From Bacteroidota bacterium (GTDB lineage Bacteria; Bacteroidota; Bacteroidia; Cytophagales; Cyclobacteriaceae), in NCBI GenBank assembly GCA_003973485.1, contig QNXU01000268.1, forward strand, positions 1 to 40,774: a stretch of 40,774 bases of DNA, given 5' to 3'. The notes beneath the pieces were generated by a model. It ran no database searches, had not been told where the DNA came from, and was given only the letters and a program-made list of their open reading frames with translations. The translations under genes and the position numbers were made by a program. This document shows positions 1-40,774 of the stretch, piece by piece; the first letter of the stretch is position 1, and each line of letters starts with the position of its first letter.

Positions 1-135
1 GCTATACTCATCTGGAGTAATATTCTTTTCCTCTAAACTGATTTGAAAACTATCTTCTTTCTTTTTAACTGAAGTAACCTTGAAATATTCGAGAATGCCC
101 TCTGGCAAAAACAACTCAATTAAGCTCTGATCCAC
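1..135 (-). mobile_element. Partial ISAon1-like transposase, N-terminal region (runs off the left edge)
   Basis: Reverse complement of 135..1 reads GTG-start MDQSLIELFLPEGILEYFKVTSVKKKEDSFQISLEEKNITPDEYS, resembling the N-terminus of ISAon1-family transposases (LLP.G.LDYF...LEEKN..P.E). Too short to appear in the ORF track. Confidence 0.72.
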
Positions 136-163
136 TTTGTCTTTTTTTTGACAAAGTTAATTC

Positions 164-225
164 TTCAATCCTAAATCCCCAGAATTATTGCTTGATCCCA
201 ATAATTCTGGGGATTTAGAATTGAA
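164..225. terminator. Long inverted repeat / probable bidirectional terminator or IS-associated palindrome
   Basis: Arms 164-189 and 200-225 are complementary over 26 bp with one G-T type mismatch; 10-nt loop. Lies immediately downstream of the oxidoreductase stop codon. Confidence 0.6.
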
Positions 226-228
226 AAG

Positions 229-1203
229 TTAAATTTCAAGTATAATCTTCCCAATATGTTCACTGCTTTCCATCAACTCATGGGCTTTGGAAACTTCTGC
301 CAGTGGAAAGGTTTTGAAAATAACAGGTTTGATTTCTCCTGTTTCTATTTTAGGCCAGATATACTTTTTAAGATTTTCAGCTATTGCTCCTTTAAACTCA
401 GGAGATCTTGCCCTTAAAGTTGATCCCGTTATGGTTAATCTTTTCACCATTATTTTTTTCATATTGATGATGGATTCCGCATTTTTCATTGCATTGATAA
501 TTACTAATCTTCCTTCAGGATTTAAAATGTTAATGTTTTTGGCGGTATAGTCTCCTCCCACCATATCCAAAATGACATCTACTTCTTCCTTTTTATCTTT
601 TAGGTATTTTTCGAAATCTTGCTCTTTATAATTGATGGCTAAATCAGCTTCAAGTTTAATGGCATAATCACATTTTTCTTGAGTTCCAGCTGTGGTAAAA
701 ACTTTTCCGCCCATACTTTTCACCATTTGAATAGCCGTTACCCCTATGCCTGATGTTCCTCCGTGCACTAAAAAGCTTTCGCCTTTTTGAAAATTTCCTC
801 TATCAAAAACATTAGACCAAACTGTGAAAAAAGTTTCTGGAAGTGAGGCCGCTTCTACAAAATTCAATCCCTTAGGAATCGGTAAACATTGCATTGCTGG
901 AGCAGTAACTTCAGAAGCATAACCACCGCCAGCAACCAAAGCGCAAACCTTATCTCCCGCTTGCCATTGCTTTACATCCTGACCTACTTCCTTTATAATT
1001 CCTGCCACTTCCAATCCCGGAATATCATCAGGGGCGCCTTCCGGAGCTGGATACCCTCCCATTCTTTGGAAAACATCAGGTCGATTTACACCCGAAGCTT
1101 TTACATCTATTAAAACTTCACTTGCTTTAGGCTTAGGACTTTCTCTTTCTTCAACTTGAAGGACTTCTGGCCCGCCTGGTTTTTTGATTATGATTGCTTG
1201 CAT
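229..1203 (-). CDS. NAD(P)H-quinone oxidoreductase, zinc-type alcohol dehydrogenase superfamily (MDR)
   Basis: 324 aa; MQAIIIKKPGGPEVLQ start, GVNRPDVFQRMGGYP, LVHGGTSGIGVTAIQ nucleotide-binding motif. Confidence 0.95.
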   Translation of the reverse strand: MQAIIIKKPGGPEVLQVEERESPKPKASEVLIDVKASGVNRPDVFQRMGGYPAPEGAPDDIPGLEVAGIIKEVGQDVKQWQAGDKVCALVAGGGYASEVTAPAMQCLPIPKGLNFVEAASLPETFFTVWSNVFDRGNFQKGESFLVHGGTSGIGVTAIQMVKSMGGKVFTTAGTQEKCDYAIKLEADLAINYKEQDFEKYLKDKKEEVDVILDMVGGDYTAKNINILNPEGRLVIINAMKNAESIINMKKIMVKRLTITGSTLRARSPEFKGAIAENLKKYIWPKIETGEIKPVIFKTFPLAEVSKAHELMESSEHIGKIILEI

Positions 1204-1309
1204 GTTTTTTTAGTTTTTAGTCGTAAATTTTTAATACAATGTACTCAGAATAGATTACAAAGATGGCTAACATTATATTTCAACCTTATTTATAATTTTT
1301 TCACTCTAT

Positions 1310-1392
1310 TTCTGGATCTGTGATAATGACCTTGTGTAGCAGAAATTAACAATTATCTGCTAACCAATTCCCCCCTTGGGGGTTAGGGGGCT
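1310..1392 (-). repeat. C/G-rich dispersed repeat element (copy A)
   Basis: Minus strand AGCCCCCTAACCCCCAAGGGGGGAATT directly after the BamA-like TAA stop; downstream TTATCACAGATCCAGAAAT resembles the CACAGATTTAGAT tail. Confidence 0.7.
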
Positions 1393-3729
1393 TTAGAAAG
1401 GATACCCAATCCCAAAATTCCAATTGATATTTTCTTGCCTCCAGCTTTTCTTGCCTATTTCAAAACTATCTTGCCATTGGAAACCATTATTAGTGGGCTT
1501 ACGAAGTGGTGTGGCCACATCAAGTCGAATGACAAAAAATTCAATATCCACCCTTAACCCAATGCCCGAACCTATTGCAATCTCATTAATCCAATTTGAG
1601 GTGAATTTACCATCTCTACCATCTGCATTTTTTAGCCATACATTTCCTGCATCTGTGAAAACAGCCCCTTTCAAAAAGGAAATCAATGGGAAGCGATATT
1701 CTACATTGGCTTCAATTTTAATATCTCCTGCTTGATCAAAAAATCCTGTTCCAGCTGTTGAGTCTGGGCTTTGATAATTACCTGGCCCTAAACTTCTGAT
1801 ACGAAAAGCCCGAACCGAATTGGGGCCACCAGAAAAATACTGTTTGGAATAAGGGAGACTGACCGAATTGCCATAAGGCAAGCCAATACCCGCAAATACT
1901 CGACTGACCAAGCGGCTTTCTTTTCCTATATTTTGATAATTTCGTAGGTCAAAATCAAAGCGAGAAAACTGTGTATAGCTTTGCCCCCAGAATTTTTTAT
2001 CATCTCCATTTACACCTCCAATATTTTGAGCCAAAGCCAAAGCATTTCCAGCAAAATCAGCACTGAAGGCAAAATAAAAGCGATTACTTTTTATATTCCT
2101 AACCAGCTGACTCCATTGAAAATTATAGGATAACCCAGGGATGAATTGCTGTTCAAAACTTCTCGCTAAAAAAGGATTAGCTTTTTTTAGCTTTTCAAAA
2201 GCTTCACTTTCGTTTCCTACACTAATATAGTTGATGGAAACAGGGTTTAAATTGTGTGTCACAAAAATATTGGGATTCCATTCGAAACCATAAACAGCTA
2301 AAAAGGAATTGAGATTGAACCACTGAGAACGGTTTAGCAAATCATAAGATAATTTGAATTTTGTTTTGGGGATAGAATATCGGAATTTTTCCTCTATTGG
2401 AAAAGGAGTTACCATTCTAGGAATTATTAATTCTGCAGCCACCCCTGTTTCAATACTATTAAGACCTGCGTTAATCTCTCTTCCATTCAATTGTGCTTCA
2501 TAGCCAACTTTGGTGGATAACCTAAGTGCCTCACCTCCTTTGAATAAATTTCTATTAAGATACTCAAAATTCAAATTAGGCCCCACAAAGTTATTGGATT
2601 TACTGACCGCTTGTAATTCCGAACGAAAAGAGCGTTTATTTAAAGGAGACAGGTAAATATTAGCTGTTAGTTGTCCATTCCCATTTTCGAAAGTACTATC
2701 TTCTTGATATCGAATGTTGACAAAGCGATACGTTTTCAAGGAATTTAGTCTCTTATTTGTATATCTTTCGCTTTCCGAATTGTAATAATTGCCTTCCTTG
2801 ATAAATAGGTAGGGATAAAGCCTGTCAGGACGGAAAAAAATCTCTGATTGTATAAACTCAACCTCATTTAAAACTGTAGTGTCGGCTTCACTAGCACCTT
2901 CGGATGTGTCTAGAGAATATTTAGGGAATACATGGATTTCTTTAATTTTAAAAGGAACCAGCGCAAGTCCAGAGGCATTGTCTTTTATACGAAGTTCCAT
3001 GATAGCTTCATTCTCTTTTTTTGTGCTTAGTGTATCGGCTTCAAATATTAAATTGTTAGATGAAAAATAGTAATAGCCTTGCTTTTTAAGATAATCAGCT
3101 ATTTCGGTTCTAGTTTCTTTTAACTTTTGAAGAGAAAAAGCTTCATTTTTTTTAATCGGCATTTCTTCTTCCAAATAATTTAAAATAAGACTGTCTACCT
3201 TTTGTTCGCCAACTTTTTTATAATGAACGGAATCAATATGTAATCTTTTTCCTGAACTTATTTCAAATTCGATATATCCTGTCCTCTTCTTTTCAACAAT
3301 TTCATACTTAATCTCACTATTGAAATAACCTAAATTTTCCATTCGGTTTTTCATTAGCTTCTGCACACTATTAATATTGACTTGGTCTAGCAATACTGCT
3401 TCTTCTCCTATGCGTTTATTTACCCATTTGGCATAAAAACCAGCTTTTTCTTTCTTTACTTTTTGATTTGCCCATAAGCCTAATCGCATGCCGGCAAGTT
3501 TTTCATTTGGCTTGGGCCTATTTACTTCCTCCAAATCTCGTTCTAATTCTTTTTTATATTTAGAACTTTCGATCTCCTTTAATTTGAGTTTTCCTCCTTC
3601 ATATAACCTCTCCCCTTGCTGCAAATGTTTGGTGGTATTGCAAGAGAAAAAAGCACCTCCTAAAAGACTGATTAACGCGATATGTATAAAAAACTTTCTC
3701 ACTCTTCGTCCTCTTCTGTTTTTTGCCAC
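1393..3729 (-). CDS. BamA/TamA-family outer membrane protein (POTRA plus Omp85 barrel), lipoprotein-type signal
   Basis: 778 aa; signal with lipobox-like GGAFFSC; C-terminal SGGPNSVRAFRIRSLGPG and terminal FGIGYPF typical of Omp85/TamA. Overlaps the upstream TamB-like gene by 31 bp. Confidence 0.9.
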   Translation of the reverse strand: MAKNRRGRRVRKFFIHIALISLLGGAFFSCNTTKHLQQGERLYEGGKLKLKEIESSKYKKELERDLEEVNRPKPNEKLAGMRLGLWANQKVKKEKAGFYAKWVNKRIGEEAVLLDQVNINSVQKLMKNRMENLGYFNSEIKYEIVEKKRTGYIEFEISSGKRLHIDSVHYKKVGEQKVDSLILNYLEEEMPIKKNEAFSLQKLKETRTEIADYLKKQGYYYFSSNNLIFEADTLSTKKENEAIMELRIKDNASGLALVPFKIKEIHVFPKYSLDTSEGASEADTTVLNEVEFIQSEIFFRPDRLYPYLFIKEGNYYNSESERYTNKRLNSLKTYRFVNIRYQEDSTFENGNGQLTANIYLSPLNKRSFRSELQAVSKSNNFVGPNLNFEYLNRNLFKGGEALRLSTKVGYEAQLNGREINAGLNSIETGVAAELIIPRMVTPFPIEEKFRYSIPKTKFKLSYDLLNRSQWFNLNSFLAVYGFEWNPNIFVTHNLNPVSINYISVGNESEAFEKLKKANPFLARSFEQQFIPGLSYNFQWSQLVRNIKSNRFYFAFSADFAGNALALAQNIGGVNGDDKKFWGQSYTQFSRFDFDLRNYQNIGKESRLVSRVFAGIGLPYGNSVSLPYSKQYFSGGPNSVRAFRIRSLGPGNYQSPDSTAGTGFFDQAGDIKIEANVEYRFPLISFLKGAVFTDAGNVWLKNADGRDGKFTSNWINEIAIGSGIGLRVDIEFFVIRLDVATPLRKPTNNGFQWQDSFEIGKKSWRQENINWNFGIGYPF

Positions 3730-6700
3730 AGCTCATTAAATTTCTCAAATTCTTTGCTGAATTGAATGGATATTCCTGTAACCACTACCTGTCCTTCAAG
3801 CAAACCTTCATATTCATTTTTTCTATAACCTCTTAGCTTATATCGCCCGTCTTCAGTCAATAAATATTCGACCATAATGTTACCAATGATGTCGGTGGCT
3901 TGCTGCTGAGTTCTTTGCTGCCCTTCCAAATCAACTTGGCTACCCACTTCCACTCTAAAGCGGTCATTAAATAAGCTTTTGCTTAGGCTTACATCTAGTT
4001 GCGTTCTGTCCTCTGCCGTTCCACTCTGGTAATCTTCATAAGAATTTAAGTCTAGATTTAGATTTACGCCTTTCACATATTGATTACTTAATTTATTAAG
4101 CTGATTACTTAAAATTTGACTAGCGCTATTTCTTGCAATGGATTCTGAATTTGGTCCACCATTGCTACTTCCACTAGGGAAAAATTGATTCAATACCAAT
4201 AAAGAAAAAACTTGTTTATTCAATCTGGTTTCATTGGAATTAATGGATTGAACTTGTTGGTAAATATTGCCACCTAAGGCTCCACGGCTTTGTTGTGGCA
4301 TATCTAAGCCAAAGGAAATTTCGGGTTTGCTTAAATCTCCGCCAACAAAAAGTTGAACCAAAAATGGCAGTTTTTGGCGATATTGTGTTTTTACTGTGGA
4401 AGAAGCGGAAGAAATTTGGTCTTCCATTAAAGTATTAACTGGGGCTTCTGTTTTATATAAAGCCGTAATATCCATAGTAGCTTCATAAGGGTCGCCTGAC
4501 CAGCTAATTCTTGAACCCGATTGAATTTCAAATTTACGTTTGACTAAATCGTATAAACTTAATTGGTAATATCCCTCATTTACTTCAACATTACCATTTA
4601 AACTGATAGCTCCGTTTTTTCTTAAAATAAAATTCAAGTCCGTATCTCCAGAAACCGTTAAATAATCTCCTCTTCGCTCATCTACTATCACTTTAAATTT
4701 AGCGTTTTTATCGGTATTGATAATTGCATTCAATTCCATTCCGTTAATATCAGCACTTCTTTTTAGTTCTGATTCTGAGGAAGGAATAGTATCAGAAGCT
4801 TCATAAGGCTTTTTGAAATAAACAATTCCTTCTTGTTCTACCACATCAACTTGGCTTTCAGGAATGATATAAACCAAATCCGTATTTTCATTTAAGCCTA
4901 CTTTTGCCTGAACTCTTGGTTGATTCAGATTCCCTTTCAGATCAATATCTGCACTGAAAAAAGCGTTTCCGAAAAATAAATCGCTATTATCTTTAGTAGT
5001 ATTAAGCAATTGAAAATTATTAGCGGTCAACCTTAAATCGAATCTCGGATTCAGCAAGTCTTCCGTACTAACTTGACCATTGAGCTGCATTTTGCTATTC
5101 TGTTCATCCAATAGGGTGAAATTATTCAGTTGAATTTTCTCATTTTTTAGATTGATTTCTTCATTTGGTAATTTATAAGCCATATTTAAATAGGGAAAGA
5201 AAAGGGAAGCATCCTGAAAATTCAATTTTCCATCATAAACAAAATCTTCTATGTTTCCACGGAAGTTAAAATGACCAGCCAAATTACCACTAGCTTCTTG
5301 AATCAAGCCTTCTGAAAAAGTAGTTAAAAAAGGTAAGGATACGCTGTCCATATCCAGTTCAAAATCGAACTCAGGGATTTCGGGATTATTATCGAACCAT
5401 CCATTGCTTCTTAAACTTACTTCACCTTTAGAAGCTAAATTAAATGTATAGCGGTTATCGGATTCTTGTGATGCGTCTAGACTTAGATTACCTACATCCT
5501 CATTAAAAATATTTAGACTATCGATATTCATTGAAGCAGAAAAAGCCATTAGATTTTCTAGGTTTTCCAATTCAATTCCACCTTTTATAATTCCCTTTAC
5601 TGGACTTTCTTCTGCATTAATAATAGCAAAGAAATTCTCGATTCTAAAGTTTTCAAAATTCAATTGGAGAGAATTAAGATTATCTTCTAAAGCTGTTTTT
5701 ATTTCAAAAAGCTGTTTATTTCGCTCAAAAACCATGTTTTCAATCTGAATATTGGCAGTATCAAAGTAAAGCCTATTTTCAGGTTGCATATTCCAATTTT
5801 CAGCATTCAGAATTAAATTTTCAGGCTTTAATGACCAAAAAAGTGAATCTCCTTTTCTTTCTGCAACAGCATCGACATGGAATAAGCTATCTGCCGTTGC
5901 ATCTTTCATAAACAAATTAAACAAAGCCTTTTTAGGTGTGATATCTGCTCTTAAAATGGTAGGATAGATATTCAAATCACCTGAGGTAATCCGCTGAAAA
6001 TTTGAATTGATATGGAATTCATCTTCTGTATTATTTATACTCAAACTCAAACTATCCAAATCAATATCCTCATAATGGAGAGACGGAATGTTTAGCTGAA
6101 AATCAACGACTTCATTTTCACTTTTATAATTACCAGCCGCATTTATTGGTTTAAAACTGATGTTTAAGGGAAGAAAATCTAATAGGTTTTGGCTTTCCTC
6201 AGCCTTCAGGGAAAAAGCAATTTTCATAGGTCGATTGGTAGTATCCACCTTAAAGATTTTAGCTTTTTGCAACTTTGCAGCATCTAAATCAGCAAGTGCT
6301 AATTCTTCAAATCTGTGATTCATATTGAGGTCAAAAGCAATATTCTCCCATTTCAATTTAACACTAGCACTATCTTGTGCATTAAAGGCAATTAAGCTTA
6401 GAGGTGTGAAATATATCGTTTGGTTTGGACTAGTTAATTTGGTCTCTGACAGCTTTGCATCTATCGATTGATGAAGGCTGTCCATTTCTAATTTTACTTC
6501 GGCATTAGTAGCTGCCCAAACGGCACTATCTGAAATATTAAGCGCCAATAAATCAAGTTGTTTAATATCCGCTTTCAATTTGATTTTCTGCTGAAGGGAA
6601 TCAATATTTCCTGAGGCTGACAAATCAAAATCCGCTATGGAATCAGAATAATTACTGCTGAAATCCAGCTGATTTTTTACCAAAGAAGCAGTCATATTGA

Positions 6701-8639
6701 TTGAATCAAACTCATTCGACATATAGCTGAAATTTCGAATACTGACTTCTGCTTTTGTATCCATTTCAGAAGGCTTTAAACCTTTTCCATCTATAGCAAT
6801 GTCAATATTAGCGGTGTTGAAATTAAGACTGTCTTGCAACCATCTAGCTAATTCCAAATCCGTTAATTTTATATCCGCTTGATAGCTTTCGGGCTGGTTG
6901 GAATCGAAATTTCCTTTGACTTTTACTCGAGTAATATCATCCAGTTTGGCTGATAAATCGGCAATTATTTTTCCTTTATTATAATTGCCTTTTCCGCTCA
7001 AATTTACTTTTTGCGGATAATAATCTGGATAATCTTTCGGCATGAAATATGGAAAATCGGATACATTACTTTTTAGCTCTAAGTTTTCAAAAGAAGCCAT
7101 AAGCTTTTCACCATCTTGCCAGTTTTTTAGCTTGGCATTTAAGGCAACAGAAGTTTTTTTACCATACAGCAATCGGAATTGTTGCAATTCAACATCCTTG
7201 TCATCTCCCTTGATTTTTCCGTAAAGCTTGGCAGGATATTTTGAAAGTGCCAATAAACTGCTGTCCTCTTTCAGCTCAGGAGAAAAATAGAAAGCGTCTT
7301 TTATATTCAGAGTTGTTGGCAGTTTAAAATCCAACTTGAATTGTGATTTATAAAAGCTACCGGCAAATAATGAATCGACAGAGGCAAAATCAATGCTTGC
7401 CTCAGTTTGCAAAATTGAGTTTGTGGTTTCTACTTTTAGATTCTCCAAAGAAGCTGAATTGGCATTGAAATTTACTCCACCACTTAGTTCTTTTAATTCA
7501 AAATTTTTGCTTTCTCTAGCAGAGAAACTTAAATTTTCAATGCCTAAATCCTCTGATAAATATTGAGCATTTTCAAGTTTGAGCTTAATATCTTGAAACT
7601 GCATATCATCAGGATTGAAACCTTCAGTTTCTTTAATTTTTCCCGTTGATTTTATGTACAAATCAGTTAAATCAAAATTGAAAGTGTTGAGCTTTATTGT
7701 ATAATCTGGAAATTCAAAAGGAGGTGGATTACTATTGCTTTCTTCTTGAGTGGAATCCGATGATATTGGTAATCGCATTCTAAAATGGCTGATTTTATTA
7801 TTGAAATTATCCAGGTCAATTTCATTTTTGGTTAAATCCACTTTGGCATTTCGGATATCCAATAAATTGATAAGCGAAGACATTTGCAGACTGTCAAAAG
7901 GGGTTTCGTATTTTAAATCAATGTCATTCAAGCTTAGCTTTTGGACGTTAATTTTGGGTAAAATGCTTTCAGTAGTGTCTTCTTCTGAAGGAGGGAAAGC
8001 TAAACCTTGTGAATAGTTTGCTTTCACATTTTGCAGGACAAATTCTTCAATATCAAAATGCAAACTATCCAAATCAAATGTGTTTAAAGAAAGCTCGAGT
8101 TCTCCTAGCTTTAAATTAGTATTCATTTCCACGCTAATATCCTGAAAGCTTAAATCAATATTTTCCAAAAGGATATGGCGCACATTGATAGTGTTGGAGG
8201 AAGTAGTATCGGTTTCTTTTTCGGTACTCGTAGAATCAGCATTTGCAAAAACATCAATCAAAAACTGAAAATTGTAACTGCTATCTGCTGAATTATTATG
8301 GACTGCTCCCTTAATTCCTTTTAGCTCTAGGTTTTTCACATCCACATTTCCATCTAAAAGTGGTTTCCATGCTACATCTGCTAAAATGGAATTGGCATAA
8401 ATTAAGGTATCTTGATTGCTATCTTCCGCATAAAGCCCTTCAATCTGCGCTGCTCCAAGGAAAGTGATATAAAGGCGATCGATTTCAAATTTGGTCTGCG
8501 TTTTCTCGCTTACAAAATTGGTGGCATAATTGGTAATTTTTTGTTGTACAACAGGCAATCTTAAGGAAAGTATAAAGATTACTAAGAGCAATAAAATGCT
8601 CCCTAAAATATACAATATGATTTTTCCTGTTTTCTTCAA
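3699..8639 (-). CDS. TamB-like translocation/assembly module protein (DUF490 / AsmA-like)
   Basis: 1646 aa with N-terminal TM anchor (IILYILGSILLLLVIFILSLRLP), long repetitive beta-rich body and C-terminal GNVEVNEGYYQLSLYDLVKRKFEI...; overlapping partner is a TamA/BamA-like gene. Confidence 0.9.
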   Translation of the reverse strand: MKKTGKIILYILGSILLLLVIFILSLRLPVVQQKITNYATNFVSEKTQTKFEIDRLYITFLGAAQIEGLYAEDSNQDTLIYANSILADVAWKPLLDGNVDVKNLELKGIKGAVHNNSADSSYNFQFLIDVFANADSTSTEKETDTTSSNTINVRHILLENIDLSFQDISVEMNTNLKLGELELSLNTFDLDSLHFDIEEFVLQNVKANYSQGLAFPPSEEDTTESILPKINVQKLSLNDIDLKYETPFDSLQMSSLINLLDIRNAKVDLTKNEIDLDNFNNKISHFRMRLPISSDSTQEESNSNPPPFEFPDYTIKLNTFNFDLTDLYIKSTGKIKETEGFNPDDMQFQDIKLKLENAQYLSEDLGIENLSFSARESKNFELKELSGGVNFNANSASLENLKVETTNSILQTEASIDFASVDSLFAGSFYKSQFKLDFKLPTTLNIKDAFYFSPELKEDSSLLALSKYPAKLYGKIKGDDKDVELQQFRLLYGKKTSVALNAKLKNWQDGEKLMASFENLELKSNVSDFPYFMPKDYPDYYPQKVNLSGKGNYNKGKIIADLSAKLDDITRVKVKGNFDSNQPESYQADIKLTDLELARWLQDSLNFNTANIDIAIDGKGLKPSEMDTKAEVSIRNFSYMSNEFDSINMTASLVKNQLDFSSNYSDSIADFDLSASGNIDSLQQKIKLKADIKQLDLLALNISDSAVWAATNAEVKLEMDSLHQSIDAKLSETKLTSPNQTIYFTPLSLIAFNAQDSASVKLKWENIAFDLNMNHRFEELALADLDAAKLQKAKIFKVDTTNRPMKIAFSLKAEESQNLLDFLPLNISFKPINAAGNYKSENEVVDFQLNIPSLHYEDIDLDSLSLSINNTEDEFHINSNFQRITSGDLNIYPTILRADITPKKALFNLFMKDATADSLFHVDAVAERKGDSLFWSLKPENLILNAENWNMQPENRLYFDTANIQIENMVFERNKQLFEIKTALEDNLNSLQLNFENFRIENFFAIINAEESPVKGIIKGGIELENLENLMAFSASMNIDSLNIFNEDVGNLSLDASQESDNRYTFNLASKGEVSLRSNGWFDNNPEIPEFDFELDMDSVSLPFLTTFSEGLIQEASGNLAGHFNFRGNIEDFVYDGKLNFQDASLFFPYLNMAYKLPNEEINLKNEKIQLNNFTLLDEQNSKMQLNGQVSTEDLLNPRFDLRLTANNFQLLNTTKDNSDLFFGNAFFSADIDLKGNLNQPRVQAKVGLNENTDLVYIIPESQVDVVEQEGIVYFKKPYEASDTIPSSESELKRSADINGMELNAIINTDKNAKFKVIVDERRGDYLTVSGDTDLNFILRKNGAISLNGNVEVNEGYYQLSLYDLVKRKFEIQSGSRISWSGDPYEATMDITALYKTEAPVNTLMEDQISSASSTVKTQYRQKLPFLVQLFVGGDLSKPEISFGLDMPQQSRGALGGNIYQQVQSINSNETRLNKQVFSLLVLNQFFPSGSSNGGPNSESIARNSASQILSNQLNKLSNQYVKGVNLNLDLNSYEDYQSGTAEDRTQLDVSLSKSLFNDRFRVEVGSQVDLEGQQRTQQQATDIIGNIMVEYLLTEDGRYKLRGYRKNEYEGLLEGQVVVTGISIQFSKEFEKFNELWQKTEEDEE

Positions 8640-8861
8640 TCTAAAAGTAAAAATACAATTTTAGTCAGTAATCCGACCTTATCCTAACGGAAGATGTGGG
8701 GATAGGATATTGTTTTGGGGTTTTGGATAAAGATTTTCTAAAAATAGAAATCAATGATATATATATAACTTCTTAATTCAAATACTTACCACTTTTAGGC
8801 AAAAATAGACCCAATTATTTATGAGCATTATATTGCCTAATACGAAATAAAAGAATGTATT

Positions 8862-9218
8862 TTAGTACCTATTCAACAAAGATTCATAAGGAATTTTCAA
8901 TTTCTCATGGAGGTTTCTAATCATTTTAAGCGTTAATTTTCTTTTTCGACTTAAAATTTCTGAGGCACGGCTTTTATACCCTATGATTTCAGCCAAATCC
9001 TTATTTTTCATGCCCATTTGTTCCATTCTAAATTTAATGGCTTCAATTGGATCAGGAGCTTCAATTGGATAATGCTCATCTTCATATTTTTCAATCAAAA
9101 TTGAAAGCACTTCCGCTTCATCACCCTCATGTGTATCTGCCGGTGCATGAAATATTTCCTCAAGCCTTTTTAATGCTTGATTATATTCAACTTCATTTTT
9201 TATTACTTTGATTTGCAT
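8862..9218 (-). CDS. higA: HigA-type antitoxin (HTH XRE family)
   Basis: Listed ORF 8862..9341; likely start is the ATG at 9218 (MQIKVIKNEVEYNQALKRLEEIF...), 1 nt after the HigB stop. C-terminal HTH: MGMKNKDLAEIIGYKSRASEILSRKRKLTLKMIRNL. Confidence 0.88.
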   Translation of the reverse strand: MQIKVIKNEVEYNQALKRLEEIFHAPADTHEGDEAEVLSILIEKYEDEHYPIEAPDPIEAIKFRMEQMGMKNKDLAEIIGYKSRASEILSRKRKLTLKMIRNLHEKLKIPYESLLNRY

Positions 9219-9219
9219 A

Positions 9220-9513
9220 TCAAATTGTATTTGCATCAATTTTATCGTAATCCGAATGTGTTCCAATGAATCTGATAAATACCCATTGTCTTTCATAGTT
9301 GATATCAACGACCAACCTATACTTATTACCACATATATCAAAAACTACTCTACCTCCTTTTAGTATGCTTGACTTTGCGTATTCATTTTTAATATCCGTT
9401 GGGTTGTTCCAAAGAGCTTTAGACGCCTCTTTATACCAAGTTTTTAATTGCTCCTCTGTTTCAGCATGCTCTTCCCAGAACTCACGAAGAATCTTTTTAG
9501 CGATAACTCTCAT
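9220..9513 (-). CDS. higB: HigB-type toxin (type II TA mRNA interferase)
   Basis: 97 aa; MRVIAKKILREFWEEHAETEEQLKTWYKEA...RLVVDINYERQWVFIRFIGTHSDYDKIDANTI is the HigB_toxin family pattern; toxin precedes antitoxin. Confidence 0.92.
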   Translation of the reverse strand: MRVIAKKILREFWEEHAETEEQLKTWYKEASKALWNNPTDIKNEYAKSSILKGGRVVFDICGNKYRLVVDINYERQWVFIRFIGTHSDYDKIDANTI

Positions 9514-9531
9514 TGCTTAAACTACTTACTA

Positions 9532-9569
9532 CAAAGCTAAACAAAAAGTTCCCAAACCGGGAATTTTGT
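9532..9569 (-). promoter_or_regulatory. Candidate higBA promoter (TAGCTTTG, minus) and overlapping inverted-repeat operator
   Basis: CAAAGCTA at 9532-9539 is TAnnTTTG on the minus strand. Adjacent imperfect IR ACAAAA-AG-TTCCC-AAACC-GGGAATTTTGT at 9541-9569. Confidence 0.45.
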
Positions 9570-9693
9570 TGCTGTTTTTTAACATTTCAGAATTTCATTT
9601 TAATCGACTTTTTATGGTCAAGCAAGGTAATACTATCAGCCTAAGCAAGTATTTTCCCCCACTTTTCTTAACTTCACTTCAAAACAAAAAATC

Positions 9694-10878
9694 ATGGATT
9701 TAGGGGTAAATATAATCGGAGCATATCATTCTTCATTTGGTAAATTAGAAGGCGAGACTTTATACACGCTTTATGAAAAAGCAGCTAAAGGCGCTTTGCA
9801 AGATGCGGAAATTGAGGCAAAAGCCATTGATGGCGTGTTTGTAGGAAATTACAGTGGCGGAGCTTTCAATCAGCAGGAAAATATAGCTTCTTATGGTGTA
9901 AACGCTATTCCTGAATTACGTCACAAGCCGATGTACAGAACCGAAACAGCTTGTTCATCTGGTTCTTCTGCCATTCACATGGCTATTATGGCGATAAAAT
10001 CAGGCATGATGAAGCGTGTTTTAGTGGTCGGATTAGAGAAAATGACAGATTTGGATATGGCTGGAGTAACTGAAGCTTTAGCCTTGGCAACTTACTGGCC
10101 CGAAGAAGGTATCAAATCTGTAACCGCTCCTTGCATGTTTGCAGATTTGGCTAAAGGTTGGATGAAAAAATACAATTATTCTGAAGAACAACTCCGACCT
10201 TGGCTAGCCCAAATTTCTGCAAAAGCCTATACGAATGCTTCAGAAAATCCATTAGCCCAATTGCAAAAACCTAAATCAGCAGAAGAAATACTGTCATTGC
10301 CCGATGAAAAGAATCCGATGATATATAAGCCACTTAGATTACATGATTGCTCCTTAGTTTCTGATGGTTCTGCGGCTTTAGTGCTGGAAGATGCCAGTTT
10401 ATGTAGTGGGAAATCTGTTGCCATCAAAAGTTTCTATAGTGCAGCAGATTATTTGGATAGTTTCGGAAAAAATAAATCAGATTATTTTTTGGAAGGCGCA
10501 GCTTATGCAGTGGATAAAGCCTTAAAAGGAGCCGGTCTAAAAATCGAAGATATCAGCTTGGCAGAAGTACATGATTGCTTTACCATAACAGAGCTATTAT
10601 TATATAGCGCAATGGGAATCGCTCCTGCTGGGCGCGAGTTTGAAGCACTAGAAAGTGGTAAAGTCTATGCGAATGGAGCATTACCGGTAAATGTATCCGG
10701 TGGATTAAAAGCGAAAGGTCATCCTATTGGCGCAACAGGCGTTGGAATGCATGCCTATATCTACAAACAGTTGATGCAAAAAGCTTGGGGACATCAAATA
10801 AAAGATGCCCAAACAGGCTTAGTGGTGAATATTGGGGGCTCGGGCACTAGTAATGCGGTTTCGGTTTTGGCCCCCTAG
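9694..10878 (+). CDS. Thiolase family protein / acetyl-CoA acetyltransferase (SCP-x-like)
   Basis: 394 aa; ETACSSGSSAIHMA active Cys region, EVHDCFTITELL, GGLKAKGHPIGATG, GGSGTSNAVSVL. Confidence 0.93.
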   Translation: MDLGVNIIGAYHSSFGKLEGETLYTLYEKAAKGALQDAEIEAKAIDGVFVGNYSGGAFNQQENIASYGVNAIPELRHKPMYRTETACSSGSSAIHMAIMAIKSGMMKRVLVVGLEKMTDLDMAGVTEALALATYWPEEGIKSVTAPCMFADLAKGWMKKYNYSEEQLRPWLAQISAKAYTNASENPLAQLQKPKSAEEILSLPDEKNPMIYKPLRLHDCSLVSDGSAALVLEDASLCSGKSVAIKSFYSAADYLDSFGKNKSDYFLEGAAYAVDKALKGAGLKIEDISLAEVHDCFTITELLLYSAMGIAPAGREFEALESGKVYANGALPVNVSGGLKAKGHPIGATGVGMHAYIYKQLMQKAWGHQIKDAQTGLVVNIGGSGTSNAVSVLAP

Positions 10879-10937
10879 CACCCTAGCACCCTAGCACCCT
10901 AGCACCCAAAAGAGGGAACAGGCACAGATTTACTATA
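10870..10937 (+). repeat. C/G-rich dispersed repeat element (copy B) with 8-bp tandem repeat expansion
   Basis: GCCCCCTAGCACCC... contains CCCTAGCA x4 at 10873-10904 plus CCC, then AAAAGAGGGAACAGGCACAGATTTA. Contains the thiolase TAG stop. Confidence 0.8.
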
Positions 10938-11020
10938 GTTTTTTAATTTGACATAGAATAGATTTTTAAAACTATTTTGTTGTTGAACTATGAATAATAG
11001 TGATAAAATTAATTGTATTC

Positions 11021-11084
11021 TGCGAATCTAAATCTGTGAGTTATCCCCCTTTGGGGGATTATAGGGGGCTGGGGGTCAGGGGGC
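11021..11084 (-). repeat. C/G-rich dispersed repeat element (copy C, inverted relative to B)
   Basis: Minus strand GCCCCCTGACCCCCAGCCCCCTATAATCCCCCAAAGGGGGATAACTCACAGATTTAGATTCGCA. Contains the TGA stop of the 11076..12920 gene. Confidence 0.8.
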
Positions 11085-12920
11085 TTTTACAAAATCCGAA
11101 AAAACCTTCTTATGATGCTCCAAATCCAAATCAGGAGATACTGAAACTCTTGCAATATAATCCTTGTCAGATTCCTTAGTAGTTCCTTGTGTGGAAGTTG
11201 CAGGAATCGTCCAGTAACATCCTTTTAGCTGACCATAACTCACACAGTATTTACTTTCCTCAGGAATTTCCGTGATCATCATATTGATCAGTTTAAGATT
11301 TAAAGCCCTTTTATAGTTTTCTCTTTCTTCATCTGTATTTCCTTTGGTAGGAAGATCCAATGAAAAGACTGAAGGAGTAAAACCAGCATTTGCCAATTCT
11401 TCTGAAACGAAATTGATCTTAGCTGTAGGCAAAACTTCCTTGATATGATTTACAAACTCCCTTGTGTTTTTATAAGCATCCGCAATTCTTTGGTTCATGG
11501 AAGGCAATTGCTCTGCTAATATTTCAGTTTGCAGATCAGTAGCTTCATTGTCGCAAAGAATCAGATGCTTTTCTATATTTCCCATTAAGTCAGATGCTTT
11601 ATGATTTGATGAAACATAACCTGCTGTGCATTTTCCACCGCTTGGAAACTTAGATCCGCTTACATAAGAAATCACACGGATGTCGGAAAGAATCCCATCT
11701 TCGCTTAAAAATTGAATGTTCGGACAAAAGGTTTGATCTAAAATGAATACTGGATCAATTGCCTTTTCACCAGTTGGAGTTTTTCGCTCTTTACTAAGTG
11801 CGGCTCTTAATTGCTCCATATCCGGAACTTCCACTCTTGGGTTTGTTGGAATTTCCGCAATGATATAAGGCACAGCATTTTCTTGTGCTACACGATCTAA
11901 GACTTTATCCGTGCTTTGCACCATATCATTATCGCCATCTACAGGAAGGTCTAAGATTTCCACATTTGGAATACATGCTGCCACCCTTCTAGCTTGGTCA
12001 TTTGTTCCACCATAACAATTAGGGGGAACTATAATTTTGATTTCTTTTCCTGGATGATTTTGCAATGCCTCCTCAACTAAGCCCATCATGATGGCATACT
12101 GAATAGATAACCCACAATTACCCAATAAAGCTTTTGTATCTGCAGCTGTTATTTTTTTAATGGAATCTAAAACGGAAGCTTTATCTGATTCGAATTTAGC
12201 TTTGTCGTGCTTAGGTGGATTTTGACCTTGCAATAATTGTAAAGCAGCATAACAATTTTGAGGCGTCATGCTTATCGTTTCTCTTCTTCGCACATGCTGA
12301 ATTGCAGAAATGTAAGCTTCCTTTTCCTCAGAATTGACCAATAAAATACTTCCTAATTGGCTATGGATACTGAGATAAAAATCAATATTTTCGTTGAGCG
12401 ATACTTTTCCTATTTCATCATTTTGTGAAATAAAAATAGTGCTGCCGTCAAAGTCAGCAATGTCCTCTACTTTTTCAACTTGTTTTAATTCAAAATTGTA
12501 GTTATAAACAGATTTTACAGTCTCCAAATCAAAATAAGCAGGTAATTCACCTTTATAAGCAATTTGAGTCTTCTTTTTATCAAACAGGTTTTTTCTTAGT
12601 ACCGCTAAAATGGGAACTGTCCGGGATGAAAAACTGATGACCTGATCAGCTTTTAGGTTGTTAAGTTTAGCAATTCCCCATTCCAATACGGAAGATAAAG
12701 GATGACCTAATCGAATATAATCATAAGCTGTTGGCAGCTCACTTAGTTTGGAAGTATCTGCATCCTCCTGAGCATAAAGCTTTTCAAAGCGCTCCAAGAA
12801 TTCTGTTTTGGCTAAGTCTTCCTTATAAATATCCAATCTGTGGGTGGTTAATTTCAACCAATCTGATGGAACATTTTTTACTACATTATCTATATAATTC
12901 AGGGCTTTGCTATCGTTCAT
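11076..12920 (-). CDS. PLP-dependent Cys/Met metabolism (cystathionine gamma-synthase/beta-lyase-like) enzyme
   Basis: 614 aa; IIVPPNCYGGTNDQARRVAACIPNVEILDLP, VISYVSGSKFPSGGKCTAGYV (probable PLP-Lys region), long N-terminal extension. Confidence 0.72.
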   Translation of the reverse strand: MNDSKALNYIDNVVKNVPSDWLKLTTHRLDIYKEDLAKTEFLERFEKLYAQEDADTSKLSELPTAYDYIRLGHPLSSVLEWGIAKLNNLKADQVISFSSRTVPILAVLRKNLFDKKKTQIAYKGELPAYFDLETVKSVYNYNFELKQVEKVEDIADFDGSTIFISQNDEIGKVSLNENIDFYLSIHSQLGSILLVNSEEKEAYISAIQHVRRRETISMTPQNCYAALQLLQGQNPPKHDKAKFESDKASVLDSIKKITAADTKALLGNCGLSIQYAIMMGLVEEALQNHPGKEIKIIVPPNCYGGTNDQARRVAACIPNVEILDLPVDGDNDMVQSTDKVLDRVAQENAVPYIIAEIPTNPRVEVPDMEQLRAALSKERKTPTGEKAIDPVFILDQTFCPNIQFLSEDGILSDIRVISYVSGSKFPSGGKCTAGYVSSNHKASDLMGNIEKHLILCDNEATDLQTEILAEQLPSMNQRIADAYKNTREFVNHIKEVLPTAKINFVSEELANAGFTPSVFSLDLPTKGNTDEERENYKRALNLKLINMMITEIPEESKYCVSYGQLKGCYWTIPATSTQGTTKESDKDYIARVSVSPDLDLEHHKKVFSDFVKAP

Positions 12921-12999
12921 TATCTTCTTTTGCTATTAGATGTTTCCGTATAATACTCGTGTTATAAATAGATGTTGTCCTAATTTGTTTTTAGGTGCA

Positions 13000-13007
13000 C
13001 AAAAGTA
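13000..13007 (-). promoter_or_regulatory. Candidate -7 promoter element TACTTTTG for the PLP enzyme gene
   Basis: CAAAAGTA on + equals TACTTTTG on minus, matching the Bacteroidota consensus TAnnTTTG, ~80 bp upstream of the start. Confidence 0.42.
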
Positions 13008-13086
13008 AAACAATAAGGGGGAATGCAAAAATTGGACGATAAATGCACCTCCCTTCAAGAAAGTGTTCGCTCTCAAATGAGACTCG

Positions 13087-15690
13087 TTACTTTAACTTAC
13101 TCTTCAATTCATTCAACTTTAGTAAAGCCTCCACTGGTGACATAGAATTAATATCCAACTTATCCAATAAATCTTTTATTTCAGAAAGGACAGGATCAGC
13201 TTCGAACATATTGAGTTGATAATTATTTTTAGGAACTTCATGCATTTTGCGATTAGCTTTATCCCTGATTTTATCTTTCTCCAAATGATGCATAATTTCA
13301 TTTGCTCTCAGTACAACAGGATTAGGCATACCTGCTAAATGTGCTACATGAATACCGAAGCTGTGCTCACTTCCTCCTTTTTTCAGCTTACGCAAAAAGA
13401 TAATTTCACCATCTATTTCCTTGACCGATACATTATAATTTTTGATTCTTGGAAAATCATGGGCTAATTGATTCAATTCATGATAATGCGTGGCAAAAAG
13501 TGTTTTAGCTTTTGATTTAGGATGATTATGTAAAAATTCCACAATGCTCCAGGCAATGGAAACTCCGTCATAAGTACTGGTTCCTCTACCGATTTCATCC
13601 ATTAGCACCAAACTTCTATCCGAGAGATTATTTAAAATGCTGGCGGTTTCCGTCATCTCCACCATAAAGGTTGATTCTCCTTTTGAAAGGTTATCGGAAG
13701 CCCCCACTCTGGTGAAGACTTTATCCACCAAACCGATCTCCGCAGATTTAGCCGGCACATAGCATCCCATTTGTGCCATTAAAACAATTAAGGCTGTTTG
13801 CCTCAGCAATGCGGATTTACCTGCCATATTTGGACCAGTAATTATCATGATTTGCTGGCTGTCATTATCCAAGAAAACATCATTTGGAATGTATTCTTCA
13901 CCGTGAGGCAATTGCTGCTCTATTACTGGATGGCGACCTAATTTTATATCTAAAACGGTACTTTCTGATATTTGAGGTTTTACATACTCATTTGCTTTCG
14001 CTATTTCCGCAAAGCTTAGTAAGCAATCGACTTGAGCAATAATTCTGGCATTTTGCTGAATGGGACTGACAAAATCCATTGCGTTTTGCAATAGCGATTG
14101 AAAAATTCTTTGCTCTATCACTACCATTTTGTCTTCTGCGCCTAATATCTTTTCTTCATATTCCTTCAGCTCTTCTGTGATATATCTTTCCGCATTCACT
14201 AAAGTCTGCTTTCGAATCCATTCTTGTGGCACTTTATCTTTATGAGCATTGGTTACTTCCAAATAATAGCCAAACACTTTATTGTAGGCAACTTTCAAAG
14301 AAGTGATGCCTGTCTTCTCCATTTCTCGCTTTTGCAACTGAAGCAAATAATCTTTCCCGGAAAAAGCGATTTTCTTTAATTCATCTAAATCATGGTCCAC
14401 CCCTTCTTTAATCAGATTTCCCTGATTGGTGTGCAAAGGAGCATCTTCCATGAGTTGTTCATCAATTAATTCATATAAATACTCGCATGGGTTAATTTGA
14501 TTGGAAAGTTTTTTCAAGGCAGCCTCTTCAGATTCTTCCAGCGCTTTTTTCAAAGGCGCCATTAAGCCTAAAGCCTTTTTTAATTGATTCAATTCCCTCG
14601 GGTTCACTCTGCCGACTGCGACTTTGGAAATCAATCTTTCCACATCTCCCATAGATTTTAAAGATGTTCTTAAGCTTTCCGTCAAATCATTGTTTTTATG
14701 GAAAGCTTCCACAATTTGCAAGCGCTCTTCAATTACGGCTTTATCCTTAACGGGAAGCACCATCCATTTTTTAATTTGACGGGAACCCATAGGTGTTAAG
14801 GTCTTATCCAAAATTTGAATCAATGGAATACCACCTTCTTGCTGAGGATAAACCAATTCCAGATTGCGGATAGTGAACTTATCCATCCAAACATATTTCT
14901 CCTCTTCAATTCTTGAGATAGAGGCAATATGATCAATTTTCTTATGTTCGGTTTCTTCCAAATAATGGAGAATTGCACCGGCAGCTATAATTCCTTCTTC
15001 CAGACTTTCAATTCCAAAGCCTTTTAATGAATTGGTTTTAAATTGCTTGGTCAGCTTTTCATAGGCAAAATCATAAGCATAAATCCAATCTTCCAAATGA
15101 TGGACATTATAATCATCTGAAAATTTCTGGGAGAAATGTTCCCTAGCAGCTTTGGAATAAATAATTTCTGATGGATGAAATCCCTGCAATAATTTATCGA
15201 TATAGGATGCATTTCCCGAGGCAGTCATAAACTCCCCAGTGGAAATATCCAAAAAGGCAACTCCTAATGTGTTTTTAGAGAAATGAATGGATGCGAGATA
15301 ATTATTTCTGCCTGTTTCCAAGACATTATCATCAAAACTAACGCCTGGCGTGACTAATTCTGTAACGCCTCTTTTTACAATTCCCTTGACAGATTTCGGA
15401 TCTTCCAATTGATCGCAAATGGCCACTCTATGTCCTGCACGAACCAGTTTTGGCAAATAGTTATCCATCGCATGATGTGGAAAACCAGCCAATTCAATAT
15501 GGGAAGCAGAACCATTTGCTCTTTTGGTCAGAATAATATTCAGGACTTTGCTTGCCTTCACGGCATCTTCCCCAAAAGTTTCATAAAAATCACCCACACG
15601 AAACAGTAAAAGCGCTCCAGGATATTTGGCTTTTATCTGATTGTATTGTTTCATTAAAGGAGTTTCCTTTGCTTCTTGAGTCTTCGCCAT
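13087..15690 (-). CDS. mutS: DNA mismatch repair protein MutS
   Basis: 867 aa; [60 protein letters not shown] Walker [26 protein letters not shown]. Confidence 0.98.
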
Positions 15691-15709
15691 GCTTTTAGGG
15701 AAATGTTCT

Positions 15710-15717
15710 TAGTTTTG
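15710..15717 (+). promoter_or_regulatory. Candidate -7 promoter element TAGTTTTG for the TrmH-family gene
   Basis: TAnnTTTG match 21 bp upstream of the ATG at 15738. Confidence 0.45.
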
Positions 15718-15737
15718 CACTTCAAAGATGATAAAAT

Positions 15738-16298
15738 ATGAGGAAATTAGCCAATGAAGAATTAAATCGATTGGAAATTGATGAATTCAAAAAGGTCAAG
15801 AAAAACCCAATCGTTTTGGTGCTAGACAACGTCAGGAGCATGAATAATGTGGGTTCCGCCTTCAGAACGGGCGATGCCTTTTTAATTGAAAAAATTTATT
15901 TGTGTGGTATCACAGCTCAGCCTCCTCATAGAGAAATTAATAAAACAGCTTTGGGTGCCACTGATACTGTAGAATGGAAGCATTTTGAAAATACTTTGGA
16001 TGCTGTTGAAGATTTAAAAAAAGATGGCTACAAAATCATGAGTGTGGAACAAGCTGAAGATAGTTTGAGTTTAGAGAAATTCACTCCTGATCCGCATGAG
16101 AAATATGCTTATATTTTCGGAAATGAGGTATATGGAGTGGAGCAGGAAGTTGTGGATAAAAGTGATCATTGTCTGGAAATCCCTCAGTTTGGCACCAAGC
16201 ATTCTTTGAATATTTCAGTGAGTATTGGGGTAGTGCTTTGGCATACAGTCTTGGGCCCCCTAGCCCCCAAAGGGGGAAATCGCACAGATTTAGATTAG
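15738..16298 (+). CDS. TrmH/SpoU-family RNA 2'-O-methyltransferase, C-terminus extended by a repeat element
   Basis: 186 aa; LVLDNVRSMNNVGSAFRTGDAF, YIFGNEVYGV, SLNISVSIGVVLWHTV. The last residues GPLAPKGGNRTDLD are encoded by the GCCCCCTAGCCCCCAAAGGGGGA repeat. Confidence 0.95.
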   Translation: MRKLANEELNRLEIDEFKKVKKNPIVLVLDNVRSMNNVGSAFRTGDAFLIEKIYLCGITAQPPHREINKTALGATDTVEWKHFENTLDAVEDLKKDGYKIMSVEQAEDSLSLEKFTPDPHEKYAYIFGNEVYGVEQEVVDKSDHCLEIPQFGTKHSLNISVSIGVVLWHTVLGPLAPKGGNRTDLD

Positions 16299-16300
16299 CA
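16253..16300 (+). repeat. C/G-rich dispersed repeat element (copy D)
   Basis: GGGCCCCCTAGCCCCCAAAGGGGGAAATCGCACAGATTTAGATTAG; same core and same CACAGATTTA tail as copies B and C. Confidence 0.82.
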
Positions 16301-16343
16301 GTAAATAATGAATTTCATCAATTAATTTTGATGTAGCAATTGC

Positions 16344-16390
16344 CACCCCAATAATCCTCAAGGGAATAGTTCTCACGGATTTACTTTAGA
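16344..16390 (+). repeat. Degenerate copy (E) of the CACAGATTTA repeat
   Basis: CCACCCCAATAATCCTCAAGGGAATAGTTCTCACGGATTTACTTTAG parallels copy B GGGAACAGGCACAGATTTACTATAG. Confidence 0.45.
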
Positions 16391-16449
16391 ATTAAACAAA
16401 AATACTCATCACCACCTAAATATATAATATGCCAGAGGCACCAGTATTC

Positions 16450-16529
16450 GTCACCAGCGGGACGCTGGCGACAGGGTAAATTTTTCTTCTCTTCAATCAC
16501 TGCTCATCCGCTAGCGTCCCGCTAGTGGA
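16450..16529. repeat. Pair of inverted REP-like palindromes (BIME-like)
   Basis: 16450-16472 gtc-a-CCAGCG-gga-CGCTGG-c-gac and 16508-16528 CCGCTAGCG-tcc-CGCTAGTGG. In opposite orientations they share the core CCA(C)YAGCGGGACGCTRGCG. Confidence 0.7.
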
Positions 16530-16604
16530 AATTACTCCCTCCTCTGGAGGATTAGTTGCTTGCACTTCAAAAGATAAGAGGAGTATCGATAATAAAAGAC
16601 AAAT

Positions 16605-16663
16605 TTTCCTTTGCGAAAACTTAACGTCCTCCCGATAATTCGGGACAAGTTAGCGGCTTTGCG
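16605..16663. repeat. Composite repeat: CTTTGCG...-type intergenic repeat carrying a TCCCGA-TAAT-TCGGGA palindrome
   Basis: TTCCTTTGCGAAAACTTAACGTCC-TCCCGATAATTCGGGA-CAAGTTAGCGGCTTTGCG; palindrome at 16630-16645. Confidence 0.5.
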
Positions 16664-16675
16664 AGATTTAAGCTG

Positions 16676-16683
16676 TATCTTTG
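16676..16683 (+). promoter_or_regulatory. Candidate nadC -7 promoter element TATCTTTG
   Basis: TAnnTTTG followed by GCAGCC, 25 bp upstream of the TTG start. Confidence 0.5.
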
Positions 16684-16708
16684 CAGCCTTAATCAAATAG
16701 CTTAAACA

Positions 16709-17569
16709 TTGGCATATCAGTACTTAACCGAAGAAAATATTCAAACGTTTATTCAATCTGCTTTGGCTGAAGATATAAGGGAAGGTGATCATTCTTCACT
16801 GGCATCTATTCCTGCCGGAACACAGAATACTGCTCAATTAATTATTAAAGGAGATGGTGTTTTAGCAGGCATGGAAATGGCTAGACATATCTTTAAGGCT
16901 GTGGATGAAAATTTGAAAATTGAGTTTTTCAAGAAAGATGGGGATAATGTTAAAGCTGGAGAAATTGGATTGAAAGTTCATGGTTCTGCCATTTCTATTT
17001 TGAGTGCAGAGCGATTGGTTTTGAATTGTTTGCAACGCATGAGTGGAATTGCCACTTATACCTATAATTTAAATGAATTAATTAAGCATACTTCCACTAA
17101 ACTTTTGGATACTCGCAAGACTACTCCAAATTTCAGAATTGCCGAAAAATGGGCAGTAGCCATTGGGGGCGGACAAAATCATCGTTTTGGTTTATTTGAC
17201 ATGATAATGTTGAAAGACAACCACAATGATTTTGCTGGTGGTATTACAAAAGCCGTTCAATCTACTCAGGAATATTTAAAGCAACATAATTTATCGCTAA
17301 GGATAGAAGTGGAAACTCGCAATTTGGATGAAGTAAAAGAAGCATTAGCAGTTGGCGGAGTGGATGTGATTATGTTGGACAATATGGACATCCCAGAAAT
17401 GAAAGCTGCCGTTGAGTTAATCAACGGAAAATGCGAGACGGAAGCATCAGGTGGCATTACAGAAGATACGATAAAAGCCATAGCCGAAACGGGCGTGGAC
17501 TATATTTCAGTAGGTGCTTTAACGCATTCTTATAAAAGTTTAGACATGAGTTTGAAAGCTGTTTCCTGA
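16709..17569 (+). CDS. nadC: Nicotinate-nucleotide pyrophosphorylase (carboxylating), TTG start
   Basis: 286 aa; EDIREGDHSSLASIP, LNCLQRMSGIAT, LLDTRKTTPNFR, GGGQNHRFGLFDMIMLKDNH, EASGGI. Confidence 0.97.
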   Translation: MAYQYLTEENIQTFIQSALAEDIREGDHSSLASIPAGTQNTAQLIIKGDGVLAGMEMARHIFKAVDENLKIEFFKKDGDNVKAGEIGLKVHGSAISILSAERLVLNCLQRMSGIATYTYNLNELIKHTSTKLLDTRKTTPNFRIAEKWAVAIGGGQNHRFGLFDMIMLKDNHNDFAGGITKAVQSTQEYLKQHNLSLRIEVETRNLDEVKEALAVGGVDVIMLDNMDIPEMKAAVELINGKCETEASGGITEDTIKAIAETGVDYISVGALTHSYKSLDMSLKAVS

Positions 17570-17585
17570 AACCATAAAAATCGAA

Positions 17586-17593
17586 TATATTTG
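17586..17593 (+). promoter_or_regulatory. Candidate -7 promoter element TATATTTG
   Basis: TAnnTTTG 60 bp upstream of the YcxB-like gene. Confidence 0.45.
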
Positions 17594-17654
17594 CAGTCCG
17601 TTTGGGAAATCCCAAATTGAAAATCAGATTTTACACTATTAATATTTTGCAGCA

Positions 17655-18128
17655 ATGCTTGTTAAAACAAAAAAATATAAGCTGGATAACGGCACTTACA
17701 TCAAAACAGGATTAAAGAATATCGTAAAAGAACAGTGGTGGGTATTTTTAATTGCCTTGGCTATTTGTTCAGGTTATGCCTGGATTCCTAATATTTGGTG
17801 GTTTATAGGTTCTTTTATCGCTTTATTATTATACTTTCTTTTTTGGTTGATTCAATTTGCTGGAGTAACACAGCTTGATCAATACAAAATCCTTTTTGAG
17901 CGACTTTCCTATGAAATCAGTTCACAGCAAATTTTAATTAAACTGAATGCAAAGCAAGGCATGCCTATTAAATGGGATCAAATTAAAAATGCGAAAGTGG
18001 GGAAAAATGCCTTCACTTTAGTACTTTCTAAGGCACAATTTGTGTACCTTCCATTTAAAGTATTTAAAACAGAAAATGAAAAGAAATTTGTGGAAACCAT
18101 ATTGAAAAGGAAAGAATTGATTAAATAG
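17655..18128 (+). CDS. YcxB-like membrane protein
   Basis: 157 aa; two TM segments and a C-terminal ...WDQIKNAKVGKNAFTLVLSKAQFVYLPFKVFKTENEKKFVETIL typical of the YcxB-like domain. Confidence 0.6.
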   Translation: MLVKTKKYKLDNGTYIKTGLKNIVKEQWWVFLIALAICSGYAWIPNIWWFIGSFIALLLYFLFWLIQFAGVTQLDQYKILFERLSYEISSQQILIKLNAKQGMPIKWDQIKNAKVGKNAFTLVLSKAQFVYLPFKVFKTENEKKFVETILKRKELIK

Positions 18129-18172
18129 ATTCTTTAAAGCAATTACCAAATACATTTGAGTAATTAGCTGGA

Positions 18173-18282
18173 TTTTAGAATTTAAGATTGAATCTAAAAC
18201 TTTTCCAAAGATCGACATGGCAAAGAGCTAATCGATTAGATAATCATTAATCACTTAAAAAAAGACCAACTTTGGAAAAGTT
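18173..18282 (+). promoter_or_regulatory. Two overlapping inverted repeats upstream of purN (possible alternative leader hairpins)
   Basis: Hairpin 1: TTTTAGA (18173-18179) / TCTAAAA (18193-18199). Hairpin 2: AACTTTTCCAAAG (18198-18210) / CTTTGGAAAAGTT (18270-18282). The palindrome CTAATCGATTAG lies at 18228-18239. Confidence 0.35.
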
Positions 18283-18298
18283 CGGTTTTAAAGAAAAT

Positions 18299-18880
18299 AT
18301 GAACTCCACTAAGAAACTTGCCATATTAGCTTCCGGATCAGGCAGCAATGCAGAAAAGATCATCCAATATTTCAAGAGCAATAAAGAAATTGAAATCGTG
18401 GGGATTTTAACAAATAATGAAAATGCAGGGGTGACTGCCCGTGCGGAAAAAGCAGGCATTGCTTATCATGTATTTTCAAAATCAGAATTTGAAGATGGCA
18501 CTCCCGTTTTGGATTTTCTAAAATCTCATGATGTGGATGTGGTGGTTTTGGCAGGTTTTCTTTTAAAAATTTCCCCTAAAATAACAGCACAATATCCTGA
18601 TAGAATTATCAATATTCACCCTGCTCTTTTACCGAAATATGGTGGAAAAGGAATGTACGGACATTACGTGCATGAAGCGGTTATCAACAATCAGGAAACT
18701 GAAAGCGGTATCACGATTCATTTAGTGAATGATGAGTATGATGAAGGTGAAATTATTTTCCAAGCGAAATGCAGCATTCATCCGCAAATGGGCTCCAAGC
18801 AACTAAGCGCAAAAGTGCAGCAGTTGGAGCACCAACATTATCCTAAGGTTATTGAGGATTTTGTGGGGAAGCTTGATTAA
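18299..18880 (+). CDS. purN: Phosphoribosylglycinamide formyltransferase
   Basis: Listed ORF from 18272; probable start is the internal ATG at 18299 (MNSTKKLAILASGSGSNAEKII). HPALLPKYGGKGMYGHYVHEAV, GITIHLVNDEYDEGEII. Confidence 0.95.
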   Translation: MNSTKKLAILASGSGSNAEKIIQYFKSNKEIEIVGILTNNENAGVTARAEKAGIAYHVFSKSEFEDGTPVLDFLKSHDVDVVVLAGFLLKISPKITAQYPDRIINIHPALLPKYGGKGMYGHYVHEAVINNQETESGITIHLVNDEYDEGEIIFQAKCSIHPQMGSKQLSAKVQQLEHQHYPKVIEDFVGKLD

Positions 18881-18944
18881 AGCTTAATCAAATCTTTCAA
18901 AAACATTTTTCTTTCTTTTTGCTACTATGTAACAAGACTAAAAA

Positions 18945-19264
18945 CCAGCTAAAGCTGGAAATTTAACCACAAAAGAATCAAAAGAAAACAAAAGAACAGC
19001 CAAAGGCTGTTTAACCCTAGCTCATATCCTTTGACATAGAAACATTTTGTTATCTCCTTTGAAGTTCCGTTCATTAGACTTTGATTACTTGAACAAAAAG
19101 AAACATCCTCCAGCTGGCGGACAAGAAGGTTTAATGCCAGCCAAAGGCTGGTCAGAATCTGGCTGGCTTCTACCCTCATGGTCAGCGCTGGATTGTCTGG
19201 CCAAGCAGGCCCGCTAAACTTTCCTCCCTCCCGCTTTTCCGAGTTCCTCGGAAGTGGTCGGGAT
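18945..19264. repeat. Cluster of short GC-rich palindromes (REP-like)
   Basis: CCAGCT-AA-AGCTGG (18945-18958), AACAGCC-AAA-GGCTGTT (18995-19011), CCAGCTGG (19111-19118), CCAGCC-AAA-GGCTGG (19138-19152), CAGCGCTG (19184-19191), TCCCG..TTCCGAG-ttc-CTCGGAA..CGGGA (19229-19263). Confidence 0.7.
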
Positions 19265-19418
19265 AATTCTTATTAAAGATATCATAACTAACATTTTTTC
19301 TACCTTAAAGTTAGCTTCTAAAACTACATATATTTGAGAAGGAATTATAGATTAATAATTCCTATTTTGATTGTTTAGAAGTGCGGTAGATTTTACAATT
19401 GAACTTTATAATTTCTTC

Positions 19419-20846
19419 TTAATCAGATTCAGCCTTTTCTTTCAATAACTCATCAATTACTAGATCAATATTTTCACTTGCCCTTCTACATTTATTCTCC
19501 ACAATTTTCCCATTCCAATCAATTAGCGTGCTATGAGGAATACCCTTAATACCAAAATCTTTTTGAAGCTTATCATTCCAGTTTCCGTTGGCATATAAAT
19601 TAGTGGTTTTTAGATTGTATTTTTTTAAATAAGATTTCCATTTTTCCTCTTCCGAATCAATGCAGATATTGACAATTTCAACTGGCTGATCTTTATATTT
19701 TTCAACCAATTTATTTTCCTCTGGAAATTCTTTAATGCAGGGTTTACACCAAGTTGCCCAGAAATTAATCAATAGAATCTTTCCTTTGAAATCACTTGAT
19801 ATATATTCATTACCAGCACTATCCGCAAGGAAAAAGTAAGGTGTTTTTGCACCTTTTGGTAAGATAGGATTAGCCTTCCTTAGGTCTTTCACATACTCTT
19901 GTAATTTTGGATCATTGATTTCTTTTATCCACTCTGTTTGATAGAGATAGGTTCTTCTTTCCAATATATTCCCTAATGAAAATGCTAAATATGTATCTCT
20001 TACTTTCCCTTCCAATTCTTTCTTAGCAATGTCAATCCCCACTTCGTAAAATTTAATCCATTCGGCTAAAGAAGAAGGTTCTGGACTTTGATATAATGGA
20101 TCTTGTAGAAATGCTAAGTAGTCACTCAAAAAATTGATATAGCGATTAGTTCCCAACAATTCAGCATCATTTATGGATAATGCACCAACTGTATTTTGTA
20201 AAAAATTTGGAGGTAGACTGTCCGTCATATTCAACATTCTTGTTCTGTACATCAAGCTATTAAGTTTCCAATGTGCATTTAAATATTGAAGCCGCTTGTT
20301 TTCAAAGTTTATATACCAATCAGGCAGCTCATTTTTATGTTCTGTTAAATATTGTTGATGCAAAGCTGTGATGGAATCATTAACCTTAATCAAATTAACA
20401 AAGCTTATATCTCCATGAGTATAACTTGCTCTTGGTTTCCAATCTGAACCAGTAGTACTAAATTTTTGCTTAAGAAATTGATTGATGTTTTTTAATGAGC
20501 CTTGAAATTCTATTTCTCCATTTTCCGATAGAAGCAATTTATTTTGTTTATTGGGCATGCTAAAAACTTTAAGTTCTTGCCCATTGATTTTTAAGTCCAG
20601 ATAAATTTTGCCTTGCGTAATAATTTGAAAATCTAAGCTTTGCCCAGCGGAAATAGTAGTATCAATTTCTTGTACTTGCCATGGCAATAAATACCAGTTT
20701 TCAATAGCTATTGTAACTTCTTCTGAAGTCTTGTTTTCTATTTGTAGCTTGCTTTTTCCGTTGAGCTGAAAACCATCTTGACTGTTGCAAGCAATAAGAA
20801 GTGTTAAACTAAGAATTAATAAATATTTTATGTGGCTGTGGTTCAT
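19419..20846 (-). CDS. TlpA-like thioredoxin-domain lipoprotein
   Basis: 475 aa; lipobox LTLLIACNSQD; C-terminal GKILLINFWATWCKPCIKEFPEENKLVEKY (WCxPC) and KGIPHSTLID. Confidence 0.9.
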   Translation of the reverse strand: MNHSHIKYLLILSLTLLIACNSQDGFQLNGKSKLQIENKTSEEVTIAIENWYLLPWQVQEIDTTISAGQSLDFQIITQGKIYLDLKINGQELKVFSMPNKQNKLLLSENGEIEFQGSLKNINQFLKQKFSTTGSDWKPRASYTHGDISFVNLIKVNDSITALHQQYLTEHKNELPDWYINFENKRLQYLNAHWKLNSLMYRTRMLNMTDSLPPNFLQNTVGALSINDAELLGTNRYINFLSDYLAFLQDPLYQSPEPSSLAEWIKFYEVGIDIAKKELEGKVRDTYLAFSLGNILERRTYLYQTEWIKEINDPKLQEYVKDLRKANPILPKGAKTPYFFLADSAGNEYISSDFKGKILLINFWATWCKPCIKEFPEENKLVEKYKDQPVEIVNICIDSEEEKWKSYLKKYNLKTTNLYANGNWNDKLQKDFGIKGIPHSTLIDWNGKIVENKCRRASENIDLVIDELLKEKAESD

Positions 20847-21139
20847 ATCAGCTATTTTTGTGAAAATTAAATATAACTAATATTATAGTGGAAATTAAAA
20901 TTTCTGAGCTATAATTAGTGCTATATATCTACTTTCGTTTCTAATAATTCATCCAAAATACTAAAGTTAAATATAGGCACAGCCCAGTAAAGAAGATATG
21001 AACTACAGTTTCAAAGAGTTTTCTTCTACTGTGTATGAGCTAAAGAGTGTAGTGATAAAATTTGAAAGTACAAAGATATTTAGATCCGTACCTAAATCCT
21101 TTAAAAATAAATTCATGTGATTTTAGCCTATCGCTCCGC

Positions 21140-21637
21140 TCAAATCACTAACTCGGCATTTAGCTTTGTCGCTAATCGTTTAGCATTCTTAACAGCAGAA
21201 TCCCTATTTGAGTAGTCAAATGAAAACAGAGGGCTGGGTGAATTCGGATATACTAAAATTTTGGATTTGGTGACTTTTCCTGACAGTGTAGGGCTAATAC
21301 CATTAGGTTTGTTCGTAACTAATTGGCTTTTAGAAATTACTTTTATTTTTATCAGGTCAGGAAGCGGCATCCATTTTCCCGTCCTGTAACCACCAATTGA
21401 CAAATATTCTATGAACCTTTTTTGTTTGAAATCAATAAGGGTTCCACCATAAGTGAATGTAATTACAAGCCCCAACAGAAGGGCTCCAATCCCAACAGCA
21501 AAAACTCTTTCTATTGAACTTTTCCCTTCTAAGAAGGTCGGACTGAGAAGAGCAAATATACCAGCGACCATCAAAAGTGTTCCTAAAAGATGCGGGCCAG
21601 CAACCAGATTTCGTTTTTTATAGTGAAAATTTTTCAT
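21140..21637 (-). CDS. Hypothetical membrane protein
   Basis: Listed ORF to 21676; likely start MKNFHYKKRNLVAG at 21637. Two TM segments. Confidence 0.55.
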   Translation of the reverse strand: MKNFHYKKRNLVAGPHLLGTLLMVAGIFALLSPTFLEGKSSIERVFAVGIGALLLGLVITFTYGGTLIDFKQKRFIEYLSIGGYRTGKWMPLPDLIKIKVISKSQLVTNKPNGISPTLSGKVTKSKILVYPNSPSPLFSFDYSNRDSAVKNAKRLATKLNAELVI

Positions 21638-21753
21638 ATAAATATCTCGTGGTACACGATCCAAAGGCTTAGTCAATCAAATAGTAATTGTTTTTTTGTA
21701 CTTTGGTTTTATAATTGGTATTACACATTTCTATCCACTTTAACTAGTTTATC

Positions 21754-23520
21754 ATATATTCTATCTCCTCCATCAGACATCTTCGCTGCGCCCTAACTAT
21801 CATACTCTTGTTAGCTTTTGCTACAGGATGTTCTGAATCAACCAAGAATTCTAATGCTGCTAAGACATCTCAATATACTTCAATATTTGGTAAAAACGTG
21901 TTGGTTTTTGACGATTCTATGGATTTGGATAGTATTAAGATGACGCTGGAAGCCTTACACGAGCAGCAAAAATATAACGAGTTTGGCTCAGAACGTTATG
22001 CACTATTATTCAAACCCGGAACTTATGATTTAGATGTGACGGTCGATTATTATGTTCAGGCACTTGGTTTAGGAAGATATCCTGAAGATGTTACCATCAA
22101 TGGAGCAGTACAATCCACCTCATCTACAAGTGACAATAAGGTGACCACTATGTTTTGGCGTGGTGCAGAGAATTTCAAAGTTGTCCCAAAAGATGGCGAA
22201 ATGATTTATTGGGCGGTTTCACAAGCTGCTCCCTACAGAAGAATGCATGTTGTGGGTGATATTAATTTTGATAAAGGCAGCTGGGCAAGTGGTGGTGTTC
22301 TTGCTAATTCTCTTGTAGAAGGTAGGGCTGGTTTAACCACCGGACAACAATGGATGACAAGAAATTCAAGCATTGGTAAGTGGGAAGGCGGAAACTGGAA
22401 CAGGGTATTCGTTGGAGTGGAAGGCGCTCCGAATGATACATGGCCCACTGAACCTACAACCGTAATTGACAAAACACCAGTAGTTCGTGAAAAACCGTTT
22501 TTGGCTTATACTGAATCGGGAGATTATGCTGTATTTGTTCCAGAACTGCTTAGAGAAACTTCTGGTCCTTCTTGGATGAATCGTGATGAAAAAGGTGAGT
22601 TAATACCCATAGCTGATTTTCATATCGCTTTTCCCGATAAAGATAATTCCACTTCCATTAATCAAGCCCTAGCTGATGGCAAGCATATTCTTTTTACACC
22701 TGGAATCTACGGACTAGACGAAACCATTACCATCACAAATCCTAATACTGTAATCTTGGGGCTTGGATTAGCCACACTCATTCCTCAAAATGGAGAAGTA
22801 GCAGTAGCTACGGATGATATTCCCGGTATAAAATTAGCAGGCTTTATGGTAGATGCAGGTCCGGACTTATCTCCAAGCCTGATTCAAATTGGAACAGAGG
22901 ATTCTGATGAGGATTTTTCTGATAATCCCATTTCTCTACACGATATCTATTGCCGAGTTGGCGGTGCGGTAGTTGGTCAAGCCGAAACCACTGTCACTAT
23001 CAATAGCAATTATGTAATTGGCGATCATTTTTGGTTATGGCGAGCGGATCACGGAACGGGAACTGAATGGATGGACGGACAAAATAAGCACGGGCTTGTC
23101 GTAAATGGGGATCATGTCACCATCTATGGCTTGTTTAATGAGCACTTCCAAGGCTATCAAACGCTCTGGAAAGGAGAATACGGACGCACTTATTTTTACC
23201 AATCTGAAATCCCCTATTCCCCACCAAGCTTAGAAGTTTGGAATGATAATGGAAAGCCTTATAAAGTTGCGGATAGCGTTGAAAATCACAAAGCCTATGG
23301 TCTCGGAATTTATAGTTTTTTTAGGGGCGAGCCCACAGTCTCCAATAATGTCAGGTTAGAAAATGCTATGGAAGTCCCTGACTATTCAGGCATAGTAATT
23401 ACACATATCTCAACATTCGCTGGACTCAATGGAGGCATCAATCATTCTATTAATGGATTGGGTGAATCCACCGAAGTGGGGGAGCTAAAGCTTTATGATG
23501 GATTTGAAGGGAAAGAATAG
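21754..23520 (+). CDS. Secreted/lipoprotein beta-helix protein of the family often annotated coagulation factor 5/8 type or adenylyl cyclase
   Basis: Listed from TTG at 21808; the in-frame region upstream to the stop at 21745-21747 encodes a complete signal IRHLRCALTIILLLAFATGC without ATG/GTG. Body: SERYALLFKPGTYDLDV, YWAVSQAAPYRRMHV, PVVREKPFL, FHIAFPDKDNSTSINQALADGKHILFTPGIYGLDETI. Confidence 0.7.
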   Translation: MYSISSIRHLRCALTIILLLAFATGCSESTKNSNAAKTSQYTSIFGKNVLVFDDSMDLDSIKMTLEALHEQQKYNEFGSERYALLFKPGTYDLDVTVDYYVQALGLGRYPEDVTINGAVQSTSSTSDNKVTTMFWRGAENFKVVPKDGEMIYWAVSQAAPYRRMHVVGDINFDKGSWASGGVLANSLVEGRAGLTTGQQWMTRNSSIGKWEGGNWNRVFVGVEGAPNDTWPTEPTTVIDKTPVVREKPFLAYTESGDYAVFVPELLRETSGPSWMNRDEKGELIPIADFHIAFPDKDNSTSINQALADGKHILFTPGIYGLDETITITNPNTVILGLGLATLIPQNGEVAVATDDIPGIKLAGFMVDAGPDLSPSLIQIGTEDSDEDFSDNPISLHDIYCRVGGAVVGQAETTVTINSNYVIGDHFWLWRADHGTGTEWMDGQNKHGLVVNGDHVTIYGLFNEHFQGYQTLWKGEYGRTYFYQSEIPYSPPSLEVWNDNGKPYKVADSVENHKAYGLGIYSFFRGEPTVSNNVRLENAMEVPDYSGIVITHISTFAGLNGGINHSINGLGESTEVGELKLYDGFEGKE

Positions 23521-23776
23521 TATGGGATTTTTATTTTTATTCAACATATTGTTGAAGAATTAGTATAACTCTTTGCTCAGGCCTTGAAAAAAGGTTAAGT
23601 ACTTTACAAATATGTCAGTTTATTTACCAGACTGTGGCTATTAAGAAGTTTAGAATTTTATGGAGGGTTTTGAGGTCAAATAGTTGTGTGAAAGGTCATC
23701 TTAAATTTGCTTTTCTAAAGGAGTTGAATTTGCAAGGTTTAAAATATTAGCGCATTTATAATACGATTTTAGTTTA

Positions 23777-23799
23777 AAACCATTAAATTTTAGTGGTTT
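23777..23799 (+). promoter_or_regulatory. Inverted repeat overlapping the probable start of the DUF6471-like gene (candidate operator)
   Basis: AAACCA (23777-23782) / TGGTTT (23794-23799); the GTG at 23793 lies at the right arm. Confidence 0.25.
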
Positions 23800-24134
23800 A
23801 CTTGTGTTCTAAGATAATAATTCGCATATTTGATGACTATAATTTCAAATATGATATTTTGAAACCTTGGAACGAGTATATTAAGCGGAAATTAAAATCC
23901 GAAATGGTTAAACGTGGCATCAGCAATGATGAACTTGTCCAACGATTGGATAGAATTGGTGTAGAGATGTCAAAGTCTAGCCTTGTTAATAAGATTAGTA
24001 GAGGGTCTTTTTCTGCTGCTTTCCTCATTCAATGTTTATATGTAATTGGCTGTCATGAAATTGAAATTGAAGAACCGCTAAGTATGGTTGCTGAAAATCC
24101 TGTTAAATATAAAAAATCCAAAAAGAAGTCATGA
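23793..24134 (+). CDS. Small DUF6471-like (HTH-type) protein
   Basis: 113 aa; WNEYIKRKLKSEMVKRGISNDELVQRLDRIGVEMSKSSLVNKISRGSFSAAFLIQCLYVIGCHEI matches the DUF6471 pattern. Overlaps the next gene by 4 bp (ATGA). Confidence 0.72.
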   Translation: MVYLCSKIIIRIFDDYNFKYDILKPWNEYIKRKLKSEMVKRGISNDELVQRLDRIGVEMSKSSLVNKISRGSFSAAFLIQCLYVIGCHEIEIEEPLSMVAENPVKYKKSKKKS

Positions 24135-26770
24135 AAAATCTGTTTTGTAATTCAACTGATTTAAAAAACGAAGCGGATGTAGAAGCTTTGTTTGTTGAAC
24201 GGCTTCTCAATTATTTTTCTTTTCCAGATGATCGTGTAAAACGGAAACGATCACTTGACGAAATGGTAATAGGGCAAGGGTCAAAAAAGGAAAAATACAA
24301 GCCTGACTATGTTTTGTTTGATTCAGCTGGCGATCCAATTATTGTAATAGATGCTAAGGCACCTTCAGAAAAGATTGAAGATTATCAGTATCAAGTTTCA
24401 TCTTACGCTCTTGGTTTAAACCAAAAATTCAAAGATAAGAACCCAGTAATATTTACAATTCTAACAAATGGTTTATACCTAATTGTTTACCCTTGGGATA
24501 ATAGTCAACCCGAGCATTTTTTAAAGTTTGAAGACTTTGCCCCACACAATGAAAGTTTTATAGAACTTAGATCTAAACTTTCATATTCAGCTTTTGAGCA
24601 TGCAAAAGCAACCAAAGGTATCTTTGAACACGATAGACCAACTTTACACTCTCTTCTAAAGTCTTTTAATGATTGTCATGATTTAATTTGGAAAAAGGAA
24701 AAAATCAGTCCAACTGATGCTTTTTATGAATTCTCAAAAATTATGTTCATTAAAATAAGGGAAGATAATAAAATCCATAATAAGTTTTCTAGTGGAGAAA
24801 CGCTTACAAAGGATCATTTTGTTTTCTCAACCCACTGGTTAGATGCGATGGCTAAAAATGGTATAGATCATCCATTTGATAAAATTCTTTTTAGTCAAGT
24901 TCAGGAAGATCTTGAAGAACAAATAAAAAGAAATAAGAAAAAGAGAGTCTTTGAAAAAGATGAAGGATTAAATCTGAAGGCTTCAACTGTCTATGAAGTT
25001 GTTAAAAAACTTCAACATTTTGATTTATATGGAATTGATGAGGATCTTAATGGAAGAATGTTTGAAACATTCCTTAATGCAACGGTACGAGGAAAAGGGC
25101 TAGGTCAATTTTTTACTCCTAGAGGTGTTGTTCATTACATGGTCGAGTCTACTCCTTTGACCATAAATGTCAGCAAAGAAAAATCTTTGGCAGAATCAAT
25201 CCCGTATGTTTTTGATGGGTGTTGTGGCAGCGGTGGTTTTTTAATTGATGCTATGGCTCAATTTGTTCGGGATATAAATAATAAAACAAATTTAACTGAT
25301 AAACAAAAACACGCATATTTAGAAGAAGCAAAGAATAATCATTTATTTGGCATAGAGGCGAATGCTAAAATATCGCGAATTGCTCGTTTGAATATGTATT
25401 TGCACGGTGATGGTGGGAGTAAAATTTTTAAAGCGGATGCTCTTGATAAACTGATTCAGTCAGAAGCTGGAATTTCAAGAGAAGAAGAACAGGGTTTAAC
25501 AGAATTAAGGGATGAATTCAATATAAACCACCTTAAATTTGATGTTATTCTTTCTAATCCGCCATTCAGCATGAAGTATGACTCTAAAGATCCTAATGAG
25601 AAGGTTGTCTTGGAGCAATATTCTAAAGTGAACAGGGTTGGCACAAAAATGACAAACTCAGAAAAATCTAACGTTCTATTTTTAGAAAGGTACTTAGATT
25701 TATTAAAACCCGAAACTGGAGAATTATCAACTGTTATTGATGACACTGTAATTAACGGGCAAAAAAGTCAGAGGTACAGAGATTTTTTACTTGAAAATTT
25801 CATTCTTATCCAAGTAATTTCTCTACCCTTCAATACTTTCTTTGGTGCAGAAGCCAATGTTAAGACATCTATCATTCATTTAAGAAGAAAAAGTGAAGGG
25901 GAAAAACAAGGGCATATATTTATGGCAATTGCCAATAATGTGGGGCATGATGATCATAAAAAACCAACGCCTGATCGAAATAATTTACGTGAGATAATTC
26001 GCTATTATGAAAGATGGCAGAACGGGGAAAATATAGAAGATGTGATAATTGACAACCAGTCAAATGATGAGCCGCTTGGATGTCCAATGCAAATATTTAC
26101 AGTTTCTCCAGATAACTTTAACAAAGAGCGTTTGGATGCTTTTTATTACGCTCCAGAATTAGTGAAAGCCAGAGAAAAACTTTTTAGATTAAAGGATTCA
26201 GGTGAAATAGATCTGTTCTATGGCAGAGACTTCGAAATTATACCTGAAATCAAAAAAAGGGAAGAGAAAAGCTTTGCTGGAAACACATATAAATATTTCG
26301 AAATAGGAGATGTCACCATTGATGGTACAATTGTTAAATACCGAGAAGAACCTTTTGAATCTCTACCAACAAGAGCACGACTTCAAGTTCGTAAGGATGA
26401 TGTGATTTTTGCCAAAAACAATAGTAGTCGGGGAACGACCGTAATAATACCGAGTGAATTTGACGATCAACTTGTTACTACAGGATTTATAGGTATAAGA
26501 CCGAAAAATCACGATGAAAAATATCTTCTTTGGGGAATTCTTGAATCTGAATTCTTTAGAAAACAAATTTATTACCTCTCAATAACTGCGTCTCAGCCTG
26601 AGGTTAGAGAGACCATATTTAAGAATGAGATAATAATTCCCATTCCACGGGATGAAAAAGCAAAGCAGAATATAATTGACAATGCTATTCAAGCAGAAAA
26701 AGCAAGAATCAGCCTTAGTAATGCTGTCAAAGGTTCAAGCGATGCCGTTAATAGTATCTTTAACGTTTAG
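24131..26770 (+). CDS. Single-polypeptide restriction-modification enzyme: N-terminal HsdR_N-like nuclease, gamma N6-adenine methylase, C-terminal TRD (type IIG-like)
   Basis: 879 aa; PD-(D/E)xK candidate KPDYVLFDSAGDPIIVIDAK; SAM motif FDGCCGSGGFLIDAM; catalytic NPPF (ILSNPPFSMKY); C-terminal type-I-S-like segment ...RKDDVIFAKNNSSRGTTVI...EFFRKQIYYLSITASQPEVRETIFKNEIIIPIP. No DEAD/helicase motifs seen. Confidence 0.88.
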   Translation: MKNLFCNSTDLKNEADVEALFVERLLNYFSFPDDRVKRKRSLDEMVIGQGSKKEKYKPDYVLFDSAGDPIIVIDAKAPSEKIEDYQYQVSSYALGLNQKFKDKNPVIFTILTNGLYLIVYPWDNSQPEHFLKFEDFAPHNESFIELRSKLSYSAFEHAKATKGIFEHDRPTLHSLLKSFNDCHDLIWKKEKISPTDAFYEFSKIMFIKIREDNKIHNKFSSGETLTKDHFVFSTHWLDAMAKNGIDHPFDKILFSQVQEDLEEQIKRNKKKRVFEKDEGLNLKASTVYEVVKKLQHFDLYGIDEDLNGRMFETFLNATVRGKGLGQFFTPRGVVHYMVESTPLTINVSKEKSLAESIPYVFDGCCGSGGFLIDAMAQFVRDINNKTNLTDKQKHAYLEEAKNNHLFGIEANAKISRIARLNMYLHGDGGSKIFKADALDKLIQSEAGISREEEQGLTELRDEFNINHLKFDVILSNPPFSMKYDSKDPNEKVVLEQYSKVNRVGTKMTNSEKSNVLFLERYLDLLKPETGELSTVIDDTVINGQKSQRYRDFLLENFILIQVISLPFNTFFGAEANVKTSIIHLRRKSEGEKQGHIFMAIANNVGHDDHKKPTPDRNNLREIIRYYERWQNGENIEDVIIDNQSNDEPLGCPMQIFTVSPDNFNKERLDAFYYAPELVKAREKLFRLKDSGEIDLFYGRDFEIIPEIKKREEKSFAGNTYKYFEIGDVTIDGTIVKYREEPFESLPTRARLQVRKDDVIFAKNNSSRGTTVIIPSEFDDQLVTTGFIGIRPKNHDEKYLLWGILESEFFRKQIYYLSITASQPEVRETIFKNEIIIPIPRDEKAKQNIIDNAIQAEKARISLSNAVKGSSDAVNSIFNV

Positions 26771-26835
26771 GAAATTTTAGGCTCTTTTGGTTTTTGAACT
26801 AAAGAAGTAAATATATAAGCCTTATTATTCCACAC

Positions 26836-26871
26836 AAAAAAAGCGTCCCAGAAAACCCTGAAACGCTTTAG
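26836..26871 (-). terminator. Rho-independent terminator for the M3 peptidase gene
   Basis: Minus strand TAAAGCGTTTCAGGGTTTTCTGGGACGCTTTTTTT: AAAGCGT/ACGCTTT stem extended through U-G pairs and CAG/CTG, T7 tail. Confidence 0.85.
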
Positions 26872-26895
26872 TTAAATTAACTTGACTAAAAGATT

Positions 26896-28938
26896 TTATT
26901 TCAACCCAGCCCTTTCCAACAAAGCCTCAATTTTAGGTTCTCTGCCTCTGAATCTTTTGTATAATTCCATCGGGTGTTCGCTTCCTCCTTTTGAAAGGAT
27001 GTTGTCTTTAAAGGATTGTGCGACTTCTTTATTGAAAATGCCTTTTTCTTTGAATAGGGAGAAGGCATCTGCATCCAAAACCTCTGCCCATTTGTAGCTG
27101 TAATAACCAGAGGCATAGCCACCAGAAAAAATATGTCCGAATTGGGTGCTCATTAATGTGCCTTCCACTTTAGGGAATAATTTTGTGGGTGCCATGGCTT
27201 TTTCTTCGAAGTCGGCAACATCTGCAATATGTTGAGCTTCTTTTCTGTCTAAACTGAAATAAGCCATATCCAAAAGTGCTAAACTTACTTGTCTTACGGT
27301 GGCATAGGCTTCATGGTAAGTACTGCTGGCTTTGATTTTCTCTACATATTCCTGTGGAATCTTTTCGCCTGTTTCATAATGTTTGGCAAATAAATCAAGG
27401 CATTCTTTTTCATAACACCAGTTTTCAAAAATCTGAGAAGGCAGCTCTACGAAATCCCAATAAACATTGGCTCCTGACAAACTTCCGTAGCGACTGTTTC
27501 CCAACATAGCATGCAAGGCATGACCAAATTCATGAAACAAAGTGGTGACTTCATTGAAAGTCAATAAACTCGGATTGCCCGGTGAAGAAGGCGTGAAATT
27601 ACAGACATTGGAAACTAATGGTCTATTTTCTTTTCCGTTTTTTCGGTATTGATCCCGATAAGTCGTCATCCAAGCGCCTCCTCTTTTTCCTTCTCTTGGG
27701 TGAAAATCAGCATAGAAAATGGCAACATGTTCACCTGAATTTGTGCTCACTTCATAGGTCGTGACATCTTCATGATAAACCGGAATATTTTTGACTTCTT
27801 TAAATCGAATATCATATAATCTTTCAGCTGATTGAAATACGCCATCCAGCACGTTTTCCAATTTGAAATAGGGTCTTAACAGTTCATCGTCAATTGCATA
27901 TTTCTTCTTTTTCAGCTTTTCAGAATAATAGCCCCAATCCCAACGCTGTAAATCAATGTCATCGCCTAGTTCTTTTACGAAAGCTTTTATTTCGGCTACT
28001 TCTTCTTTTGCTTTTGGTAAGGCTTGCTGTAAAAGATCATCCAAAAAAGCTTGCACTTTATCCTTACTTTCTGCCATTCTTTCTTCCAGCACATAATCTG
28101 CATAAGTATCATAGCCTAAAAGACTAACTTTTTCGCTTCGAAGATTAACTATTTCCTGAATAATGGCTTTATTATCTCGCTCATCATTTTTATTGGCTTT
28201 GGACATATAAGCTTTATAAAGCTGTTCCCTCAATGAACGATTATCCGCATTTTCCATAAAAGGGACAAAGCTTGGGGCTTGCAAAGTGAATACCCATTTT
28301 CCTTCTTTGCCTTTGCTTTTTGCCGTATTGGCTGCTTGACGAATGGCAGAATCAGGCAATCCGCTCAAGTCTTTTTCATCTGAAATCACCAATTCGTAAT
28401 CATTGGTTTCAGCCAAAACATTTTCGCCAAAAGTAAGGCTGAGTTGGGAAAGCTTTTTAGTGATTTCCTTAAAGCGGGCTTTGTCTTTTTTATTCAGATC
28501 TGCACCGTTTCTGATAAATGCTTTATAAGTTTTAGTTAAGAGCATTTCTTGCTCATTATCGAGCTTCAACTGATTCTTTTGATTGTAAACAGCTTTTACT
28601 CGCTCAAATAAATCAGCGTTTTGCCAAATGTCATTGCCAAATTCTGATAAGATGGGAGAAGCCTCTCTGGCTACTTCTTGAATTTTTTTATTGGTTTCCG
28701 CACTGTTGAGGTTAAATAAAACGGAAGTCACCGAGCTTAATTTTTCGCCAGCAAATTCCATTGCTTCCAAGGTGTTTTCGAAAGTGGGTGCCTCCGTTTG
28801 GGAAGTAATCGACTCAATTTCTTGTTTGGCTTCTTTAATGGCTTCTTCTATAGCCGGCATAAAATGCTCGGACTTAATTTTATCAAATGGTGGAGTTTGA
28901 AATGGAGTGTCAAAGTTTTTTAATAATGGGTTATCCAT
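26896..28938 (-). CDS. M3 family metallopeptidase (oligopeptidase A / dipeptidyl carboxypeptidase-like)
   Basis: 680 aa; TLFHEFGHALHAML (HExxH variant HEFGH), GGYASGYYSYKWAEVLDADAFSLF. Confidence 0.96.
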   Translation of the reverse strand: MDNPLLKNFDTPFQTPPFDKIKSEHFMPAIEEAIKEAKQEIESITSQTEAPTFENTLEAMEFAGEKLSSVTSVLFNLNSAETNKKIQEVAREASPILSEFGNDIWQNADLFERVKAVYNQKNQLKLDNEQEMLLTKTYKAFIRNGADLNKKDKARFKEITKKLSQLSLTFGENVLAETNDYELVISDEKDLSGLPDSAIRQAANTAKSKGKEGKWVFTLQAPSFVPFMENADNRSLREQLYKAYMSKANKNDERDNKAIIQEIVNLRSEKVSLLGYDTYADYVLEERMAESKDKVQAFLDDLLQQALPKAKEEVAEIKAFVKELGDDIDLQRWDWGYYSEKLKKKKYAIDDELLRPYFKLENVLDGVFQSAERLYDIRFKEVKNIPVYHEDVTTYEVSTNSGEHVAIFYADFHPREGKRGGAWMTTYRDQYRKNGKENRPLVSNVCNFTPSSPGNPSLLTFNEVTTLFHEFGHALHAMLGNSRYGSLSGANVYWDFVELPSQIFENWCYEKECLDLFAKHYETGEKIPQEYVEKIKASSTYHEAYATVRQVSLALLDMAYFSLDRKEAQHIADVADFEEKAMAPTKLFPKVEGTLMSTQFGHIFSGGYASGYYSYKWAEVLDADAFSLFKEKGIFNKEVAQSFKDNILSKGGSEHPMELYKRFRGREPKIEALLERAGLK

Positions 28939-28968
28939 GGAAAATTTTTGTTTTTAAAATATCGAATG

Positions 28969-28976
28969 CAAACTTA
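28969..28976 (-). promoter_or_regulatory. Candidate -7 promoter element TAAGTTTG for the M3 peptidase
   Basis: CAAACTTA on + equals TAAGTTTG on minus, ~30 bp upstream of the start. Confidence 0.42.
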
Positions 28977-29093
28977 AGTTGTTTATTACGGAATTGGGGA
29001 ATGATATGGTTAAAAAACCAGCAATATAATACGTGTAATTGGAGGTTTGGGGGTTTGGGGGTGAAATTATTAGCTGAAAATAAAAAGTCCTAT

Positions 29094-29492
29094 TTATGAT
29101 ATAGTCCAGTTTTCGATTTCTAAGTTACGTATCCTTTTAAAATGTTTCTCATTATTTGTAACTAACACCATATTTTCCTGCGCTGCAGTAGAACCTATTA
29201 GTAAGTCAAAATCATCAAGAATTTTTCCTTCTTTTTTAAGTTTGGCTTTTTCCTTTGCAAAAATATCTAGAGCACTAAAAATTGTAAGTATTTTAAATTT
29301 ATCAATCAGTTCGTTGATTATTGGTCTATTCTTTTCTGGTTTATCGCTTTTCTCAACCCCGAACTTTAATTCTGCAACAGTTATTTCAGAGATATATAAA
29401 TTTTCAAACCCTATTTTATCCATTTTTTCAACCAAGCCATATCTACCCTTCAAAAAATAAATGCAAATGTTCGTATCCAACAAATATTCCAT
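29094..29492 (-). CDS. vapC: VapC-type PIN-domain toxin
   Basis: 132 aa; MEYLLDTNICIYFLKGR, ISEITVAELKFGVEKS, DDFDLLIGSTAAQENMVLVTNNEKHFKRI. Confidence 0.95.
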   Translation of the reverse strand: MEYLLDTNICIYFLKGRYGLVEKMDKIGFENLYISEITVAELKFGVEKSDKPEKNRPIINELIDKFKILTIFSALDIFAKEKAKLKKEGKILDDFDLLIGSTAAQENMVLVTNNEKHFKRIRNLEIENWTIS

Positions 29493-29734
29493 TATAATTC
29501 TTCAATTTGTCGATTTGTATATCTATCTGCTCTAATATCTTCGATTATTTGCTCTGCACTTTTATCAGATTCCCAAGCACCAAATAAATTTTTCCAAGAG
29601 TTATCTTGAGGAATGTCTTTTGTTGTTTCAATAGATTTTGAGATTTTACTAATTAAGTCAAGTTTTACATCTGAACTTAAGTTTTTAACTATTTGAAAAA
29701 TATTTTCGGCTATATCTATTTCTTTAGATTCCAT
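29492..29734 (-). CDS. VapB-like antitoxin
   Basis: Listed ORF to 29758; likely start MESKEIDIAENIFQIVKNLSSDVKLDLISKI at 29734. TAATG 1-bp overlap with vapC; FGAWESDKSAEQIIEDIRADRYTNRQIEEL. Confidence 0.82.
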   Translation of the reverse strand: MESKEIDIAENIFQIVKNLSSDVKLDLISKISKSIETTKDIPQDNSWKNLFGAWESDKSAEQIIEDIRADRYTNRQIEEL

Positions 29735-29815
29735 AATATTTGATTTTACATTTAGCAATTTAACAAAATAAATAAGGATATAATTTCGATAGCACTTATC
29801 TGAGCAAACAAATTT

Positions 29816-30925
29816 TCATTTTATATTAATGATTTTACCAAAAAAAGAATAACTGATTGCAAGATTTATGGATGTTCCGTTCATATTTTCAAAATTTGGA
29901 TGTGTTATGTATAATCTTGCTCTAATATTATTTTCGGTCTTTTCTCTATAGCCATTTGCATAAGGTGCGGGTGTGAAACGTAATGACTTTCTAAATTTGA
30001 AATCATAATTTAATCCATAAATTAGACCGAAATCTGTAATTCTATGGTCATTAAAAGCTTCTCCCTCATTTTCTGCAACTGAAACTTCAAATACACCCAT
30101 TCCTGCATAAGGTGTAAGCTTATGTTTTGCGTTATCCACTAAGGCATAACCCAGACTCACATCTAAAATTGCAATATTTGTTTTAATTCCCTCGTTCCAC
30201 AAAAGTTGATTTTCGGTAAATTGGCGTTTTACTTTACTGGATGAAAGAGATCCATTTAAAAAAAGAATTGCATTCTTATAGGCAATATCAAAACCGTAAA
30301 TAAAATTAAAAGTTGGTGATAAGTACTCATTAATTGTCCCCGAGAAAAGCCCTGTTCCTAAACCTAAATTAAAACCAAAGCCTAAGTTCTTTTCGGTAAA
30401 TTCGGGAATTATCTCTAATGGGTTTGCTTCGAGTTTCCTTGATATTTTATTTTCAAGGCTATCCAAATCTGAGAGGTTGTTACCAGACTTTGTTTTCTCA
30501 TAAAACAATCTTAGGTCATAATTCAGGTTTTCGTTGTGAGTATTAAATACACTTTCTGATTGATAAACACTTTCAATCCTATGTAAATCATATTGCAGTT
30601 TTCTTCTGTTTAATTCTATGATATTAAAAATAACCTGATTATACCTTAATAATTTTTCGGATTTTTGAGACTCTTTTATCCATGAAATCTTGGGGTTAAT
30701 ATAGTTTTTTGTTTTAAATTTTAGAATTACAGTATCCGCTGATTTAGTTCTGGTAGTTGAATAGCTCAATTGATAACTTAATTCTGAATCATTGGGACTA
30801 GAAAATAATGGCTCTGCCTGAAAATCATCCCATGTCAGTTTACCCTGCTCCCATAAACGTTCGTTATCTTGACTTAAACAATGATAACTTATAAAAACTA
30901 AAAAAATAATTAATGCTTGCTTCAC
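29816..30925 (-). CDS. Secreted protein with C-terminal outer-membrane beta-barrel-like region
   Basis: 369 aa; signal MKQALIIFLVFISYHCLSQ; GFGFNLGLGTGLFSGTINEYLSPTFNFIYGFDIAYKN...LTPYAGMGVFEV strand pattern. Confidence 0.5.
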   Translation of the reverse strand: MKQALIIFLVFISYHCLSQDNERLWEQGKLTWDDFQAEPLFSSPNDSELSYQLSYSTTRTKSADTVILKFKTKNYINPKISWIKESQKSEKLLRYNQVIFNIIELNRRKLQYDLHRIESVYQSESVFNTHNENLNYDLRLFYEKTKSGNNLSDLDSLENKISRKLEANPLEIIPEFTEKNLGFGFNLGLGTGLFSGTINEYLSPTFNFIYGFDIAYKNAILFLNGSLSSSKVKRQFTENQLLWNEGIKTNIAILDVSLGYALVDNAKHKLTPYAGMGVFEVSVAENEGEAFNDHRITDFGLIYGLNYDFKFRKSLRFTPAPYANGYREKTENNIRARLYITHPNFENMNGTSINLAISYSFFGKIINIK

Positions 30926-31083
30926 CTTTTAATTGAATTAGTATGAATTGAATTTAAAACTTGAAATTAATGTTTTTAAATCAATCATACATGAATATGA
31001 ATTTCTATTTCACTTGCATCCGAATCTTAAGAATGAAAATGCATGTATAGGAACCCCTGTTCATTTAAAGTTTGATTTTTCTC

Positions 31084-31503
31084 CTACCTAGATAATTTCT
31101 TTTTTATACTTCGAATTATGCCTCCCAAAACAGGAATGTTTTCATAGAACAGCTCTCCCGCATCAAAGTAGTCTGTTTGGCTGATTATTTTATCTTCAAT
31201 TATCAACACCGAAATTCCAGATGCTTTTACATTTTTCTTTGGTCTTTTTAATTTCAGATCCATTTCCCAAGATAAAAAGGCTTTGTTATCCACTATGGAT
31301 TCATCTGTAAAATGAAATGAACCTTTTATCAGATTTTCGTTTAATTTATTAAAGTATCCTTTGAGATTTTCAATTCCATGTATTTCGTGAATGGGATCTT
31401 TAAAAACTATATCATCTGCATAGATTTCAATTAGAATAGATTGGTCAGTGAAATCTATTGGAGTGAAGTAATTTTTAAATTTTTCAAGGATTATAGTTTT
31501 CAT
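31084..31503 (-). CDS. SnoaL/NTF2-like domain protein
   Basis: Listed ORF to 31530; likely start MKTIILEKFKNYFTPID at 31503. YADDIVFKDPIHEIHGIENLKGYFNKLNENL. Confidence 0.8.
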   Translation of the reverse strand: MKTIILEKFKNYFTPIDFTDQSILIEIYADDIVFKDPIHEIHGIENLKGYFNKLNENLIKGSFHFTDESIVDNKAFLSWEMDLKLKRPKKNVKASGISVLIIEDKIISQTDYFDAGELFYENIPVLGGIIRSIKKKLSR

Positions 31504-31587
31504 GATTATTTGCTTAAAAAAAGTCTGCAAATGGAATGATATACTATAAATCTAACAAAATTAATTTAAAGCTTAGCTCCAGCAATA

Positions 31588-32505
31588 TTACTTCTGATCC
31601 AATAACCACCTAATCAAATCATTATTATCCGCAATGCTCCAAGAATGTGGATGTCTTGAATGATTAGGTTTTCTGTAGCCTTTGTTTTCAGTTAAAATGA
31701 GTTCCGCTTTATCATTTCCCTATCTGTTAAGTTCATTGATAAAGGCTGAACATTCGGTAACATTTATGCTTGTAAAATCTGCATTCCTTTCTTTTAGCCA
31801 CCATTGAACATCTGGTTCAGAATAAATTCTCAATGGTATATTCCCAAATTTTTTAACTGCCGACTGGTTGATGTCGGAAAATGAATAAGGAGAAATTTTA
31901 TGAAAATTGGATAATGCGGTTTCTGGAGTTCCACCGAATACTTCTTCTATTCTCTTCACCATATAAACATTTTCTTGGCTAGGTTCTTTGTTTACTGAAA
32001 GTATAATATCTCTTTTGCTGGAGTTATAAAATCTCTCAAAATCTAATGGTGGATCAATTCCAAAAACAGCTTCCGGTTTTGCGGTTAGATTCTGAGCATA
32101 TTTAATTGCTGCACTTCCGCCAATTGAAAAACCTCCGATATAAAAATTTTGTCCATCTAAATGGTGTTTGCTCTTTACATCTTGAATAATATTTTTCAAT
32201 GATTCTTGGCTTGCGTTGTCCACACCAAAAGATAGCACTCCATCTTGCAAAGTTGGAATAATAGTTAGCAATCCATTTTGGGCTGTGAGTTTTGGTAAAT
32301 TAGTTTGTTCAAAAACTCTTTCAGCATTTTGCCCAAAGCCTGGGAGGATTACAATATATCCTTTCCATTCTTCTTCGGGTGGATAAATTATGGTGTAGTA
32401 ATTTTTTGTGCTGTCAGTTTTGTCGAGAAATACTTTCTCCATTTTCTGTCCAGATAAGTTAGACAGAATGAAAAGGCTTAGGATTGATAATTTTAGTTTT
32501 AGCAT
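31588..32505 (-). pseudogene. Alpha/beta hydrolase (secreted esterase-like) interrupted by an in-frame TAG at 31720-31722
   Basis: Listed ORF 31720..32505 has GGFSIGGSAAIKYAQNL. After the TAG the same frame continues GNDKAELILTENKGYRKPNHSRHPHSWSIADNNDLIRWLLDQK* to 31588, a typical hydrolase C-terminus. Confidence 0.82.
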
Positions 32506-32652
32506 AAATTAATTTTCAATGAAGAATCATAGTGCTTTTATTGATTTCCAATATCCTTTAGTTTTAAAGACAACTATATTAAATAGCTACACTTATTATT
32601 ATTTATCCTCATAAATCTAACCAAAATACTACTACTTACTTGAAAATCAGAC

Positions 32653-32685
32653 AAAAAAATAGCGTCAGTTTCCTAACGCTATTTT
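32653..32685 (-). terminator. Rho-independent terminator for guaB
   Basis: Minus strand AAAATAGCGTTAG-GAAA-CTGACGCTATTTTTTT: 9-bp perfect outer stem, T7 tail. Confidence 0.92.
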
Positions 32686-32719
32686 ATCTATTCTTATGTC
32701 TAGAAACTAGTTTCTAATA

Positions 32720-34192
32720 TTATTTTCTACTATAATTCGGTGCTTCCCTTGTAATATGCACATCATGCGGATGACTTTCGGCAACTCCGGCAGCGGTTAT
32801 TTTTACAAATTTAGCTTCCTTCAATTGCTCTAAGTTTCCTGCTCCACAATATCCCATTCCTGCTTTGAGTCCACCAATCATTTGATGCAATACTTCTGAA
32901 ACCAATCCTTTGAATGGGACTCTTCCTGAAATTCCTTCCGGTACTAATTTTTTTATATCATCTTCAGCATCCTGGAAATAACGATCTTTACTTCCTACAT
33001 TCATGGCTTCTACTGAACCCATTCCTCTGTAAGATTTGAATTTTCTTCCTTCAAACAAAATCATTTCGCCAGGAGCTTCTTCCGTTCCGGCTAAAAGTGA
33101 ACCAATCATTACGCTATCTGCACCACCGGCTAAAGCTTTTACTATATCTCCTGAAAAACGAATCCCGCCATCGGCAATAATTGGAACTCCAGTATCCTTT
33201 ATAGCTTTATAAGTTTCATAAACTGCCGATAATTGCGGGGCACCTACTCCGGCTACTACTCTGGTGGTACAAATACTTCCCGGACCAACTCCAACTTTTA
33301 CGGCATCTGCTCCAGCTTCCACCAAAGCGAGAGCTGCTTCGGGTGTTGCAATATTTCCCACTATTAATTCCAAATCAGGATAAGCTTTTTTGATTCGGGC
33401 TGCGGTGTCAATTACTCCTTTGCTATGTCCGTGAGCAGTATCAATGGTCACCACGTCCACTCCGGCCTTCACCAAGGCATCAATTCTCTCATCGATGTCT
33501 CCCGTAACTCCAACAGCAGCGCCTACTCTCAGCCTTCCGAATTCGTCTTTACAAGCATTCGGTTTATCTCTTTTCTTTAGAATATCTTTATAGGTGATCA
33601 AACCCATCAAAATTCCCGATTTATTAATGATCGGCAATTTTTCGATTTTATGTTCTTGCAATACTTCTTCAGCGCCTTCTAAATTAATTCCTTCTTCAGC
33701 TGTGATCAGCTTTCCGCTAGTCATTACTTTTTCTACCGATACTTTGCTGTCCTTCTGGAATCTTAAATCACGATTGGTGACAATGCCTAATAATTTCTTA
33801 TTGGAATCCACAACCGGAATTCCTCCGATTTTATTTTCCCTCATAATTTTTAGGGCATCTCCTACTGTGCTTTCAATATGCAAAGTAATGGGGTCTAAAA
33901 TCATCCCACTTTGGGAACGCTTCACTTTTCTAACTTCCATGGCTTGTTGCTCAATGGTCATGTTTTTATGAATAAATCCAAGACCACCTTCTAATGCAAT
34001 GGCAATAGCTAAATGATGTTCCGTTACGGTATCCATAGCAGAGGAAACCAAAGGAATGTTAAGCGTTATATTTCTAGTTAATTTTGTGGAAGTGTCAGTT
34101 TCTCGCGGTAATACTTCTGAATATCCAGGAAGCAATAATACGTCATCGTATGTTAAAGCCTCGTAAACGAATTTGGATGTGTCTAAGCTCAT
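32720..34192 (-). CDS. guaB: IMP dehydrogenase
   Basis: 490 aa; [19 protein letters not shown], two CBS domains, [33 protein letters not shown]. Confidence 0.98.
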
Positions 34193-34225
34193 AATGCAAA
34201 TAATTAGCTGTGATTATTTGCAGGG

Positions 34226-34233
34226 CAAAAGTA
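34226..34233 (-). promoter_or_regulatory. Candidate guaB -7 promoter element TACTTTTG
   Basis: CAAAAGTA on + equals TACTTTTG on minus, 34 bp upstream of the start. Confidence 0.48.
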
Positions 34234-34303
34234 CGAACATACTTTCATTATTTAAAATTTGTTACTAATATTATTTTGTTAAGAGTCAATAAATAATATC
34301 TAT

Positions 34304-35932
34304 ATGAGTTTACCACTGCTACTGCTTTTATCTGCTATTGTTTTAATAAGTGCATATTTCACTTATGGTCGGTTTATCAGTAAAAAATTCGATATTAAAA
34401 ATGATAAACCCACTCCAGCTCATGCTCAAGCAGATGGTGTAGATTATGTGCCATCGAATAAGTTAGTGGTTTTGGGTCATCATTTTGCATCCATAGCTGG
34501 TGCCGGGCCCATAGTTGGTCCCATCATAGCCGTTATCTTTGGATGGATTCCTGCGGTGATTTGGATTTTAGTGGGCGGAATTTTTATTGGTGCTGTGCAT
34601 GATGTGGGTAGCATGGTGGCTTCTTTGCGCCATAAAGGTAAATCCATAGGCGTTATCATTAATCAATATATTGGTAGAAGTGGCAAAAGACTTTTTTTAA
34701 TTTTTAGTTTTTCAACCTTAATCCTTATCATAGCTGTTTTTGCAGATATCATTGCCAAAACTTTTGTGAAAAATCCAGGGGTAGCTTCTACCTCTGCCCT
34801 ATTTATTTTGTTGGCTATAGTTTTTGGCTTTTTTAACAGAAAGTTGGCTCACAAAAAATCTTCTTTCTTATGGCTTTCGATTATAGGTGTTTTTCTGATG
34901 TATTACTTTGTGATGTTGGGAAATAACATTCCTTACGATTTAAATTATGTTTTTTGGGTAGGGCTTTTATTAGCGTATGCTTTTTTGGCTTCAGTCACCC
35001 CTATGTCGGTTTTATTGCAACCGAGAGATTATCTCAGCAGTTTCTTATTGTATGGTTTAATTTTATTGGCAATAGTCGGAGTTTTTGTAGCCAATCCGGA
35101 AGTAAAAATGGATAATAATATCATTTTCAAAAGTGAAGATATAGGGTATTTATTCCCTGTGCTTTTTATAACCGTTGCTTGTGGAGCCATTAGCGGTTTT
35201 CATTCTTTGGTAGCATCGGGCACTACTTCCAAACAGCTCAATAAAGAAACCGATGCCAAAATTGTGGGCTATGGCGGAATGTTGATTGAATCCTTTTTGG
35301 CAATTATTTCGGTTTGTGCTGTTATGGTAATTAGCCGAACGGATTATGTAGGAAGTTTGTCTGCTGATGGTCCAGTCAATATGTTTGCCGATGGAATGGG
35401 TTTTGTAATTTCTTCTTTGGGAATTGAAGAAGGCTTGGCCGTTAATTTTGTGGCGCTTACTATTTCTGCTTTTGCCTTAACTACTTTAGACACTTGTACT
35501 CGTTTAGCTAGATTTACTTTTCAGGAATTTTTTGAGGAAACCGAAAATCCAAAAGTTCGAAGTATTACTCAAAATAGATTTTTATCCACTACAGTAGTGG
35601 TGATATTATCTTCTCTTTTCTTATTGTCAGGTGAGTTCACAACTCTTTGGCCAATTTTCGGATCTGCCAATCAATTGCTGGCAGCTTTAGCATTATTGGC
35701 TGTCGCGGTTTGGATGATAAAATCAGGCAAAAAAGCCAACTTTTTATTAATTCCTATGTTTTTCATGTTTGTAGTAACGCTCAGTTCTTTATTTCTTTTG
35801 GCTTTACAGAATTTTGAAAAAGGTATTTATAGCATTTCTATAATTGCTGGATTGTTATTTGTATTGGCTATTGTCTTGTTGTATTTGGCCAAGAGATGTT
35901 TACAGAAAGAAGAAGAAAAATTAGAAGTGTAA
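34304..35932 (+). CDS. cstA: Carbon starvation protein CstA-family transporter
   Basis: 542 aa; YGRFISKKFDI, VLGHHFASIAGAGPIVGPIIAVIFGWIPA, ACGAISGFHSLVASGTTSKQL, TTLDTCTRLARF. Confidence 0.96.
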   Translation: MSLPLLLLLSAIVLISAYFTYGRFISKKFDIKNDKPTPAHAQADGVDYVPSNKLVVLGHHFASIAGAGPIVGPIIAVIFGWIPAVIWILVGGIFIGAVHDVGSMVASLRHKGKSIGVIINQYIGRSGKRLFLIFSFSTLILIIAVFADIIAKTFVKNPGVASTSALFILLAIVFGFFNRKLAHKKSSFLWLSIIGVFLMYYFVMLGNNIPYDLNYVFWVGLLLAYAFLASVTPMSVLLQPRDYLSSFLLYGLILLAIVGVFVANPEVKMDNNIIFKSEDIGYLFPVLFITVACGAISGFHSLVASGTTSKQLNKETDAKIVGYGGMLIESFLAIISVCAVMVISRTDYVGSLSADGPVNMFADGMGFVISSLGIEEGLAVNFVALTISAFALTTLDTCTRLARFTFQEFFEETENPKVRSITQNRFLSTTVVVILSSLFLLSGEFTTLWPIFGSANQLLAALALLAVAVWMIKSGKKANFLLIPMFFMFVVTLSSLFLLALQNFEKGIYSISIIAGLLFVLAIVLLYLAKRCLQKEEEKLEV

Positions 35933-35938
35933 TCTAGA

Positions 35939-37750
35939 TTATTGAGTAACAAAATCCCCTCTTAATTTTCTGAATCTTTTACGTGCTTCTGCCACGAAAA
36001 TACTTCCAGGATAATCTGTCAATAACTGTTGATAATATTCCTGAGCCTTTTCTTTATCGTCAATTAATTCTTCGTAGATCATAGCCATTTCGAAAAGGGC
36101 ATCATCAGTTAAAATTCCATAAGGCATATCATAAACTATTTGAGTCAATAATTCTATTGATTTTTCATATTCGCCTTTTTGCTTGGTTAGTCTAGATTTC
36201 AACCAAAGTAGTTCATCTAATATAGGATGTTCTTCATATTCCTCAATTAATGAATCGAGAGCCTTATTCGCTTTGATTTGCTTATTTTGATACAGCATTA
36301 AATCCACATCGGCATAGGCGCGAAGCGCCTTTTGCGTACTATCTAGAATAGTATTATTTTTTATCAGAATACTTAAATCCATAGCATCATTGGCAATCTC
36401 GCGTCTAGTTGCATTTTTCAAAATATCAAGATGCTCTTGAGCCAATTCAAATTCTCCACGGTAAAAAGAAAGCTTTGCATTTTTTAATTTTGCTAATTCA
36501 CCAAGATTTTCATGTTTGTGACTTTTTTCAACTTGATAATAAAGCAAAACTGATTCCCAAGATTCATCGGTAATAATATAAATATCACCTAAATTCAATT
36601 TTGCTTTAGCTATAATATTTTGATCTGCATTTGGAAATTTTATAATTTGATTAAGCATCTCAATTGCTTTATTTGACTCACCCAGATATAGTGCATGTAG
36701 TAAAGCTTTTTGTCGGTAAGCTTCCAAAGTATAATTCGATAAGCCAATTTGATCAATTAAATTTTGGTAAGAGACTGTTAAATTTCTAATAGCAGATGTG
36801 TCTATAGGAAAATGATTTTTTATTTTCATTTCCTGTGTTTTTATTAATAATTGCTTTGCTTGAATATAATTTTGTGAGTTAGAAAAATTATCCACAATAT
36901 ATTTAAATATCATTTCAGCAATATCATATTCTTGATTTTCATAAGCCAGTTGGCCAATTTCCATACTGTTCTCACCTGGCAATTGATTTCTTTTGTCAAT
37001 TGCTCGTGCTTGAATAAAAGCTGCATAAAAATTTTCTAATTGGAGATGTGCCCATATTAATAGATCTGCATACAAATCCTTATTGTTGTTTTTCTGCATA
37101 TTTTCCAATACTAATGCTACAAAAGATTCTAACTCTTCGTCCTCCGTTAAGGACATTTGTAACATATTTTTGACATATCTCAAATTTCCTTGTCGCTCTT
37201 GTGCATAAGTCAAATATTCACGCACCATTTTATCTTTCTGATTATTGTAACGGTAGAGCGTAGCTAATTGAATTGCAAATGCATTCGGATCTCGCATTCT
37301 TTCTCTAGCAGATAAATACAATCTCTCTGCAAATCTTCTGTGTTGTTTATTAATAAAGAATTGAGCAGCTGATCGTAGATAGCCCAAATTTTGTAATACT
37401 TTTTCCTCAACTTCTTTATAATGTTTTTCTGCTGTAGAACTATCATTAACTGTGATGTAGTAATCAATTAAATCTACATCGTATTTAATATTATTAGGAG
37501 ACCAACGCCTTATTTTTTTTAAATATTTTTCTGTTTCATTATTGAGTTGTTTGGTATATAATATCTCTAAATAATTATTGTGGATAAAAGATACGTTTTG
37601 TGGTTCATCAGCCAATTCCCTATAAATTGTTATTGCCTTATCCAATTCACCTTCCTGATAATAAGCATTAGCCAAAGAAATTTTTTGATTACTTTGAGCA
37701 AAAGCAACTAAAGCTAAAAAGTAAAAAGATGTCAAAAATAAAATTCTCAT
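35939..37750 (-). CDS. Tetratricopeptide repeat protein with signal peptide
   Basis: 603 aa; signal MRILFLTSFYFLALVAFAQ; repeated TPR patterns (YYQEGELDKAITIYRELAD; YEKSIELLTQIVYDMPYG; KAQEYYQQLLTDYPGSIFVAEARKRF). Confidence 0.88.
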   Translation of the reverse strand: MRILFLTSFYFLALVAFAQSNQKISLANAYYQEGELDKAITIYRELADEPQNVSFIHNNYLEILYTKQLNNETEKYLKKIRRWSPNNIKYDVDLIDYYITVNDSSTAEKHYKEVEEKVLQNLGYLRSAAQFFINKQHRRFAERLYLSARERMRDPNAFAIQLATLYRYNNQKDKMVREYLTYAQERQGNLRYVKNMLQMSLTEDEELESFVALVLENMQKNNNKDLYADLLIWAHLQLENFYAAFIQARAIDKRNQLPGENSMEIGQLAYENQEYDIAEMIFKYIVDNFSNSQNYIQAKQLLIKTQEMKIKNHFPIDTSAIRNLTVSYQNLIDQIGLSNYTLEAYRQKALLHALYLGESNKAIEMLNQIIKFPNADQNIIAKAKLNLGDIYIITDESWESVLLYYQVEKSHKHENLGELAKLKNAKLSFYRGEFELAQEHLDILKNATRREIANDAMDLSILIKNNTILDSTQKALRAYADVDLMLYQNKQIKANKALDSLIEEYEEHPILDELLWLKSRLTKQKGEYEKSIELLTQIVYDMPYGILTDDALFEMAMIYEELIDDKEKAQEYYQQLLTDYPGSIFVAEARKRFRKLRGDFVTQ

Positions 37751-37773
37751 TTCAATTCATTTAGATATCCACT

Positions 37774-38145
37774 TTCTCCACACACATAATATTATATTAT
37801 TTATTTATATATAAACTATTATATATTGTTAAGGCTGTGGATATGTGGATAAAACCTTCCAGTTTTATTTAAGTTTCACTATCCTTATTCATATCTGAAT
37901 AACTTTTCAATTTATTAACTTTTAATTGTTTGAAGTTTAAGTAATTAACAGTTTTTGTATTTTATGTGTATAAGTTTTAGATCCAATTTAGATCTTTTTT
38001 TAGTGTGGATTATATTGTCGATATTCTCAACTTATTATAAGTTTTACCCACACCTTCGTGAATTTCTATGAGTTTTTATAAGTGCGTGTTAGTAATTGTT
38101 TATAAATCATCATCTTCTTCACTTTCATTAACATCGTTATCCACA
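37774..38145. other. Candidate replication origin (DnaA box cluster plus AT-rich stretch)
   Basis: TGTGGATAA at 37844-37852 overlapping TGTGGATAT at 37836-37844; near-matches at 37774-37782, 38004-38012, 38044-38052; perfect TTATCCACA at 38137-38145; AT-only stretch about 37787-37830. Confidence 0.5.
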
Positions 38146-39998
38146 TTAAAATCAAATGTTTTGTCAATAACTTCCCAGTTTGCTTTTACTGTAATTACCT
38201 CTTCAAGGTAATAAATATTTTCAGCTGGAGATAAGGTTAATGGATTTCCTGCATCCCATTTTCCATTTGCGTTCTTATCTTCTATCAATCGTAAACGATA
38301 TTTTCCAGGCTCTACATAATTAAATTGAAAATCTTTATTGTTTATAAGCGTATCCTTTAGCTCATATTTTTCAGATATTAACTCTATAATAAAATCTGAT
38401 TTGATATTCTTAACATTACCTTTTATGATTCCGTAATCTTCAGCTTTTTTAAATTGTAAGCTAGTTGTTGATACTTCTGTTGAATCAGATTCTATCCCTA
38501 TGAATGCTCCTTTTCCTGTATAAATTTGTAATGTATACGCATTTGTACTTTGATTTGAATTTCCACGTGAAACGTTTTCATTTTCTGTATCAAGGCCAGT
38601 TCGATTGTTGGTTTGACGATCATCTTTTTGATCCATCAAAGAAGGTTTACCTTTCTTTTTAATTTTTGAGCTATCATTATTTATAGCTAAAGTATCAGTC
38701 ATATTATTAACTGAATCCTTTATGTTATTAATACTATCAGAAACATTTTTTAAACTATCAATTAATTGATTCACTACTTTTTCGCTTATAATGGTATTCA
38801 ATTTTACTTCTTTTTTATTAAAATTGAACTTTAGTTCTTCTTTAGTAAAAAGTTTAATTGGAATTGTATCTAATCTTAATTGTATTGAATCGTAATTAAT
38901 GTTATAAACAGGTTTATTAAGCTGAAATATGAATTCCTGTTCTCCAGAGAGTATTTTACCCTTTGGTTTATTTTCAATTTTTATATTCTCATTAGTAATT
39001 CTGCTTTCGCGAGTTTTGAAAAATACGGTATCTTTTCTATAGTTATTAATTGAATCATTTACTTCTATCAATAATTCTAAGGAGTCAGTTTCATATTCTA
39101 ATTCAGGAAAATTTTCCTTATAAATTTTAAGATATTTTGACTCTTCAAGATTATTTGTATAAATAAATTGATTGGTATCATTAGGATTAGTGATTTTATA
39201 ATTTGATAATCCTTTATTGTATTGGACTATAAAATCTTTTCCTACTGGGCTATATTTTTTTAATTGTAGTGTATCTTCATTTCTTTTATAAGTTAAGATA
39301 GAAAGTGGAGCTATGCTATCGATAAGATTGAGCGTATCGGAATAAAAACCATAAGGTTCCGATTGTGAATTATTAATTAGGTTATCATTTTTGTCTGCAA
39401 AAGTGTAAACAATATATTGACCTGCTTTAATATTCTGCATTTTATAATTACCATTTTCATCAGTAGTTGTAAAATATACTGGTTTTCCTTGTCGCAAATT
39501 CGCAGTATCTGAATTTGCATTATATAGGCCAACTACAAATTCTTTTGCTGGTTGCTGATCAAAGAGATTAGTTATGGTTCCTTCAACTTTTAGTGAGTCT
39601 AAGTAGTCTCCAGTACTAAAGGCTATAATTGGATTTTCCCACAAATTTCCTTCTGTTATATCGGATAATGCTTTTCTAAAATTAAAAGTGTAAGTAGTAG
39701 AATCGTTTAAAGCTTCTTCCAATTCAATGATTAATTCTTGTTTTTTTAGTGTTGCCTCATACTTTATATCTTCCCTAGGAGTGATAATAAGTTCCTTATT
39801 AATTTGCTCAAGTTTCATCCATTCATTGAAGAAAAGTTTTATCTCCTTGCCATTAAAATTAGTGGATTGATTTTTTGGATTTGATTCATATAAGATAGGA
39901 GCCTTTTCATCCTTTTCACCACCAGTTGGGCTTTGTACTGTTGCACATGCATAAATAACAATAAGGATCAATAATAAGCTTATATACTTTTTAATCAT
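38100..39998 (-). CDS. Ig-like (SbsA-type Big_5) domain lipoprotein
   Basis: 632 aa; lipobox LLILIVIYACATVQSPTGGEKDEKAPILYESNPKNQSTNFNGKEIKLFFNEWM; C-terminal YRLRLIEDKNANGKWDAGN. Confidence 0.88.
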   Translation of the reverse strand: MIKKYISLLLILIVIYACATVQSPTGGEKDEKAPILYESNPKNQSTNFNGKEIKLFFNEWMKLEQINKELIITPREDIKYEATLKKQELIIELEEALNDSTTYTFNFRKALSDITEGNLWENPIIAFSTGDYLDSLKVEGTITNLFDQQPAKEFVVGLYNANSDTANLRQGKPVYFTTTDENGNYKMQNIKAGQYIVYTFADKNDNLINNSQSEPYGFYSDTLNLIDSIAPLSILTYKRNEDTLQLKKYSPVGKDFIVQYNKGLSNYKITNPNDTNQFIYTNNLEESKYLKIYKENFPELEYETDSLELLIEVNDSINNYRKDTVFFKTRESRITNENIKIENKPKGKILSGEQEFIFQLNKPVYNINYDSIQLRLDTIPIKLFTKEELKFNFNKKEVKLNTIISEKVVNQLIDSLKNVSDSINNIKDSVNNMTDTLAINNDSSKIKKKGKPSLMDQKDDRQTNNRTGLDTENENVSRGNSNQSTNAYTLQIYTGKGAFIGIESDSTEVSTTSLQFKKAEDYGIIKGNVKNIKSDFIIELISEKYELKDTLINNKDFQFNYVEPGKYRLRLIEDKNANGKWDAGNPLTLSPAENIYYLEEVITVKANWEVIDKTFDFNVDNDVNESEEDDDL

Positions 39999-40750
39999 TT
40001 CTTAATAATATAAATTAAACTTGAGTAATTATTTTTATTTTTTACTGCATAACTATTTGATTTATAACCAGTTATGAATGATTTAAGAAATTTATTTTTA
40101 TTATATTTGTATTTATTGCTCAACAAGCTAATATAATAAGCGTCCAGCTTCATAGGATATACCTTTTTGATTTTCAGCCCATGTTTAAGCATAAGAGTAT
40201 TCATTGTGTCCTGATTAAAATGATATAAGTGTCTCGGTACATCATAAGCTGCCCAATCGTTTTCAAATACATTATTTTCATAACTATCGATATTAGGGAC
40301 TGCAATAACGATTTTTCCCTTTTCTTTCAGGATAGTTTTTAAAACTTTTATTGTATCATTGATATTATGAATATGTTCTAATACATGCCACAAAGTAATA
40401 ATATCAAACTTTTTATTTTTTAGGTTTAATTGTTCTAAGTTCTCTTTTACTTTTGTTTTTGTTTTGGCAATTTCCCTTGCTGTTTCATTTGGTTCCAGTC
40501 CATAGGTTTTCCATCCATCTTCCTTCATGGTTTCAAGAAAATACCCTGTACCACAACCATAATCTAATAATCTTCCTTTATTATTTTTAGCGACATAATT
40601 TATCAATCTCTTTTTAGATGCTAATGCATATTTCCTTGCCATCTTATATATAAGGTTTATAGGAGAATTTGCTTTATCTGTATGAGATATATATTCTTCT
40701 CTGATCATATCTCTTATTTCCTTGGGGCTTTCATTGCTCACCCTTTTCAT
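39995..40750 (-). CDS. Class I SAM-dependent methyltransferase
   Basis: 251 aa; LLDYGCGTGYFLETMKEDGWKTYGLEPN, FDIITLWHVLEHI, VPNIDSYENNVFENDWAAYDVPRHLYHF. ATGA overlap with the downstream lipoprotein gene. Confidence 0.93.
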   Translation of the reverse strand: MKRVSNESPKEIRDMIREEYISHTDKANSPINLIYKMARKYALASKKRLINYVAKNNKGRLLDYGCGTGYFLETMKEDGWKTYGLEPNETAREIAKTKTKVKENLEQLNLKNKKFDIITLWHVLEHIHNINDTIKVLKTILKEKGKIVIAVPNIDSYENNVFENDWAAYDVPRHLYHFNQDTMNTLMLKHGLKIKKVYPMKLDAYYISLLSNKYKYNKNKFLKSFITGYKSNSYAVKNKNNYSSLIYIIKK

Positions 40751-40774
40751 AATAAAATAATAAAAATAATCTTC

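Follow-up and report, generated by a model that had tools for sequence, protein, structure and literature searches.

The controller (C) genes of classical restriction-modification (R-M) systems precede the gene for the restriction enzyme (R), and most of what is known of C proteins comes from type IIP systems. These proteins are small helix-turn-helix regulators that bind, at their own promoter, a pair of palindromic operators and control R and in some cases the methylase (M) (PMC3115060, PMC3874152, PMC12707154); in C.Csp231I the two operators read CTAAGN5CTTAG and are spaced by about 18 bp (PMC3115060). In Mycoplasma gallisepticum, a type I hsd operon is known to have a C-family repressor gene upstream (PMC5282649, as reported in PMC12707154). 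The regulation of type IIG enzymes has been described as undetermined (PMC3695507). For single-chain enzymes a review offers only control by assembly, the IIC enzymes being proposed to methylate as monomers and to cut only as dimers (PMC12707154). In the literature searched, we found no description of transcriptional control of single-chain R-M enzymes.

The locus described here lies in a 40,774-nt stretch of Bacteroidota DNA that we analysed as a whole (the window) and is likely to be a mobile type IIG (IIC) R-M system under its own small, C-protein-like autoregulator, a protein of the family DUF6471 (Table 1). A first-pass annotation of the window had described a DUF6471-like gene overlapping an 879-aa open reading frame by ATGA, and both were confirmed: the small gene matches DUF6471 (PF20075) with an E value of 2e-26 and 92 bits against a cut-off of 26.8, and the larger frame (24131-26770) begins within its stop codon. 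Profiles and motifs also bore out what had been read in the larger protein, namely a PD-(D/E)xK nuclease, a gamma-class N6-adenine methylase and one C-terminal target recognition domain (TRD). In particular, the protein matches N6_Mtase (E 1e-33), Eco57I and, weakly, HSDR_N_2 (E 1.8e-5), it carries E14, PD at 58-59, D74-A-K76, DGCCGSGGF at 362-370 and NPPF at 476-479, and its C-terminal part matches an S-subunit model with one specificity-type region. When the enzyme was aligned with 22 relatives, E14 was near-invariant, D59, D74 and K76 aligned with the D…(E)xK residues of the relatives that bear this domain, and methylase motifs I and IV were intact. Among proteins of solved structure, the RM subunit of BsaXI is nearest in sequence (E 2e-25 over aa 14-592). 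Moreover, a Foldseek search with an AlphaFold2 model of the enzyme (mean pLDDT 72) returned BsaXI and BpuSI as the best matches, with DrdV lower in the list, plus lone methylases. The earlier description of a compact type IIG-like enzyme that lacks a translocase is thus supported by its families, the BsaXI match and Foldseek; helicase motifs, which had been named as evidence that would count against it, were looked for, and profile searches matched no helicase family in the enzyme or in adjacent genes, nor was an HsdR translocase subunit found within the cassette. (A type I or ISP reading of the enzyme was rejected because a helicase is absent.) With R, M and S in one chain, no SF2 translocase and intact catalytic residues, the protein is, as judged from its sequence, a type IIG (IIC) enzyme to which a single TRD is fused, an already-known kind of enzyme.

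Table 1. Features of the DUF6471-type IIG cassette and its upstream region, in window coordinates.
Feature	Position	Strand	Basis and remarks
Candidate -33 element TTG	23802..23804	+	20 nt before the -7 element; kept in R. spongicola, spacer diverged; Bacteroidetes consensus
Candidate operator box A (TTCGCATATTTGATGA)	23821..23836		Matrix rank 15 of 40,759
Candidate -7 element CATATTTG	23825..23832	+	7/8 to TAnnTTTG; overlaps operator box A
Candidate operator box B (ATTTCAAATATGATAT)	23842..23857		Inverted copy, 21 bp from box A; matrix rank 16 of 40,759
DUF6471 gene, predicted XRE-fold controller, 91 aa from TTG 23859 (frame open from GTG 23793)	23859..24134	+	PF20075; codon-change pattern; AlphaFold2 pLDDT 86; Foldseek
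Type IIG (IIC) restriction-modification-specificity enzyme, 879 aa	24131..26770	+	ATG within the DUF6471 stop (ATGA)
PD-(D/E)xK nuclease region, N-terminal (E14, D59, D74, K76)	24170..24505	+	HSDR_N_2 aa 20-126; residues conserved among aligned relatives
Gamma-class N6-adenine methylase domain (motif I DGCCGSGGF, motif IV NPPF)	25040..26026	+	N6_Mtase aa 304-632, E 1e-33
Single target recognition (HsdS-like) region, C-terminal, about aa 658-856	26102..26698	+	MAD5/S subunit model aa 658-856; solved S subunits aa 718-847

The 113 aa that had been assigned to the small protein are probably too many. Between the window and Roseivirga spongicola, which carries the same gene, the first 66 nt of the longer frame (23793-23858) differ by eight non-synonymous codon changes and one synonymous change, whereas the rest of the gene differs by 12 non-synonymous and 33 synonymous changes, which argues that this 66-nt segment is probably non-coding. 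In addition, the conserved start pattern of the homologues (M-x-x-W) coincides with TTG 23859. The codon pattern and the start pattern therefore point to TTG 23859, rather than GTG 23793, as the probable true start, giving a protein of 91 aa. An AlphaFold2 model of this protein has four helices, and Foldseek matched it to HipB, C.BclI, ClgR, C.Esp1396I, C.AhdI, CI and C.EcoT38I; the alignments to C.BclI and C.Esp1396I span 58-66 residues with an rmsd of 1.6-1.9 Å and a probability of 0.9-0.99, at E > 0.001. Because every Foldseek E value was above 0.001, a Cro/CI-type (XRE) fold is supported but unproven, and we refer to it as predicted. In profile searches of the protein, DUF6471 was the only family above its cut-off, with no such match to HTH_3 or known C proteins; a CI-repressor match fell below threshold, and no sequence relative was found in the PDB. 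(Elsewhere in the window, a 159-aa protein encoded at 8862-9341 on the minus strand has an HTH_3 match below threshold.)

Searches of Bacteroidota samples of 59, 396 and 351 genomes (partly overlapping), plus R. spongicola, yielded 11 DUF6471 genes that are intact and one that is decayed. Each of the 11 intact ones is the first gene of an R-M operon and lies directly upstream of the methylase, which is of the m5C type at nine loci and type IIG at two. The nine m5C loci have a convergent restriction enzyme gene, which is NgoBV-like in seven and BanI-like in L130; that of L131 was judged BanI-like from the matching start of its sequence. (Note that the decayed copy, at L136 4915-5109 in reversed orientation, retains remnants of the operator boxes described below but is without a methylase, and that its genome also has an intact copy, L134.) With respect to the linkage across genomes on which the first-pass annotation had made its reading depend, the pairing of DUF6471 with a type IIG enzyme is conserved only in Roseivirga (two instances, the window and R. 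spongicola), and it is the broader linkage of DUF6471 to R-M genes, seen in every intact Bacteroidota case, that held up. In R. spongicola the same two-gene cassette, with an intact frame and an enzyme 94% identical to that of the window, lies between other genes, and three close relatives (G004, G006 and G007) have the window's flanking genes in the same order with different genes between them, which argues that the cassette is mobile. Also among Roseivirga, the site beside an M3 peptidase gene varies (L170, L171, L173, L172), and in L172 it holds a 362-aa gene and a 563-aa Walker A ATPase gene that resemble a defence pair. A PIN-domain (VapC-like) gene at 29094-29758 on the minus strand of the window follows an 88-aa open reading frame and is likely to form a toxin-antitoxin pair with it.

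At the nine m5C loci a block of approximately 55 nt preceding DUF6471 is conserved and the DNA further out is not; beyond 65 nt upstream, most pairs are ~30% identical without gaps, with L130/L134 reaching 46%. A box, TTTGCATATNTNCAAA, lies 53-54 nt ahead of the first domain codon at these loci, with a second box 20 bp on. A 16-column operator matrix was built from the nine m5C loci only, with the window excluded, and was then scanned across the window. The sites at 23821 and 23842 were the sole pair 10-40 bp apart in the window and lie ahead of DUF6471; at other window gene starts the second-best rank was 225 or worse, and none of 120 column-permuted, symmetry-keeping matrices equalled the real one. 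The sequence GCATATTTG is found once in the window, and GCATATTTG-N13-CAAATATG has a single occurrence in the genome at zero mismatches, before DUF6471; R. spongicola has one occurrence at one mismatch, likewise before DUF6471, where the matrix gives its boxes low scores (ranks 53-66 of 14,622). Palindrome tests by shuffling at single loci were mostly weak and not significant, and we therefore base the case for an operator on the footprint seen across loci and on the independent test with the matrix. By these computations, paired palindromic boxes 20-21 bp apart are present at the promoter of DUF6471 itself. The -7 promoter consensus of Bacteroidetes is TAnnTTTG (PMC9723704), and the common core of the boxes, CATATTTG, could in part be a -7 element rather than operator. 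Promoter and operator, as read from the sequence, probably overlap, as autoregulation would predict, and some of the similarity between boxes may be that of the promoter.

Among Pseudomonadota, DUF6471 was above the cut-off in 34 of 399 genomes, and most of the genes do not adjoin R-M genes. They are mostly either divergent from a transposase inside matching terminal repeats or in a fixed place next to a pair of other genes; the transposase we take to be of the IS1595 type and the pair to be queA-tgt, names assigned by reading the sequences rather than from a family search. The R-M systems that DUF6471 heads are nonetheless varied, comprising type IIB (L098/L181), M+S (L040), type III (L042) and MmeI-like (L150/L179) systems; several of those in Pseudomonadota sit inside IS1595-type transposons, and L040 (M+S+AAA) and L042 are plasmid loci. 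For example, perfect repeats at L181 (589-7560) enclose transposase remnants, DUF6471, a IIB-like RM fusion and an S subunit, the L180 transposon (right end 14790) has type III mod/res further down the cargo behind DUF6471, and that of L179 (right end 9335) carries an MmeI-like enzyme of 1319 aa. (Two of these three transposons also carry DUF5131 and GMT/three-Cys-motif-like genes.) L089 (1645-6137), L091 (1422-6218) and some ten other loci of this kind contain IS1595-type transposons with the terminal repeats CTTATGNAGCAAANGCACCAA, within which DUF6471 is divergent from the transposase and often adjoins a gene for a ~300-aa protein of an uncharacterised family. L099, L102, L103, L105 and L107-L109 form a separate DUF6471 clade whose position on the chromosome is fixed, with a PspA-like gene on one side and queA-tgt on the other. 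In a DUF6471 tree of only 65 columns, in which many forks are without resolution, the Bacteroidota R-M-linked proteins form one clade (support 98/95) within which the type IIG pair of Roseivirga is separate from the m5C type. Because other R-M-linked proteins fall outside this clade, at least two separate associations of DUF6471 with R-M systems arose.

The arrangement in Pseudomonadota, divergent from an IS1595-type transposase between terminal repeats and with R-M cargo or none, raises the idea that DUF6471 serves mobile DNA as an orphan regulator, acting for example on that transposase, and that its link with R-M systems is hitch-hiking. We regard this as unlikely, since no transposase adjoins any of the 11 Bacteroidota genes and yet all have kept the R-M link at short spacing; moreover, the shared promoter has kept its boxes, and a regulator without an R-M role would not be expected to persist in this way. 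(Around four of the Bacteroidota loci, no flanking pair of IS1595 terminal repeats was found. No DUF6471 was found in phage records, or in viral contigs with the window query, and a phage origin was rejected on this ground.)

For the small protein, which the first-pass annotation called a dedicated partner of the enzyme, both a C-protein analogue and a structural subunit had been proposed. The word dedicated does not fit, as the family heads other R-M systems too. That DUF6471 might instead belong to the enzyme as a subunit, with a structural role or one in modulating activity, much as a small specificity protein or an inhibitor would, would agree with the translational overlap and strict adjacency of the two genes and with a C-terminal tail that is common to the Bacteroidota DUF6471 proteins and absent from other members. 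However, the linked enzymes are without a common fold or subunit plan (m5C with a separate restriction enzyme, type III, M+S, type IIG), full-length relatives of the enzyme in Actinomycetota (33% identity over 97%) are without DUF6471, and an XRE fold is predicted for the DUF6471 protein, whose gene has operator-like boxes; none of the loci examined outside Roseivirga had DUF6471 near an enzyme relative. We consider a subunit role of any kind quite improbable, and reject a structural one because DUF6471 is common to unrelated enzymes and absent from relatives of this one; linkage, boxes and predicted fold favour the C-protein analogue. (In two actinobacterial loci, L045 7698-8219 and L046 7689-8162, a hypothetical gene of 157-173 aa follows the single-chain relative, which has no DUF6471 in front.) It is very unlikely that we are dealing with a decayed unit or an orphan methylase whose nuclease no longer functions, as the weak HSDR_N_2 match might suggest, since both Roseivirga copies retain E14, D59, D74 and K76, in agreement with the ECK/EAK motif of the relatives, so that the degenerate motif that had been foreseen as a counter-argument was not borne out, and since the frame is intact at the identity to R. 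spongicola given above and the changes in the partner gene are mostly synonymous.

If the cassette is an autoregulated type IIG system, as we favour, dimers of DUF6471 with a Cro/CI-type helix-turn-helix would bind the two palindromic boxes, approximately two helical turns apart. With the boxes overlapping the promoter of the DUF6471-enzyme operon, DUF6471 would set the level of both proteins; translational coupling is probable because the start codon of the enzyme lies within the DUF6471 stop. We infer that the regulation would be autorepression, possibly with activation at low levels, as in C proteins. A single-chain enzyme leaves no way for M to be staged ahead of R, and the likely gain is therefore control of level, by which the enzyme would be kept low upon entry into a new host, where, on the proposal cited above, IIC monomers methylate and only dimers cut.

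Because the family heads several unrelated R-M systems, often with paired repeats, DUF6471 is probably a new kind of R-M control protein. We lean towards the broader view that R-M controllers comprise a second, independent family, namely DUF6471, a plug-in regulator of the XRE type, borne in part by IS1595-type transposons, that fronts R-M systems of nearly every type (IIP, IIG, IIB, I-like, III and MmeI-like), single-chain enzymes included. What is new is the regulator family, its promiscuous R-M linkage and its predicted operator. A function is thereby proposed for a Pfam domain of unknown function on which we found no paper in the literature searched, the spread of R-M systems is linked through DUF6471 to a class of transposon, and a regulator with a predicted operator before a fused enzyme makes the question of transcriptional control in IIG/IIC systems directly testable.

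Among known systems, BsaXI (its RM subunit), BpuSI and DrdV resemble the window enzyme in having an N-terminal PD-(D/E)xK nuclease, a helical linker and a gamma-class N6-adenine methylase. BsaXI, whose record names it Type IIB, has a separate S subunit, whereas the window enzyme has its one TRD fused at the C-terminus. As at the M. gallisepticum hsd locus, in the account cited above, a small regulator thought to control the whole operon lies upstream of M, S and R genes; there, a C-family protein is combined with a type I enzyme, and here DUF6471 with a single-chain enzyme that has no translocase. Like C.BclI, C.Esp1396I, C.AhdI and C.Csp231I, DUF6471 is small, has a predicted XRE fold, comes first in an R-M operon and has two palindromic boxes upstream. 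Unlike C proteins, it belongs to a Pfam family of its own, it neither matches HTH_3 nor has a sequence relative in the PDB, its boxes are TTTGCA/TGCAAA-like rather than GACT/AGTC, and it is spread over type IIP, IIG, IIB, III and MmeI-like systems. Furthermore, DUF6471 precedes M or a fused RM enzyme, whereas the C gene precedes a separate R; R is encoded convergently in the m5C type, and in type IIG it is part of the fused enzyme. This comparison suggests that, although it is not a member of the C-protein sequence family, DUF6471 probably works like a C protein in plan, in position and probably in fold.
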